Shown here piece by piece: positions 1-64,000 of a stretch of 64,000 nucleotides of DNA. A program made the position numbers and the translations under genes. The stretch comes from Rhizobium sp. CC-YZS058 (GTDB lineage: Bacteria; Pseudomonadota; Alphaproteobacteria; Rhizobiales; Rhizobiaceae): contig NZ_JAYESJ010000001.1 in assembly GCF_034720595.1 (NCBI RefSeq), positions 3,684,001 through 3,748,000 of the forward strand, read 5' to 3'. The notes beneath the pieces were generated by a model. That model had not been told where the DNA came from, searched no databases, and saw nothing but the letters and a program-made list of their open reading frames with translations. The first letter of the stretch is position 1; each line of letters opens with the position of its first letter.

Positions 1-1125
1 GCACCAGAGGGCGCCTGGAGGGGAGACCAGCGCGCCTCCGCCATTGCCGCGGCCGCAAGCCGCATGCTCTCGGTTCTCGGCATCTGGGAGAGGATCGCGC
101 CGGAGGCCGAGCCGATCCGTCGCATGGTCATCACCGATTCGCGCACCGCCGATCCGGTCAGGCCCGTTTTCCTGACCTTCGAAGGGGCCCCTGAGACCGG
201 CGATGCTTCGGCGGAGCCTTTCGCGCATATGGTGCCGAATGTGGCGTTGATCGGCGCGCTGCGCGGCGAAGCCGAAGCGCTCGGCATCACGCTCACGCCC
301 TCCACCCTTGCTACGGGATTTACGGCGGGCGATCATTCCGTCGTCCTGAAGCTCGCCGATGGGACGACGCTGGAAACGCGTCTACTGGTCGCCTGCGATG
401 GCGTGCGCTCACGGCTGCGCGACGCCGCGGGCATCCGCACGGTCGCGTTCGACTATGGCCAATCCGGCATCGTCACGACGGTGGAGCACGAGCGCCCGCA
501 TGAGGGAACGGCGGAGGAGCATTTCCTGCCGGCCGGACCCTTTGCGACGCTGCCCCTGCCCGGCAACCGCTCCTCGCTGGTCTGGACCGAGCGCACCGAG
601 GATGCAGACCGGCTGATCGCGAGCGACGATCTGATCTTCGAAGCCGAACTGGAGCGACGCTTCGGCCACAAGCTTGGGGCGCTGAAGCTCGTTGGCGGGC
701 GTCGCGCCTTTCCGCTGGGCCTCACGCTGGCGCGTGACTTCGTCAAGCCGCGCTTTGCGCTCTGCGGCGATGCCGCCCACGGCATTCATCCGATTTCCGG
801 CCAGGGCCTCAACCTCGGCTTCAAGGATGTTGCCGCGCTGGCGGAAACCATTGTCGAGGCCGACCGGCTGGGGCTCGATATCGGCGCCATCGACGTGCTG
901 GAGCGCTACCAGATGTGGCGGCGGTTCGACACGGTGCGGATGGGGGTGACGACGGACGTGCTGAACCGCCTGTTCTCGAACGACATCACCCCGGTCAGGG
1001 CGCTGCGCGATTTCGGCCTGGGCCTGGTGGACCGCATGCCGGCGCTGAAAACCTTCTTCATCCGCCAGGCGGCAGGCCTCGCCTCGGACCGAGACCCGCG
1101 CCTTCTCTCCGGAAAGCCGATCTGA
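1..1125 (+). CDS. UbiH/UbiF/COQ6-family FAD-dependent hydroxylase (5' truncated by window edge)
   Basis: C-terminal part (374 residues) of a flavin monooxygenase of the family that hydroxylates the ubiquinone ring precursor at the inner membrane. The frame is open from base 1 and the residues before the first in-frame ATG (base 64) read DQRASAIAAASRM, a conserved stretch of this family, so the true start lies outside the window. The NAD(P)H/FAD 'DG' motif ACDGVRSRLRD is near bases 388-420 and the FAD-binding 'GD' motif CGDAAHGIHPISGQGLNLG near 762-820. Which ring position it hydroxylates cannot be read from the sequence. It is convergent with the Trm112-like gene 9 bp downstream. Confidence 0.85.
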   Translation, partial: APEGAWRGDQRASAIAAAASRMLSVLGIWERIAPEAEPIRRMVITDSRTADPVRPVFLTFEGAPETGDASAEPFAHMVPNVALIGALRGEAEALGITLTPSTLATGFTAGDHSVVLKLADGTTLETRLLVACDGVRSRLRDAAGIRTVAFDYGQSGIVTTVEHERPHEGTAEEHFLPAGPFATLPLPGNRSSLVWTERTEDADRLIASDDLIFEAELERRFGHKLGALKLVGGRRAFPLGLTLARDFVKPRFALCGDAAHGIHPISGQGLNLGFKDVAALAETIVEADRLGLDIGAIDVLERYQMWRRFDTVRMGVTTDVLNRLFSNDITPVRALRDFGLGLVDRMPALKTFFIRQAAGLASDRDPRLLSGKPI

Positions 1126-1134
1126 ACCGCGGCT

Positions 1135-1323
1135 TCAGTCCTCGATCTTGCGCGCTTCGGAGATCAGCATGATCGGAATGCCGTCCCGAATCGGATAGGC
1201 AAGCCGGGCGCGTTCGGAAACGAGCTCCTGGTCTTCCGGATGATAGCTGAGCCGACCCTTGGTCAGCGGGCAGACGAGAAGCTCCAGAAGCTTGGGATCC
1301 ACCCGCCGCATCCGCTCTTCCAT
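1135..1323 (-). CDS. Trm112-like / YcaR-family small protein
   Basis: 62-residue protein of the Trm112p-like family (E. coli YcaR type). The pattern is typical: [16 protein letters not shown] near the N-terminus and [12 protein letters not shown] near the C-terminus. Eukaryotic Trm112 activates methyltransferases; the role of the bacterial form is not settled. I use the ATG at 1323 because the longer open frame upstream overlaps the LON-domain gene and carries no family similarity. It is the last gene of a same-strand group with the LON-domain protein (23 bp gap) and the thioredoxin, so co-transcription is likely. Confidence 0.85.
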
Positions 1324-1346
1324 GGCCGCCTCCGTTGTTCCGCGCC

Positions 1347-2027
1347 TTACTGCAGCGTGGTTTCGCCCGTTCCGAAGTCGCGCGCAAGCACGATCTCGGT
1401 AATGGCGATCAGCGTATCGGCCCGCGTCTTCAGATCCGGCGCTTCCAGCAGGGCCTGCTTCTCCGCCGGGCCATAGGGCAGCATCATGGCCATGGAGTTG
1501 ACCAGCATGACATTGCCGGCGCGTTCCACGCTCTCCCAATCGGCTTCCAGCTGGTTGGTGTCGAGATAGGCCTTGAAGGCGGCCAGAAGAGCCTGGCGAT
1601 CGACCTGGGTCTCGTCCTCGCTCGCCGTCAAATCACCCGCGAAGGGGGCGATGTGGAAGCTGCGGTAGCCCTTGACCGTCGGCGCCTCATCGAACAAGCG
1701 GAAGCGGCAGATGCCGGTGAGCGAGGTGATGTAGCGCCCATCCTCCATCTCGGCGAAGGAGGTGATGCGGCCGACGCAGCCGACCTGGCAGAGCGCCGGC
1801 GGCGGCCCGTGCGGCGTCTCGTCGCGGGGTTCCGTCAGAGAGGGCTGGATCATGCCGATCAGGCGGTTGCCGCGCAGCGCGTCGTCGAACATGGCGAGAT
1901 AGCGTGGCTCGAAAATGTTCAACGGCAGCTGCGCGCCCGGGAGCAGGAGCACGCCCGTGAGCGGGAAAACCGGAAGTGTTTCCGGCAGATCCTGCGGCCT
2001 CAGATACCGCGCATTCCCGACCTGCAT
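1347..2027 (-). CDS. Stand-alone LON substrate-binding (LON-N) domain protein
   Basis: 226 residues resembling only the N-terminal substrate-recognition domain of Lon protease; there is no AAA+ module and no Ser-Lys protease domain. Diagnostic block: [20 protein letters not shown] followed by [14 protein letters not shown] at residues 15-50, and a later [16 protein letters not shown] segment. Start chosen at the ATG at 2027 (MQVGNARYL), which is preceded by GGGGAGG about 10 nt upstream; longer in-frame starts add arginine-rich residues outside the family. Function is unproven; substrate binding or adaptor activity is inferred from the fold. It sits between the thioredoxin gene and the Trm112-like gene. 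Confidence 0.85.
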
Positions 2028-2169
2028 CTCGAGCGATCCTCCCCATCCGGGCGGCCGCTGGCGCATTCTCCGCCCCGGCCGCATGGTCATCAAGACATGG
2101 AGCGTCTGCCATGAATCTCAAGTGAGGGTCGCGCAGACGACCGGCTCGAGGCCGGCCTGGGACGCGATA

Positions 2170-3162
2170 TCACGAAAAGAGAATGGCAGAGAGCTTGCGG
2201 CGTGCGGCCAGGGTCGCAGGGTCGGCAGCACCCCAGACATCGAAGAATTCCAACAGCGCCCGGCGGGCCCCATCGTCTTCGAACGTGCGGTCGCGCCGCA
2301 TGATCGTCAAGAGATGATCGGCGGCGGCATGGCGATCGCCCTCGACATTGCGGATCTTGGCGAGTTTCATGCGGGCGGCGTGGTCATCGGGATCGGCGGC
2401 GAGCGTTGCTTCCAGCGCCTTCGGATCGCCGAGCTTGCGGGCCTCGTCGATCTGGTCGAGCCGCTTGAGAACGGCCTGGATGGCCGGATCGGCCGCCTGC
2501 TCGTCCGGCAGTTCCGACAGAAGCTCGCGCGCTTCGGCAAGACCATCGGTCTCGATCATAACCTCGGCAAGCCCGACCCGCGCGCCGACCGAGCCCGGGT
2601 CAACCTGCAGGATGGAGGCGAAGAGCCCGGCGGCATTCTGCAGGTCGCCAGCCTCTTTCAAAGCCTTGGCCTCGGCAAGGGCTGCCTCGATTTCGGCAGC
2701 CTGATCATCCACGGCCGGACCGGCGATCCGTTCGATGAAGGCGCGAATCTGGCTTTCGGGCACGGCGCCCATGAAGCCATCGACCGGGCGGCCATTGGCA
2801 AAGGCGATCACGGCCGGGATCGACTGGATGCCGAGCTGGCCGGCGATCGAGGGGTGATCGTCGATGTTCATCTTGACGAGCAGAACCCGCCCGCCTTCCT
2901 CCTGGACCACCTTTTCGAGAACCGGCGTCAGCTGCTTGCAGGGGCCGCACCAGGGCGCCCAGAAATCGACCAGCACGGGCTGCTGGCGGGAGGCCTCCAG
3001 CACATCGGCGGTGAAGCCCGCCGTCGTCGTGTCCTTGATGAGCGCGCCGGCCTTGCCCGAAGCAGCCGGCTGCGGGGCGGGCTTCGGCTGCGCCGCGCCA
3101 TAGGTCGCCGTGCCGCTCATCTGCCCACCGAAACTGCCACCGTAGGAATTGCTGCCGCTCAT
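2170..3162 (-). CDS. Thioredoxin-TPR fusion protein (CnoX/YbbN-like)
   Basis: 330 residues. A Gly/Ser/Ala-rich N-terminal tail (1-40) is followed by a thioredoxin domain with the full active site WCGPCKQ (Cys72, Cys75) and the cis-Pro region IQSIPAVIAF. The C-terminal half (about 155-330) is an alpha-helical TPR-like region, the architecture of E. coli CnoX (YbbN), a holdase linked to GroEL and protection from oxidation. E. coli CnoX has SXXC in place of CXXC; here both cysteines are present, so real disulfide exchange is plausible. First gene of the same-strand group with the LON-domain and Trm112-like genes. Confidence 0.9.
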   Translation of the reverse strand: MSGSNSYGGSFGGQMSGTATYGAAQPKPAPQPAASGKAGALIKDTTTAGFTADVLEASRQQPVLVDFWAPWCGPCKQLTPVLEKVVQEEGGRVLLVKMNIDDHPSIAGQLGIQSIPAVIAFANGRPVDGFMGAVPESQIRAFIERIAGPAVDDQAAEIEAALAEAKALKEAGDLQNAAGLFASILQVDPGSVGARVGLAEVMIETDGLAEARELLSELPDEQAADPAIQAVLKRLDQIDEARKLGDPKALEATLAADPDDHAARMKLAKIRNVEGDRHAAADHLLTIMRRDRTFEDDGARRALLEFFDVWGAADPATLAARRKLSAILFS

Positions 3163-3230
3163 CGGATCCTCCTGTCACGGGTCTTCAGGACACGCGTCCG
3201 CCCGGCTCTTTTCGCACCCAAGATCGTATG

Positions 3231-3785
3231 TCAGGCGGTGACTTTCAAGACAAGCGGGGCATGGCCGGTGGCCTCGGCGAAGCGGATCAGATCTCTCGAT
3301 GCGATGGAGGTGGTGGCGTCATTGCGCAGCGGATGGCAGTTGACAATCTCTTCGGCCATCAGGTCCGCATCGAGCACCAGGGTCACCCGCTTCTCCCGAT
3401 CGTTGATGACGCCGAAGGCCGTGACGGAGCCGGGCACAACGCCGAGCAGCGCCATCAGCGCCTCCGGCTTGCCGAAGGAGACCTTGCCGGATGCGCCGAT
3501 GAGCGTATGCACCGTCTTCAGGTCCACCACCGCATGCTCCTCGACCGTCAACAGGAAGTAGCGATCCTTCCGGTCCTTCACGAACAGGTTCTTCGTGTGC
3601 CCGCCGGGAATCTCGTCCCGCAGCGCGACCGATTCGGCCACGGTGAACACCGGCTGGTGCCGCTTGGTGCTATGGGCGATTCCAAGCTGGTCGAGAAAGG
3701 CGAAAAGCCCCTCCTCGCCCATCGGCGCCGTGCCGTCTGCCAGAACGCCGCCCAACTCGGTCTCGCTTACTGCTTCCTCGCTCAT
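3231..3785 (-). CDS. YbaK/ProX-type aminoacyl-tRNA editing protein (ProXp-ala-like)
   Basis: 184-residue free-standing editing domain related to the INS domain of prolyl-tRNA synthetase. The family hydrolyses mischarged tRNA, typically Ala-tRNA(Pro). Visible family features are IPGGHTKNLFVKDRK (with the conserved Lys) around residues 60-75, GVVPGSVTAFGVIND in the middle and CHPLRNDATTSI near the C-terminus. Which mischarged tRNA is the substrate is inferred from the family. It is transcribed divergently from the tRNA-Gly gene, separated by about 257 bp. Confidence 0.85.
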   Translation of the reverse strand: MSEEAVSETELGGVLADGTAPMGEEGLFAFLDQLGIAHSTKRHQPVFTVAESVALRDEIPGGHTKNLFVKDRKDRYFLLTVEEHAVVDLKTVHTLIGASGKVSFGKPEALMALLGVVPGSVTAFGVINDREKRVTLVLDADLMAEEIVNCHPLRNDATTSIASRDLIRFAEATGHAPLVLKVTA

Positions 3786-4042
3786 GCCCGTCTCCTTCGC
3801 CGCCGGCGGTCTCCGTTCTCCGCTCCTGACTAGGCGCTTGGGGCGGCAAGGACAATCGCAGGCGCGACGCTGGAGCCCGCAGCAGCGCCCTTTCCGGCAT
3901 GCGCTTTCACGGCACTGTCAAAAATCTTCCCCGCCCCGAATTTTCCCTGTTGCATTTGAAAATCCGCTGGTCCATATAGCGCCCGTCGCCGCAAGAACGG
4001 CGCCGCCCACGGTCACCACTTACCCCAGACCATGGTTTACGA

Positions 4043-4117
4043 GCGGGTGTAGCTCAGGGGTAGAGCACAACCTTGCCAAGGTTGGGGTCGAGCGTTCGAA
4101 TCGCTTCACCCGCTCCA
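4043..4117 (+). tRNA. tRNA-Gly (anticodon GCC)
   Basis: 75-nt tRNA with encoded CCA. The acceptor stem pairs GCGGGTG (4043-4049) with CACCCGC (4107-4113), T is the discriminator, and CCA is at 4115-4117. The anticodon stem is CAACC/GGTTG around TTGCCAA, giving anticodon GCC. The T arm has GTTCGAATC. The 3' end lies only 30 bp from the toxin gene of the VapBC-like pair, a usual position for acquired DNA. Confidence 0.97.
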
Positions 4118-4147
4118 ATCTCTCTTCTACTCCGTGAGGAATGACGC

Positions 4148-4567
4148 CTAGAGCGGCATCGGTCTTAGCCTCGTCGATTTGCCTATCGGTATTTCGTGCA
4201 TCGACGGAGGAGAAAGCAGCTCAGTAATTTTCTCAACATCTGGCCACCTTGCAATGATGGTCGCCGCTGTCATGTGCAGAGGGCTCTTCTGATAGGCTGG
4301 CGCTAGAACGAAGCCATGCAAGCCAGCAGAACGGAGTGCCGCACGCTCGGCGCTATTCCTCAGAACGCGGCCGTCCCCGGTGATGAAGATCCAAAAATCT
4401 TTCGAAGAACGCAGCATCTCGATCCACTCTATGTCGGTAGAGTTGCGCCCGTTTGGAAGACCCGGAACATCGCGAATGTGGAAGGCCTCATGTCCAAAAT
4501 GGCTGATGAAGCCATGGAGGGTTGTCGCCAGGATCGGGGCTGTGCAGTTGTCGAATAGCACCTTCAT
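4148..4567 (-). CDS. PIN-like toxin, VapC45-type
   Basis: 139 residues with the layout of VapC45-type PIN-like proteins: an N-terminal LFDNC strand with the first acidic residue (Asp6), an acidic DIEWIEML helix and a central FITGDGRVLRN strand carrying a further acidic residue. Such proteins act as metal-dependent RNases and are toxins of type II toxin-antitoxin pairs. The start codon overlaps the stop of the upstream partner (ATGA, 4564-4567), the usual translational coupling. Base composition is visibly lower in GC (roughly half) than flanking genes, suggesting horizontal gain beside the tRNA-Gly gene. The RNA target is unknown. Confidence 0.7.
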   Translation of the reverse strand: MKVLFDNCTAPILATTLHGFISHFGHEAFHIRDVPGLPNGRNSTDIEWIEMLRSSKDFWIFITGDGRVLRNSAERAALRSAGLHGFVLAPAYQKSPLHMTAATIIARWPDVEKITELLSPPSMHEIPIGKSTRLRPMPL

Positions 4568-5268
4568 GCTGCCTGCAGCTCGTCGAGTGCTGCCTCGAAT
4601 TCGACCGCACGCCGCACCGATGACGGATCAACATCATAGGCGAGGGCAGCTCGCAGGACGCCTTCGTTCCGGGCGGCGGCTGCGAGGATCGATGTCGGCA
4701 CGCTAGAGACGGCGTCGATCGGCTGGCCGAAAGATCGGGACGGGTCAACAACAACATTGAACCGACGCCCGCGTGGCCACCACAACTCGGGACGTCCATT
4801 GGCCATGAAATCGACGGTTTTGAGGATCGGGTCTAGAACGCCGCTGAACTCGTACTGTCGCCGGAAAAGGTTGAGCAACCGCTCGTGCTCCAACCCCTCG
4901 CCGTCTGTCTCGACCAGTTTGAGAAATATCTCGCGACCATCGGTTCGAAAACGATCGGTCGAAAGAGGATAATTCTGTCCTAGGGCCTCCTTCGCCGCAA
5001 CAATGGCCGCGCGGATCCTTGTCGACGGAACGCCATACCGGATGAAGGCGTCAGCGACCCGCACTTCCATCAGGTCATCAAAACTTAAAACGACTTGGAG
5101 ATCGTCGCTGTCAATCGCCGTCTCCCAGAGAGGGGCGTATTCAACCCCTTTGGCGATATACCCTTGAAGCCAACGGCGTATGGTAGCTGGGCGAACGTTC
5201 AAAAGTCGCCCCGCTTCCGCAGCGGTATAAAGACCCAAGCCGATCAATCTGTCCATCAAACACTCCAC
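4564..5268 (-). CDS. VapB45-type antitoxin with HTH and DUF433 domains
   Basis: 234 residues. The N-terminus (LGLYTAAEAGRLLNV then RPATIRRWLQGY) is a MerR-like helix-turn-helix; the C-terminus (FGQPIDAVSSVPTSILAAA, then EGVLRAALAYDVDPSSVRRA) matches the DUF433 fold common in antitoxins paired with PIN-like toxins. It precedes the toxin and overlaps it by 4 bp. Expected role: neutralise the PIN protein and repress its own promoter. A second start at Met5 (5256) is equally possible. GC content is low like that of the toxin gene. Confidence 0.7.
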   Translation of the reverse strand: MECLMDRLIGLGLYTAAEAGRLLNVRPATIRRWLQGYIAKGVEYAPLWETAIDSDDLQVVLSFDDLMEVRVADAFIRYGVPSTRIRAAIVAAKEALGQNYPLSTDRFRTDGREIFLKLVETDGEGLEHERLLNLFRRQYEFSGVLDPILKTVDFMANGRPELWWPRGRRFNVVVDPSRSFGQPIDAVSSVPTSILAAAARNEGVLRAALAYDVDPSSVRRAVEFEAALDELQAA

Positions 5269-5357
5269 GCCAATAGAGATGCCGTGGCGGCCCGTAACGT
5301 CAACCTCTATTTTAGCGATTTCGAGCGATCGTATCCCCGCAGGCTCTCGCTTCGCCC

Positions 5358-6380
5358 TCAGCTCCGCATGAACACATAATCCGTTTCCTGCCGCAGCACC
5401 TCGCCCGGGCGCAGCACGGCCTTGGGGAAGCCTTCGTGGTTAAGGGCGTCGGGCCAGGTCTGGGTTTCCAGGCAGAAGCCGGCGAAGGGCGCGTAGGGGC
5501 GGTCTTCGAGGCCGGGGACCGGGACGTTCAGTTTCCAGCCGGTGTAGAACTGGACGCCGGGCTCGGTGGTGCGCACCTCCAGCGACACGCCGGAATCGAC
5601 GCTGCGCACGAAGGCGACCGAGCGCTTCACCTGACGCTCGCGCGACAGGCAGAAGTTATGGTCGTAGAGGATCTTCTCGCCTTCCGACTGGCGCTTCATC
5701 GAGGTCATTTCGCGCAGGTCGAAGGCCGTGCCGTCGACGGGCGCCACCTCACCGGTCGGCACCTGGCGCTCGTTGGTCGGCAGGTAGTGATCGGCGGCGA
5801 TCATGATGTCGTGGTTGAGCGTGCTCGCCCCGCCGTCAAGGTTGAAATAGCTGTGCTGGCAAAGATTGGCGATGGTCGGCAGATCGGTCTCGGCCTCGTA
5901 GGTCACCGTCAGCACGCCTTCGCCGGAGAGGCGATAGGTGCAGCGAATGTCGCAATTGCCGGGATAGCCCGCCCGCCCGTCGGGATCGGTGATCGTCAGC
6001 GTCACGCTGTCTTCGCTCTGCCCGGCCAGCGTCCAGAGCCGCTTGGCCGTGCCGTCGCTGCCGCCGTGAAGATGGGTCACGCCCTTCTCGTTCAGCTCTA
6101 GCTGGTAAGTGGTACCATCGATCGAGAAACGACCCTCGCCCGTGCGGTTGGCGCAGCGGCCGGGTGTGGCGCCGAAATAGGGCGAGTGCAGCCGGTAGTT
6201 CTCGAAGGTTTCGAAGCCCAGGACCAGCGGCGGCTGGTGGCCGTCGAGCCGGAGATCCTGAATGACCGCGCCCCAGGTGAGGATATGGGCCGTGAGACCG
6301 CCGCCGCTGATGCGGATGCGATGCACCGCCTCGCCGGAAGGCAGATGCCCGAACACCTCGTTTGCGCTGCCGTCGCTCAT
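5358..6380 (-). CDS. Aldose 1-epimerase (galactose mutarotase)
   Basis: 340 residues of the GalM family, interconverting alpha and beta anomers of aldoses in the cytoplasm. Substrate-site signatures are present: PGRCANRTGEGRF, THLHGGSDG, the catalytic-His block NLCQHSYFNLDG and the catalytic-Glu block FAGFCLETQTWPDALNH near the C-terminus. Start set at the ATG at 6380 (MSDGSANEV), with GGAGA about 8 nt upstream; a longer frame to 6437 has no homology-like content. No sugar operon surrounds it, so the physiological sugar is unknown. Confidence 0.9.
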   Translation of the reverse strand: MSDGSANEVFGHLPSGEAVHRIRISGGGLTAHILTWGAVIQDLRLDGHQPPLVLGFETFENYRLHSPYFGATPGRCANRTGEGRFSIDGTTYQLELNEKGVTHLHGGSDGTAKRLWTLAGQSEDSVTLTITDPDGRAGYPGNCDIRCTYRLSGEGVLTVTYEAETDLPTIANLCQHSYFNLDGGASTLNHDIMIAADHYLPTNERQVPTGEVAPVDGTAFDLREMTSMKRQSEGEKILYDHNFCLSRERQVKRSVAFVRSVDSGVSLEVRTTEPGVQFYTGWKLNVPVPGLEDRPYAPFAGFCLETQTWPDALNHEGFPKAVLRPGEVLRQETDYVFMRS

Positions 6381-6478
6381 TCCCGTCTCCTTCACTGCCT
6401 CGACGCCCGCTCCGCGGGCAGCGGCAACCTGCTGCATTTCGTTCGTCGCCGCAACATGTGTTCGCTGCGGCGAACGTA

Positions 6479-7402
6479 TCAGCGCCCCTTGCCGATCTCG
6501 GACAACTCATAAGGGGTCGTCTGATAGATGTCGTTGATCCAGTTGCCGAAGAAGAGATGGGCATGGCTGCGCCAGCGATTCTGCGGCGGAAGCTGCGGAT
6601 CGTTGTGCGGGAAATAATCATGCGGCATCTTGATCGGCACGCCGGCATCCACATCGCGGAAATACTCGTCCGCCAGCGATGTCGAATCATATTCGACATG
6701 GTTGAACATGTAGAGCCGGTTGCCCGCCCGCTCGGCCACCAGGCAGACGCCCATCTGCTCGGACTCCATCAGGATCTCCAGCCCCGGCACGCGGGCAATG
6801 TCGGCGCGGCGCACCTCCGTCCAGCGCGAGACGGGGATCTGGAAATCGTCGGAGAAGCCGTTCAGATAGACGGAGGCCGGATTGAGGTTCTGGTGACGAT
6901 AGACGCCGAAGGCCTTTTCCTTCAGCGCATGTTTCGGCACGCCGTGGAAATGGTAGATCGCCGCCATCGCACCCCAGCAGATGTTGAGCGTCGAGTGGAC
7001 ATGCGTGTTCGACCAGTCGAAGATCTCCCGCATCTCGTCCCAATAGGTCACCTCCTCATAGGCCAGCGTCTCCACCGGCGCGCCGGTGATGATCAGCCCG
7101 TCGAACTTGCGGCCGCGCACCTCCTCGAAGGTCTGGTAGAAGGCCAGCAGGTGCTCCTCGGAGGTGTTCTTGGCACGGTGGCTGCCGAGGCGGATCAGCG
7201 ACAGCTCCACCTGCAGGGGGGAGGCGCCGACGAGGCGCGCCATCTGCACCTCCGTCTTGATCTTGTTCGGCATGAGGTTGAGAAGCCCGATCTGCAGGGG
7301 ACGGATATCCTGCCGGATCGCGACCGTTTCGGTCATGACCCGCACGCCTTCCTGGACCAGGGTCTCGAAGGCGGGAAGCGTATCGGGGATCTTGATGGGC
7401 AT
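6479..7402 (-). CDS. metA: Homoserine O-acyltransferase MetA (predicted acetyl-CoA-specific)
   Basis: 307 residues of the MetA/HTS family, which activates homoserine in the first committed step of methionine synthesis. Counting from MPIKIPD, catalytic Cys142 (NICWG), His235 and Glu237 (NHVEYD) are at the family positions. Residue 111 is Glu (TGAPVETL). In characterised MetA proteins, Glu111 goes with acetyl-CoA use and Gly111 (as in E. coli) with succinyl-CoA, so this is probably a homoserine O-acetyltransferase. The ATG at 7402 is preferred over a GTG three codons upstream because it matches the family N-terminus. A SAM-II riboswitch lies in the 5' leader. Confidence 0.95.
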
Positions 7403-7466
7403 CGTTCTCACCGGTTCTCAAGAGAGCCGGCCGGAAAGCGCTGCGAACGGCCCGACGGCCGCCCAC

Positions 7467-7522
7467 GGCCCTTTAGCGACTTTTTTAACGTGGCTGCAAG
7501 CCGGCCGGCCAAATCACCACGG
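7467..7522 (-). promoter_or_regulatory. SAM-II riboswitch (metA leader)
   Basis: Read on the minus strand, the leader has CCGTGGTGATTTGG, a GGCCGGCC-containing loop, TTGCAGCCACG, then TTAAAA and GCTAAAGGGC. CGTGG pairs with CCACG (P1), and the GGCC loop can pair with the terminal GGGC to make the H-type pseudoknot. The invariant GATTT, TTGCA and GCTAAA segments of the SAM-II class are all present. It ends about 64 nt before the metA start codon. SAM binding is expected to lower metA expression; the mechanism (translation or termination) cannot be decided here. Confidence 0.92.
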
Positions 7523-7680
7523 AACGGAGATGTTCATAATCCTCAGCCGAATTTTAATCAACACGCCTTTTATCAGGGCATGTTCGTGCAAGGTCCCGCT
7601 GAATTAATAGTCGGTTGAAACTATCAGAGGACACTGCGCGTACCCATGTAAGAGGAGGAGCATTGGCATGGGAAGTTTCG

Positions 7681-9567
7681 ATGGCAGATGATGGGACACG
7701 CGCGGAGGCCACCGGCCCCGCGGATGCCGTCCTGGCGGAAGACAGACTGAAGCGGGCCACGCGCCAGGCGGCGCGCGACGGCGGCGCGCTCGATCTCAGC
7801 CTGTCCTATCGGCTGGGCGTAATGCTGCAGGCCTTCTGGGCGTCGGAGGTGCGGCTGAAAGTGCTGGGGCTCGCCTCGTTCCTGATCTTCATCATCCTCG
7901 CCACCGCCTATATGACGGTGATCCTCAACGAGTGGAACGCGCCCTTCTTCGACGCGATCCAGCGGCGCGATCTGCCCGAGTTCTTCCACCAGCTGGAAAT
8001 CTTCGCGCTGATCGCCGGCATCCTGCTGCTGCTCAATGTCGTGCAGGCCTGGCTGAACCAGATGACCGCGCTCTACATGCGGGAAGGGCTGACCCGCGAT
8101 CTGGTCAATCAGTGGCTGACGCGCAAGCGGGCGCTGCGGCTTGCCTCCCGCGGGCTGATCGGCATCAATCCGGACCAGCGCCTGCATGAGGACGCGCGCA
8201 CGCTTGCCGAAAGCACCACCGGCCTGACGCTCGGGCTCATCCAGGCGACCATCCTGCTCGTCAGCTTCATCGGCGTCCTGTGGGATCTGTCGAGCGGCTT
8301 CGTCTTCCACCTGTCCGGCCACAGCTTCTCCATCCCCGGCTACATGGTCTGGGCGGCCGTGCTCTATGCCGCCTCGGCCTCGATCCTCAGCCGCATCGTT
8401 GGCCGCAAGCTGGTGCGCATCAATGCCGACCGCTCCTCGCGCGAGGCGGAACTGCGCTTTTCGCTGATGCATGCGAGCGAAAGCATGCCGGCCATCACCG
8501 TGGTCGGCGGCGAGGCGAGCGAGCGGCACCGGATCGGCGAAAGCATCACCGCCGTGCTGCAGGTGATGAAGCGCCTGGCGCTGGCCAATACCAATCTGAC
8601 CTGGGTTTCCGCCGGATATGGCTGGGCGGTGGTGGTGGTGCCGATCATCGTGGCGGCGCCCGCCTATTTCTCCGGCGGCCTGAGCTTCGGCCAGCTCATG
8701 ATGTCGATCGGCGCCTTCAACCAGGTGAATACGGCGCTGCGCTGGTATGTCGCCAATTTCGGCGCCATCGCCGAGTGGCGGGCAACCCTGATGCGCGTGA
8801 CGGACTTCCGCCAGACGCTGACCGACATGGAGGAGGAGTACCAGCCCGAGCAGGCGATCGCCTATCGCGACACGGCGGGCCAGCTGACGCTCGAGCGGTT
8901 GGAGATTGCCAATGCGGTGGATGAGGCGCTGGCAAAGGCCGGCGGCTTCCGCCTGGTCGAAACGCCGGTGACGCTGCTGCCGGGCGAGCGGATCATGGTC
9001 AATGGCGACCATCACGTGAACCGCAAGCTGCTCTTCCAGGCGCTGGCCGGTCTCTGGCCCTGCGGCGCGGGCACGATCGGCCTGCCGAAGCAGGAAGAGA
9101 TGATGTTCCTGCCGCAGACCGCCTATATTCCGGACGGGACGCTGCGCGAAGCGCTGGCCTTTCCCGATCCGGCCACGCAGTTTGCCGATGACGCCCTGCA
9201 GGCCGCCTTGACCAAGGCCGGGCTCGGCCATCTGTTCGGCAAGCTCGATACGCGGGCGCGCTGGGAAAAGGTGCTGACCACGGAAGAGCAGAAGGCCATT
9301 CCCTTCGTGCGGCTGTTGCTGAAGCGGCCGCGCTTTGCCGTGTTCGACGAGGTGCTGGAGGGCATGGAGCCGGACTGGAAACAGCGCATGACGCGGCTTC
9401 TGACCGGATTGCCGGACACCGCCATGCTCTATATCGGCCGCTCCGAAACCTATCTGAAGATCATGAAGCCGCGCGTCCTGCATCTGCGCGCCATCGAACC
9501 CGAGGCGGGCAGACAGGACGATCCGGATGACCGGGATCAGCCGCGCCCTGTCGCCAAGGTGGTCTGA
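7681..9567 (+). CDS. SbmA/BacA-like ABC membrane protein with degenerate ATPase domain
   Basis: 628 residues: an N-terminal SbmA/BacA-type transmembrane domain (about 40-380; conserved NEWNAPFFDAIQRRDLPEFF) fused to an ABC ATPase-like domain (about 400-600), the layout of YddA-type peptide/vitamin exporters. The ATPase domain is degraded: Walker A reads NGDHHVNRKLL (residues 441-451; Arg448 at the usual Lys position, no GKS/T), the signature reads LTTEE (532-536) instead of LSGGE-like, and the H-loop His is Arg587. The Q-loop region (FLPQTAYIPDGTLREAL) and Walker B DE (Asp556-Glu557) survive. The start is the ATG at 7681 with GGAAG upstream; a TTG at 7663 behind AGGAGG is an alternative. Confidence 0.85.
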   Translation: MADDGTRAEATGPADAVLAEDRLKRATRQAARDGGALDLSLSYRLGVMLQAFWASEVRLKVLGLASFLIFIILATAYMTVILNEWNAPFFDAIQRRDLPEFFHQLEIFALIAGILLLLNVVQAWLNQMTALYMREGLTRDLVNQWLTRKRALRLASRGLIGINPDQRLHEDARTLAESTTGLTLGLIQATILLVSFIGVLWDLSSGFVFHLSGHSFSIPGYMVWAAVLYAASASILSRIVGRKLVRINADRSSREAELRFSLMHASESMPAITVVGGEASERHRIGESITAVLQVMKRLALANTNLTWVSAGYGWAVVVVPIIVAAPAYFSGGLSFGQLMMSIGAFNQVNTALRWYVANFGAIAEWRATLMRVTDFRQTLTDMEEEYQPEQAIAYRDTAGQLTLERLEIANAVDEALAKAGGFRLVETPVTLLPGERIMVNGDHHVNRKLLFQALAGLWPCGAGTIGLPKQEEMMFLPQTAYIPDGTLREALAFPDPATQFADDALQAALTKAGLGHLFGKLDTRARWEKVLTTEEQKAIPFVRLLLKRPRFAVFDEVLEGMEPDWKQRMTRLLTGLPDTAMLYIGRSETYLKIMKPRVLHLRAIEPEAGRQDDPDDRDQPRPVAKVV

Positions 9568-9585
9568 GCGCGCCCTCCCTCGCGC

Positions 9586-11412
9586 TTAGCCCTCCAGCTC
9601 CTCGCGCAGCATTTCGAGCTCCAGCCACTCCTGCTCCATGGCCTCGACGCGGGCCCGCAGCGTTTCCAGCTCCTTGGCGAGCGTCGAGAACCGGGTCGGA
9701 TTCTTGGCAAAAAGTGCGGGATCGGCCATTTCGGCCTCGCGCTTGGCAATTTCGCCCTCCGCCTTTTCCATTTCCTTGGGCAGGGTATCGAGCGCGAATT
9801 TCTGCTTGAAGGAAAGCTTGCCCTTGCCGCCACCGGCAGATTTCGCCGCAGGGTTGGCGTCCGCGGCCTTGGCCTTCTCGCTTTTTTCGGCGCGCTTGCG
9901 CTCCTCGGCCGCGCCCTTGCGCTGCGCCATCATGTCGGAGTAGCCGCCCGCATATTCGATCCAGCGCCCGTCCGGCGCGATGGGATCGGCAGGGGCGATG
10001 GTCGAGGTCACCGTCCGGTCCAGGAAGTCACGGTCGTGGCTGACGAGGATGACCGTGCCGGCAAAGCCGGCGACGATCTCCTGGAGCAGATCAAGGGTCT
10101 CGATATCGAGGTCGTTGGTCGGCTCGTCGAGGATGAGCAGGTTGGTGGGCCGCGACAGGATGCGCGCCAGCATCAGCCGCGCCCGCTCGCCGCCGGAAAG
10201 GTTCTTGATCGGCGTGCGCGCCTGCTCCGGCTGGAACAGGAACTCCTTCATATAGCCGGTCACATGGCGCTGCTCGCCATTGACGAGCAGGGTCTCGCCG
10301 CGCCCGTCCGTCAGGTAATGCGCCAGCGAGGCCTCAAGGTCGAGATCCTCGCGGCGCTGGTCGAGGGTGGCGATCTCCAGATTGGTGCCGAGCTTGACAC
10401 TGCCCTCATCCGGCGCCAGCTGGCCGGTCAGCATCTTCAGAAGCGTCGTCTTGCCTGCCCCGTTCGGGCCGACGAGACCGATGCAATCGCCGCGGTGAAC
10501 GCGGATGGAGAAGGGCGAAACGATGGTGCGCGGGCCGTACTGCTTGGTGATCTTCTCGGCCTCGATCACCAGTTTGCCGGATTCCTGCGCATCCGAGACG
10601 CTCGCCTGCACCGTGCCCTGCGGCCCCTTGTGGCCGCGATACTGGCTTCTGAGATCCTGGAGCGCGCCGAGCCGGCGCATGTTGCGCTTGCGGCGTGCCG
10701 TCACGCCATAGCGCAGCCAATGTTCTTCCCGCTCGATCTGCTTGCCGAGCTTGTGCTGTTCCAGCTCTTCGGCCTCCAGCACCTCGTCGCGCCAGGCTTC
10801 GAAGAAGGCGAAGCTCCTGTCGAGCCTGCGCGAACGGCCGCGATCGAGCCAGACCGTGGCGGTCGAGACCTTTTCGAGGAACCGCCGGTCGTGCGAGATC
10901 AGGATCAGCGCCGAGCGCGTCTTCAAAAGCTCGCCTTCCAGCCATTCGATGGTCGGCAGATCCAGATGGTTGGTCGGCTCGTCGAGCAGCAGGATATCCG
11001 GCTCCGGCGCCATGACGCGGGCCAGCGCCGCGCGCCGCGCCTCGCCGCCCGACAGGGAAGCCGGGTCTTCCTCGCCTGTGAGGCCAAGATGCGAGAGCAG
11101 ATAGGCGACCCGGTACGGATCATCCCCCGGTCCGAGGCCGGATTCCGCATAGGCCTGCACCGTGCGATGTGCGCCGAAATCCGGGGCCTGTTCCAGATAG
11201 CGCACGGTGGCCGAGGGGTGGCGGAAGACCTCGCCCGATTGCGGCTCCACCATGCCGGCCGCCACCTTGAGCAGCGTCGACTTGCCGGAGCCGTTGCGGC
11301 CGACCAGGCAGAGACGGTCGCCCGGCTCGAGCTGCAGGCCGGCACCGTCGAGCAGCGGGGTTCCCCCGAAGGTCAGCACGATGTCGTCGAGTTTCAGAAT
11401 GGGTGGTGCCAT
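9586..11412 (-). CDS. ABC-F family ATPase, Uup-like
   Basis: 608 residues with two complete ABC domains and no membrane segments. Domain 1: Walker A GRNGSGKST, signature LSGGEARR, Walker B LLLDEPTNHLD. Domain 2: GPNGAGKTT, LSGGERARL, LILDEPTNDLD. A linker of basic/helical residues joins them, and a charged coiled-coil tail (about 545-608) follows a KSEKAKAADANP stretch, as in Uup. ABC-F proteins act on the ribosome or nucleic acid, not in transport. The start is 2 bp downstream of the thiamine pyrophosphokinase stop, so the two are very likely co-transcribed. Confidence 0.9.
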   Translation of the reverse strand: MAPPILKLDDIVLTFGGTPLLDGAGLQLEPGDRLCLVGRNGSGKSTLLKVAAGMVEPQSGEVFRHPSATVRYLEQAPDFGAHRTVQAYAESGLGPGDDPYRVAYLLSHLGLTGEEDPASLSGGEARRAALARVMAPEPDILLLDEPTNHLDLPTIEWLEGELLKTRSALILISHDRRFLEKVSTATVWLDRGRSRRLDRSFAFFEAWRDEVLEAEELEQHKLGKQIEREEHWLRYGVTARRKRNMRRLGALQDLRSQYRGHKGPQGTVQASVSDAQESGKLVIEAEKITKQYGPRTIVSPFSIRVHRGDCIGLVGPNGAGKTTLLKMLTGQLAPDEGSVKLGTNLEIATLDQRREDLDLEASLAHYLTDGRGETLLVNGEQRHVTGYMKEFLFQPEQARTPIKNLSGGERARLMLARILSRPTNLLILDEPTNDLDIETLDLLQEIVAGFAGTVILVSHDRDFLDRTVTSTIAPADPIAPDGRWIEYAGGYSDMMAQRKGAAEERKRAEKSEKAKAADANPAAKSAGGGKGKLSFKQKFALDTLPKEMEKAEGEIAKREAEMADPALFAKNPTRFSTLAKELETLRARVEAMEQEWLELEMLREELEG

Positions 11413-11414
11413 GG

Positions 11415-12065
11415 TCAGGCTCCCGTCATGTCAAAGGGCCGGGCGAGCAGAAGCGCGCGGCCGGCGTTAAGCGTTAGGGTCACAGGCCCTTCCGCCACGT
11501 TGGAAATGGTCCGTGATGCCCCGAAGGGCAGGTCAAAGGCAGACAGCGGATAGCGGGCGCCGGCGATCGAGAGGCCGTTCAGCGCATCGAGCCCGAGCAC
11601 GGAGAAGAGTGAGCCCTGGGGCAGGTCGACCGAGAGCCGGCCGTTCATCACCGGATAGGCTTCCTCCTCTCCGCTCGTCAGCAGCACCGCGATGCCGCGT
11701 TCGGCGAGCTCTACGGCATGCATGAGATGCATGAGCGCATGGTCGCTGCGCTCGCCGCCAAGCGCACCGACGAGGATCAGCCGGCTTGCCCCGCGCGCAA
11801 GCGCTGCGGCAACGGCGATCTCGCCATCCGTCTCGTTCTTGGCAGGCGGGTAAGGCTCGCGCGGCACGGCGTGGTAGGCGGCGCCCAGCGCTGTCGGCGT
11901 CGAGTCGAAATCGCCGATCCAGACCTCCGGCCTCAGGCCGAGTGCTGCCGCATGGCGCATGCCGCCATCGGCGGCAATCACGCGCGCGCCGGCAAGCGCT
12001 GCGGCAAGCCGGTCGGTCACGGTGACGGGGCCGCCGAGAAGAATGGCGAAGGGACTGTCGGTCAT
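11415..12065 (-). CDS. Thiamine pyrophosphokinase
   Basis: 216 residues. It transfers pyrophosphate from ATP to thiamine to give thiamine diphosphate. Family motifs seen: ADGG (residues 32-35), GDFDS, KNETDGE and LVGALGGERSDH. The ATG at 12065 gives the normal family N-terminus (MTDSPFAILLGG); the extended frame to 12116 runs toward the divergent regulatory region. Placement back to back with the TPP-riboswitch-controlled thiBPQ genes couples thiamine uptake to its activation. The riboswitch is on the other strand and does not control this gene directly. Confidence 0.92.
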   Translation of the reverse strand: MTDSPFAILLGGPVTVTDRLAAALAGARVIAADGGMRHAAALGLRPEVWIGDFDSTPTALGAAYHAVPREPYPPAKNETDGEIAVAAALARGASRLILVGALGGERSDHALMHLMHAVELAERGIAVLLTSGEEEAYPVMNGRLSVDLPQGSLFSVLGLDALNGLSIAGARYPLSAFDLPFGASRTISNVAEGPVTLTLNAGRALLLARPFDMTGA

Positions 12066-12146
12066 CGCACCGCCATAGCGCGAAGCGTGGCCTAGGGCAA
12101 AGGGCGATCTTGTCAAGCGCGGGCGCCCCGTCTACATCTCGCCTTG

Positions 12147-12240
12147 CTCTAACGGGGTGCCTTTCGGTTTCGAAGGGCTGAGAGGCCGCCTGGCCAACCC
12201 GCGGAACCTGATCCGGCTAACACCGGCGGAGGGATTAGAC
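12147..12240 (+). promoter_or_regulatory. TPP riboswitch (THI element) upstream of thiBPQ
   Basis: Contains the conserved TPP-aptamer blocks in order: CGGGGTGCC, GGGCTGAGAGG (with the CUGAGA core), AACCCGCGGAACCTGATC and GGCTAACACCGGCGGAGGGA. TCTAA (about 12148-12152) pairs with TTAGA (12235-12239) as the closing P1 stem. It ends about 57 nt before the thiB start codon. Bound thiamine diphosphate is expected to reduce expression of the thiamine transporter. Confidence 0.95.
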
Positions 12241-12296
12241 GCAGGCGCACCGCCGCTCTTTCCCCTTTGACGACGAACGAGAGAAGGAGACATGCG

Positions 12297-13319
12297 ATGC
12301 GTGGCCGATGGCTGACTTCCCTGACCCCCGTTCTGGCGCTTGCGGCGCTCGGTCTTGCGACCGGCCCGGCCGCCGCCGAGGACAAGCGGGTGACCGTCTA
12401 CACCTATGAGAGCTTCACCAGCGAATGGGGCCCTGGCCCGAAGATCGCCGCCGGCTTCGAAAAGACCTGCGGCTGCACGGTCGACTATGTCTCGGTCGCC
12501 GATGGCGTCGAGCTGCTGACCCGATTGAAGCTTGAAGGCGCCTCCTCCAAGGCGGATGTGGTGGTCGGTCTCGATACCAATCTTGTGGCCGAGGCCAAGG
12601 CGACAGGCTTCTTCGCGCCGCATGGCCTCGACGCAGCCGCACTGAAGGTTCCCGGTGGTTTCTCCGACGAGACCTTCCTGCCCTATGATTACGGCCACTT
12701 CGCCTTCGTCTACGACACGCAGACGCTGAAGACGCCGCCGAAGAGCCTGAAGGAGCTGGTCGAGGGCGATGCGTCGGAGAAGATCGTCATCGAGGATCCG
12801 CGCACCTCGACACCGGGTCTCGGCCTGCTGCTCTGGGTCAAGGCGGTCTATGGCGATGAGGCGCCGGCGGCCTGGGCGAAGCTGAAGGACCGCGTGCTGA
12901 CGGTGACGCCCGGCTGGTCGGAGGCCTATGGCCTGTTCACCAAGGGCGAAGCGCCGATGGTGCTCTCCTACACGACCTCGCCGGCCTACCATATGGTGGA
13001 GGAAAAGACCGACCGCTATCAGGCGGCCGCCTTCTCGGAAGGCCATTACATCCAGATCGAGGTGGCAGGCCTGACCAAATCCAGCCACGACCCGGCGCTT
13101 GCCAAGGCCTTTCTCGCCTATCTCACCGGCAGCGAAGCGCAGACCGTTCTTCCCGTGACCAACTGGATGATGCCGGTCGCGACACCGGCCTCGCCGCTGC
13201 CGGACGCCTTCTCCAAACTCGTATCACCGGAAAAGACGCTGCTGATCCCTTCCGAAGACGTTGCGAAGAACCGCAAGGCCTGGGTGGATGAGTGGCTGGC
13301 GGCCATGAGCCGGGGCTGA
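12297..13319 (+). CDS. thiB: Thiamine/TPP ABC transporter, periplasmic binding protein
   Basis: 340 residues with a Sec signal peptide ([20 protein letters not shown], cleavage near AAAED). Mature domain is a type 2 binding fold resembling Thi[17 protein letters not shown] at the N-terminus and [19 protein letters not shown] with the ligand-region residues. The start at 12297 is supported by AAGGAGA 7 nt upstream. First gene of the thiBPQ operon behind the TPP riboswitch; it delivers thiamine or its phosphates to ThiP/ThiQ. Confidence 0.93.
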
Positions 13320-13324
13320 CGCCC

Positions 13325-14980
13325 TTGGCCCGTTCGCCGCACCCTTCCGTGCCGCAGCGGACGGCGGGCCGGCTGACGGTGGTGTTCGGCGTGGGGGCGC
13401 TTGCGGCCATCGCACTCTTCGTCCTCGTGGCGCTCCTGTCGCTCGGCCTTGCCACGCGGGACGAGGCTCGAGGCGGCGGGCTTTTCGATACCTATGTGCT
13501 GAACGCCGCGCGCTTCACCGTGCTGCAGGCGACGCTCTCGACGGCGCTGTCCGTTCTGCTCGCCGTGCCGGTGGCGCTGGCACTTGCCCGGCGGCGGCAC
13601 TTCCTCGGCCGCGTCTGGCTGTTGCGGCTGATGGCCCTTCCGCTTGGCCTGCCGGCACTCGTGGGCGCCCTCGGCCTTCTCGGCATCTGGGGCCGGCAAG
13701 GGGTGATCAACCGGGTCTTCGAGCTGCTCGGCCTCGGTCAGCCGCTGTCGATCTACGGGCTGCAGGGGATCGTGATCGCCCATGTCTTCTTCAACCTGCC
13801 GCTGGCCGTGCGGCTGATGGTGGCCGGACTCGACCGGATACCCGGCGAATACTTTCTGCTTGGCGCCAATCTCGGTCTCTCCCGACTTTCGCTGCTCCGC
13901 TTCGTCGAGGGGCCGGTGCTGCGCGCGCTGATGCCGGGCATTGCCGGGCTCATTCTCATGCTGTGCGTCACCAGCTTCACGCTGGTGCTGACGCTGGGCG
14001 GGGGTCCGGGCGCGAGCACCATCGAGGTTGCCATCTACCAGGCGCTGCGCTTCGACTTCGACCCTGGCCGCGCGCTCAGCCTGGCCCTCGTCCAGCTGGC
14101 GATGACGGGCCTTCTGCTAGCCGGTCTGTCGCGTCTGGGCAGGCCGGCGCTGGCAGAGGCGACCGGCGGGCGGATCCAGCGCCGGTTCGACGGCGCGACG
14201 GCGGTGGCGAAGATCGGCGATGGCGCGGTGATCGCGCTTGCTGCGGTCTTCGTGGCCAGTCCGCTTGCCGCCGCGGTCGATGCAGGACTTCGCGCCGATC
14301 TCGGCCGCCTCGCGCGCGATCCGATGGTCCACCGTGCGACCATGACCAGCCTGACGATGGCAACCGCATCGGCACTTCTCGCCGTGCTCTCGGGCCTCGC
14401 CATGCTCAAGGCGCAGCAGGTGCTCGCCGCGCGGCGCGGTCGCCGGGCAAATGGGTTTGGACCCGCGCGGCTGATCGGCCTCGGCGTGTCCGCCGCGAGT
14501 TCCCTCGTGCTGCTGGTGCCGCCGGTCGTGCTCGGCGCAGGCTGGTTCCTTGCCCTGCGCCAGATCGGCGATGGGGCCGCCTTTGCGCCGGCCGTCATCG
14601 TCGCCATCAATGCGGTCATGGCCCTGCCCTTCGTCACCCGCATCCTCGCCCCCGCGCTCTTGACCCATGCCGCGCGAACCGGGCGGCTGGCGGATAGTCT
14701 CGGCCTGCATGGCTGGAGCCGTTTGGCACTGATCGACTGGCCGGTCCTGCGCAGGCCGATCGCCATGGCCCTTTCCTTCGCCGCCGCCCTGTCGCTCGGC
14801 GATCTCGGCGCCGTGGCCATTTTCGGCTCGAACGAGCTCATCACCCTGCCCTATCTTCTCTTCAGCCGCATGGGCGCCTATCGCAGCATGGACGCGGCGG
14901 GACTGGCGCTTCTGCTCGGTCTCGTCTGCCTTCTGCTGACGATGATCGGCACCGCACGCAGCGACACGGACCGTCCATGA
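13325..14980 (+). CDS. thiP: Thiamine/TPP ABC transporter, fused permease
   Basis: About 551 residues with some 12 membrane segments, arranged as two fused binding-protein-dependent permease domains. The cytoplasmic coupling (EAA) loops are visible twice: GANLGLSRLSLLRFVEGPVL in the first half and SLGLHGWSRLALIDWPVL in the second. The start is uncertain: there is no in-frame ATG near the N-terminus, and the candidates are a TTG at 13325 and a GTG at 13292 that would overlap thiB. Overlaps thiQ by 4 bp (ATGA, 14977-14980), consistent with coupled translation. Confidence 0.9.
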   Translation: MARSPHPSVPQRTAGRLTVVFGVGALAAIALFVLVALLSLGLATRDEARGGGLFDTYVLNAARFTVLQATLSTALSVLLAVPVALALARRRHFLGRVWLLRLMALPLGLPALVGALGLLGIWGRQGVINRVFELLGLGQPLSIYGLQGIVIAHVFFNLPLAVRLMVAGLDRIPGEYFLLGANLGLSRLSLLRFVEGPVLRALMPGIAGLILMLCVTSFTLVLTLGGGPGASTIEVAIYQALRFDFDPGRALSLALVQLAMTGLLLAGLSRLGRPALAEATGGRIQRRFDGATAVAKIGDGAVIALAAVFVASPLAAAVDAGLRADLGRLARDPMVHRATMTSLTMATASALLAVLSGLAMLKAQQVLAARRGRRANGFGPARLIGLGVSAASSLVLLVPPVVLGAGWFLALRQIGDGAAFAPAVIVAINAVMALPFVTRILAPALLTHAARTGRLADSLGLHGWSRLALIDWPVLRRPIAMALSFAAALSLGDLGAVAIFGSNELITLPYLLFSRMGAYRSMDAAGLALLLGLVCLLLTMIGTARSDTDRP

Positions 14981-15750
14981 CCCCGCCTGCTCTTCCCGTC
15001 TCCCCCATCCCGGGCGCACCGACTCCGAATGTGCCGGCCTTGACCTTGAGCGAGACCCGCATCCGGTTCGCCGCCACCGAGCTTCGCTTCGACACGCAGA
15101 TCCCCATGGGCTCGCTGGTCGCGGTCGTGGGTCCATCCGGCTCCGGCAAGTCGACGCTGCTCAATCTCGCAGCCGGGTTCGAACAGCCGGACAGCGGCCG
15201 GGTGCTCTTTTCCGATCGCGACATGACGGCGCTCGGCCCGGCCGAGCGCCCGGTCTCCATCGTCTTTCAGGACCACAACCTCTTCGCCCATCTGGATGTC
15301 GCCACCAATGTCGGCCTCGGCATCGATCCGGCGCTGCGGCTTCGCCCGGATGACCGGCAAAGGATCGCGGCCGCTCTGTCGGCCGTCGGTCTCGATGGCT
15401 TTGAAGGTCGGCAGCCGCCGACGCTGTCCGGCGGCGAACGCCAGCGGGTGGCGTTGGCCCGCGCTCTCGTGCGGCGGCGGCCCATTCTCCTGCTCGACGA
15501 GCCCTTCGCCGCCCTTGATCCCGGCCTTCGGCGGGAGATGACGGCGCTGATCCTGGCGCTGCACCGACGCGAGGCGTTGACGACGCTGATCGTGACGCAC
15601 CATCCCGACGACGTGGCGGCGCTGGCAGACGCGGTCCTCTTCCTGTCCGACGGCCGCATTCTGCTGCAGGAGGAGGCAGGCCGGTTCCTGTCCCGTCGCG
15701 CGCCCCCGGAGGTAGCCCGCTTTCTGGGCAGAGCGGCGGAGCAAGGCTGA
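14977..15750 (+). CDS. thiQ: Thiamine/TPP ABC transporter, ATP-binding protein
   Basis: 257 residues; ATPase that drives ThiBP. Walker A GPSGSGKST (about residues 52-60), Q-loop VFQDHNLFAHL, signature LSGGERQRVALARAL, Walker B ILLLDEPFAALD and the H-loop VTHHPDD are all intact. The first 15-20 residues are a proline-rich extension before the usual start of the domain, so a later start is possible, but ATG at 14977 gives the 4-bp overlap with thiP. Last gene of the riboswitch operon. Confidence 0.93.
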   Translation: MTPPALPVSPIPGAPTPNVPALTLSETRIRFAATELRFDTQIPMGSLVAVVGPSGSGKSTLLNLAAGFEQPDSGRVLFSDRDMTALGPAERPVSIVFQDHNLFAHLDVATNVGLGIDPALRLRPDDRQRIAAALSAVGLDGFEGRQPPTLSGGERQRVALARALVRRRPILLLDEPFAALDPGLRREMTALILALHRREALTTLIVTHHPDDVAALADAVLFLSDGRILLQEEAGRFLSRRAPPEVARFLGRAAEQG

Positions 15751-15970
15751 AGGATCTTGCCGTCTGCCACAATTTGACCGCCCGCCTGTGGCACCCGCGA
15801 AGGCGGATCGAGAGGGGTCCCGTTGCTGTTACACAACGCGGCAAGTATTTCGACGCGGAACGCTGTTCATCTCTCCCGCGAATCCGTTAAGCGGAAGCCT
15901 TGCGAAACGGGCGGCGGACAGAGGGCGCAGGCGGACAGCGACTGCGCCGCGCGGGACATGGGCTGAAGGC

Positions 15971-17506
15971 ATGAACGACACCAGGCGGAGCAACCGCGAG
16001 CACAGGATCGGAGCAGGGGTTGCAGGCGCATTTGCGCGCACTCCGCGCCGGCTCGCGCAGCTGCTTGCCGGTCTCTCGCTCCTGACGCTTGCCAGCTGCA
16101 CGACGGCCATCGAGCAGAGCTACGAACCGAGCGTCGCCCCGTCCTCCACGCCGCAGATCGTCGACGAGGTACAGAAGAACGATCCGCGCGCGCAAATGGG
16201 GGCGCGCGAGCACCCGCGCATCGTCGCCAGCTATGGCGGCGAGTACAAGGACGAGAAGACCGAGCGTCTTGTTGCCCGGATCACCGGCGCGCTGACCGCG
16301 GTGTCGGAAAACCCGAACCAGTCCTACCGGATCACGATCCTCAATTCGCCGGCGATCAACGCCTTCGCGCTGCCCGGCGGCTATCTCTATGTCACCCGCG
16401 GCTTGCTGGCGCTCGCCAATGACGCCTCGGAGGTGGCGGCCGTTCTTTCGCATGAAATGGCGCATGTGACCGCGAACCACGGCATCCAGCGCCAGCAGCG
16501 CGAGGAGGCGGAGGTGATCGCCAGCCGCGTCGTCTCCGAGGTGTTGTCGAGCGACCTCGCCGGCAAGCAGGCCTTGGCACGCGGCAAGCTCAGGCTTGCC
16601 GCCTTTTCGCGCAACCAGGAGCTCCAGGCCGATGTGATCGGCGTGCGCATGCTGGGCGAAGCCGGCTACGATCCCTATGCCGCGGCGCGTTTCCTCGATG
16701 CCATGGCCGCCTATGCGCGCTTCTCCTCGGTCGATCCCGATGCCGACCAGAGCCTCGACTTCCTGTCCAGCCATCCGAGCGCGCCGCAGCGCGTGGATCT
16801 CGCCCGCCGCCACGCCCGCGCCTTCGGCGCTGAAGGGACGATCGGCGATCGTGGCCGCGACTATTATCTCGACGGCATCGACGGTCTGCTGTTCGGCGAC
16901 AGCCCGCAGGAAGGCTATGTCCGCGGCCGCACCTTCCTTCACGGCAAGCTCGGCATCCGCTTCGACGTGCCGGAAGGGTTCCGGATCGACAACAAGGCCG
17001 AGGCGGTTCTCGCCACCGGCCCCGGCGACATCGCCATCCGCTTCGATGGCGTCGCCGATACGGAAAAGCGCAGCCTGACCGATTATATCGGCAGCGGCTG
17101 GGTGACCGGGTTGAAGCCGGACACGATCCACGCGATCGACATCAACGGGTTGGAAGCCGCAACGGCGCGGGCCTCGGCCGAGCGCTGGGACTTCGACGTC
17201 ACCGTCATCCGCATCGACAGCCAGATCTATCGCTTCCTGACTGCGGTGCCGAAGGACATGCCGGCGCTCGAACCGACGGCGGACATTCTGCGCGCCTCCT
17301 TCCGACGCATGACGCCGCAGGAGGTCGCGTCGCTGAAGCCGCTGCGGATCCGCGTCGTAACCGTTGGGCCGAACGATACCGCCGCCACCCTTTCGGCCCG
17401 GATGCTGGGGACCGATCGCAAGCTCGACCTGTTCCGCATGCTGAACGACCTGCAGATGGCAACCCCGCTGCGGCCGGGCGACCGCGTCAAGATCATCACC
17501 GAGTAA
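15971..17506 (+). CDS. M48-family metalloprotease lipoprotein with LysM-like C-terminus
   Basis: 511 residues. A lipoprotein signal is present (LAGLSLLTLASC, lipobox LASC). The M48 domain has zinc motif HEMAH (VLSHEMAHVTANH) and the third ligand in NQELQADVIGVRML, as in BepA/YfgC-like periplasmic chaperone-proteases. The C-terminus (about 465-511; VTVGPNDTAATLSARM to GDRVKIITE) resembles a LysM module that could bind peptidoglycan. Expected role: outer-membrane protein quality control. The start at 15971 fits the signal peptide; the open frame extending to 15788 lacks signal features. A strong terminator follows. Confidence 0.88.
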   Translation: MNDTRRSNREHRIGAGVAGAFARTPRRLAQLLAGLSLLTLASCTTAIEQSYEPSVAPSSTPQIVDEVQKNDPRAQMGAREHPRIVASYGGEYKDEKTERLVARITGALTAVSENPNQSYRITILNSPAINAFALPGGYLYVTRGLLALANDASEVAAVLSHEMAHVTANHGIQRQQREEAEVIASRVVSEVLSSDLAGKQALARGKLRLAAFSRNQELQADVIGVRMLGEAGYDPYAAARFLDAMAAYARFSSVDPDADQSLDFLSSHPSAPQRVDLARRHARAFGAEGTIGDRGRDYYLDGIDGLLFGDSPQEGYVRGRTFLHGKLGIRFDVPEGFRIDNKAEAVLATGPGDIAIRFDGVADTEKRSLTDYIGSGWVTGLKPDTIHAIDINGLEAATARASAERWDFDVTVIRIDSQIYRFLTAVPKDMPALEPTADILRASFRRMTPQEVASLKPLRIRVVTVGPNDTAATLSARMLGTDRKLDLFRMLNDLQMATPLRPGDRVKIITE

Positions 17507-17522
17507 CGCCTCTGCGAACGAG

Positions 17523-17549
17523 GAAAGCCCGCCGATTGGGCGGGCTTTC
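17523..17549. terminator. Bidirectional rho-independent terminator between the M48 protease and rpoH2
   Basis: 11-bp perfect hairpin GAAAGCCCGCC / GGCGGGCTTTC around a 5-nt loop, in the 71-bp gap between two convergent genes. It can serve both transcripts. Confidence 0.8.
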
Positions 17550-17577
17550 GGGGCAGGGAAGGATGTGGCGGCGCCGG

Positions 17578-18444
17578 TCAGTGCGCGGTGAGCGCCAGCT
17601 CGGGCGCCTGGGCAACAAGCGCAACTTTCAGCTTTTCCAAGGCGCGGGTTTCGATCTGCCGCACACGCTCTTTCGAAATGCCGAGATCGGCGCCGAGTTC
17701 TTCGAGCGTCGCGCTGTCTTCGGACAGGCGCCGGGCACGGATGATCTTCATTTCGCGGTCGTTCAGGCTTTCCAGAGCGTGGCCGAGCCAGGTGCGGCGG
17801 CGCTCCTGGTCGATCATGTCGGTCACCTGTTCGTCCGGCAGGGGTGCCGCACAGGCGAGCAGGTCCAGCCGCTCGCCGCTGTCGGATTCGCCCGAAGAAA
17901 TCGGCGCCTGGAGCGATGTGTCGCTGCCGGAAAGCCGGGCATCCATCGTCTGGACATCAGCCAGGCTGACGCCGAGCGCGGTGGCGATTTCCTCATGCAC
18001 GGCGCGTGCGGTCAGTTGACGGTTTCCTTGGGCGAGCTTGGCGCGCAGGCGCCGCAGGTTGAAGAACAGCGCCTTCTGGGCCGAGGAAGTGCCACCACGC
18101 ACGATCGACCAGTTGCGCAGGACATAATCCTGCATGGAGGCGCGGATCCACCAGGTGGCATAGGTGGAGAACCGCACATCGCGACTCGGCTCGAACCGGG
18201 CGGCGGCTTCCAGAAGCCCGATATGGCCTTCCTGCACGAGATCGCTCATCGGCAGGCCGAAATGACGGAACTTGGCCGCCATGGAAATGACGAGACGCAT
18301 ATGCGCCATGGCGATCTTGTTGCGGGCCTCCTGGTCGTGATTGTCCTTCCAGGCCTGGGCGAGTTCCTGCTCCTCGCTGCGCTCCAGATAAGGAGCGGCC
18401 ATGGCGATCTTGATCATGCGACGATCTGCCGAAAGATTTTTCAT
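17578..18444 (-). CDS. rpoH2: RNA polymerase sigma-32-type factor RpoH (RpoH2-like)
   Basis: 288-residue sigma-70-family factor. Region 2 is complete: HMRLVISMAAKFRHFGLPM then DLVQEGHIGLLEAAARFEP, and YATWWIRASMQDYVLRNWS. Region 4 ends with LGISKERVRQIETRALEKL. The N-terminus (MKN..ADRRMIKIAMAAPYL) resembles rhizobial RpoH2 proteins. The start at 18444 follows a GGAG site. An EcfG/RpoE2-type promoter lies about 275 bp upstream, as expected of RpoH2, which belongs to the general stress regulon in Sinorhizobium. Assignment to RpoH2 rather than RpoH1 is by N-terminal resemblance and the promoter. Confidence 0.85.
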   Translation of the reverse strand: MKNLSADRRMIKIAMAAPYLERSEEQELAQAWKDNHDQEARNKIAMAHMRLVISMAAKFRHFGLPMSDLVQEGHIGLLEAAARFEPSRDVRFSTYATWWIRASMQDYVLRNWSIVRGGTSSAQKALFFNLRRLRAKLAQGNRQLTARAVHEEIATALGVSLADVQTMDARLSGSDTSLQAPISSGESDSGERLDLLACAAPLPDEQVTDMIDQERRRTWLGHALESLNDREMKIIRARRLSEDSATLEELGADLGISKERVRQIETRALEKLKVALVAQAPELALTAH

Positions 18445-18718
18445 GAGAGAACTCCATGGCGAGCTCCGGATGCGCATCCGGGCATTGCGAAACGGGAAGA
18501 AAAAAACGAGACGACATTGGATGCGTCGCTGGCGCGTGGCGCCGACCCGGAAAGACCGGGGTTCTGCAGCTTGACCTTGGGTGGCTTGACCTGCACGCGA
18601 GACGCCCTATCTGGCTTTTCATCGACAGAGACGACCCTTGCGGCAGCTCCGGCTCGGTTTCGAATATCGGCGCCAACGGACGGCGCGCAGATACGTGTTT
18701 CGAGACCCAACGTCCTCC

Positions 18719-18744
18719 AACGCACGTCCCCGGCAAAAAGTTCC
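18719..18744 (-). promoter_or_regulatory. EcfG/RpoE2-type promoter upstream of rpoH2
   Basis: On the minus strand: GGAAC (18744-18740), a 17-bp spacer, then CGTT (18722-18719). This is the consensus of the alpha-proteobacterial general-stress ECF sigma factor (GGAAC-N16/17-CGTT). It points at rpoH2, leaving a 5' leader of roughly 265 nt. The rest of the 466-bp gap between rpoH2 and the GNAT gene (18445-18910) shows no convincing gene. Confidence 0.75.
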
Positions 18745-18910
18745 GGGCGCTCTCCTGCTTTTCGCTGGCCCCTATTCCTGTGTGCGGCGGTGACCGGCAC
18801 GTTTTGCGGCTTGATGGAGTGGTTAAGACTGCGTTAACATTCCCCTACCCTGCTCTTCGCCGCCATGACGGCGCGACACGGGCGGCAGGCGGAATGGAAG
18901 GTTACGGGCA

Positions 18911-19417
18911 ATGAAGACCCTGTCGATCGAGGTTCGTTATGCCGAGCCCAAGGACGCCGCCGAAGTGTCCGAAGTCCACCGCCAGTCCTGGCTGCAGGCC
19001 TATGCAGGGCTGATCCCCCATACGCCGCTTCACCAGATGGTCGCGCGCCGCGACGAACGCTGGTGGCGTAAGGCAACGCGTGGCCCGGCCACGCTGCTCG
19101 TGGCGGAAGTTGCGGGCGTCATTGCCGGCTACGCGACTGTGGGTCTCAATCGCGCACGCGCACTGCCGCAAGAAGGCGAGATCTACGAACTCTATCTCCG
19201 GCCGGAATATCAGGGCATTGGCCTCGGGCGGCTGCTGTTCGGCGAAGCGCGTGGCCTGCTGCGGTCGCTCGGCTGCCGGGGGCTGGTGGTCTGGTGCCTG
19301 GAAGACAGCCATATCGCAGACCGCTTCTTCCGCACCGCCGGTGGCAGCGACATCTGCGAGGGAATGGAAGATTTCGGCGCGACGCAGCTGAAGAAGATCG
19401 GCTACATCTGGGACTAG
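18911..19417 (+). CDS. GNAT-family N-acetyltransferase
   Basis: 168 residues. Acetyl-CoA-binding motif A is clear: YELYLRPEYQGIGLGRLLFG (R/Q-x-x-G-x-G/A), preceded by the AEVAGVIAGYATVGLN strand. The substrate cannot be predicted. Start at the ATG at 18911. No operon partner: a 135-bp gap separates it from ppa. Confidence 0.85.
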   Translation: MKTLSIEVRYAEPKDAAEVSEVHRQSWLQAYAGLIPHTPLHQMVARRDERWWRKATRGPATLLVAEVAGVIAGYATVGLNRARALPQEGEIYELYLRPEYQGIGLGRLLFGEARGLLRSLGCRGLVVWCLEDSHIADRFFRTAGGSDICEGMEDFGATQLKKIGYIWD

Positions 19418-19552
19418 GGCCCACCTGACTTTTCTGCCCGCGTGTTGACCAAAACGTGAGATTCCTTGACCGCGGCAGGCCCCGCATATTGCGCCGCACC
19501 TTTTTTCCCTTTATCCGACCTGCAGTCCAAAACCGCCAGAGATGGGGCCCTC

Positions 19553-20086
19553 ATGCGTATTGATGCAATTTCGATTGGAAAGAACCCGCCGGAAGATATC
19601 AACGTCATCGTCGAAGTTCCCGTCGGCGGACATCCGATCAAGTATGAGATGGACAAGGACGCCGGCACGCTGGTGGTCGATCGCTTCCTCTATACGCCGA
19701 TGACCTATCCCGGCAATTACGGCTTCGTGCCCCACACGCTCTCCGACGATGGCGACCCGATCGACGTGCTGATCGCCAGCACCCGTCCGCTCGTGCCCGG
19801 CTGCGTCATCAATGTCCGCCCGATCGGCGTGATGATGATGGAAGACAATTCCGGCAAGGACGAGAAGCTGATCGCCGTGCCGAACTATCACCTGACGAAG
19901 CGCTACGACAAGGTGAAGGAATATACCGACCTGCCGGAAATCACCCTGCAGCAGATCGAACACTTCTTCGAGCACTACAAGGATCTGGAACCCGGCAAGT
20001 GGGTCAAGATTTTCGGCTGGAAGGATTCCACGGTTGCCCGCCAGCTGATCGTCGAAGCGATCGATCGCGCCAAGTCGGCAAAGTAA
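19553..20086 (+). CDS. ppa: Inorganic pyrophosphatase
   Basis: 177-residue soluble family I pyrophosphatase; removes pyrophosphate and drives biosynthetic reactions forward. Signature residues are present: KYEMDKDAG, the [19 protein letters not shown] block with the catalytic Asp cluster, GMMMMED-like [13 protein letters not shown], and [15 protein letters not shown]. The start at 19553 gives the standard N-terminus [13 protein letters not shown]. Confidence 0.97.
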
Positions 20087-20112
20087 GTCAGAACAGCTCT
20101 TGTGCCTGTGAT

Positions 20113-20146
20113 GGGCCGCAGTGTCGCGCGACGCTGCGGCCCTTTC
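20113..20146 (+). terminator. Rho-independent terminator of ppa
   Basis: GC-rich hairpin GGGCCGCAGTGTC / GACGCTGCGGCCC (one G-T pair, tight loop) followed by TTTCT, 27 bp after the ppa stop codon. Confidence 0.75.
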
Positions 20147-20194
20147 TATTTCTGCGCCTTGCCGAAACCTTTGCCAGTTCCTCCTGCGCCACCC

Positions 20195-20629
20195 CTATCG
20201 GTCGATCCGCGTCGAGAGGATGATGGAGGAAAGCGTCTTCTCCACGCCGTCGAGGCTGCCGATCCGGTCGATGACGGCGTCGAGCGCGCTGATCGACGGG
20301 GCGGCGAGAATGGCGATGAGGTCGAAGCTGCCGCTGACGGAGTGGAGCGCACGGACCTCGCGCAGCGCATCCAGATCGCGGGTAACCTGCGGAAGCGCCT
20401 TGGTCGCAAGCGTGATCAGCACATGCGCCTTGACGATACCGTGCTCCGCCTCTTCCGAAAGCCGGACCCCATAGCCCGCAATAACACCACTCGCCTCCAG
20501 CCGCTCCAGCCGCGCCTGAACGGTGGTGCGAGAGAGATGTAGGCGGCGGGCCAGCATGGCCACCGGCATGCGCGCATTCTCTGCCAGAAGATCAAGCAAC
20601 TGACGGTCTGCGGCACTGATCGTCGTCAT
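20195..20629 (-). CDS. Lrp/AsnC-family transcriptional regulator
   Basis: 144 residues: N-terminal helix-turn-helix (LDLLAENARMPVAMLARRL then LSRTTVQARLERLEASGVI) and a C-terminal RAM-type ligand-binding domain (HVLITLATKALPQVTRDL to GSFDLIAILAAPSI). Start at the ATG at 20629. It is divergent from the saccharopine-dehydrogenase-like gene across 121 bp, the usual layout for a local Lrp-type activator or repressor of an amino-acid catabolic gene, so that gene is its likely target. Confidence 0.9.
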   Translation of the reverse strand: MTTISAADRQLLDLLAENARMPVAMLARRLHLSRTTVQARLERLEASGVIAGYGVRLSEEAEHGIVKAHVLITLATKALPQVTRDLDALREVRALHSVSGSFDLIAILAAPSISALDAVIDRIGSLDGVEKTLSSIILSTRIDR

Positions 20630-20750
20630 GCATAACCTCATCGTCGAATTGACCAGAAAATTCCTTCTATCTGCGCAGATTCGCGCTGCATTTCAACAGA
20701 TGCTTGAGTGACACTGGTGGCTTCAACAGGTTTCAACCAGAGGGGAATTC

Positions 20751-21869
20751 ATGAAGGACATCGTCGTCGTCGGAGCCGGGAAAATCGGGGCCACCATTGC
20801 CAGACTGCTGACCCATTGCGGCGATTACCGCGTCAAGCTGGCCGACCGCAGCGCCGCGCAGCTGGCAGCCGTGGAGCCGCACGCGGCACTCAGCCTGCAT
20901 CCGATCGATATCACCGATCCGAAGGCGCTCGACGGACTGCTGACCGGCACCTTTGCCGTTCTGTCCGCAGCCCCCTTCCACCTGACGACTGCGATTGCCG
21001 AAAGTGCCGCGCGCACCGGCGTCCATTATCTCGACCTGACCGAGGATGTGGAATCGACCCGGCGCGTGAAGGCTCTGGCTGCCAAGGCCGCCGAGAGCGG
21101 CGCCTCGACCGCCTTCATCCCCCAGTGCGGTCTGGCGCCGGGCTTCATCTCCATCGTCGCCAGCGACCTTGCGGCCCGGTTCGAGACGCTCGACAGCGTG
21201 CGCATGCGAATCGGCGCGCTGCCGCAATATCCCTCCAACGCGCTCAACTACAATCTGACCTGGAGCACGGACGGGGTTATCAACGAATATATCGAGCCCT
21301 GCGAGGCGATCGTCGAAGGCCGGCTGTCCCATGTCCCGGCGATGGAGGAGCGCGAAGAGTTTTCGCTCGACGGCGTGACCTATGAAGCCTTCAACACCTC
21401 GGGCGGGCTCGGCACGCTGTGCGAAACGCTGGAAGGCCGCGTGCGGACGCTGAACTACCGCACGATCCGCTATCCCGGCCATGCCGCCATCATGAAGGCG
21501 CTGCTGAACGATCTCGGCCTGCGCAACCGCCGCGAGGTTCTGAAGGACATCCTCGAGCACGCCCTGCCCTCCACCACACAGGACGTGGTCATCGTGTTCG
21601 TCACTGTCTCCGGCCGCCGCGATGGGCGGCTGGTGCAAGAGACCTACGCGAACAAGATCTACAGCGCTGTCGTTGCAGGCCGGATGATGAGCGCGATCCA
21701 GATCACCACAGCCGCCAGCATTGCCGCCGTGCTCGACATGCTTGCCCAGAGCGCGCTGCCGACCACCGGCTTCGTGCGCCAAGAAGACATTCCGCTCGAT
21801 GCATTCCTCGCCAACCGCTTCGGCGCGCATTATGCGCAGGACCGTCTCAGCGAACGCCGCGCCGGCTGA
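20751..21869 (+). CDS. Saccharopine dehydrogenase-family oxidoreductase (possible lysine 6-dehydrogenase)
   Basis: 372 residues. The Rossmann motif VVVGAGKIGATIARLL is at the N-terminus, followed by the family's AAPFHLTTAIAESAARTGVH-like region (about 75-95), LDLTEDVES and a CGLAPGFISIVAS segment. The family includes saccharopine reductase and lysine 6-dehydrogenase; the length and the divergent Lrp-type regulator make an amino-acid dehydrogenase, perhaps for lysine, the best guess. GGGG about 8 nt upstream supports the start. A terminator follows. Confidence 0.8.
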   Translation: MKDIVVVGAGKIGATIARLLTHCGDYRVKLADRSAAQLAAVEPHAALSLHPIDITDPKALDGLLTGTFAVLSAAPFHLTTAIAESAARTGVHYLDLTEDVESTRRVKALAAKAAESGASTAFIPQCGLAPGFISIVASDLAARFETLDSVRMRIGALPQYPSNALNYNLTWSTDGVINEYIEPCEAIVEGRLSHVPAMEEREEFSLDGVTYEAFNTSGGLGTLCETLEGRVRTLNYRTIRYPGHAAIMKALLNDLGLRNRREVLKDILEHALPSTTQDVVIVFVTVSGRRDGRLVQETYANKIYSAVVAGRMMSAIQITTAASIAAVLDMLAQSALPTTGFVRQEDIPLDAFLANRFGAHYAQDRLSERRAG

Positions 21870-21888
21870 GCGGCCGACGTCCGAACGC

Positions 21889-21922
21889 AAAACGCCCGGG
21901 CCAGCGATGGCCCGGGCGTTTT
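21889..21922. terminator. Bidirectional rho-independent terminator
   Basis: Perfect 14-bp hairpin AAAACGCCCGGGCC / GGCCCGGGCGTTTT with loop AGCGAT, between the convergent saccharopine-dehydrogenase-like gene and manC. A-run on one side and T-run on the other let it work in both directions. Confidence 0.9.
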
Positions 21923-21942
21923 GCTGTGAGAAGAGGAAGAAA

Positions 21943-23370
21943 TCAGGTCCGGCCGAATTCGTCGTCGATGCGGATCGTATCATCGTCTTTCAAATAGGAA
22001 CCGGTCTGGACCTCGATCAGCTCCAGCGGGATCTTGCCCGGGTTCGCCAGGCGGTGGGTCGTTCCCTGCGGCACATAGATCGACTCGTTCTCGTGCAAAA
22101 GCCGCGTCTCGTCCCCGAGCGTGACTTCCGCCGTCCCGCGGACCACCACCCAATGTTCCGAGCGATGAAAATGCTTCTGCAGCGAAATCTTGCGGCCCGG
22201 AGCAATGTGCAGCCGCTTGACCTCGAACCGGTCGCCGGAGAGCACGGAAGCGACCGCTCCCCAAGGCTTGTAGGAGGTCGGATGCACTTCCGTCAGCGGG
22301 CGCGTGCGCTCGACCTTGGCCAGCGCCTTGACGATGGTGCCGACATCCTGGCTGGCGGATAGTGGACCGACATAGACTGCATCTTCGCTGGCAATGACCG
22401 CCATGTCTTCGAGACCATGCACCGCGAGATGAATGTCACGCGACAGCACCAGCGAGTTGCGCGTCTTCGACACGCTGGCGCGTTCGCCGACGACGTTGCC
22501 GTCGGCATCCTTCTCGCCGATTGCCCAGACGGAATCCCAGCTGCCGAGATCCGACCATTTGAACTCCGAAGGAACGACAGCGGCATGGCTCGTCTTTTCA
22601 AACACGGCGTAATCGACGGAGATGTCGGGCGCGCGCGCGAAGGCGTCGGCATCCAGCCGCTCGAAATCGAGGTCACGCCTGGCGGCGCCGAGCGCGCCGC
22701 GGACGGCGGTGACGACGTCCGGGACGAACTCTTCGAGCTCGCGCAGAAACTGGCGCGCCGGCAGCATGAACATGCCGGAGTTCCAGAGATAATTGCCCTT
22801 CGCGAGGAGTTGCTCCGCCTTCTCGCGGTTCGGCTTTTCGACGAAGCGCGCCACGGTTCGTGCACCGGTCTCGAGCTCCGCCCCAGCCTCGATATAGCCA
22901 TAACCGGTTGCCGGCTCCGTTGGTCGGATGCCGAAGGTGACGAGCTTGCCTGTGAGCGCCGTGTCGCGGGCGGTCCGAATGCAGTCGAAATAGTGGTCGC
23001 CTGCATCGATCTCGTGATCGGACGCGAGAACCTGCATCAGCGCGTCTTCGCCGTTTTCACGGATCACCACCTCTGCGGCGGCGGCGAGGGCCGGCGCAGT
23101 GTTGCGCGCCATCGGCTCCAGAAGAATGGCGGCGAGGGAGACGCCTGCCGACTGGGCCTGCTCCGCCACGAGGAAGCGAAAATCGGCATTGGTGACGATG
23201 ATCGCCGGGGCGTAGATCGACGGATCGGCGACGCGCTGCAGGGTTTTCTGAAACAGCGAGTGTTCGCCCAAAAACTGCAGGAACTGCTTCGGCGCCGAGG
23301 AGCGGGACAGCGGCCAAAGGCGCGTTCCCTTGCCACCGGCCATGATGACCGGAACGATCTTGAGGGACAT
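21943..23370 (-). CDS. manC: Mannose-1-phosphate guanylyltransferase / mannose-6-phosphate isomerase
   Basis: 475 residues, bifunctional ManC/XanB type. N-terminal nucleotidyltransferase domain: VPVIMAGGKGTRLWPLSRSS then PKQFLQFLGEHSLF. C-terminal cupin-type isomerase domain: RFEVKRLHIAPGRKISLQKH followed by HRSEHWVVVRGTAEVT and ESIYVPQGTTHRLANPG. It makes GDP-mannose for polysaccharides. Start at 23370, with AGGGA upstream; the longer frame to 23466 runs into the atpC terminator. Confidence 0.93.
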   Translation of the reverse strand: MSLKIVPVIMAGGKGTRLWPLSRSSAPKQFLQFLGEHSLFQKTLQRVADPSIYAPAIIVTNADFRFLVAEQAQSAGVSLAAILLEPMARNTAPALAAAAEVVIRENGEDALMQVLASDHEIDAGDHYFDCIRTARDTALTGKLVTFGIRPTEPATGYGYIEAGAELETGARTVARFVEKPNREKAEQLLAKGNYLWNSGMFMLPARQFLRELEEFVPDVVTAVRGALGAARRDLDFERLDADAFARAPDISVDYAVFEKTSHAAVVPSEFKWSDLGSWDSVWAIGEKDADGNVVGERASVSKTRNSLVLSRDIHLAVHGLEDMAVIASEDAVYVGPLSASQDVGTIVKALAKVERTRPLTEVHPTSYKPWGAVASVLSGDRFEVKRLHIAPGRKISLQKHFHRSEHWVVVRGTAEVTLGDETRLLHENESIYVPQGTTHRLANPGKIPLELIEVQTGSYLKDDDTIRIDDEFGRT

Positions 23371-23495
23371 GAACGAGTTTCCCTGGTGGAGACGGATGCC
23401 AGGCCACGTTCCGCCCGGGAACGCCAGCCTCCGCGGCAAGCGCTGCCTCCCGACGCGCTGCGGCAAGACGTGAATGGACGGACCGGCAGAAACAA

Positions 23496-23519
23496 AAAAC
23501 CCGGCCGCGGCCGGGTTTT
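23496..23519. terminator. Rho-independent terminator at the end of the atp operon
   Basis: Palindrome AAAACCCGGCC / GGCCGGGTTTT flanked by an A-run and by TTTTCTTTTC, 12 bp beyond the atpC stop codon and upstream of manC. It ends the atpHAGDC transcript on the minus strand. Confidence 0.8.
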
Positions 23520-23530
23520 CTTTTCACCGG

Positions 23531-23938
23531 TCAGCCCGGAATGGTGTTTTCGTTGAGGTGGACAAGCTGGGAGAGGAACTGCTCCAACTTCGTCTTGTGC
23601 TCGTCGGCATGGTCGCCCTGGTCGAGCTCCTCACGGGCAGCCGCGATGCGGCGCTCCAGCTGGGTCTTGTCGAACTCGGTGGAGGGCACGGCCGATTCGG
23701 CGAGCAGCGTGCAGCCTGTCGGCAGGATATCGGCAAAGCCGCCGAACACCACGTAGCGCTGCGTCTGGCCGCTGGCGGTCTTCACCGACACGACGCCGGG
23801 CTTGATGGTCGTCATGGTCGGTGCATGGTTGGCCATGACCGTCATTTCGCCATCGGTCGCAGGGATCACCACCTCGGTCACGCGCTCCGAAAGCAGGAGG
23901 CGTTCCGGCGAGACCAGTTCGAAATTGAAATCAGCCAT
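23531..23938 (-). CDS. atpC: ATP synthase F1, epsilon subunit
   Basis: 135 residues. The beta-sandwich domain is typical: FNFELVSPERLLLSERVTEV, then PATDGEMTVMANHAPTMTTI. A short helical C-terminus (about 100-135) follows. The subunit is part of the rotating stalk and can inhibit ATP hydrolysis. Last gene of the F1 operon; 120 bp separates it from atpD. Confidence 0.96.
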   Translation of the reverse strand: MADFNFELVSPERLLLSERVTEVVIPATDGEMTVMANHAPTMTTIKPGVVSVKTASGQTQRYVVFGGFADILPTGCTLLAESAVPSTEFDKTQLERRIAAAREELDQGDHADEHKTKLEQFLSQLVHLNENTIPG

Positions 23939-24058
23939 CGTTCGTCATTCGCTTCTTCTGGCGCAGGCGGCAGGCGCCCCCGGCGGAACCGTTTCTGCAG
24001 TGTCCCGCTTCCACGGAACGGGCGGCGCAGCGCGCGCCGCCGGCTCTTTGTATCAGGC

Positions 24059-25636
<1,578 letters not shown>

Positions 25637-26518
25637 CTAGAGCGCTTCGGCGCCCGAAATGATCTCGATCAGTTCCTTGGTGATCTGAGCCTGACGCTGG
25701 CGGTTGTAATTCAGCGTCAGCTTGTTGATCATCTCACCTGCATTGCGCGTCGCATTGTCCATGGCGCTCATCTTGGCACCCATTTCGCCTGCGACATTCT
25801 CCAGCAGCGCCCGGAAGACCTGCACCGAAATATTGCGCGGAATAAGGTCGCTCAGGATTTCGCCGGCATCGGGCTCATATTCGTAGATCGCGCCGGCGCC
25901 GGCCTCGGCGGGTGCAACGTCCGGCGCGGCGGCCGGGATCAGCTGCAGCGCGGTCGGAACCTGGCTGATGACCGACTTGAACTCGGAGTAGAACAGCGTG
26001 CAGACGTCGAATTCGCCCTTTTCGAACAGGCCGATCACCTTCTTGGCGATCTGGTCGGCATTGGCGAAACCGATCTTCTTCACCTCGCGCAGATCGACGC
26101 GGTCGATGATGAGCGAGGCGAATTCGCGGCGAAGGATGTCGTAGCCCTTCTTGCCGACGCAGATGATCTTGACCGTCTTGCCTTCGGACTGAAGCCGGCG
26201 GATGTGGTCGCGGGCAAAGCGGGCAATCTGCGAGTTGAAGCCGCCGCAAAGGCCGCGCTCGGCGGTGCAGACCACCAGAAGGTGGGTCTTGTTCTGCCCG
26301 GTCCCGGTCATCAGCAACGGCGCGCTGTCGTCCGTTCCCACCGCCTGGGCGATGTTGGACAGCACCACGCTCATGCGCTGCGAATAGGGACGCGCGGCCT
26401 CGGCCGCCTCCTGCGCACGCCGAAGCTTCGCCGCGGCCACCATCTTCATGGCCTTGGTGATCTTCTGCGTCGCCTTGACGGAGGCGATCCGGTTTTTCAG
26501 ATCCTTAAGAGAAGGCAT
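25637..26518 (-). CDS. atpG: ATP synthase F1, gamma subunit
   Basis: 293 residues, central rotor shaft. N-terminal helix [20 protein letters not shown] followed by [16 protein letters not shown], and the conserved C-terminal helix [21 protein letters not shown] then [18 protein letters not shown] rhizobial-type Ala/Pro-rich insert sits around residue 200. Lies 40 bp downstream of atpA. Confidence 0.97.
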
Positions 26519-26558
26519 CCAGTGTCCGTCCTAATGGGCGTTCAAGCCGGGTGGGCAA

Positions 26559-28648
<2,090 letters not shown>

Positions 28649-28902
28649 GGACGCGCGCTTCTCTTGCTTTTCATCCAAGAGCGGCTTCCAGGAGCGGAAA
28701 CCGAACACTTTGAATTTGTTGCTGTATCTTCAAGGACATCCGGCTTGTCCAAGCACGGCTCCCCCACGAAGTCGCAGGTCGTCTAGCATAGGAAATTTGG
28801 ACTCGCAACACGATTGGGCTGCGAAGGTGGCCCCCTTCGGCCAAATTTTGCCCGAAATGGGGAATGAAATGGCATCGGCAAGATGTGCTCGCCTGCCTGC
28901 GC

Positions 28903-29289
28903 TCAGGTAAAGCCGAAAACATAGGCGAGCGGAAGTGCGGCCAGCGCGAGTTGGACGAGCAGCAGCGCCCAGTTGAGCGCCGTGTTGGCGCTGTCGGACA
29001 TCATGGACAGAATGCGCCCGAAGGCGGCAAGCGCGAAGGCGGCGCCGAGCGCCAGATAGACCATGGGCTGGGCAAGGAAAATCGCGGCAAGACCGAGGCC
29101 GAGCGGGAACCCGCCGAGCGTCGAGCGCGCTTCGGCATAACCACCGCGCCGCCCCTCGCGAAGCGCAAGGCCCATGGCGCGGAAGGCAAGCCCGGGCGCG
29201 AAGAGGAAGAAGAGGCCGATCGCGACGGTGACGAGCGCAGCGCAGAAAGCCAGGAACTCACCGGTCTCGCTCGGAATATAGACGTCCAT
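28903..29289 (-). CDS. Small four-helix membrane protein (DUF4345-like)
   Basis: 128 residues with about four hydrophobic segments (near 14-40, 58-75, 77-97 and 105-125). The ARSTLGGFPLGLGLAAIFL block suggests the DUF4345 family. Function unknown. It lies alone between priA and the atp operon, on the same strand. The family assignment is from memory of the pattern and is tentative. Confidence 0.7.
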   Translation of the reverse strand: MDVYIPSETGEFLAFCAALVTVAIGLFFLFAPGLAFRAMGLALREGRRGGYAEARSTLGGFPLGLGLAAIFLAQPMVYLALGAAFALAAFGRILSMMSDSANTALNWALLLVQLALAALPLAYVFGFT

Positions 29290-29393
29290 GACCGGTCCCC
29301 TGCCTTCTCCGTTCGTGCCTTACTGTAAAATTGTCGTGACAGGAATCGCTCGGCTGCAAAAAACTCCGGGCTCCGGTCCTGAGGGGCGTGACC

Positions 29394-31607
29394 TCACAGA
29401 AAGCTCTGCGGATCGATGTCGAGCTGGACATGGACCGTGCCGCGCGGTTTCGGCCCGGCCTTGATCATGGCCCGCACGAAGCCCTGCATGTCGCTCGTCC
29501 GCCGCCCGTGGACGAGCAGGCGGAAGCGGTGGCGACCACGCACGAGCGCGAGCGGCGCCTCGGCCGGGCCGAGCACCGAGATGCCGGTCGTGGCCGGGGC
29601 GGCCTGGCGCAGTCCGCGGGCATGGGCTTCCGCCTCCGCCCTTGTTTCTGCCGAGATGATGAGGGATGCGAGACGGCCGAAGGGCGGCAGGATTGCCCGC
29701 TCCCGCTCGCCGATCTCGCGATCGTAGAAGGCCTGCGCATCGCCGGAGACGATCGCCTGCATCACCGGATGCTGCGGCTGGTAGGTCTGGATGAGCCCCT
29801 GGCTCTTCAGACCGGTTCGCCCGGCCCGGCCGGTCACCTGGTTCAAGAGCTGGAACGTGCGCTCGGCGGCGCGTGGATCGCCGTTCGAAAGGCCGATATC
29901 GGCATCGACGATGCCGACGCAGGTCATCTTCGGGAAATGGTGGCCCTTGGCGACCAGCTGCGTGCCGACCACGATATCGACCTCCCCCTTGGCGATCGCC
30001 TCCAGCTCCAGCCGCAGCCGCTTGACGCCCATGAGGTCGGACGAAAGCACGATGGTGCGCGCCTTCGGGAAATGGCTGTCGATCTCTTCGGCGATCCGCT
30101 CGACGCCCGGCCCGCAGGCAACAAGATGGTCGAGCGTGCCGCATTCCGGGCAGGCATCCGGCGTGCGCTCGTGATAGCCGCAGTGATGGCACTGGATCTG
30201 GCTGCGGAATCGGTGCTCCACCAGCCAGCTCGAGCAGTTGGGGCACTGGAAACGATGCCCGCAGACCCGGCACAGCGTCAGCGGCGCATAGCCGCGTCGG
30301 TTCAGAAAAAGCAACGCCTGCTCGCCGCGCTCCACGGCCTGGCCGATCTTCTCGACAAGGACCGGCGAGATGAAGCCGCCACGCGCCGGCGGATGACGCC
30401 GCATATCGATAAGCGAGAGATCCGGCATGGCGGCGGCGCCGAATCGGGTGCGCAGATGCAGCGCCCGATAGCGCCCGGCCTCGCCATTGACCCGGCTTTC
30501 CACCGAGGGCGTGGCGGACACGAGCACAGCCGGAAAGGCGCCGAGCCGCGCCCGCACCACCGCCATGTCACGCGCATGATAGAAGACGCGGTCTTCCTGC
30601 TTGTAGGCCGGGTCATGCTCCTCATCCACGATGATGAGGCCCAGCGTCTGGAAGGGCAGGAACAAGGCCGAGCGCGCACCCGCCACGACCCGCACGCTGC
30701 CTTCCGCCACCTGCCGCCAGACCTTCTCCCGGGTCTTCGGCGCGAGATCGGAATGCCAGGCGGCGGGCTTTGCGCCGAAGCGGGCCTCGAAGCGGGCAAG
30801 GAAGGTGGCGGTGAGCGCGATTTCGGGCAGCAGGATCAAGACCTGGCGGCCCGCCTTCACCGCCGCAGCGATCGCCTCGAAATAGACCTCGGTCTTGCCC
30901 GAGCCGGTGACGCCATCGATCAACGAAACGGAAAAGCCGCCGGTCGCGACGGTGTCGATCAACGCATCCGCCACCTCGCGCTGGCCGGCATCGAGAACCG
31001 GGGGGGCATGGTCCGGGTCGGGTGCGGCCACCATCGGCGGCGGCGGCATGAAGCTCGTTTCGAACACACCCTGCCCGGCCAGCCCGTCGATCACGCTCGT
31101 TGAAACGCCGGCCGCATGGGCAAGGCCGGAGCGGGTCCAGAACAGGCCGTCGGCGGCGATCTCCAGCACGCGGCTGCGCGCCGGCGTCATCCGCTCGGGC
31201 CGCGTCTCCGTCAGCCGCAGTCCCTCGACCATCGGCTCCGGATCGAGCGCGGCCGGCGCACGCAACGCCATGCGCGCAACGAGGCCCGGCGGCGACAGCG
31301 TGTAGGCGGACACCCAATCGAGGAAGGCGCGCATCTCCGCCGACAGCGGCGGGCAGTCGAAGACATGGGTAATGTCGCGCAGCTTGGCCGGATCCACCCG
31401 GTCACCGCCCTGTGGCCCCTCGTCCCAGACGACGCCCATGACCTGGCGCGGCCCGAGTGGCACCTGCACCACCGAGCCCGGCTGCACCGCCATGCCGGGC
31501 GGCACGCGGTAGGAGTAGGCCCGTTCGGCCGGCATGGGGATCAGCACCGGCACGACGCTCGCCCTGCCGGTCTGTTCCGCTGCGAAGAGGTCCATCGAAT
31601 CGCCCAT
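29394..31607 (-). CDS. priA: Primosomal replication restart helicase PriA
   Basis: About 737 residues; 3'-to-5' helicase that reloads the replisome at stalled forks. N-terminal DNA-binding region, Walker A GVTGSGKTEVYFEAIA, DEEH box LIIVDEEHDPAYKQ, a zinc-binding cysteine array (CRVCGHRFQCPNC, CHHCGYHERTPDACPECG) and helicase motif V/VI region QVTGRAGR are present. The start is uncertain: ATG at 31607 (MGDSMDLF) fits homologue length, but the frame is open to a GTG at 31736. A LexA-box-like repeat lies upstream at 31745-31759. Confidence 0.93.
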   Translation of the reverse strand: MGDSMDLFAAEQTGRASVVPVLIPMPAERAYSYRVPPGMAVQPGSVVQVPLGPRQVMGVVWDEGPQGGDRVDPAKLRDITHVFDCPPLSAEMRAFLDWVSAYTLSPPGLVARMALRAPAALDPEPMVEGLRLTETRPERMTPARSRVLEIAADGLFWTRSGLAHAAGVSTSVIDGLAGQGVFETSFMPPPPMVAAPDPDHAPPVLDAGQREVADALIDTVATGGFSVSLIDGVTGSGKTEVYFEAIAAAVKAGRQVLILLPEIALTATFLARFEARFGAKPAAWHSDLAPKTREKVWRQVAEGSVRVVAGARSALFLPFQTLGLIIVDEEHDPAYKQEDRVFYHARDMAVVRARLGAFPAVLVSATPSVESRVNGEAGRYRALHLRTRFGAAAMPDLSLIDMRRHPPARGGFISPVLVEKIGQAVERGEQALLFLNRRGYAPLTLCRVCGHRFQCPNCSSWLVEHRFRSQIQCHHCGYHERTPDACPECGTLDHLVACGPGVERIAEEIDSHFPKARTIVLSSDLMGVKRLRLELEAIAKGEVDIVVGTQLVAKGHHFPKMTCVGIVDADIGLSNGDPRAAERTFQLLNQVTGRAGRTGLKSQGLIQTYQPQHPVMQAIVSGDAQAFYDREIGERERAILPPFGRLASLIISAETRAEAEAHARGLRQAAPATTGISVLGPAEAPLALVRGRHRFRLLVHGRRTSDMQGFVRAMIKAGPKPRGTVHVQLDIDPQSFL

Positions 31608-31744
31608 CATCGCGGGCGACCATGCCTGCGCGGCCGGGGGAAGAAAAGTCGCCTCGGCGCACTCCTCTGCCTCGGCCGTGCCAAAGGATTCCGTCTGGTC
31701 TGCGTCCTGCCTCTTCATGAGCCATGCCGCTGCCACCGGATTTT

Positions 31745-31759
31745 GTTCGCTTTATGTTC
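31745..31759 (-). promoter_or_regulatory. LexA-box-like direct repeat upstream of priA
   Basis: GTTC (31745-31748), 7-bp A/T-rich spacer, GTTC (31756-31759); on the minus strand GAAC-N7-GAAC. This is the alpha-proteobacterial SOS operator format. It lies 138 bp upstream of the chosen priA start and 223 bp before rplS. The gap 31608-31981 otherwise holds no gene apart from the possible N-terminal extension of priA. Confidence 0.55.
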
Positions 31760-31981
31760 AGACGAGGTGGCGGAATCGCTCCGGTCGGAGCTTGGAAGAA
31801 GCCGAAAGGGGTGACAAGCCGGCGGAACTGGTGTATTCGCGCGGCCGGCTCGGCATTTCGTCGTCGACCATAAGAAAGAATGACGCATCCGCCCCTGCGG
31901 CTTCAGCCGCACGACCGCACGGCACGCCTGCGCGGTTCACACGGGCGCTCTGGTCGTTTCAGAAGAACAGAGGTACCTCCG

Positions 31982-32488
31982 ATGAACATCATCCAGCAGC
32001 TGGAAGCCGAACAGGCCGCCAAGATCGAAGCCAAGCGCACGCTTCCGGAATTTTCCCCGGGCGACACGCTGCGCGTCAATGTCCGCGTGACGGAAGGATC
32101 GCGGACCCGCGTTCAGGCCTATGAAGGCGTCTGCATCGCCCGTTCGGGCGGCGGCATCAACGAAAGCTTCACCGTTCGCAAGATTTCCTATGGCGAAGGC
32201 GTCGAGCGCGTATTCCCGATCTACTCCCCGCTCGTCGAGAGCGTCGAAGTGGTTCGCCGCGGTAAGGTTCGCCGCGCCAAGCTCTATTACCTGCGCGATC
32301 GTCGCGGCAAGTCGGCCCGTATCGTCGAGAACACCGGCACGCGCGCCCGCAAGCTGAACGAAGCCGAGCGCCAGTCGGTCGCCGACGAGAAGGCCCGTCT
32401 GGAAGCCGAGAAGGTGGCTGCCGCTCAGGCGCTCGCCGCCGAAAAGGCCGCCGCCGACAAGGCTGCTGCCGAAAACGCAGCGGAATAA
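31982..32488 (+). CDS. rplS: 50S ribosomal protein L19
   Basis: 168 residues. The L19 core is complete: [20 protein letters not shown], then [20 protein letters not shown] and [20 protein letters not shown]. The C-terminal tail (about 125-168) is Ala/Lys/Glu-rich, longer than in E. coli L19 (115 residues) and common in rhizobia. AGAGGTACCTCC-like spacing precedes the ATG at 31982. In many bacteria rplS follows trmD directly; here trmD is about 8 kb away on the other strand. Confidence 0.96.
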
Positions 32489-32529
32489 GCCCGATCGCGC
32501 CAAGGCGCGAGACACGGCACAGTGACGCG

Positions 32530-32556
32530 AAGGCGGCCCGAAAGGGTCGCCTTTTT
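32530..32556 (+). terminator. Rho-independent terminator of rplS
   Basis: 10-bp stem AAGGCGGCCC / GGGTCGCCTT (one G-T pair) with a GAAA tetraloop, then TTTTT, 41 bp after the rplS stop codon. Confidence 0.9.
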
Positions 32557-32618
32557 CGTTTGCGCGGGCAGCGCAATTCATGACAGTTTCGCCCGAGCCA
32601 CAGCTTTCGGAGCCCGCC

Positions 32619-33428
32619 ATGCCGACCCGCCGCACTCTTCTCTTTGCCCTCGCCGCCCTTGCAGCCGCACCCGCCATCGTCGCCTTGGAAACTCGGGCCG
32701 CCGACCTGCCCGACCTGAAGGGACGCGCGGTCACCGTGGTCACGGAGAATGCCTATCCGCCGCTGCAGTTCGTCGATCCGAAGACCGGAGAGCAGATCGG
32801 CTGGGAATATGACGCGCTGAACGAGATCGCCAAGCGGCTGAACATGGTGATCACCTACCAGAACACCAGTTGGGACGCGATGATCCAGGCCGTGTCCGAC
32901 GGGCAGTACGACATCGGCACGACCGGCATCACCATCAAGGAAGAGCGCAAGGAGAAGGTGGATTTCTCCGATCCCTATATGCGATCCGAGCAGTTCATGC
33001 TGGTGCGCGGCGACGAGAACCGGTTTACCGATGCCAAGAGCTTCGGCGCCTTCACCGAAGGCCTGATCGGCGCCCAGGCCGGCACCACCCCCTTCTACAC
33101 CGCCGTCTACGAAGTGCTGGATGGCAATGAGCAGAACCCCCGCATCAAGCTGTTCGAGACCTTCGGCGCGACCGTCCAGGCGCTGAAGGCCGGCGATGTC
33201 GATGTCGTGCTGACCGATGGAACGGCCGGCAAGGGCTATGTCGACGCCTCCGGCGGCAGCCTGAAGCTGATCGGCGGGCCGCTCGGCAGCGAGGATTTCG
33301 GCTTCATCTTCAAGAAGGGCTCGGATCTCGTCGCGCCCGTCAACGCGGCGATTGCGGCACTGAAGGCCGATGGAACCCTGGATGCGCTGAACAAGAAGTG
33401 GTTCGTCGACTACAAGATGGGGCAGTAA
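32619..33428 (+). CDS. Amino-acid ABC transporter, periplasmic binding protein
   Basis: 269 residues with a signal peptide ([20 protein letters not shown], cleavage near RAADL). Mature protein has the family 3 solute-binding pattern: [19 protein letters not shown] at the N-terminus, [20 protein letters not shown] in the middle and [12 protein letters not shown] at the end. It probably binds a polar amino acid; the exact ligand cannot be read. GGAG lies 9 nt upstream of the chosen ATG. It is followed 12 bp later by its permease; no ATPase gene is next to them. Confidence 0.9.
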
Positions 33429-33440
33429 AGGCCCCCTCGC

Positions 33441-34238
33441 ATGGCCCCTTCCCCCTCGTCCGGCCGCGACAGGCCCTGGTGGCTCGTCGCGCTCGGTCTC
33501 ATCACCCTGGTGCTGGCCGTCCTCATCGCGCTCGACGGTCTTTATAGGCAGGTCTTCTCCGTCGTCGTGGCCGGGCTCGGTGTCACGCTGTTCGTGACCT
33601 TGGTCGCCTTTTCGCTGGCCACCCTGCTCGGCCTCGGCATTGCCCTGATGGCGCTTTCCGACCAGGCCTGGATGCGCCAGACCGCGCGCTTCTACACCGA
33701 GGTCATCCGCGGCATCCCGATCCTTGTCCTGCTCTTCTACATCGCCTTCGTCGGCGCGCCTGGCCTCGTCACCCTTGTCAATGTCCTTTTGACGCCACTC
33801 GTCAAGGCGGGCCTGGCAGATCCGCTGATGGTGCGCGACATTTCGCTGATGTGGCGGGCGATCCTGGCGCTCACCATCGGCTATTCCGCCTTCATTGCCG
33901 AGGTCTTCCGCGCCGGCATCCAGTCGGTCGAGCGCGGCCAGGTGGAGGCGGCCGAGGCGCTGGGCCTGTCCCGCTGGCAGCGCTTCCGCCTCGTCGTCTT
34001 TCCCCAGGCGATCCGGACCATCCTGCCGCCGCTCGGCAATGATTTCGTCGCCATGGTCAAGGATTCCTCGCTCGTCTCCGTGCTCGGCGTCCAGGACATC
34101 ACCCAGCTCGGCAAGGTCTACGCCTCGGGCTCCTTCCGCTTCTTCGAAACCTATTCGATCGTCGCCTACATCTACCTCGTCCTGACCATCGGCCTTTCGC
34201 TGGCGCTGCGGCGGCTGGAACAGCGGCTCCGCCGCTGA
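33441..34238 (+). CDS. Amino-acid ABC transporter, permease (HisM/GlnP type)
   Basis: 265 residues, about 5-6 membrane segments. The family block [18 protein letters not shown] and the EAA coupling loop [20 protein letters not shown] followed by [18 protein letters not shown] are clear. The partner is the upstream binding protein. A third, ATP-binding gene would complete the system but is absent here; leuC follows instead. Confidence 0.92.
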
Positions 34239-34548
34239 GGAGCTGAAGAACTCTTCTTTTGGTCAGTCGAGGGCAGCTAATCTTGCCCAGGCTGGCAAAA
34301 ACTGCTATTTCCCGGGCATGGAATCCAAGTTCGGATGTCGCGCGCAGAATATTATCGTGCTGCAGGACCACAAGCGCCTGCCGGCCCGCTTCTTCGCGCG
34401 TGTCTGCGGGGCGTTGACCAGCCGACTTCGCTGACGCTCTCCATGGGGCACGCCCCGCCGCGCCGCTGCGTGTTCGCATGCGCCGCATCCGACCGCACCG
34501 GTCGGCCTTTTTTCCGATTTTTCGATTTGACCATGATGGATGAACGCC
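34239..34548 (+). other. 310-bp region before leuC with a terminator-like hairpin
   Basis: No gene is convincing. A small open frame (34318-34434, 38 codons, starting MESKFGCRAQ) lacks a clear ribosome site and has no run of leucine codons. A hairpin CCGACC / GGTCGG with a 5-nt loop followed by CC and six T's sits at about 34494-34516, some 33 nt before the leuC start. It could be the terminator of the transporter genes, an attenuator for leuC, or the 3' end of a small RNA. Confidence 0.5.
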
Positions 34549-35976
34549 ATGAGCGCACCGCGGACTCTCTACGACAAGATCTGGGACGACCACGTCGTCA
34601 GTCAGCAGGATGACGGAACCTGTCTCCTCTATATCGACCGTCACCTCGTGCATGAGGTAACGAGCCCGCAGGCCTTCGAAGGGCTGCGCATGGCCGGCCG
34701 GCCGGTGCGCGCGCCGCAGAAGACCCTGGCCGTCGTCGACCACAACGTCCCGACCTCGCCGGACCGCCATCTCGGCATCAAGAACGAGGAAAGCCGCATC
34801 CAGGTGGAAGCGCTCGCCCAGAACGCCGCCGATTTCGGCGTCGAATACTATTCGGCCTCCGACAAGCGCCAAGGCATCGTCCATATCGTCGGCCCGGAAC
34901 AGGGCTTCACCCTGCCGGGCATGACCATTGTCTGCGGCGACAGCCACACCTCGACCCACGGCGCGTTCGGCGCGCTGGCGCATGGCATCGGCACGTCGGA
35001 AGTCGAGCATGTGCTCGCCACCCAGACGCTGATCCAGAAGAAGGCCAAGAACATGCTGGTGCGTGTCGACGGTCAGCTGCCGGAGGGCGTCACCGCCAAG
35101 GATATCATCCTGGCCATCATCGGCGAGATCGGCACGGCCGGCGGCACCGGCCATGTCATCGAATTCGCCGGCGAAGCGATCCGCTCGCTGTCGATGGAAG
35201 GCCGGATGACCATCTGCAACATGACGATCGAAGGCGGCGCCCGCGCCGGCCTGATCGCCCCCGACGAGAAGACCTTCGAGTACATCAAGGGCAAGCCGCG
35301 CGCGCCGAAGGGCGAGGCGCTGGAGCAGGCGATTTCCTACTGGAAGACGCTGCAGACCGACGAAGGTGCACATTTCGACCGCGTCGTCGTGCTGAACGCT
35401 GCCGAGCTGCCGCCGATCGTCTCCTGGGGCTCTTCGCCGGAAGACGTCATTTCCATCCAGGGCGTCGTGCCGAACCCGGACGATATCGAAGACGAAACCA
35501 AGCGCGCCTCCAAGTGGCGGGCGCTCGACTATATGGGCCTGAAGCCGGGCACCAAGATCACCGACATCGCGCTCGACCGCGTCTTCATCGGGTCCTGCAC
35601 CAATGGCCGGATCGAGGATCTGCGAGCCGTGGCGAAGGTGGTCGAAGGCTTCAAGGTGGCACCCCATGTCGATGCCATGATCGTTCCGGGCTCCGGCCTC
35701 GTGAAGGAGCAGGCGGAGGCCGAAGGACTCGACGTGATCTTCAAGGCCGCCGGTTTCGACTGGCGTGAGCCGGGCTGTTCCATGTGCCTGGCGATGAATG
35801 ACGACCGGCTGAAGCCGGGCGAACGGTGCGCCTCGACCTCGAACCGCAATTTCGAGGGCCGTCAGGGCTTCAAGGGCCGCACCCACCTCGTTTCCCCCGC
35901 CATGGCCGCCGCTGCGGCCATCGCCGGCCATTTCGTCGATATTCGCGAATGGCAGAAGGAAGAGGTCGCGGCCTAA
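34549..35976 (+). CDS. leuC: 3-isopropylmalate dehydratase, large subunit
   Basis: 475 residues; isomerises 2- to 3-isopropylmalate in leucine synthesis, with LeuD as small subunit (not in the window). The iron-sulfur cluster ligands are in [16 protein letters not shown] and [12 protein letters not shown]. The aconitase-family blocks [11 protein letters not shown] and [20 protein letters not shown] are intact. The ATG at 34549 ([17 protein letters not shown]) matches the family; an ATG three codons earlier is possible. Confidence 0.97.
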
Positions 35977-35996
35977 CCTCCGCTCCTGCAAAGAAC

Positions 35997-36027
35997 GCCC
36001 GCCGTACACCCATGCGGCGGGCTTTTT
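35997..36027 (+). terminator. Rho-independent terminator of leuC
   Basis: 8-bp stem GCCCGCCG / CGGCGGGC, 10-nt loop, then TTTTT, 20 bp after the leuC stop codon. Confidence 0.88.
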
Positions 36028-36104
36028 GCATTGTGGCGGGTGGATTTGCGACGGAGTTCATTTTCAGGCCGGCAGGCCATGGGGGAGCCGATGCTCGGCT
36101 ATCG

Positions 36105-37211
36105 TCAGTCGGCACTGAGCCCCGATTGAGCGACCGTCACGGTGAACCCGTCCTTCCGCAACAGGGCCACCACGCCTTCCTCGCCCGGCAGGTGCAGGGC
36201 GCCGATTGCCATGAAGGCATTGCCTGTCCTCAGGATCGGGGCGGCGCGGCTTGCCATGACATGGTTGCGGTCGGTCACGATGCGCTGCTCGAAGGCGAGC
36301 GAATCCGCCGTATCGTCCTGCCCCTGGTCGCGCGAAATCAAGTTCATCAAAGGCATGATCGCGCCGGTGCGCCCGGCGAGGTAGAGATCGGTGGTGGTGG
36401 TCATCACGTCGTCGGCCAGGCTGCCGAGCTTGATGGTCTCGACCAGCGACGCGACATGGAAGCTGATCGGCAGGGCATTGACCGCCTCCAGCTGCTCGAC
36501 CAGCGTTTCCAGCCCCTTCAGCTGCTTGCCCTCGGCGACGGCGCGCTTGGCGAGCGTCTGGTCGAGGAAGCTGGCGCCGGCTTTCTTGCGGCTCATCTCG
36601 CAGGCCGGCAGGGCCACGAAGCTAGCGATCATCCAGGGTTTCATGCGCATGACGAGGGACAGCGGCACGCCTCTGGCCTTCAGGCCGGCCTCCAGCGTGG
36701 CCTTGTCGCCGGGGCTCAGAAAGTCCTCGAGGCTCTTGCCGTCGGTGAACATGGAAAGATCGGGCCGGGCGAGCATCGCGGCAGAGGCCTTGGTCTCGTC
36801 GGCGATCTCGTCCGATTCGACGATGACCGTGCCGGCCGCCTCATAGGCGTCCTGAGCCCCCTTCGGCATGGCGAGCACGCGCGGGTCCGTCACATGCATG
36901 GTGCCGAGCAGATAGGACGGCGCGACATCCGGATATTCGACCTTCCAGAACAGGCCCTCGCCATTCGGGATCTTGGCGGCCTCGCGGTCGAGTTCGGCGC
37001 GCTTTGCCGGCGCGGTCGCCGCCCAGCGGTCGAGCAGGTTCTCGCCCGCGCAGGCCTCCGGCTCCGCGGCACGCGCCGGAGCGGTGGAAAACAGGGCGGA
37101 GACCAGGAGGGCAAGCAGGAAAAGCGGCAGAAGGCCCGCAAGAGCCAGAAGAAGGCGGGCCAGCCGGTCCGCCAGAGGCGGCATGGCGGGCGGCGCGAAG
37201 GGGGTGGTCAC
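36105..37211 (-). CDS. TraB/GumN-family protein
   Basis: 368 residues with an N-terminal signal-anchor (LARLLLALAGLLPLFLLALL, about 18-40; possible cleavage near ARAAE). The TraB/GumN (TIKI-like) hallmarks are present: SYLLGTMHVTDPRV near residue 95 and a C-terminal AIGALHLPGEEGVVALLRKD. Eukaryotic TIKI relatives are metalloproteases and the conserved GTMH and GALH histidines suggest a similar metal site; bacterial function is unproven. Confidence 0.85.
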   Translation of the reverse strand: MTTPFAPPAMPPLADRLARLLLALAGLLPLFLLALLVSALFSTAPARAAEPEACAGENLLDRWAATAPAKRAELDREAAKIPNGEGLFWKVEYPDVAPSYLLGTMHVTDPRVLAMPKGAQDAYEAAGTVIVESDEIADETKASAAMLARPDLSMFTDGKSLEDFLSPGDKATLEAGLKARGVPLSLVMRMKPWMIASFVALPACEMSRKKAGASFLDQTLAKRAVAEGKQLKGLETLVEQLEAVNALPISFHVASLVETIKLGSLADDVMTTTTDLYLAGRTGAIMPLMNLISRDQGQDDTADSLAFEQRIVTDRNHVMASRAAPILRTGNAFMAIGALHLPGEEGVVALLRKDGFTVTVAQSGLSAD

Positions 37212-37299
37212 GGCTGAGATCCTCCAGCAGGTCTACCCCATCTTAGCGAAGTGGGCTTCACCTCCCGCTTAAGAGAGATGGTTAACACGCGGGCAGATC

Positions 37300-38235
37300 T
37301 CAGGCGCGCGGGTGGGCGCGGTCGTAGATTTCGAGCAGCCGCGCGCTGTCGACGCCGGTATAGACCTGGGTGGTCGAGAGGCTCGCATGGCCGAGCAGTT
37401 CCTGGATCGTGCGCAGATCGCCGCCGCCGGCCAGGAGATGGGTGGCGAAGGAATGGCGAAGCGCGTGCGGCGTTGCCGTTTCCGGCAGGCCCAGCGCGCC
37501 GCGCAGGCGCTGCATCTCGCGCTGGATGATGGCCGGCTGCAGCACGCCGCCCTTGGCACCGCGAAACAGAGGGACATCCGCCTCGACACCATAGGGGCAA
37601 AGCGCCAGATAGGTCTCCACCGCCTCCCGCGCTGCCGCGATCATGGGCACAAGCCGGGTCTTGTTGCCCTTGCCGGTGACGCGCAGGGCAGTCGGGCTGT
37701 CGGCGAAATCCTGGCGGGTCAGGCCAAGCGCTTCGGAAATGCGCAGGCCGCAGCCGTAAAGCAGCGTCAGCACTGCGGCATTGCGGGCGGCGATCCAGGG
37801 TTCTTCGGCCAGCTGCGATCCGCCATCGACCACGGCCAGCGCATCGCGGTCGGTCAAGGGCTTCGGCAGGCTCTTCGGCTGCTTCGGCGAGCGCACGGCC
37901 GCAGCGCCGGCGGCGTTGACGAGGCCCTGCCGCTCCAGATGGCGTAGAAAGGACCGCAAGCCCGCCAGCCCGCGACCGAGCGTACGCGCGCCTGCTCCAT
38001 CCCGCCGCCGGGCTGCAAGGAACCCGCGAAAATCGGCCGGCCGCAGGCTTCGAATATCGTCGAGGCGGGCCGCACCCGCGAGATGACCGGTCAGGAAGGC
38101 AAGGAACTGCCGCGTATCACGCTCATAGGCCTCCACCGTCTTCTCCGACAGCCGCCGCTCGGCAGAGAGGGCGGTCAGCCAGCGCTGCCGCTCCGCCATC
38201 AGTGCGCCGTCGGCGATCACCAGAAGCTTGGTCAC
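37300..38235 (-). CDS. xerC: Tyrosine recombinase XerC
   Basis: 311 residues, chromosome-dimer resolving recombinase type. N-terminal SAM-like core-binding domain (YERDTRQFLAFL) and catalytic domain with Arg in LLYGCGLRISEALGL, HALRHSFATHLL (His-xx-Arg), the LLGHASLSTTQVY block with the second His, and the nucleophile Tyr in TQVYTGVD. Full length and without adjacent att-like repeats or mobile genes, so a core Xer protein rather than an integrase. Divergent from the acyltransferase gene. Confidence 0.92.
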   Translation of the reverse strand: MTKLLVIADGALMAERQRWLTALSAERRLSEKTVEAYERDTRQFLAFLTGHLAGAARLDDIRSLRPADFRGFLAARRRDGAGARTLGRGLAGLRSFLRHLERQGLVNAAGAAAVRSPKQPKSLPKPLTDRDALAVVDGGSQLAEEPWIAARNAAVLTLLYGCGLRISEALGLTRQDFADSPTALRVTGKGNKTRLVPMIAAAREAVETYLALCPYGVEADVPLFRGAKGGVLQPAIIQREMQRLRGALGLPETATPHALRHSFATHLLAGGGDLRTIQELLGHASLSTTQVYTGVDSARLLEIYDRAHPRA

Positions 38236-38371
38236 GTCGTGTGATCCTTCCCGTTCGAAAGCCCGCAGAGTGACGAGAAGGCCTTGCCGATTTGCTAACG
38301 CCCTTGGAATCCGTCATGCTTCCATCATATTGAACTGCAATAGCTTAAATGGTCTGGACGGCGGGACGAAG

Positions 38372-39286
38372 ATGGCAAGACGGGGCTCGGCAGGCAGTTT
38401 GACGCAGTTTGCGGAGGCGGTCTCCCTGCTCTCCCACGGCCAGCCTGGCCATATCGTCGATACGCTGATTGCCGAACGTGGGCAGCGCATCGTCGGCCAC
38501 CCGCTCTGGCCGGTCATGCGCCCGGCGCTCTACACCATCCTCAACTACCGCAAGGCGATCGAATTTGCCGATTGCGTGGCCAATCTCCCCGGCTTCCAGG
38601 CCTTCCAGTATCTGAGCGACACGCTGTCGCTCGATATTCGGGTGCGCCATGAAGAGCGCATTCCCCAAAGCGGCGGCTTTCTGCTCGTCTCCAACCATCC
38701 GACCGGCATTGCCGATGGCGTGGCGGTCTTCGACCTGTTGAAGACCCGCCGGCCGGACATGATGGTCTTTGCCAATCGCGACGCCATCCGCGTCAATCCG
38801 CGTTTCGTGGAAATGATCATTCCCGTGGAGTGGCGGGAGGAGCACAAGAGCAAGCTGAAGGCACGGGAAACGCTGAAGCTCACCAACCATGCGATTGCTG
38901 AAGGCAAGGCGACCATTCTCTTCCCCTCCGGCCGCATCGCCTATTGGGCGGATGGCCGGCTGAACGAGCGGCCGTGGAAGACCTCGGCCGTCGGCTTCGC
39001 GCGGAAATACAATCTGCCGATCCTGCCGGTGCATATGACCGCCCGCAATTCCGGCCTGTTCTACTGGCTTGCCAAATGGTCGACCGAACTGCGCGACATG
39101 ACTGTCTTCCACGAGCTTCTGAACAAGAAGGGCAACGCCTTCGAATTCACCGTCGGCACCCTGATTCCGCCGGAGGCGCTGGATGGGGACCCGGCCGAGG
39201 TCACCCGCGCGCTGGAGCAGCACACGGTCTTCGACCTCGCGGAGAGCGGCGATGCCGTGTTCCGCAACCCGGCGCTACCCGCGTAA
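38372..39286 (+). CDS. Lysophospholipid acyltransferase-family protein
   Basis: 304 residues. The PlsC-like acyltransferase blocks can be seen: SGGFLLVSNHPTGIADGVAV (NHPTG in place of NHxxxxD-like), FANRDAIRVNPRFVEMI, and AEGKATILFPSGRIAYW as the acyl-acceptor motif. It is longer than a minimal PlsC and has no clear N-terminal anchor. Substrate unknown; a glycerolipid or ornithine-lipid acyl donor step is possible. Start at the ATG at 38372. Confidence 0.8.
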   Translation: MARRGSAGSLTQFAEAVSLLSHGQPGHIVDTLIAERGQRIVGHPLWPVMRPALYTILNYRKAIEFADCVANLPGFQAFQYLSDTLSLDIRVRHEERIPQSGGFLLVSNHPTGIADGVAVFDLLKTRRPDMMVFANRDAIRVNPRFVEMIIPVEWREEHKSKLKARETLKLTNHAIAEGKATILFPSGRIAYWADGRLNERPWKTSAVGFARKYNLPILPVHMTARNSGLFYWLAKWSTELRDMTVFHELLNKKGNAFEFTVGTLIPPEALDGDPAEVTRALEQHTVFDLAESGDAVFRNPALPA

Positions 39287-39431
39287 GTCTGCCCGGCCAA
39301 ACCCGGCCCGCGAAAGGCTTGCCAGCGCCCCGGCCCGCCTGTGCGGATCGCGAAGGCCGTGTTTTCTCTTGCCTTTCCGCCATTCGCAGGTACCACGGCA
39401 GCAGGCGGGGCTGGAGAGGATCCTTTCGACA

Positions 39432-40178
39432 ATGACCATCACGACGGCGATCCTTCTGTTTTTCGCAGGCTTCCTGTCGAGCGCGGTGAACGCGGTGGCA
39501 GGTGGCGGCACCTTTCTCACCTTCGGCGCCATGACGCTCGCCGGCCTTCCGCCGATCGTGGCCAATGCCACCTCCTCGATCGTTCAGTTTCCAGGCTATG
39601 TGACCTCGGCGCTCGCCTACCGGCGGGAGTTGAAAGCGGAGACGACCATTGCGCGCCGGCTCGGCCTGCTTTCGCTCGTCGGCGGGCTTCTCGGCGCGCT
39701 GACGCTCCTCTCTCTTTCCAACCCATCCTTCCGCGCGATGGTGCCCTGGCTGCTGCTGGGGGCGACGGCGCTGTTTGCCGCCGGCCCCCTGCTGAAGCCG
39801 AAGGCGCAGGCGGTGGATGCCCCTCTCACGGCGTCCGGCCTGGCGGCCCAATTCGTCGTGGCGATCTATGGCGGCTTCTTCGGCGCCGGCATGGGCATCA
39901 TGATGCTTGCCGTGCTGGGTCTCACGCTCGGCGGCGGCTACCACCGCATGAACGCCATCAAGAACCTGCTTGCCGTGGTGATCGCGCTCGTCGCCATCCT
40001 GGTCTTTTCTCTAGGCGGCGTCGTCGGCTGGGCGGAAGCCGCGGTGATGATTCCGGGCGGGGCACTCGGCGGCTATAGCGGCGTCTGGCTGGCGCGGCGC
40101 GTGCCATCCGTCATCATCCGCGCCTTCGTCATCTCGGTCGGCCTGTTGCTCGCTTTCTATTACTTCGTCACCGGCTGA
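39432..40178 (+). CDS. TauE/SafE-family sulfite/organosulfonate exporter-like membrane protein
   Basis: 248 residues with about 8 membrane segments in two related halves. Half 1 carries [20 protein letters not shown] and [19 protein letters not shown]; half 2 carries [19 protein letters not shown]. The family moves sulfite, sulfonates or other small anions; the substrate here is not known. Its last 19 bases overlap the end of trmD on the other strand. Confidence 0.88.
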
Positions 40179-40879
40179 GACGACAGCAGGTCGGGGCGCC
40201 GCTCGGCCGTTAGCCGTTCGGCCTCCGCGCGCCGCCAGGCCTCGATGGCGCCATGATGGCCGGAGGTGAGGACAGCCGGAATCTCACGGCCTTCGAAGAT
40301 CTGCGGGCGGGTATAATGCGGATGTTCGAGCAGGCCGCCCTCGAAGCTTTCGTGAACGCCCGACAGAGCATTGCCCATGACACCGGGCAGGATGCGAACG
40401 ACCGCATCGAGCAGGGTCAGGGCTGCCGGCTCGCCGCCGGAGAGGATGTAATCGCCGATCGACACCTCCTCCAGCGCCCGCGCCTCGATCACCCTTTGGT
40501 CCACCCCTTCGAAACGTCCGCAGACGATGACGACGCCGGGCCCCTCGGCCAGGCTGCGCACGCGCGCCTGGGTCAGCGGCCGCCCGCGGGGGCTCATCAG
40601 CAGGCGCGGCCGCCCGTCGTCCAGCGCCACATGGTCGATTGCCCGGGCCAGCACGTCGGGCCGCAGCACCATGCCCGCGCCGCCGCCCGCCGGCGTGTCG
40701 TCGACCGTGCGATGCCGGTCCTCGGCAAATTCGCGGATCTGCACCGCGTCGAGCGCAAAATCACCCCGCGCCAGCGCCTTGCCGGCCAGGGAATGGCCGA
40801 GATGGCCGGGAAACATATCGGGGTAAAGGGTCAGCACCGTGGCGCGGAACGCCGCAGTGCCGGCAGGATGGTCCGCCAT
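40160..40879 (-). CDS. trmD: tRNA (guanine37-N1)-methyltransferase
   Basis: 239 residues, SPOUT methyltransferase that makes m1G37 to prevent frameshifting. The trefoil-knot SAM site is visible: [31 protein letters not shown] and [17 protein letters not shown]. The ATG at 40879 gives [20 protein letters not shown]; the frame open to 41014 is inside rimM. Starts 1 bp after the rimM stop, so the two are co-transcribed. Confidence 0.96.
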
Positions 40880-40880
40880 G

Positions 40881-41492
40881 TCAGGCCTGATCCGGCTTCG
40901 GCCGCTTGCCGGGCTTGCCAGCCTTTCCGGTCCCGTTCGCACTGAAAGGGTTCTCGTCCTTGTCTTCCACCAGGCCGGCCGCCAGCGGATCGACGAGCAG
41001 GGTGCCGCCTTCAAGGTCGATCTCCAGCACCGACCATTCGGTGAAGGGAATCAACACCGGCCGGCGGCCCGGCCCTTTGAGTTCCAGGAGGTCGCCGGCG
41101 CCGAAATCGAAGACGCCGGTCACCGTGCCATAGCTCTTGCCCTCGGTGTCGCGCGCTTCCAGCCCCTCGAGATCGGCATAGAAGAATTCGTCCTCGTCGA
41201 GATCGTCATCCGGCAGGTTCTCCCGCTCGATGAACAGGTCGAGCCCGTTGAGAGCCTCGGCCGCCGTGCGGTCATTGATGCCGCGAAACCGAACGATCAC
41301 CACCGTCTTCGATGTCCTGACCTCCAGCACCTCGAAGACGCGCCCATCGGCGCCGTAGAGATGGCCATAATCGCCGATCGCCTCAGGCTCGGCGGCGAAA
41401 CTCTTCACACGCACCTCGCCACGCAAACCCTGCGCCGCACCGATGGTGCCCATAAGGACGGGATTCTTAAGATGAAGTGGGCCAGCCGACAT
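40881..41492 (-). CDS. rimM: 16S rRNA processing protein RimM
   Basis: 203 residues; assists maturation of the 30S head with S19. N-terminal domain [20 protein letters not shown] and PRC-barrel domain [21 protein letters not shown] then [17 protein letters not shown] Lys/Gly/Pro-rich tail (about 185-203) is extra. Co-transcribed with trmD. Confidence 0.95.
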
Positions 41493-41608
41493 GGCGCTTG
41501 ATATCCGTATGCCAGAGAAGTTCGGGCGCGAGGCAATAAGCAGCGGACTCGATCAGAAGGCTCTGGAGCCCGCCGATCCTAAACTGTTCCCCGCGGGTAT
41601 GCTGTCTC

Positions 41609-41637
41609 TATTGCCTGATATCAAGATAGGGGGTCAA
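41609..41637 (-). promoter_or_regulatory. Possible promoter for rimM-trmD
   Basis: On the minus strand TTGACC (41637-41632), 17-bp spacer, GCAATA (41614-41609), in the 319-bp gap between rpsP and rimM and downstream of the rpsP terminator. The -35 fits well and the -10 only weakly. The rest of the gap (41493-41811) has no gene. Confidence 0.35.
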
Positions 41638-41705
41638 CGGAATTCCGGTTCGCGGATTTTGCGACATTCGCTGTCGATGAGCCCGTTGTCCTTGGCCGGA
41701 CCGAT

Positions 41706-41738
41706 AAAGAAACAGCCCTCGCACGAATGCGAGGGCTG
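41706..41738 (-). terminator. Rho-independent terminator after rpsP
   Basis: Perfect 11-bp hairpin CAGCCCTCGCA / TGCGAGGGCTG with TTCG loop, followed on the minus strand by TTTCTTT. It lies 74 bp past the rpsP stop codon and would separate rpsP from rimM-trmD transcription. Confidence 0.85.
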
Positions 41739-41811
41739 CATAAGGCCCGCCTATAGGCCTACGGATAGGTCTCTGAATGAGACAGGATTTCCCATCCAGT
41801 CAAGCGCAGCC

Positions 41812-42174
41812 TTATTCCGCAGCAGCGGCAGCGGCGTCTTCGGCCTTCTGGCGGGCTTCGGCGGCGCGTTCCTGGGCCTTCTTGCCCGGCTTGCCCTTGT
41901 TCGGGTTGCTGCGGGCTTCGCGCTGAGCGATGCCGGCTTCGTTCAGGAAGCGCAGGACGCGGTCGGTCGGCAGGGCGCCGTTGGCGATCCAATGCTGGAT
42001 CCGCTCATTGTTGAGCTCGACGCGCTTGGCATCGTCCTTCGGCAGCATCGGGTTCCAGGAACCGACCTTTTCCAGGAAGCGGCCGTCGCGCGGCGAGCGG
42101 GCGTCGGCGATGACGATCTGGTAGAAGGGGCGCTTCTTGGAACCGCCGCGGGCGAGACGAATTTTCAGTGCCAT
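41812..42174 (-). CDS. rpsP: 30S ribosomal protein S16
   Basis: 120 residues. S16 core: [20 protein letters not shown] then [20 protein letters not shown] and NPMLPK. The Ala/Glu/Lys-rich tail (about 85-120) lengthens it relative to E. coli (82 residues), as usual in rhizobia. The ATG at 42174 matches the family; the longer frame to 42228 does not. Confidence 0.97.
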
Positions 42175-42240
42175 GTCATAACTCCTTTGAATGCTTGGCG
42201 TGCCGCGCGAATGCGGCCTGAGTTTCAAGTCGTTGAACCG

Positions 42241-42558
42241 TCAATCTTTCAGATCGGCGGCGATGTCTTCGTGGTGCCGGATGACTTCCTTGATGATGAA
42301 GTTCAGGAACTTCTCGGCGAAATCCGGATCCAGATTGGCGTCCTTCGCCAGGCGGCGCAGGCGGTCGATCTGATATTCTTCCCGGGCGGGATCGGCCGGG
42401 GGCAGCTCGTGCCTGGCTTTCAGAACGCCGACCGCCTTGGTGCAGCGGAAGCGTTCGGCCAGCATATGGACGAGGGCCGCATCGATATTGTCGATCGACT
42501 GGCGATAGCCGGACAGCTCTTGCCTGACGGTGGGATCGATCACGTCGTGCGCCCTCAC
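42241..42558 (-). CDS. Chorismate mutase, AroQ class
   Basis: 105 residues, all-helical AroQ-type fold that converts chorismate to prephenate for Phe/Tyr synthesis. Conserved active-site residues appear in ELSGYRQSIDNIDAALVHML, AERFRCTKAVGVLKARHELP and the C-terminal NFIIKEVIRHHEDIA helix. The start is a GTG overlapping the ffh stop (GTGA, 42555-42558), so it is translationally coupled to ffh. Confidence 0.92.
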   Translation of the reverse strand: MRAHDVIDPTVRQELSGYRQSIDNIDAALVHMLAERFRCTKAVGVLKARHELPPADPAREEYQIDRLRRLAKDANLDPDFAEKFLNFIIKEVIRHHEDIAADLKD

Positions 42559-44111
42559 TTCTTCTTCGGCAGGCCGGGGAGACCCGGCAGGCCGCCAAGG
42601 CCGGGCAGCTTTCCGCCAAGACCCGGCAGACCGCCCATGCCGCCCGGAAGGCCCTTGCCGAGACCGGCGGCTTCCGCCTGACGCGCCAGGGCTTCCAGCT
42701 CCTTCGGATCCATCTTCGAAAGGTCCGGCATGCCGCCCATACCGCCCATGCCACCAAGCCCCATCTTGCCGGCAAGGCCGCCCATCATCTGCTTCATCAT
42801 GCCGCCGCCCTTCTTGCCGCCCATGGCCTTCATCATGTCGGCCATCTGGCGGTGCATCTTGAGCAGCTTGTTGATCTCAGAGGCATCGGTGCCGGAGCCG
42901 GACGCGATGCGCTTCTTGCGGGAGTGCTTGAGCAGGTCAGGATTGGCGCGCTCGGCCTTGGTCATCGAGGAGATGATGGCGAGCTGGCGCTTGAACATGC
43001 GGTCGTCCATGCCGGCAGCCGCCAGCTTGTCCTTCATGCCGGCCATTCCGGGCATCAGACCCATGATGCCGCCCATGCCGCCCATCTTCTGCATCTGCTT
43101 CAGCTGGTCGGCGAGGTCGTTCAGGTCGAACTTGCCCGATTTCATCTTGGCGGCCATGGCCGCCGCCTTTTCCGCGTCGATGTTCTCGGCGGCCTTCTCG
43201 ACCAGGCTGACGATGTCGCCCATGCCGAGGATGCGGTCGGCCACGCGGCGCGGGTGGAACTCGTCGAGCTCCGACATTTTTTCGCCGACGCCGATCAGCT
43301 TGATCGGCTTGCCGGTGACGGCGCGCATGGACAGCGCGGCACCGCCACGGCCATCGCCGTCCATGCGGGTCAGCACCAGGCCGGTGATGCCGACGCGCTC
43401 ATCGAAATTGCGGGCGAGATTGACGGCGTCCTGGCCGGTCAGCGCATCGGCGACGAGCAGGATTTCATGCGGATTGGACTTCCGCTTGATTTCCGCCATC
43501 TCGAGCATCAGCGGCTCGTCGATATGGGTGCGGCCGGCAGTGTCGAGGATGACGACATCATGGCCGCCGAGGCGGGCGGCCTGCACGGCGCGCGCGGCGA
43601 TATCGGTCGGCGACTGGCCGGCGATGATCGGCAGCGTGTCGACGCCGGTCTGGGCGCCGAGCTGGCGCAGCTGCTCCTGCGCGGCCGGGCGGCGCGTGTC
43701 GAGCGAGGCCATCAGGACCTTTTTCTTCTCGCGCGTCGTCAGCCGGTTGGCGATCTTGCCGGTGGTGGTCGTCTTGCCCGAGCCCTGCAGGCCGACCATC
43801 ATGATGACGACCGGGGCAGGCGCATTGAGATCGATGGAAACGCCGGTGGCGCCCAGCATCTCGACCAGCTCGTCATGGACGATCTTGACGACCATCTGCC
43901 CGGGCTTGATCGATTTCAAGACTTCCGCGCCGACCGCCTTTTCGCGCACGCGATCGGTGAAGCCGCGCACCACTTCCAGTGCCACGTCGGCTTCCAGCAG
44001 CGCACGGCGCACCTCGCGCAGCGCCGCCGAAACATCGGCTTCCGACAGCGCGCCGCGGCCGGTCAATCCGTTGAGGATCGACCCAAGGCGGTCCTGGAGG
44101 TTTTCAAACAT
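42555..44111 (-). CDS. ffh: Signal recognition particle protein Ffh
   Basis: 518 residues. The N domain starts MFENLQDRLGSILNGLTGRG; the G domain has GLQGSGKTTTTGKIANRL, DTRRPAAQEQLRQLG, VILDTAGRTHIDE and TRMDGDGRGGAALS. The C-terminal M domain (about 330-518) is Met/Gly-rich, with the RNA-binding SGSGTDASEINKLLKMHRQM helix and a Gly-Met tail. It binds signal sequences and 4.5S RNA; its receptor FtsY is encoded about 4 kb away on the plus strand. The 350-bp gap to the next gene (44112-44461) shows nothing convincing. Confidence 0.97.
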   Translation of the reverse strand: MFENLQDRLGSILNGLTGRGALSEADVSAALREVRRALLEADVALEVVRGFTDRVREKAVGAEVLKSIKPGQMVVKIVHDELVEMLGATGVSIDLNAPAPVVIMMVGLQGSGKTTTTGKIANRLTTREKKKVLMASLDTRRPAAQEQLRQLGAQTGVDTLPIIAGQSPTDIAARAVQAARLGGHDVVILDTAGRTHIDEPLMLEMAEIKRKSNPHEILLVADALTGQDAVNLARNFDERVGITGLVLTRMDGDGRGGAALSMRAVTGKPIKLIGVGEKMSELDEFHPRRVADRILGMGDIVSLVEKAAENIDAEKAAAMAAKMKSGKFDLNDLADQLKQMQKMGGMGGIMGLMPGMAGMKDKLAAAGMDDRMFKRQLAIISSMTKAERANPDLLKHSRKKRIASGSGTDASEINKLLKMHRQMADMMKAMGGKKGGGMMKQMMGGLAGKMGLGGMGGMGGMPDLSKMDPKELEALARQAEAAGLGKGLPGGMGGLPGLGGKLPGLGGLPGLPGLPKKK

Positions 44112-44461
44112 CGGCTCTTCCTTCTCGTTTCCGGCGGCGTGCCCGAAACGTGGGTGCGATGGGGACGAATGCAAGGCGCAACGCATGAACCCACCCGAGG
44201 GCGCATCGCGCTGTCGGATGTTGACCTCCGGGCTCTCTTTACACCTGTGCGGGTCCCGGTCGGCGGCTCGAGCATGTCGTTCTCGTCGCAGATGGGCGGG
44301 CTTAAACAGGATCGGGGCCGGAAAGTCAAGCTCGGCGGGGGTCGCGGGCCTGCACCGGCCGCCCGGGCTGGGTGTGCGTGACGCGGATGTGTCTTGAACA
44401 GGCGGGCGCCTGCGTGCTTAGTCAGCCGGCTGCATCCCGGCAGCCGGATCGGTCTTTCACG

Positions 44462-45535
44462 ATGAAGCGCAGACGTTTTCTCAAATGGTCGCTGGTGGGC
44501 GCGCTTGCTGCGCTCGGCGGCGGCGTGACGGCGAGGAGCAGCATGGCGGGCAACCGATATTACCAGGGGCCGGTCTCCGACCATTTCGACGGCACGCGCT
44601 TCTTCAATCCGAACGGCATCGAGCCGCGCGGCTTTTTCGATCTCCTGCGCTGGCAGTTCGGCGGCGGCAAGGCACGCTGGCCGAAGCAGGTCGCGCCGCG
44701 CGTGCCGCCGGCCAAGCCGGCCCGCACCGTGTCTGGCGATGCGCTGCGGGTGACGATGGTCGGCCATGCGACGCTGCTGATCCAGGTCGACGGCCTGAAC
44801 ATCCTGACCGACCCGGTCTGGTCGGAGCGGGCGAGCCCGGTTTCTTTCGCGGGACCGAAGCGCGTCGCGGCACCCGGCATCGCCTTCGAGGATCTGCCGC
44901 CGATCCATATCGTCCTCGTCACCCACAATCATTACGACCATCTCGACACCGACACGCTCGGCCGCCTGCAGGCCGCCCACCGGCCCCGGTTCGTGACGCC
45001 GCTCGGCAATGACGGGTTCATCCGCGATGCCGCGCCCGGTGCGGCAGTCACGGTGATGGACTGGGGCGACAAGGCGGAGCTGGCCGGCGCCCTCCTTCAC
45101 TGCGAGCCCGCGCACCATTGGTCGGCGCGCGGCACGGGCGACCGGCGCATGGCGCTCTGGGCCGCCTTCGTGATCGAGACCAAGGCGGGACGCATCTACC
45201 ATATCGGCGATACCGGCTTCCACCAGGGCATCAACTACCGGGCAGCGGCGGAGAAACATGGCGGCTTCCGCCTCGCCATCCTGCCCATCGGCGCCTACGA
45301 GCCGCGCTGGTTCATGGAAGGGCAGCACCAGAACCCGGCCGACGCCGTGGAGGGCATGGCGCTATGCAAAGCGGCGCACGCTGTTGGCCATCACTTCGCG
45401 ACCTTCCAGCTGACCGATGAGGCGATCGACGCGCCGGAGCAGGCGCTGGCCGTCGCGCTTGCCGCAAAGGCGATCCCGCCCGAACGCTTTCCGGCGCTGC
45501 GGGCGGGCGAGATCTTCGACGTGCCAGTGGCTTGA
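44462..45535 (+). CDS. MBL-fold metal-dependent hydrolase (NAPE-PLD-like)
   Basis: 357 residues with a twin-arginine-like N-terminus (MKRRRFLKWSLVGALAALGG). Metallo-beta-lactamase motifs: VTHNHYDHLDTDTL (HxHxDH), then a conserved HHWSARG, FVIETKAGRIYHIGDTG and the distal GHHFATFQLTDEAID region. The arrangement is that of the NAPE-phospholipase D/UlaG-like group. The natural substrate is unknown. Start at the ATG at 44462. Confidence 0.87.
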   Translation: MKRRRFLKWSLVGALAALGGGVTARSSMAGNRYYQGPVSDHFDGTRFFNPNGIEPRGFFDLLRWQFGGGKARWPKQVAPRVPPAKPARTVSGDALRVTMVGHATLLIQVDGLNILTDPVWSERASPVSFAGPKRVAAPGIAFEDLPPIHIVLVTHNHYDHLDTDTLGRLQAAHRPRFVTPLGNDGFIRDAAPGAAVTVMDWGDKAELAGALLHCEPAHHWSARGTGDRRMALWAAFVIETKAGRIYHIGDTGFHQGINYRAAAEKHGGFRLAILPIGAYEPRWFMEGQHQNPADAVEGMALCKAAHAVGHHFATFQLTDEAIDAPEQALAVALAAKAIPPERFPALRAGEIFDVPVA

Positions 45536-45832
45536 GGCCTACCTTGCGTTGGCCGGGAAATCCGGCAGGCGCGCACTACCGTCCGGGTGATGCTGGATAA
45601 CCAGTGTGGCCTTCAGCTTCCTGGCAATCCTGTCCATTGCCTCGTGCCCCCCTTTCGCCCGCCGCTTCCGCGAGGACTTCGGCGTGTCGCCGAAGGCACT
45701 TCGCGTGGCGCGCTGACCCAAAGGGCGCAGCGTTGGCGCCGGCCGGACGCTACTGGTAATTCGACCATATTTCCGCCATATAGCCCGCACGCGCCGCAAG
45801 GGCGCGAAGGCGACAGGGGACGACGGGTCGGA

Positions 45833-46738
45833 ATGGACGGAACGGTCGAATTTGCGAAGATGAACGGGCTTGGCAACAAGATCCTGGTCGTCGACATGCG
45901 CGGCCGGCGCGATCCCGTGACGCCGGCCGCGGCCATTGCGCTGGCCGCCGATCCGCACACCGCCTTCGACCAGATCATGGCCATCCATGATCCGAAACTC
46001 GACGGCACCGATGCCTATATCGACATCCTGAACTGCGATGGCACCAAGGCGCAGGCCTGCGGCAACGGCACGCGCTGCGTGGTGCAGGCGCTGGCCGCCG
46101 AGACCGGCCGCCGCCGCTTCACCTTTCAGACGGTGGCCGGCATTCTGAACGCCGAAGAGCATGGCGACGGCACGATCTCGGTCGACATGGGCAAGCCGGT
46201 CTTCGAATGGAACCGGATCCCGCTTGCCGAAGACTTTCACGACACCAGCCGGATCGAGCTGCAGATCGGGCCGATCGACGCGCCGGTGCTGCATTCGCCC
46301 TCGGTCGTCTCCATGGGCAATCCGCATGCGATCTTCTGGGTCAACCAGGATGTGATGTCCTATGACCTCGCCCGCTTTGGCCCGCTGCTCGAAAATCACC
46401 CGATCTTTCCCGAGCGCGCCAATATCACGCTTGCAGAGGTGACCTCGCCGAGTTCGCTCACCACCCGCACCTGGGAGCGCGGCGCCGGGCTGACGCTTGC
46501 CTGCGGCTCGGCCGCCTGCGCGGCCGCCGTCTCCGCGGCCCGCACCGGCCGCACCGGCCGCAGGGTCGAGATCCGCGTCGCCAGCGCCACGCCGCCCGGC
46601 ATCCTGTCGATCGACTGGCGCGAACGCGACGACCATGTGGTCATGACCGGCCCGGCCGAATGGGAATGGTCCGGCCGGCTCGATCCGGCCACCGGCGCCT
46701 ATACCCGCGATGACGCGCCGGAGGCGAAGAGCCTGTGA
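45833..46738 (+). CDS. dapF: Diaminopimelate epimerase
   Basis: 301 residues; converts LL- to meso-diaminopimelate for lysine and peptidoglycan. The two catalytic cysteines are in [16 protein letters not shown] and [18 protein letters not shown]-terminus [18 protein letters not shown] is typical. The ATG at 45833 is chosen; longer frames extend into the 297-bp upstream gap, which shows no gene. Overlaps mtaB by 4 bp (GTGA). Confidence 0.95.
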
Positions 46739-48021
46739 GCGCGCCCGAGATCGTCACCTTCGGTTGCCGGCTCAATACCTACGAGTCCGAGATCATGCGC
46801 CGCGCGGCGACGGAAGCAGGGCTGGAGGGTGCCGTGCTGGTCAACACCTGTGCGGTGACCGGCGAAGCTGTGCGCCAGGCGCGCCAGACGATCCGCCGCC
46901 TGAAGCGGGAGCGGCCGGAGGCGCGCATCATCGTCACCGGCTGCGCGGCGCAGACCGAGGGCGGGCGCTTTGCCGCCATGCCGGAGGTGGATGCGGTTCT
47001 CGGCAATGAGGAGAAGCTGACGCCCGAGGCCTATCGCAGCCTGCCGGATTTCGGCGTTTCGCAGGAAGAAAAGCTGAAGGTCAACGACATCATGAGCGTG
47101 CGGCTGACCGCGCCGCAGATGGTCGACATGATCGAGGGCCATGTCCGCGCGTTCATCCAGGTGCAGAACGGCTGCGACCATCGCTGCACCTTCTGCATCA
47201 TCCCCTATGGCCGCGGCAATTCGCGCTCGGTGCCGATGGGCGCCGTGGTCGACCAGGCGCGGCGGCTGGTGGAGAGCGGCTATCGCGAGATCGTGCTGAC
47301 GGGCGTGGACGCAACCAGCTATGGCGCCGACCTGCCGGGTAGCCCGAGCCTCGGCCTGCTCGCCAAGACGCTCCTCAAGCAGGTCCCCGAGGTGGCGCGG
47401 CTGCGGCTCTCCTCGATCGACGGCATCGAGGCCGACCGGCATCTCCTCGATCTCATCGCCGACGAGCCGCGCTTCATGCCGCACCTGCATCTGTCGCTGC
47501 AGCATGGCGACGATCTGATCCTCAAGCGGATGAAGCGGCGCCACAGCCGCGCCGAGGCGTTGACCTTCGTAGCCGCCGCCCGCGCCTTACGCCCGGGCAT
47601 GGCCTTCGGTGCCGATCTCATTGCCGGCTTCCCCACAGAGACCGAAGAGATGTTTTGCCGCTCGATGACGCTGGCGGAGGAAGCCGGGATCGAAGCCCTG
47701 CATGTCTTTCCCTACAGCCCGCGCCCGAACACGCCGGCTGCGCGCATGCCGCAGCTCGATCGCGGCGTGATCAAGGAGCGCGCCCGGCGGCTGCGCGCCG
47801 TGGGCAGCGCGCTTTCAGCCGCGCATCTCGCCCGCATGGTCGGCACGCGCCAGCGCCTGCTCGTCGAACAGAACGGCTTCGCCCATACCGAAAACTTCAC
47901 CCGCGTGGCGGTGCCGGGGCTCGAGCCCCGCAGCCTCGTGACCGTCACGATCACCGGCCAGGACGGCCGCAGCCTGACCCTCGACGCCATGGGCGCGGGA
48001 GCGGGCGCGAAAGCCGCCTGA
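46735..48021 (+). CDS. mtaB: tRNA t6A37 methylthiotransferase MtaB
   Basis: 428 residues, radical-SAM methylthiotransferase that turns t6A37 into ms2t6A37. N-terminal UPF0004 domain ([18 protein letters not shown], with [14 protein letters not shown]) and the SAM cluster motif [20 protein letters not shown] (CxxxCxxC). A C-terminal TRAM-like domain covers about 370-420. The GTG start overlaps the dapF stop, so translation is coupled. Followed 33 bp later by ftsY. Confidence 0.94.
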
Positions 48022-48054
48022 GATGACCGGTCTGCCAAGCGTCAGGATGTGAGA

Positions 48055-49527
48055 ATGGCCTTCGATTTCCTCAAACGGGTCTTCACCTTCGACAAGGTGC
48101 CCGAAGCCGATGAGACGGCGCGGGAGAGTGCCGAGACGCACGCCCCCCTTGCGCCAGAGTCTGCTGCGCCGGAGCCGGCGGTACGAGATCAGAGTCGCCC
48201 CGATCCGGCCGCGCCGGAGGTCGTTCCGCAAGCCCCTGTCGCCGAGGCTGGCGAGCGGCCGAAGGCCGGCGCGCTTCCGCTTGCGCCCGATCCGGTTCTG
48301 CCGGAGGAAATGGACACCGCCGGCGGGCCGTCCCCCGACGACGACGCACCGGAGGCCGAGGACGAGAGCGCCCTGCCTCTGCCGGCAGCCGAGGCGATCG
48401 GCGAGCTCGGCATCGTGCCGCTCTCGCTGCTCGAAGCGGAAGCGGATGCCGAGCCGGCAACCGCCCCGGCATCGACAGCCGACCCGGACGCGCCTGCACC
48501 CGCCGCGACCGACCCTTCGCGCCCCGCAAGCCTGCCGCGTGGTTTCGTGCTGGGACAGACGGAGGAGACGACCGCCCCCATCGCGGTTGCCGAGCCGAAG
48601 CGCAGCTGGTTCCAGCGTCTGCGCGAAGGCCTGGCCCGCACCTCCTCGCAGCTGACCGGACAGATTTCCGCGCTCTTCACCAAGCGCAAGCTCGACGACC
48701 AGACGCTGGAGGAGCTGGAGGATCTGCTGATCCAGGCTGATCTGGGCGTCGAAACCGCGCTGCGTGTCACCGATACGCTGGCCTCCGAGCGCTATGGCAA
48801 GGATGTGAGCGGCGAGGACGTGGCACGGATCATGGCCGGCGAAATCGCCAAGGTGCTGACCCCGGTCGCCAAGCCGCTGCAGCTCGATCTCAACCACAAG
48901 CCGCATGTCATCCTCGTCGTCGGCGTCAACGGCACGGGCAAGACGACGACGATCGGCAAGCTTGCGGCCAAGCTCTCCGGCGCCGGGCTGAAGGTGATGC
49001 TCGCCGCCGGCGACACCTTCCGCGCCGCGGCGATCGAGCAGCTGAAGATCTGGGCCGAGCGCACCGGCTCGGACATCGTCTCCTCCAAGCTCGGCGCCGA
49101 TGCGGCGGGTCTTGCCTATGAGGCCTTCGAACAGGCGCGGCTCAAGGGCAGCGACGTGCTGATCATCGATACCGCCGGCCGGCTGCAGAACCGCACGGAG
49201 CTGATGGCGGAGCTTGAAAAGATCGTCCGCGTGCTCGGCAAGCTCGACCCGGATGCGCCGCACACCGTGCTTCAGACGCTCGACGCCACCACCGGCCAGA
49301 ATGCGCTCAACCAGGTGGAGATCTTCCGCAATGTCGCCGGCGTCAACGGGCTGGTGATGACCAAGCTCGACGGCACGGCCCGCGGCGGCATCCTGGTGGC
49401 GATCTCTGCCAAGCACAAGCTGCCGGTCTATTTCATCGGCGTCGGCGAAGGGGTGGACGATCTCGAACCCTTCGACGCGCGCGATTTTGCCAGTGCCATT
49501 GCCGGCGTCGCGCTCGACGAGCGCTGA
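48055..49527 (+). CDS. ftsY: Signal recognition particle receptor FtsY
   Basis: 490 residues. An acidic Ala/Pro/Glu-rich A domain (about 15-175) precedes the N domain (WFQRLREGLARTSSQLTGQI) and G domain with GVNGTGKTTTIGKLAAKL, AAGDTFRAAAIEQLKIW, IIDTAGRLQNRTELM and VMTKLDGTARGGILVAI. Membrane-associated GTPase partner of Ffh. I use ATG 48055 (MAFDFLKRVF); a GTG two codons upstream is also open. Confidence 0.96.
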   Translation: MAFDFLKRVFTFDKVPEADETARESAETHAPLAPESAAPEPAVRDQSRPDPAAPEVVPQAPVAEAGERPKAGALPLAPDPVLPEEMDTAGGPSPDDDAPEAEDESALPLPAAEAIGELGIVPLSLLEAEADAEPATAPASTADPDAPAPAATDPSRPASLPRGFVLGQTEETTAPIAVAEPKRSWFQRLREGLARTSSQLTGQISALFTKRKLDDQTLEELEDLLIQADLGVETALRVTDTLASERYGKDVSGEDVARIMAGEIAKVLTPVAKPLQLDLNHKPHVILVVGVNGTGKTTTIGKLAAKLSGAGLKVMLAAGDTFRAAAIEQLKIWAERTGSDIVSSKLGADAAGLAYEAFEQARLKGSDVLIIDTAGRLQNRTELMAELEKIVRVLGKLDPDAPHTVLQTLDATTGQNALNQVEIFRNVAGVNGLVMTKLDGTARGGILVAISAKHKLPVYFIGVGEGVDDLEPFDARDFASAIAGVALDER

Positions 49528-49545
49528 GCCTGCCCTTTGACGAAG

Positions 49546-50199
49546 ATGAAGAAGCCCATGTCCTCCACCACGCCCAGCCCTGCAGACCGCCACCACCCCG
49601 CGCTGAAGACGGCGCTGGAGCTCGGGCCGCTGCTCGTCTTCTTCTTCGCCAACCTGCGCGGCGCCTGGCTGATCGAGACCTTTCCGGCGCTCGGCGCGCT
49701 CGGCGGGCCGATCCTGGTCGCCACCGGCATCTTCATGGTGGCCACCGTCCTGTCGCTGATCATCTCGAAACTCGTTCTCGGCCATTTGCCGGTCATGCCC
49801 TTCGTCTCGGGCATCGTCGTGCTGATCTTCGGCGGCCTGTCGATCTGGCTGCAGAACGAGACCTTCATCAAGATGAAGCCGACCATCGTCAACACGCTGT
49901 TCGGCGTCACGCTTTTGGTCGGGCTTCTGTTCGGCAAGGCGCTGCTCGGCACCGTCTTCAACGCCGCCTTTCGGCTGGACGAGGAAGGCTGGCGCAAGCT
50001 CACCTTCCGCTGGGGCCTGTTCTTCCTGTTCCTGGCCGTGATGAACGAGGTGGTCTGGCGCAATTTCTCCGATGATTTCTGGGTGGCTTTCAAGGTCTGG
50101 GGCACCATGCCGATCACGCTGATCTTCACCATGGCCCAGATGCCGTTGATCATGCGCCATGCCGTCGAGGACAAGGCCTCCGAGGACGGCAAGGCATGA
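49546..50199 (+). CDS. Septation protein A / YciB-family inner-membrane protein
   Basis: 217 residues with about 5-6 membrane segments. YciB/IspZ blocks: [40 protein letters not shown] and [19 protein letters not shown]. In E. coli YciB is linked to envelope synthesis and cell division; the exact function is unknown. A TTG at 49537 could extend the N-terminus. Overlaps the next gene by 4 bp. Confidence 0.9.
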
Positions 50200-50786
50200 C
50201 CATTCCGGTCAGCGAACCCGGCGTCTCGCGCCGCACGCTGTGGTTTGCCGCCGCCTGCCTCGGCGTGCTGATCGTCCAGGCCGCGGTCGAGCTGATGATG
50301 GGCCGCGTGCCGATCTGCACCTGCGGCACGGTCAAGCTCTTCGAGCCGCTCGTCAACAGCCCCGGCAATTCCCAGCATCTCGCCGACTGGTACACCCCCT
50401 CTCACATCATTCACGGCTTCCTCTTCTACGGCCTCGCCCGGCTTGTTCTGCCCGGCCGGCCGATCGGCCCGCGGCTGCTGCTCGCCACCCTGATCGAGGC
50501 GGCATGGGAGCTTCTGGAAAATTCGCCACTGATCATCGAGCGCTACCGCGCCGCCACCATCTCGCTCAACTATGTCGGCGACAGCGTGCTGAATTCGACC
50601 ATGGACACGATCTTCATGGCCCTCGGCTTCCTCGCCGCCGCCCGCCTGCCCGTCTGGCTCACCGTTGTTATCGCAATTGTCTTCGAGCTTCTCACCGGCT
50701 GGCTGATCCGCGACAATCTCACGCTCAATGTGCTGATGCTGGTCTGGCCGAGCGAGGCGATCAAGGCCTGGCAGGGCGCGCTGTAA
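50196..50786 (+). CDS. DUF2585 (UPF0314) membrane protein
   Basis: 196 residues, several membrane segments. A conserved periplasm-facing section reads [15 protein letters not shown] then [20 protein letters not shown], with Cys and His residues; a second, [19 protein letters not shown], follows. Typical of rhizobial UPF0314 proteins and usually next to yciB. The start overlaps the yciB stop (ATGA), suggesting coupling. Function unknown. Confidence 0.85.
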
Positions 50787-50799
50787 GGCACCGGCCGCC

Positions 50800-51399
50800 T
50801 CAGCCCGCCGCCTTCTCGATCGCCGGCATCAGGCCCTCGCGCAGGCTTTTTTCGTCGAAGGGGCCGACGCGTTTGTAGAGGATCGTGCCGTCGGGGCCGA
50901 CGAGGTAGGATTCGGGGATGCCATAGACGCCCCAGTCGATCGCGGCCCGGCCCTGAGGATCGACGCCGACGGCCTGGAAGGGATTGCCGAGATCGCGCAG
51001 GAAAGTCAGCGCATTCTCGGTCTTGTCCTTGTAGTTGATGCCGACCACCGTCAGCCGCGGGTCCTTGGCAAGTGCGAGGATCATCGGGTTTTCCTCCCGG
51101 CAGGGGATGCACCAGGAAGCCCAGACATTGACCAGCGTCAGCCGGCCCTTGATCGCCGCATCGGTGAGGGCCGGAAGCGGAGCGCCGTTCATGGTCGCCC
51201 CCTCGAGCGGCGGCATGGACAAAGCGGGCGCCTTTGTGCCGATGAGGGCCGAGGGGATTTCGCTCGCATCGCGGCCGGAGTCGAGCTGGCTCCAGAAGAG
51301 GACCGCCAGTCCGCCGAAGATCGCCAGCGGCAGGACGGCCAGAAGCACACGGAGCGGGCCGGAGCGAGGCTCCGTTTGCGGCGATGGCGCGCTGGTCAC
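50800..51399 (-). CDS. ccmG: Cytochrome c maturation thioredoxin-like protein CcmG (DsbE)
   Basis: 199 residues, membrane-anchored (VLLAVLPLAIFGGLAVLFW, about 18-38). Thioredoxin-like domain with active site WASWCIPCREENP (CxxC) and the GVYGIPESYLVGPDG cis-Pro region. It reduces the apocytochrome c CXXCH thiols before heme attachment. GTG start overlapping the ccmD stop (GTGA). Last gene of ccmABCDG; convergent with the DUF2585 gene. Confidence 0.94.
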   Translation of the reverse strand: MTSAPSPQTEPRSGPLRVLLAVLPLAIFGGLAVLFWSQLDSGRDASEIPSALIGTKAPALSMPPLEGATMNGAPLPALTDAAIKGRLTLVNVWASWCIPCREENPMILALAKDPRLTVVGINYKDKTENALTFLRDLGNPFQAVGVDPQGRAAIDWGVYGIPESYLVGPDGTILYKRVGPFDEKSLREGLMPAIEKAAG

Positions 51400-51560
51400 G
51401 GCTTTGCTCCGGACGAGCGGCGGCGGATGCCGGCCGCCTCCAGCGCCGCAAGCTCGCGCCGCCGGGCGCGGCCGTCAAGCGTTACCCAGGCAATCAACCC
51501 GATGACGATGATGAGCGCTGCGCCGTAGCTTAGCGCGACATAAACGAGATGCGCCGTCAT
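51396..51560 (-). CDS. ccmD: Heme exporter protein CcmD
   Basis: 54-residue protein. One membrane segment (VALSYGAALIIVIGLIAWV, about 8-27) followed by a basic cytoplasmic tail (DGRARRRELAALEAAGIRRR), the CcmD pattern. It helps hold CcmABC-CcmE together during release of holo-CcmE. The start overlaps the ccmC stop (ATGA) and the stop overlaps the ccmG start (GTGA). Confidence 0.9.
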   Translation of the reverse strand: MTAHLVYVALSYGAALIIVIGLIAWVTLDGRARRRELAALEAAGIRRRSSGAKP

Positions 51561-52312
51561 GCCGACACTCCGCGCGCGGCCTGTCGGCGCAGGCTCGCCA
51601 CCCGCCGCCGCAGGATTTCATTGCGCATGGCCACGAGATGCAGGGTGAAGAACAGACAGGTGAAGGCCGCAGCCATCAGGAGCAGCGGGCGCAGGAACTC
51701 CGCATCGATCGCCGTGCCGCCCATGCGCAGGACGCTTGCCGGCTGGTGCAGCGTGTTCCACCAGTCGACCGAGAACTTGATGATCGGGATATTGACGAAG
51801 CCGACGAGGATCAGCACCGCCGACACTTTCGCCGCACGGTTCGGATCGTCAAGCGCGCGGTTGAGCGCGATCAGGCCGAGATACATCAGGAACAGGATAA
51901 AGACGGAGGTGAGCCGTGCATCCCAGACCCACCAGGTGCCCCACATCGGCTTGCCCCAGAGCGAACCGGTGACGAGCGCCAGCGCGGTAAAGGCCGCCCC
52001 GATGGGGGCTGCTGCGCGGGCCGCGACATCGGCCAGCGGATGGCGCCAGACAAGCGTGCCCAGCGCCGAAACCGCCATCACCGTATAGCCCATCATCGAC
52101 AGCCAGGCCGCAGGCACATGCACATACATGATCCGCACGGTCTCGCCCTGCTGGTAATCGCCCTCGCTCAAAAAACAGAAGGGCAGAGCCACGGCGAAGA
52201 GCAGCGCGGTCACGCCGGCCATCCAGGGCACGAGACGCGCCGACAGCGCCAGAAACCGGGTGGGATTGGCGAGGTCGCTGAATCGGCGGAAGGTGAGACT
52301 GTCGTCGCTCAT
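51557..52312 (-). CDS. ccmC: Heme exporter protein CcmC
   Basis: 251 residues, six membrane segments. The heme-handling WWD motif is present: GSLWGKPMWGTWWVWDARLT, flanked by conserved His in MYVHVPAAW and in FTLHLV-type loops. It loads heme on to CcmE. Coupled by 4-bp overlap to ccmD. Confidence 0.95.
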   Translation of the reverse strand: MSDDSLTFRRFSDLANPTRFLALSARLVPWMAGVTALLFAVALPFCFLSEGDYQQGETVRIMYVHVPAAWLSMMGYTVMAVSALGTLVWRHPLADVAARAAAPIGAAFTALALVTGSLWGKPMWGTWWVWDARLTSVFILFLMYLGLIALNRALDDPNRAAKVSAVLILVGFVNIPIIKFSVDWWNTLHQPASVLRMGGTAIDAEFLRPLLLMAAAFTCLFFTLHLVAMRNEILRRRVASLRRQAARGVSA

Positions 52313-52419
52313 GTCGATCTTCTAGCACACTCCGCCGCCGCTTCAATTCTACGCAAGCCTCACCTTCCCGTCATTGGCGGGCACCGCATCTGTCCGCTGC
52401 ACTCAGGCATTCGCCCGGA

Positions 52420-53079
52420 CTAGTCTGCCTGGGCTCTGAGAGCGGCGGCAGCGGACAATGGCCCGATGACGGCGAAGAACAGGGTGAGCGCAACGAGAAT
52501 GAGGAAGGGCGGCAGGAAGGGCGCCGGCTCTTCCACCGCCGCAAGCGCCGCGCCGACCCCGAAGATCAGCACCGGAATGACCAGAGGCAGCACGAGAATG
52601 GAAACGAGCAACCCGCCGCGCGGCAGCGCCACGGCCACTGCCGCCCCCATGGCCCCGATGAGCGTGATCGCCGGCGTGCCGGCAAGGAGCGTCAGCATCG
52701 TCGCGCCGATCGCCACCGGCTCCATGTTCAGGAACAGGCCGAGCAGCGGGGCGAGAAGCGCCAGCGGCAGCCCGGTCGCCGCCCAATGCGCCGCGCATTT
52801 GACCAGAACCACCAGCACCAGCGGCGTCTCCTGCATGGCCATCACATCCAGCGCACCGTCCTCGCGCTCGGCCTGGAACAGGCGGTCGAGGCCGAGCAGG
52901 CTGGCAAGCAAGGCCCCGATCCAGAGCATGGCCGGACCGATGCGGGCAAGCAGCTTCAGGTCCGGACCGAGCCCGAAGGGAATGACGGCGATGACGGCGG
53001 TGAAGAACAAGAGCCCCGCCAGAGCCCCACCCCCCGCCCGGGTGGCAAGCTTCAGGTCGCGCAGGAAAAGAGCGAGCAT
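52420..53079 (-). CDS. ccmB: Heme exporter protein CcmB
   Basis: 219 residues, about six membrane segments. Family blocks: ALFLRDLKLATRAGGGALAG at the start, GLDRLFQAEREDGALDVMAM (with the conserved FxxERxxGxL-like loop) and the PLVIPVLIFGVGAA segment. It is the membrane partner of CcmA. A RIME-like inverted repeat separates it from ccmA, an unusually wide gap (367 bp) for this pair. Confidence 0.95.
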   Translation of the reverse strand: MLALFLRDLKLATRAGGGALAGLLFFTAVIAVIPFGLGPDLKLLARIGPAMLWIGALLASLLGLDRLFQAEREDGALDVMAMQETPLVLVVLVKCAAHWAATGLPLALLAPLLGLFLNMEPVAIGATMLTLLAGTPAITLIGAMGAAVAVALPRGGLLVSILVLPLVIPVLIFGVGAALAAVEEPAPFLPPFLILVALTLFFAVIGPLSAAAALRAQAD

Positions 53080-53446
53080 CAGGGATTGCTCCCGAACAGC
53101 CTAAGGTACCTGCCTATCACGGCGCTGCGTTGGGCTCTGCCGAGAAGACCTTGCCCATGCCGCACCAAGACCCCTTCTGGCCTGCCGAGGGAGGCGGCAG
53201 AGACCCCCTCTGGCCTGCCGGCCATCTCCCCCACAAGGGGGGAGAAACCGTGGGGCCGGCCGCTCGGTTCTCTCACGCCGTGAGGTGGATCAAATTCGGT
53301 GCGGGGATGCGGAGTTCGGGCGCGCGGTGCTGCGCGCTCGGCAGAGTGAGGGGAAGCGAGGCGGTGCCTCTTGGTCTCTCCCCCCTTGTGGGGGAGATGG
53401 CCGGCAGGCCAGAGGGTGTCTTGGTTGCTCCAGATGCAGGGGTCGC
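53080..53446. repeat. RIME-like intergenic palindromic element between ccmB and ccmA
   Basis: Two 40-bp arms, 53206-53245 and 53377-53416, are exact inverted repeats of each other (arm 1 starts CCCTCTGGCCTGCCGGCC and ends CAAGGGGGGAGA). Each arm also carries its own partial palindromes (CTCCCCC/GGGGGAG, GGCCTGCCGGCC). A partial degenerate third copy reads ACCAAGACCCCTTCTGGCCT at 53163-53182. The layout resembles rhizobial RIME elements. No coding function is seen in the 367-bp gap. Confidence 0.8.
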
Positions 53447-54079
53447 TCATGCCTCTTCCTCCGCCGGAAAGCCCAGCATTTCCAGCCTCGTAGCGCCCGG
53501 AACATCCAAAGGCTGGTGGGTGGCGGCGATGGCGAGGCCGCCTGCGGCGCGGTGAGTGGCGATCAGGCGCTCCACCATCCGCTCGGAGGCCTCGTCGAGG
53601 GCGGCCGTCGGCTCGTCGATCAGCCAGATAGGACGATGGGAGACGAGCAGCCGCGCGATCGCGATGCGCCGCTGCTGGCCGGCGGAGAGATAGCCGAAGG
53701 GCAGATGGCCGATCGCCTCCAGCCCCACAGCCGCAAGCGCTGCCTCCACGACCAGGCTCTCCCCCTTGCCGGTAAAAGCCGCCCAGAAGCGCAAATTCTC
53801 CTCGACCGTCAGATCGCGCTTCATGGCGTTGCGATGGCCGAGATAGTGGCATGATTCGCCGACCCGGGCGTCCGGGTCCGCAGCGCCATCGAGCCTGACC
53901 CGCCCCTCCTCCGCCGGCAGCAGGCCCGCCAGCACCCTGAGCAGGGTCGACTTGCCGCTGCCATTGCGTCCGGTGACGAGCAAAGCCTCGCCGGGCCCAA
54001 GCGAAAAGCGGAGATTCCGGAAGATCAGCGCCTCCCCGCGCCGTGCGCCAAGGCCCTCGACGACGAGGCGGATGGTCAT
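53447..54079 (-). CDS. ccmA: Heme exporter ATP-binding protein CcmA
   Basis: 210 residues, one ABC domain: Walker A TGRNGSGKSTLLRVLAGLL, signature YLSAGQQRRIAIARLL, Walker B IWLIDEPTAALD, and THQPL in the H-loop area. It powers CcmABCD-driven release of holo-CcmE, the c-type cytochrome heme chaperone. First gene of the ccm cluster, read away from acnA. Confidence 0.95.
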   Translation of the reverse strand: MTIRLVVEGLGARRGEALIFRNLRFSLGPGEALLVTGRNGSGKSTLLRVLAGLLPAEEGRVRLDGAADPDARVGESCHYLGHRNAMKRDLTVEENLRFWAAFTGKGESLVVEAALAAVGLEAIGHLPFGYLSAGQQRRIAIARLLVSHRPIWLIDEPTAALDEASERMVERLIATHRAAGGLAIAATHQPLDVPGATRLEMLGFPAEEEA

Positions 54080-54344
54080 TCAGGATCCCTTTACGACGTT
54101 GGTCTCATTCGAAAAAAATGTCCCGAATTGAGGGAGAACGATCTGGCACGTTTTGTGGAAATTATCTATAACCCCGCCAACACGCCAGCGGTCGGCGTGA
54201 TTGTTATCCTTGCGCCGAACCTGGAAGATTTCTTCCGCGTGCGGACAGCGGAAATGGCCGTACCCGCATCCCATACTGCGCTTTATCCAAAGTGCTCGGG
54301 CGTTCGTACGTCAGTTTTGGCGCTCAGACGGAACGGGGTCTCCA

Positions 54345-57035
54345 GTGTCCAAATCCCTAGACAGCTTCAATTGTCGCTCGACGCTCAACGTCGGGGGCAA
54401 AGACTATGTCTATTACAGCCTTCCGAAGGCCGAGGCGAACGGTCTCGCCGGCGTTTCGAAGCTGCCCTATTCGATGAAGGTTCTGCTCGAGAATCTGCTG
54501 CGCAACGAAGATGGCCGCTCGGTCACCAAGGCGGATATCGAGAATGTGGCGGCCTGGCTCTCCGACAAGGGCACCGCGGAAAACGAGATCGCCTACCGCC
54601 CGGCGCGTGTGCTGATGCAGGACTTCACCGGTGTTCCGGCCGTGGTGGATCTGGCCGCCATGCGTGACGGCATCAAGGCGCTCGGCGGCGATCCCGAGAA
54701 GATCAACCCGCTGGTGCCCGTCGATCTCGTCATCGACCATTCGGTCATCGTCGACGAGTTCGGCTCGCCCAACGCATTTGCCCGCAATGTCGAGCTCGAA
54801 TATGAGCGCAATGGCGAGCGCTACCGCTTCCTGAAGTGGGGCCAGCAGGCGTTCAAGAACTTCCGCGTCGTGCCGCCCGGCACCGGTATCTGTCACCAGG
54901 TGAACCTCGAATATCTGGGCCAGACGGTCTGGACGCGCGAGGAAGACGGCGAAGTGACCGCCTACCCCGATACCTGCGTCGGCACCGACAGCCACACGAC
55001 CATGATCAACGGTCTCGGCGTGCTCGGCTGGGGCGTGGGCGGCATCGAAGCGGAAGCCGCCATGCTTGGCCAGCCGGTTTCCATGCTGCTGCCGGAAGTG
55101 ATCGGCTTCAAGCTGACCGGCAAGCTCAAGGAAGGCGTGACTGCGACCGACCTCGTGCTCACCGTCGTGCAGATGCTGCGCAAGAAGGGCGTGGTTTCGA
55201 AGTTCGTCGAATTCTTCGGCCCCGGCCTCGACAACATGACGCTCGCCGACCGCGCGACGATCGGCAATATGGGTCCGGAATATGGCGCGACCTGCGGCTT
55301 CTTCCCGGTCGATGCCGAGACGATCAACTACCTCACCATGTCCGGCCGCGACGAAGATCGCATCGCGCTGGTCGAAGCCTATTCCAAGGCGCAGGGCATG
55401 TGGCGGGATGGCGACGGCGCCGACCTTGTCTTCACCGACACGCTGGAGCTCGACCTCGGTTCGGTCGTGCCCTCCATGGCCGGCCCGAAGCGTCCTGAAG
55501 GCCGCATCGCGCTCGAAAACATCGCCTCCGGCTTCGCTACCGCACTCGAAGGCGACTACAAGAAGCCCGGACAGCTTTCAAACCGCTACCCGGTCGAAGG
55601 CACGGAGTTCGATCTCGGCCATGGCGACGTCGCGATTGCCGCCATTACCTCCTGCACCAACACCTCCAACCCGAGCGTGCTGATCGCAGCCGGCCTTCTC
55701 GCCCGCAATGCGGTCGCCAAGGGCCTGAAGACCAAGCCCTGGGTCAAGACGTCGCTCGCGCCCGGATCGCAGGTTGTCGGCGAATACCTCTCGAAGTCCG
55801 GCCTGCAGGCGGATCTCGACGCACTCGGCTTCAACCTGGTCGGCTTCGGCTGCACCACCTGCATCGGCAATTCTGGCCCGCTGCCGGCCCCGGTTTCCAA
55901 GACGATCAACGACAAGGGGCTGATCGCAGCCGGCGTTCTCTCGGGCAACCGCAACTTCGAAGGCCGTATCTCCCCGGACGTCCAGGCCAACTACCTGGCC
56001 TCTCCGCCGCTGGTCGTCGCCTATGCGCTGGCTGGCTCCGTGCAGAAGGACCTGACGAGCGAGCCGATCGGCGAAGGCTCGGATGGCCAGCCGGTCTACC
56101 TCAAGGACATCTGGCCGAGCGCGCACGAGATCCAGGACTTCATCATGAAGTACGTGACCCGTGAACTCTACGCATCGAAATATGCCGACGTGTTCAAGGG
56201 CGACGAGAACTGGCAGGCCGTTCAGGTTCCGGAAGGCCAGACCTATGCCTGGGACGATGGGTCGACCTATGTGCAGAACCCGCCTTACTTCGTGGGCATG
56301 GGCAAGACCGGCTCGGGCATTTCCGACATCAAGGGTGCACGCATCCTCGGCCTGTTCGGCGACAAGATCACCACCGACCACATTTCCCCGGCCGGTTCGA
56401 TCAAGGCCGCCTCGCCGGCCGGCGCCTATCTGACCGGGCATGGTGTGGCCGTGGCCGACTTCAACCAGTACGGCACGCGGCGCGGCAATCATGAGGTGAT
56501 GATGCGGGGCACCTTCGCCAATATCCGCATCCGCAACCACATGCTCGGCCCGAACGGCAAGGAAGGTGGCTACACGATCCACTATCCGTCCAAGGAAGAG
56601 ATGTCGATCTACGACGCGGCCATGAAGTACAAGGACGAGGGCGTGCCGCTCGTCATCTTCGCCGGCGTCGAATACGGCAACGGCTCCTCGCGCGACTGGG
56701 CGGCCAAGGGCACCAACCTGCTCGGCGTCAAGGCCGTGGTCGCGCAGTCCTTCGAGCGCATCCACCGTTCCAACCTCGTCGGCATGGGCATCGCCCCCTT
56801 TGTCTTCGAGGAAGGCACGACCTGGGAATCGCTGAACCTGAAGGGCGACGAGACCGTGACCATCGACGGTCTGTCCAATGTCCAGCCGCGTGAGAAGCGC
56901 ATCGCCAAGATCACCTATGCCGATGGCTCGGTGAAGGAGGTTCCGCTGATCTGCCGGATCGATACGCTGGACGAAGTGACCTACATGAACAATGGCGGCA
57001 TTCTGCAGACCGTTCTGCGCGATCTCGCAGCCTGA
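54345..57035 (+). CDS. acnA: Aconitate hydratase A
   Basis: 896 residues, TCA-cycle enzyme with a 4Fe-4S cluster. The cluster cysteines are in AAITSCTNTSNPSVLIAAG and NLVGFGCTTCIGNSGPLP. The substrate motifs VGTDSHTTMINGLGVLGWGV and the C-terminal swivel segment EYGNGSSRDWAAKG are intact. Start is a GTG at 54345 (SKSLDSFNCRSTL follows) with GGGG upstream; a frame open to 54201 has no family similarity. The 265-bp gap before it (54080-54344) holds no clear promoter or gene. Confidence 0.96.
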   Translation: MSKSLDSFNCRSTLNVGGKDYVYYSLPKAEANGLAGVSKLPYSMKVLLENLLRNEDGRSVTKADIENVAAWLSDKGTAENEIAYRPARVLMQDFTGVPAVVDLAAMRDGIKALGGDPEKINPLVPVDLVIDHSVIVDEFGSPNAFARNVELEYERNGERYRFLKWGQQAFKNFRVVPPGTGICHQVNLEYLGQTVWTREEDGEVTAYPDTCVGTDSHTTMINGLGVLGWGVGGIEAEAAMLGQPVSMLLPEVIGFKLTGKLKEGVTATDLVLTVVQMLRKKGVVSKFVEFFGPGLDNMTLADRATIGNMGPEYGATCGFFPVDAETINYLTMSGRDEDRIALVEAYSKAQGMWRDGDGADLVFTDTLELDLGSVVPSMAGPKRPEGRIALENIASGFATALEGDYKKPGQLSNRYPVEGTEFDLGHGDVAIAAITSCTNTSNPSVLIAAGLLARNAVAKGLKTKPWVKTSLAPGSQVVGEYLSKSGLQADLDALGFNLVGFGCTTCIGNSGPLPAPVSKTINDKGLIAAGVLSGNRNFEGRISPDVQANYLASPPLVVAYALAGSVQKDLTSEPIGEGSDGQPVYLKDIWPSAHEIQDFIMKYVTRELYASKYADVFKGDENWQAVQVPEGQTYAWDDGSTYVQNPPYFVGMGKTGSGISDIKGARILGLFGDKITTDHISPAGSIKAASPAGAYLTGHGVAVADFNQYGTRRGNHEVMMRGTFANIRIRNHMLGPNGKEGGYTIHYPSKEEMSIYDAAMKYKDEGVPLVIFAGVEYGNGSSRDWAAKGTNLLGVKAVVAQSFERIHRSNLVGMGIAPFVFEEGTTWESLNLKGDETVTIDGLSNVQPREKRIAKITYADGSVKEVPLICRIDTLDEVTYMNNGGILQTVLRDLAA

Positions 57036-57054
57036 ACAAACTGAGACAGCTGAA

Positions 57055-57088
57055 GGGGCCGGCAGCCAGGCGCTGCCGGCCCCTTTTT
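57055..57088 (+). terminator. Rho-independent terminator of acnA
   Basis: 12-bp perfect stem GGGGCCGGCAGC / GCTGCCGGCCCC with a 5-nt loop, then TTTTT, 20 bp after the acnA stop codon. Confidence 0.93.
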
Positions 57089-57296
57089 CGTGCCACGAAG
57101 ACGTGAGGAAACCGTCATCGCGGTCAAAGAGTCTTGTCTTCCAACAGGTTGGAAAACAGAACGAGGAACGCCTCTTGCGCGGGAAATCGTCTCACTCCAA
57201 CGTGACTTTGTGTTGAAAGCGGGGCAGCGTATGCAGGGGTCGCTCCATCCCGACCGTCAGGAATTGCCAGCCCCTCAAGAGAAAGCCGAACCCCGC

Positions 57297-58088
57297 ATGC
57301 CCGCACCTCGCCTCTTCGCTGCAATGCTGTCCGCCGGGCTCGCCGCTCTTTTGTCGGCCGGCGCCATGGCGCAGGAACCGGGCCGGAGCACCGACACGGC
57401 GGCAGCCCGGGACCCGGCGGCGCTGAAGGGCGTGGTCGAGCTCTTCACCAGCCAGGGCTGCGCCTCCTGCCCCCCGGCGGATGCTGCGCTCAAGCACCTG
57501 ATCGAGGATGGGTCCGTGGTGGCGCTCGCCTATCACGTCGATTACTGGAACTACCTTGGTTGGGCCGATACGCTGGCGACCAAGGAAAACACTGCCCGCC
57601 AATATGCCTATGCCCGCATGTTCGGCCGCAACGGCGTCTACACGCCCCAGGCGGTTCTGAACGGCCGCGACCATATGAATGGCGGCAATCTCAGCGGCAT
57701 CCGCTTGAAGCTTGCCGAGATGAAGGACACGGGCAAGGGCATTCGCGTGCCGGTCGAGGTGGTTCGCAAGGGCGACGAGATCGACATTTCGATCGGCGCC
57801 GGCGACGGCAAGGCCAACATCGTCGTCGTCTATTTTACCCGCCAGCAGGTGGTGGATGTGGAGACGGGCGAGAACAGCGGCAAGAAGATCAGCTATTTTC
57901 ACGCTGTGCGCGATATTCAGACGATCGGCATGTGGGATGGCAAGCCGACCCGCTACGTGCTGCCGGCGACCGTGCTCGACGAGGAAAAGGACAGCGGCTG
58001 CGCCGTTCTGGTCCAGAAGATGAAATCCACGGAAATTCCCGGCGCCATCATCGGCGCGACGACGCTCTATTCGGCAGCGACCCCGTGA
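57297..58088 (+). CDS. DUF1223 secreted thioredoxin-like protein
   Basis: 263 residues. Signal peptide at the N-terminus (MPAPRLFAAMLSAGLAALLS, cleavage near AMAQE). DUF1223 hallmark VELFTSQGCASCPPADAALK (CxxC) with VVALAYHVDYWNYLGWADTL. The fold is thioredoxin-like, so periplasmic redox activity is inferred. An ATG at 57231 would extend the protein; 57297 fits the signal peptide. Confidence 0.88.
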   Translation: MPAPRLFAAMLSAGLAALLSAGAMAQEPGRSTDTAAARDPAALKGVVELFTSQGCASCPPADAALKHLIEDGSVVALAYHVDYWNYLGWADTLATKENTARQYAYARMFGRNGVYTPQAVLNGRDHMNGGNLSGIRLKLAEMKDTGKGIRVPVEVVRKGDEIDISIGAGDGKANIVVVYFTRQQVVDVETGENSGKKISYFHAVRDIQTIGMWDGKPTRYVLPATVLDEEKDSGCAVLVQKMKSTEIPGAIIGATTLYSAATP

Positions 58089-58623
58089 GGGGCTGAAACC
58101 GCCTCCTCGTCGTAAAGGCGAATGTCGTTCGGTCCGGCGTCATCGAGGGCTGGGGCTGAGGGTTTCGAAGTCACCGGACCGAACCGGCCACGGGTTTTCG
58201 GCGGGGAGCCGGACCAGTGGCCGCTTGCGCCCGCGCTTGCCGGCAGAACGCCGGAAAAGCCGGAAGACCGGGCCGACGACGAAAAACCTCCGACCGGCAC
58301 CGGACCAGACGACGCCACCGACGGACGGACCCGCAAGGCGTCTTCTGCGCGCCCCACCGGGCCGAAGACCCGGCGCGGTGGGGAGGCCGGACATTCTCCG
58401 CTAAATCGGGCAGGTGTTTGTCCGGATTGCGGCACCGCAAAGAAAGCAGTGGAGAGCTGCGGATCGGCGCGGGAACGCCTGCGCTGGTCGTGCGTTCGCT
58501 CCTCATGACACGCCTCTTGAGACGCCGTCTTGCCCGGCCCTGCGCGGCGCGACCGATCTTGCATTTCACGGCGCGTCAGGCACACTGTCACACAGCCGTC
58601 ACGAGGAGAAGGCCGCATTGCGC
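58089..58623 (+). other. 535-bp region with an uncertain open frame
   Basis: Contains a plus-strand open frame (58122-58508, 128 codons) that is Pro/Glu/Asp-rich and ends with a VCPDCGTAKKAVESCG segment (possible zinc knuckle), and an overlapping minus-strand open frame (58067-58663, 198 codons) that is Ser/Pro/Gly-rich. Codon-position GC gives neither a clear win, and I recognise no family. Most likely non-coding or a lineage-specific hypothetical gene. Confidence 0.3.
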
Positions 58624-59019
58624 ATGACCGATCAACCGGATTTGCCGCGAGGCGAAGGAGCATCCGGGTCCGACGCTGTCGTCGTCGACCTCAAAGCCTA
58701 TAAGAGCGCCAAGGACCCCCTTCCCATTACCTTCCATCGCCGCGAACTCGACCAGATCCTCTGGGTCTATGGCCGAATGGTCGGCGAGGGCGAGTGGCGC
58801 GACTATGCGCTCGACCACCTGCGCGACAAGGCCGTGTTCTCGGTCTTCAAGCGCGCCGGCGAACTGCCGCTCTACCGCATCGAGAAATGCCCACGCCTCG
58901 CCGCCAAGCAAGGCGCCTTCAGCGTCGTCAACACCCACGGCATGATCCTCAAACGCGGCCACGAACTGGCACCCGTGTTGAAGGTGTTCGACAAGTTGCT
59001 GAAGGTGGTGAAGGGGTGA
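58624..59019 (+). CDS. DUF2794-family protein
   Basis: 131 residues, alpha-proteobacterial family of unknown function. Conserved core: ITFHRRELDQILWVYGRMVG, EGEWRDYALDHLRDKAVFSV and FKRAGELPLYRIEKCPRLAA. It has no transmembrane segment. The stop codon is immediately followed by a 7-bp tandem repeat that itself includes TGA. Confidence 0.85.
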   Translation: MTDQPDLPRGEGASGSDAVVVDLKAYKSAKDPLPITFHRRELDQILWVYGRMVGEGEWRDYALDHLRDKAVFSVFKRAGELPLYRIEKCPRLAAKQGAFSVVNTHGMILKRGHELAPVLKVFDKLLKVVKG

Positions 59020-59075
59020 GTGAGGAGTGAGGAGTGAGGAGTGAGGAGTGAGGAGTGAGGAGTGAGGAGTGAGGA
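59020..59075. repeat. Tandem array of eight 7-bp units
   Basis: Eight identical copies of GTGAGGA in a row, starting one base after the DUF2794 stop codon. Seven is not a multiple of three, so copy-number changes would shift any downstream frame; but TGA recurs in the unit. This kind of short, identical repeat is prone to slippage. Confidence 0.97.
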
Positions 59076-59128
59076 GGATGCTCACCGCCATTCTTCATCG
59101 CAAGGCCTCGGCGACTTTGCGACCTCAC

Positions 59129-59190
59129 CCCACAGTCTCTCCCCCCTTGTGGGCCCTTGTGGGGGAGATGGCCGGCAGGCCAGAGGGGGA
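59129..59190. repeat. RIME-like palindromic repeat, single copy with internal duplication
   Basis: Shares the core TCTCCCCCCTTGTGGG and the GGGGGAGATGGCCGGCAGG / CCAGAGGG end with arm 2 of the ccmB-ccmA element, in the same orientation. It differs by a direct duplication of CCCTTGTGGG in the middle. Located in the gap between DUF2794 and ctpA. Confidence 0.85.
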
Positions 59191-59301
59191 CTTTCCTCCC
59201 CTTGTTCTCGGACAGTCCAAGCTTTCAGACCGAAGTTTGCTGCTCTCTTTTCCTTGAAAGCCAGCCGCGCTCCCGCTGAGAAATGCCATCGATCCAACGC
59301 A

Positions 59302-59328
59302 AAAGGCCGCCTTTGCGGGGCGGCCTTT
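59302..59328 (-). terminator. Rho-independent terminator of ctpA
   Basis: 10-bp perfect stem AAAGGCCGCC / GGCGGCCTTT with a 7-nt loop, T-run on the minus strand, 27 bp past the ctpA stop codon. Confidence 0.85.
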
Positions 59329-59354
59329 GATAGGTCGTTTGGGCATGCGACAGC

Positions 59355-60677
59355 TCACGGCGTCAGCTCGGCCTTCTTCTGTGCAGCCGGGAAGGCCGGG
59401 TCGGATTTTTTGCCGCGCAACAGATCCAGAGCGTAGTTGAGCTGGATGTCGTCCTTGGCCTCCGGCGGCACATAGGCGACCGAGCCGGAGCCCTCTTCGG
59501 TTTCATTCTGGCCCTGGATATGGCCGCGCAGGCTCGACTCGCTGGTGTTCTCCACCTTGCCCAGCAGCTCCGGCGGCAGCGGCTGTTCGACCTTGATGTC
59601 CGGCGTGATGCCGGTACCCTGGATCGACTTGCCGGACGGCGTGTAATAGAGCGCCGTCGTCAGACGCAGCGCGCCGGCCTCGCCGAGCGGGATGATGGTC
59701 TGGACCGAGCCCTTGCCGAAGGACCGGGTGCCGAGCACGGTGGCACGCTTGAGGTCCTGCAGCGCGCCGGCGACGATTTCCGACGCCGAGGCCGAACCGC
59801 CATTGACGAGCACGACCACCGGCTTGCCGTCCGTCAGGTCGCCGGGGGTGGCGCTGAAGCGGCGGGTCTCGTCGGCATTGCGGCCGCGGGTGGACACCAC
59901 TTCGCCCTGCTCGAGGAAGGCATCCGACACGTTGATCGCCTGATCGAGCAGACCACCCGGATTAAGGCGGAGATCGAGCACATAGCCCTTGAGCTTGTCG
60001 GCTGGAACCTGCGCCTTGATCTTCTCGATCCCGGCCTTCAGGTCGTCGAAGGTCTTTTCGGTGAAGGAGATGACACGCAGATAGCCGACATCGCCTTCGA
60101 CGCGGAACTTGACGGCGCGCACGGCGATCACGTCACGCACGATCGTCAGTTCGATCGGCTTGTCGGCGCCCTTGCGCAGAAGCGTCAGCTTGATCGGCTT
60201 GCCGACGGCGCCGCGCATCTTGTCGACCGCCTCTTCCAGCTTCAGGCCACGCACGTCCTGGCCGTCGATCTTCGAAATATAGTCACCGGCGAGCACGCCC
60301 GCGCGGGCGGCCGGCGTTTCATCGATCGGGCTCGTGACCTTGACGAGATCGTTCTCCATCGTCACTTCGATGCCGAGCCCGCCGAATTCACCCTTGGTCT
60401 GGGTGCGCATGTCTTCGGCATCGGTGGCATTCATGTAGCTCGAATGCGGATCGAGCGAGGACAGCATGCCGTTGATGGCATTCTCGATCAGCTTGTCGTC
60501 CTGCGGGGGCGTCACATACTGGGCGCGGACGCGTTCGAAGACGTCGCCGAAGATCGACAGCTCGCGATAGGTCGAGGGATTGGCGGCGACGGCCGGAACG
60601 GCAGCGGTGTAGACGACGGACATCGCGGTCGCCCCCATCAATGCCCCGACCAGAACAAGTGAAGCCCTACGAATCAT
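59355..60677 (-). CDS. ctpA: Carboxy-terminal processing protease CtpA (S41)
   Basis: 440 residues. N-terminal signal (MIRRASLVLVGALMGATAMS), PDZ domain (GIEVTMENDLVKVTSPIDET with DYISKIDGQDV), and S41 catalytic core with Ser in VNGGSASASEIVAGAL and Lys in LGTRSFGKGSVQT. It cleaves periplasmic proteins from the C-terminus and often controls peptidoglycan hydrolases. The start at 60677 overlaps envC by 11 bp, in line with co-expression. Confidence 0.95.
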   Translation of the reverse strand: MIRRASLVLVGALMGATAMSVVYTAAVPAVAANPSTYRELSIFGDVFERVRAQYVTPPQDDKLIENAINGMLSSLDPHSSYMNATDAEDMRTQTKGEFGGLGIEVTMENDLVKVTSPIDETPAARAGVLAGDYISKIDGQDVRGLKLEEAVDKMRGAVGKPIKLTLLRKGADKPIELTIVRDVIAVRAVKFRVEGDVGYLRVISFTEKTFDDLKAGIEKIKAQVPADKLKGYVLDLRLNPGGLLDQAINVSDAFLEQGEVVSTRGRNADETRRFSATPGDLTDGKPVVVLVNGGSASASEIVAGALQDLKRATVLGTRSFGKGSVQTIIPLGEAGALRLTTALYYTPSGKSIQGTGITPDIKVEQPLPPELLGKVENTSESSLRGHIQGQNETEEGSGSVAYVPPEAKDDIQLNYALDLLRGKKSDPAFPAAQKKAELTP

Positions 60678-62154
60678 TTCGTGCCTTTCCGGTGTCTGAT
60701 GCGGTCCACCAGGGTCGGGAATCGACCGGTTTACCGTCTTTTCTGAATTCAATGTAAAGCGTTGGCCGGTCGGTTTCCAGCGCCAATGCTGTTGCACTCG
60801 CCACTCTCTTCGCGCCCATGGCGCCCAAGGGTTCGCCGGCCACGACAAACTGTCCCTGCTGGACGCTCACCTCGGTCATCCCCGACAAAACAACGTGATA
60901 GCCGTTGCCGGGATTGAGGATGACCATCTGTCCATAACTGCGGAATGCCCCTGCAAAGACGATCCACCCATCCGCCGGCGCCGTAACCAGGGCGCCCGCT
61001 TCCGTGCCGAGCATCATGCCCTGGAGCGCGTGGCCCGTGCCGTCCTCGTCGCCGAAACGGGCGAGCACGGAACCGGCCGCGGGAAGCGCAAGCTTCTTCT
61101 GCAGGTCTGCGAAGGCATATGCCGGGGCAATGCGGTTTTTGTCGGGCACTGCCTGTTCGGCCAGTTGCCGCGCGGCCTCGCGCTCGGCCTCGGACATGCG
61201 CTGGCGCTCGGCCTCCTCGGCACGGGCGGCCTCCGCGGCGGCACGAACGGAACCGATCTGCTGCTCCAGGCTGCCGATCAGGCCCTGCAGGCTGGTGGCC
61301 TGCCCGGCCAGCTGCTCGGCCTTCCTCCGCTCGGCCAGAAGCTCGGCGGCGTTCTGGCCCTTCAGCTTGTCCTTTTCCGCCATCAGCAGGCGCATGCGCT
61401 GCTCTTCCTCCAGCCGGCCGGCCATGGCGGTCGTCAGAGCGACTTTCTCGTCTTCGACCTTCCGGCCGAGATCGGCCAGCGCCTGCAGATCGTCGGCAAG
61501 CTTGCGGGTCTCCTGACGGATCCCCGGCACGACGGCGCCGAGCAGAATGGCGCTGCGGACCGAGGCGAGCGCATCGTCCGGCGTTACCAGGAGCGCGGGC
61601 GGCGGGTTGCGCCCCATGCGCTGCAGCGCGGCCAGAACTTCGGCCAGAACCCCGCGGCGCGCCCGCAGCGAGGCATGAACGCCCTCCTGCTGGCCACGCA
61701 GGATCCTCAGCCTCTGCTCGCCGTCCGAAATCTGCTGCTCCAGCCCCTTGCGCTTGTCGGCCGAGGCGATGAGGGCCGCGCGCAGGTCGCTATTGGTCTT
61801 CTCGATCTCAGCGATCTCTGTTTCCAGCGCCTGAGCCCGTTCCTGGGAGAGGCTGATGGTGCGGGAAAGCGCATCGAGTTCGATCCGCGTATTGTCACGC
61901 TGCTGCTGCAGTCGTGCAGCCGGATCCGGCGCCACCGGGGTTGCCGAAGGGTCGGGAGAATTCAAAGCAGGCGCTTCGGCAGGCGGCGGCGCTTGGTCGA
62001 GGCTTTCCTGCGCAGCGACGGGAACGGCGGCGGCAAGAAGCAGAGAGCCGGCGAGAAGTGCCGCGGCACAGCATGTCGACAGCGCAGAGGACCGCAGCCG
62101 CCGGCCGCGGCCTGTCCTGTTCCTTCCCCCAGCCGTCACGCGCACACTCCTCAT
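60667..62154 (-). CDS. EnvC-like murein hydrolase activator (degenerate LytM domain)
   Basis: 495 residues: signal peptide (ALSTCCAAALLAGSLLLAAA), long coiled coils (about 80-330) and a C-terminal M23/LytM domain. The LytM zinc residues are missing: HxxxD is replaced (GHALQGMMLGTEAGALV) and the HxH is lost (GYHVVLSGMTEV). This matches EnvC, which has no activity but activates AmiA/AmiB amidases at division. Function is inferred by that analogy. Lies next to ctpA and downstream of rlmH on the same strand. Confidence 0.9.
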   Translation of the reverse strand: MRSVRVTAGGRNRTGRGRRLRSSALSTCCAAALLAGSLLLAAAVPVAAQESLDQAPPPAEAPALNSPDPSATPVAPDPAARLQQQRDNTRIELDALSRTISLSQERAQALETEIAEIEKTNSDLRAALIASADKRKGLEQQISDGEQRLRILRGQQEGVHASLRARRGVLAEVLAALQRMGRNPPPALLVTPDDALASVRSAILLGAVVPGIRQETRKLADDLQALADLGRKVEDEKVALTTAMAGRLEEEQRMRLLMAEKDKLKGQNAAELLAERRKAEQLAGQATSLQGLIGSLEQQIGSVRAAAEAARAEEAERQRMSEAEREAARQLAEQAVPDKNRIAPAYAFADLQKKLALPAAGSVLARFGDEDGTGHALQGMMLGTEAGALVTAPADGWIVFAGAFRSYGQMVILNPGNGYHVVLSGMTEVSVQQGQFVVAGEPLGAMGAKRVASATALALETDRPTLYIEFRKDGKPVDSRPWWTASDTGKARNDS

Positions 62155-62278
62155 CCGCCCCTTCTATCGCCGCGCTGCTTGCCCAGAGCTTGTTGGTCGG
62201 CATCCGCTCTTCGCCAGGATTGCGGCAGGCCCATGGCCGCCCGCTTGCCGATGACGAAATGGTGATTCGGCCTGGTGG

Positions 62279-62761
62279 TCAAACGCGATGATAGGGGTGG
62301 CCGGACAGGATCGTCACGGCACGATAGAGCTGCTCGGCAAGGAGGATGCGGACGAGCTGATGCGGCCAGGTCATCCGGCCGAGACAGAGCACGGCATCGG
62401 CGCGCGCATGAAGCGCCGGATCGAGCCCGTCTGCGCCGCCAATGGCGATCATCACCTCGCGCTTGCCGCCATCCCGCCAGCCGCCGAGGAGATCGGCAAA
62501 GGCCGGCGAATCGAGCAGCTTGCCGCGCTCGTCCAGGAGCACCAGCAGGCAGCCTTCGGGCAGCGCCTTGTCCAGAAGGCCGGCTTCCTCACGCTTGCGG
62601 CTGTCGCTGGAGGAGGCGCGGCTTTCCGCCACCTCCACCTGCCGGCCAAGCTCCAGCCCGATGGCCGGGCCCGCCTTGGCAAAGCGGTCGAGATAGCGGG
62701 TGGCGAGGTCCTTTTCCGGACCGGCCTTGAGCCGTCCGACGGCAAAGAGCGAAAGTTTCAT
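62279..62761 (-). CDS. rlmH: 23S rRNA (pseudouridine1915-N3)-methyltransferase
   Basis: 160-residue SPOUT methyltransferase acting on 23S helix 69 of the assembled 70S ribosome. Motifs: VLLDERGKLLDSPAFADLLG, MIAIGGADGLDPALHARAD and the C-terminal MTWPHQLVRILLAEQLYRA. N-terminus MKLSLFAVGRLKAGPEKDL is standard. The 274-bp gap to rsfS (62762-63035) shows nothing convincing. Confidence 0.96.
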   Translation of the reverse strand: MKLSLFAVGRLKAGPEKDLATRYLDRFAKAGPAIGLELGRQVEVAESRASSSDSRKREEAGLLDKALPEGCLLVLLDERGKLLDSPAFADLLGGWRDGGKREVMIAIGGADGLDPALHARADAVLCLGRMTWPHQLVRILLAEQLYRAVTILSGHPYHRV

Positions 62762-63035
62762 GGCCGCACCCCGTTCAGGCCGCCGACGCGATGTCTCGAT
62801 TGACAGGCGACGCCTTGCAGCCGCTGATCGGGGAGAAGCGCTGGTCTGTCAAGCGGCGAGACCGCCTCGCCTGTCCGCGGTGCACGCAGAGATTTACGTG
62901 GCGGTTCGATGCGCTCAAAGGCGCCTGAGCCGCTTCGGAAGGCCGCGATCATCGACTCGGGCTCTGGCCTCGGCCTGAGCCCGTCATTCGCACGATCAAG
63001 GAGGTCAAGGCGGCGCCCGAAGACGCCGGCACCTC

Positions 63036-63449
63036 CTAGTGGCGCGTTCCGTCTTCCATGTCCGGCGCCGCCCACATCTTTTCGATGTTGTAGAACTCGC
63101 GGATTTCCGGGCGGAAGACATGGATGATGATATCGCCGCTGTCAATGAGCACCCAATCGGCTGCTTCCAGACCTTCGACGCGGGCATTGCCGTAGCCCTC
63201 GTCCTTCAGGTCGGAAACGAGATGATCGGTGATCGCCGCGACATGACGGTTCGACCGCCCGGACACGACCACCATGTAGTCGCCCAGCGCCGATTTTCCG
63301 GCAATGTCGATCGTGACGATATCTTCTGCCTTCGAGTCCTCGAGGCTTTCGAGGACCAATTGAAGGACGCGGGACGCAGCGTCGTCGCTACGGTCCGTGC
63401 CTTTCGGGAAGATGCGCGTAACATTTCCCTTGGCGTGGAGTGTTGTCAG
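63036..63449 (-). CDS. rsfS: Ribosome silencing factor RsfS
   Basis: About 137 residues. It binds L14 and blocks subunit joining during starvation. Core: LVLESLEDSKAEDIVTIDIA, YMVVVSGRSNRHVAAITDHL, WVLIDSGDIIIHVFRPEIRE and FYNIEKMWAAP. The start is uncertain: family-like residues TTLHAKG begin at a CTG at 63449 with AAGGGAAAA just upstream; the next conventional codon is a GTG at 63485, giving 149 residues. Confidence 0.9.
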   Translation of the reverse strand: MTTLHAKGNVTRIFPKGTDRSDDAASRVLQLVLESLEDSKAEDIVTIDIAGKSALGDYMVVVSGRSNRHVAAITDHLVSDLKDEGYGNARVEGLEAADWVLIDSGDIIIHVFRPEIREFYNIEKMWAAPDMEDGTRH

Positions 63450-63573
63450 AGTTTTCCCTTTCCAAGAAAGACAACCTTGGACCACAGAAGACCGGTGGTC
63501 CTGCCGATAATGTAGGCATCAGGTCGTTAAGGTTTCAAGACGTCGGAGGAAAACTTCGCAAGCCGTGCACAAG

Positions 63574-63623
63574 CCACAGGCGTGGCGTCACCAAGGGGCC
63601 ACAGGCGTGGCGTCACAAAGGGG
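63574..63623. repeat. 25-bp tandem direct repeat (two copies plus a partial third)
   Basis: Unit CCACAGGCGTGGCGTCACCA followed by AGGGG, copy 1 at 63574-63598 and copy 2 at 63599-63623 (one change); a partial copy (CCGCAGGCG) follows. Located in the 176-bp gap between nadD and rsfS. Confidence 0.9.
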
Positions 63624-63661
63624 CCGCAGGCGGGGTGAAGAGACGAGGACCGTTTGCCGGA

Positions 63662-64000
63662 TCAGCGCCTCGCCTTTCGCAGGGCGGTCGAGCTCAGTGA
63701 CGAGCGCGGCCCGTGGATGAAGGTCCAGGCCGGCGCCTTTCGGAAGGCGAGCGCCCGGGCATGGTCTTCATCCACACGGGCATAATCGAAGGTCTTCGCC
63801 ATTTTGGAAGAGAGATAGGCAAGCGTTGCGCCCGGCCTGTCGATGACGGCGATGGGGAAGGTGCGGGCGATATGCTGCCAGCGCTGCCAGCGGTGGAAGT
63901 CGCGCAGATTGTCGGCGCCCATGATCCACACGAAGCGGATGGCGGGGTTGCGGGCCTTGATGCGGTCGAGCGTCTGCGCCGTGTAGCTTTGCCCGAACGC
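63662..64000 (-). CDS. nadD: Nicotinate-nucleotide adenylyltransferase (N-terminus cut by window edge)
   Basis: Last 112 residues of NadD, the NaMN adenylyltransferase of NAD synthesis. The frame is open to base 64000. Family sequence: SYTAQTLDRIKARNP, then FVWIMGADNLRDFHRWQRW (substrate-loop region), and the C-terminal ISSTALRKA-type block read here as LSSTALRKARR. The start codon and N-terminal nucleotide site lie beyond the window. It precedes rsfS, a common alpha-proteobacterial order. Confidence 0.93.
   Translation of the reverse strand, partial: AFGQSYTAQTLDRIKARNPAIRFVWIMGADNLRDFHRWQRWQHIARTFPIAVIDRPGATLAYLSSKMAKTFDYARVDEDHARALAFRKAPAWTFIHGPRSSLSSTALRKARR

Follow-up and report, generated by a model that had tools for sequence, protein, structure and literature searches.

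How does an ABC exporter work, and why does it keep its ATPase domain, once the motifs for ATP hydrolysis in this domain have disappeared? This question is raised by a gene of Rhizobium sp. CC-YZS058, which lies in the stretch of 64,000 nucleotides analysed here as a whole and referred to as the window. The gene and its parts are as follows.

7681..9567, plus strand: whole gene, an uninterrupted open reading frame of 628 amino acids for a YddA/Rv1819c-type ABC exporter whose ATPase domain appears catalytically dead
7792..8826, plus strand: membrane domain, residues 38-382, with elbow helix, transmembrane helices and two coupling helices (Pfam and AlphaFold2 model)
8098..8100, plus strand: D140, located in transmembrane helix 2, a candidate for charge coupling or gating, acidic in decayed and not in intact members
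8116..8160, plus strand: region of coupling helix 1, residues 146-160 (modelled helix 150-157; alignment)
8473..8529, plus strand: region of coupling helix 2, residues 265-283, including E267, E278 and E281 (conservation; modelled helix 269-274)
8860..9498, plus strand: degenerate nucleotide-binding domain (NBD), residues 394-606 (phmmer alignment, model and Foldseek)
9001..9033, plus strand: former Walker A motif NGDHHVNRKLL with R448 at the Lys position (alignments)
9115..9117, plus strand: Gln of the Q-loop, Q479 (alignment; Q in 82 of 174 family rows)
9274..9288, plus strand: former signature LTTEE, residues 532-536, where LSGGQ/E is expected (alignments)
9346..9351, plus strand: Walker B residues D556-E557, retained in the window protein and eroded in relatives (DE in 106 of 174 rows)
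9439..9441, plus strand: position of the former H-loop His, occupied by R587 (148 of 174 rows have R, 1 has H)

The initial annotation had assigned a YddA-type layout to this protein, and our searches agree. Pfam reported the membrane families ABC_membrane_2 (E 4.8e-31) and SbmA_BacA (E 2e-24) as well as a weak match to ABC_membrane, and it returned no ABC ATPase family for the window protein even at E<=10. Using phmmer, the C-terminal domain was aligned to the NBD of Rv1819c (6tqe; E 5.4e-49, query 92-586), the cobalamin transporter of Mycobacterium tuberculosis, and an exporter membrane domain is found here fused to an NBD fold. Rv1819c resembles the window protein in whole-length fold and domain order and is its best solved relative both by sequence and by Foldseek, in which the window model matched it with E 1.7e-25 over 627 columns. 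YddA, BclA and ExsE, type IV ABC exporters related to SbmA, also share the PF06472 membrane family and the position of the NBD. The reading frame is open from 7681 to 9567. An AGGAGG at 7653-7658 lies directly 5' of an in-frame TTG at 7663; translation may possibly start there (634 amino acids) instead of at the ATG at 7681, and the homologue P0002 likewise has 634 amino acids.

Alignment with intact paralogues (GESGSGKS, LSGGE, DE and H) placed R448 in the column of the Walker A Lys, LTTEE at the signature and R587 in the column of the H-loop His, and it verified these replacements as first described, together with the retained D556-E557 and Q479. The window protein thus has NGDHHVNRK where Walker A would read GxxxxGK[ST], lacks an LSGGQ-type signature and an H-loop His, and keeps the Asp-Glu pair of Walker B. 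In contrast, the aligned row of Rv1819c keeps both the P-loop GRSGAGKT and the signature LSPGEQ; its deposited chain has Gly at the Walker B Glu, and its H-loop lies at or past the end of the alignment compared. Judged from these motifs, canonical ATP hydrolysis has almost certainly been lost in the window protein. BclA differs in this regard, as its transport was described to need ATP hydrolysis in PMC12003926, and the window protein lacks the motifs for it.

The replaced motifs are a property of the family. We compared 174 NBD-bearing family rows, consisting of the window protein, 80 loci (the best 80 of 587 relatives), 29 family-level loci and 64 others; this set over-represents Rhizobium and contains one cut protein, L189. 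A strict P-loop was present in 37 of the 174 rows (a looser 'GK' class comprises 45 rows, 8 of them without the strict P-loop). LSGG occurred in none, L189 having no letters at that site, and the combination of S533 and G535 only in L134, which itself has no other motifs. The H-loop His was found in one row (L172), with a gap in L189. The residues replacing the P-loop differ between relatives and comprise N447-R448 types (103 rows), VEKAPFF, TQRTLLF, IDRTLLF and DVDKSSFF. A sequence error or a local loss in the window is ruled out by the 103 of 174 rows that have this type of replacement in common. Within this 103-row 'NR class' the invariance of N447 and R448 defines the class and has no evidence value. 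Conservation was read in the monophyletic group of the window, which holds 23 NBD-bearing rows in the 96-row family tree. Here R448 is R in 21 rows, N447 is N in 20, N441 is N in 21, G442 is G in 22, Y584 and G586 are unchanged in all 23 and R587 is R in 20, which is more conservation than would be expected from free decay.

Of 297 genomes from the window's GTDB family, 115 gave a match at E<=1e-30, with mostly only four candidates scored per genome; 110 carry a family member and 5 only a paralogue with 26-32% identity. The named loci carrying the family belong to Hyphomicrobiales, chiefly Rhizobium and Agrobacterium. Six other species of the window's genus were searched, and they matched the window protein with only 45% identity; the DVDKSSFF type was seen in all four of these species with motifs read. 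These 45%-identity versions (L128-L131, L304-L308) may reflect replacement or differential loss. The window copy adjoins a gene at 6479-7411, which we take to be metA and which also flanks many Rhizobium loci. A second, distant YddA-like lineage (L207, L209, L309-L313; about 27-28% identical to the window protein) was noticed as well. In the seven sequences read, neither the Lys of Walker A nor the His of the H-loop is present, L310 and L312 keep an S-x-G signature, and L207 and L209 were placed apart from the window's family in the 119-row tree.

To place these losses, trees of different scope were compared. The 119-row tree holds at most 28 of the 109 loci L003-L111, nine near-duplicates having been dropped elsewhere, and the 96-row tree consists of its family rows. 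At order level, 154 of 397 genomes matched L136 at E<=1e-60, paralogues counted, and 60 further loci were added; the resulting 140-row membrane-domain tree omits most family-level rows as well as 16 order-level loci, which comprise near-copies, a repeated window entry and the short L281 and L290, and a careful 83-row tree was drawn from these 140 rows. In the 119-row tree the window's family formed one clade (99*), to which neither SbmA/BacA and YddA nor the intact paralogues belonged. Family and SbmA/BacA stood as separate clades on long stems, with only two SbmA/BacA rows represented. The window's clade in the 140-row tree comprised 117 rows: 3 intact, with GK[ST], S-x-G, DE and His all present, 105 dead and 9 without an NBD. 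The intact members are L254 and L257 (GESGSGKS, LSLGQ, DE, His) and L260 (GDTGRGKS, LSLGE, DE, His), which unlike the window protein keep all motifs. The intact loci are presumably ExsE-like and BclA-like.

These three distant relatives polarise the decay and indicate that it took place within an ordinary ABC exporter. The initial annotation had considered a fusion, and this part does not stand. A BacA protein joined to a stray domain is ruled out, since the Rv1819c alignment spans both domains and intact members exist in the same clade. The proposed alignment of orthologues for intact motifs gave a divided answer: no close orthologue is intact, and L254, L257 and L260 are.

The fewest changes required on the 140-row tree were 2 for the signature, 3 for the H-loop, 9 for the P-loop, 14 for Walker B and 2 for the absence of the NBD, as parsimony minima without direction. 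One of the signature changes concerns the odd row L134, and two of the H-loop changes each affect one row only, L172 and L265. Similar minima were obtained on the 83-row tree, which does not include L134 and L172 (signature 2, H-loop 3, P-loop 8, Walker B 12, NBD absence 2); under the looser 'GK' class, the P-loop required 6 changes on the 96-row family tree. Because of the change counts on the two trees, we propose that decay began with rare losses of signature and H-loop, continued with repeated losses of the P-loop and ended with that of the whole domain. The intact trio falls into a deep polytomy of the careful tree, and only 40% of 200 bootstrap trees unite the intact rows, so that an early signature loss may have happened once or twice, both being possible.

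The end of this series is represented by 16 genomes in which the protein is 46-54% identical over the membrane domain and ends past the last transmembrane helix, near the position of residues 380-386 in the window protein. No remnant of an NBD was found beside these genes, mostly within 3 kb on either side (best E 0.03). A stand-alone NBD was not found in the 16 genomes with two family NBDs as queries, five of the genomes having candidates beyond the 150 scored, and all matches lay within frames of 572-692 amino acids. The NBD-less members clustered within the window's family and not with SbmA/BacA in the 119-row tree. A single NBD-less clade was rejected by the AU test (p=0.006; 15 rows, quick tree), which rules out a single origin, and the NBD-less rows, among which there are long branches, were not united in any of the 200 bootstrap replicates made for the careful family tree. 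The absence of the NBD has at least two origins.

A comparable loss has been discussed for SbmA. According to PMC13316013, SbmA has no NBD and no coupling helices, possesses TM0 helices and a full glutamate ladder, and is proton-driven through six glutamates. It was proposed there that SLiPTs derive from a protein resembling YddA through loss of the NBD, which was based on a tree of end points and one gene (PMC13316013). This gene, yddA_3 of Rhizobium tibeticum CCBAU85039, encodes a YddA membrane domain only and has no NBD in the operon (PMC13316013). Compared with yddA_3, taken here by its description only and the single example behind a speculation, the window's family offers a graded series with at least two NBD-less origins. 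A total of 366 SbmA/BacA-like proteins were classified in PMC12003926; in its main text 'degenerate' and 'nucleotide' each occur 0 times and the passages with 'walker' are author names (12 of 19 places shown). Among the titles and abstract openings listed, with most subscription journals outside the scope, there was no paper on motif decay in the window's clade.

If the domain no longer hydrolyses ATP, it should be asked whether it is still maintained. Pairs were retained for dN/dS only with dS between 0.1 and 1.2 in both domains. In the NR class, omega had a median of 0.352 for the NBD (maximum 0.80) versus 0.145 for the membrane domain, calculated from 2756 non-independent pairs; in ten intact paralogues the values were 0.185 and 0.194. 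The mean top-residue frequency in the NR class was 0.69 for the NBD versus 0.83 for the membrane domain. By this measure the dead NBD in the window's lineage is under purifying selection, in line with the earlier view that the gene is not a pseudogene. The AlphaFold2 model gave pLDDT values of 86-98 for the blocks of the NBD, and the dead domain is thus predicted to fold.

Moreover, the contact side of the membrane domain changes with the presence of the NBD. Glu267 of the coupling helix is kept in 169 of 174 NBD-bearing versus 0 of 16 NBD-less rows, and E281 in 169 of 174 versus 2 of 16. Across the order, E267 was found in 24/26 intact, 100/105 dead-NBD and 0/9 NBD-less rows; in the more distant intact paralogues it is present in 11 of 19, where it is less telling. 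This pattern suggests that the surface which touches the NBD in ABC exporters is conserved as long as the dead domain is present and erodes without it. Coupling helices were predicted in the window model and also in that of an NBD-less member, the alignment of which consists mostly of NBD-bearing relatives and may favour such helices. The residues W355, which aligns with the gate residue Y368 of SbmA, and E255, which aligns with SbmA E276, were invariant in all 174 NBD-bearing and all 16 NBD-less rows. A retention of the domain for structure, as had been suggested, seems to be the case in view of the purifying selection, the predicted fold and the co-conservation at the coupling helix.

The transport by BacA/SbmA without any ATPase domain had led the initial annotation to think of protons as the driving force. 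This could be upheld in part. The SbmA ladder E193, E203, E269, E276, E287 and E378 corresponds to E170, T180, N248, E255, E278 and E365 of the window protein, so that four of the six columns are acidic, the E287 column (E278) being uncertain as it borders a gap and as the alignment gives YddA an E there. According to PMC13316013, YddA has no equivalent of E287. In the columns of E203 and E269, E is missing from all 190 family rows, 174 with and 16 without an NBD. Unlike the SLiPTs SbmA and BacA, the window protein thus has T and N at these positions and possesses an NBD and predicted coupling helices. Therefore, a proton ladder of the SbmA type fails at two of six positions, with a third unsure. 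Since the acids kept here are also present in intact relatives, they say nothing on proton drive. D140 behaves differently, as an acid stands there in all 174 NBD-bearing rows of the family and in 12 of its 16 NBD-less rows versus 0/19 intact paralogues. Across the order this applies to 91/105 dead-NBD and 7/9 NBD-less versus 0/26 intact rows, and to 48/48 rows without a strict P-loop. D140 is a candidate for a new proton site, as a lead only that is confounded by shared descent.

Taken together, we assign a probability of roughly 0.6 to the reading that the protein belongs among the ABC exporters of the YddA/BclA/Rv1819c superfamily, that it abandoned ATP hydrolysis and transports without it, and that its NBD serves as a docked scaffold. 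The sequences show that, within a clade of the window's order, signature and H-loop His disappeared early and the strict P-loop on several occasions; Walker B was often lost, and the entire ATPase domain two times or more. The membrane domain, with an alternating-access fold putatively shared with SbmA, would then move its substrate downhill or driven by a gradient, and the dead NBD would hold together the dimer and the cytoplasmic gate. Based on the sequences, ATP-free transport by the window protein is likely, and the scaffold role is supported by the co-conservation described above. The weakest step is a proton gradient as the driver, perhaps via acids other than the full ladder (E170, E255 and E365 kept, D140 new); coupling in the manner of SbmA is only partly supported. 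That the substrate is peptide- or antibiotic-like is a guess by analogy.

Other explanations were weighed against this one. The conserved R448 and R587 could form a new ligand site instead of mere scaffolding. A dead NBD that binds a nucleotide or another anionic ligand at these residues without hydrolysis and thereby gates a gradient-driven transporter would account for the conservation of N441, G442, R448, Y584, G586 and R587 in the 23-row clade, in an NBD that is loose overall, and for the predominance of Arg at position 587 throughout the family. However, R448 is limited to part of the family with other residues in sister lineages, and two lineages manage without the domain; we regard such a regulator as unlikely. 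The protein might also not transport at all and instead modulate another membrane protein as a receptor or subunit. SUR, a protein of the ABC fold, acts as a channel regulator, and neither an operon nor a substrate link emerged among the neighbourhoods, with the energy source unexplained. A loss of transport is nevertheless difficult to reconcile with a membrane domain that is the more conserved part (omega 0.145) and with the invariance of W355 and E255 in rows with and without an NBD, which makes this role quite improbable.

A heterodimer, in which an intact ABC half-transporter supplies the ATPase, deserves attention as heterodimeric exporters often have one degenerate NBD, and a paralogue of 28-33% identity at E<=1e-30 accompanies the family member in 32 of the 110 genomes. 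The window genome holds no such paralogue in the YddA-type search. Apart from the gene itself, this genome gave a single match at E<=1e-5, a BacA-like ORF that lacks an NBD, and the window NBD matched only itself at E<=1e-8. The missing second YddA-type NBD speaks against a YddA-type heterodimer. Moreover, 78 of the 110 carriers had none at E<=1e-30, with mostly four candidates scored per genome. In 5 of the 32 genomes with a paralogue, the sole additional one listed is likewise dead (L207, L209, L309, L310, L312), and 6 of the 16 NBD-less genomes gave no NBD match at E<=1e-8, so that we consider a partner of this kind very unlikely. Finally, the gene could be functionless and on its way out, as broken relatives exist: G273 (L183) has two in-frame stops, G057 (L189) has one stop and a short frame, L281 and L290 are also cut short, and the breaks fall within or before the NBD. 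Outright loss thus also happens in some relatives. For the window gene it is highly improbable, as omega of the NBD never reached 1 in the NR pairs, 106 of 110 family matches have no stop inside the match and the NR class is present in many Rhizobium species.

Returning to transport without hydrolysis, a wider interpretation can be put forward tentatively and with less confidence. Secondary, ATP-free transport may have arisen again from an ABC exporter, at least two times and independently of SbmA/BacA, through living intermediates that lost first signature and H-loop, then the P-loop and then the domain. The dead NBD would be a temporary scaffold, refitted in the window's lineage with a conserved arginine site. 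As intact, half-decayed, dead and NBD-less members occur in one clade, the order of loss, the role of the dead domain and the moment when transport stops needing ATP are testable on natural proteins, and the series may show how an ATP-driven pump becomes an ATP-free one.

The gene neighbourhoods of the family loci showed no shared operon and none names a substrate; many of the neighbourhood clusters probably consist of antisense frames, as GC-rich DNA yields. At L114, L116, L118 and L119, all of one genus, the NBD-less gene follows genes reading like an oligopeptide permease and an isoaspartyl peptidase. These neighbours, with identities read from translations, are a possible hint at peptides. 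The findings also call for caution in annotation. Among the best 120 of 5430 relatives, many orthologues are named 'ABC transporter ATP-binding protein/permease' though their ATPase motifs are gone. Besides, P0004, P0008, P0012 and others carry the NCBI name 'glycosyl transferase family 1', apparently a propagated misannotation.
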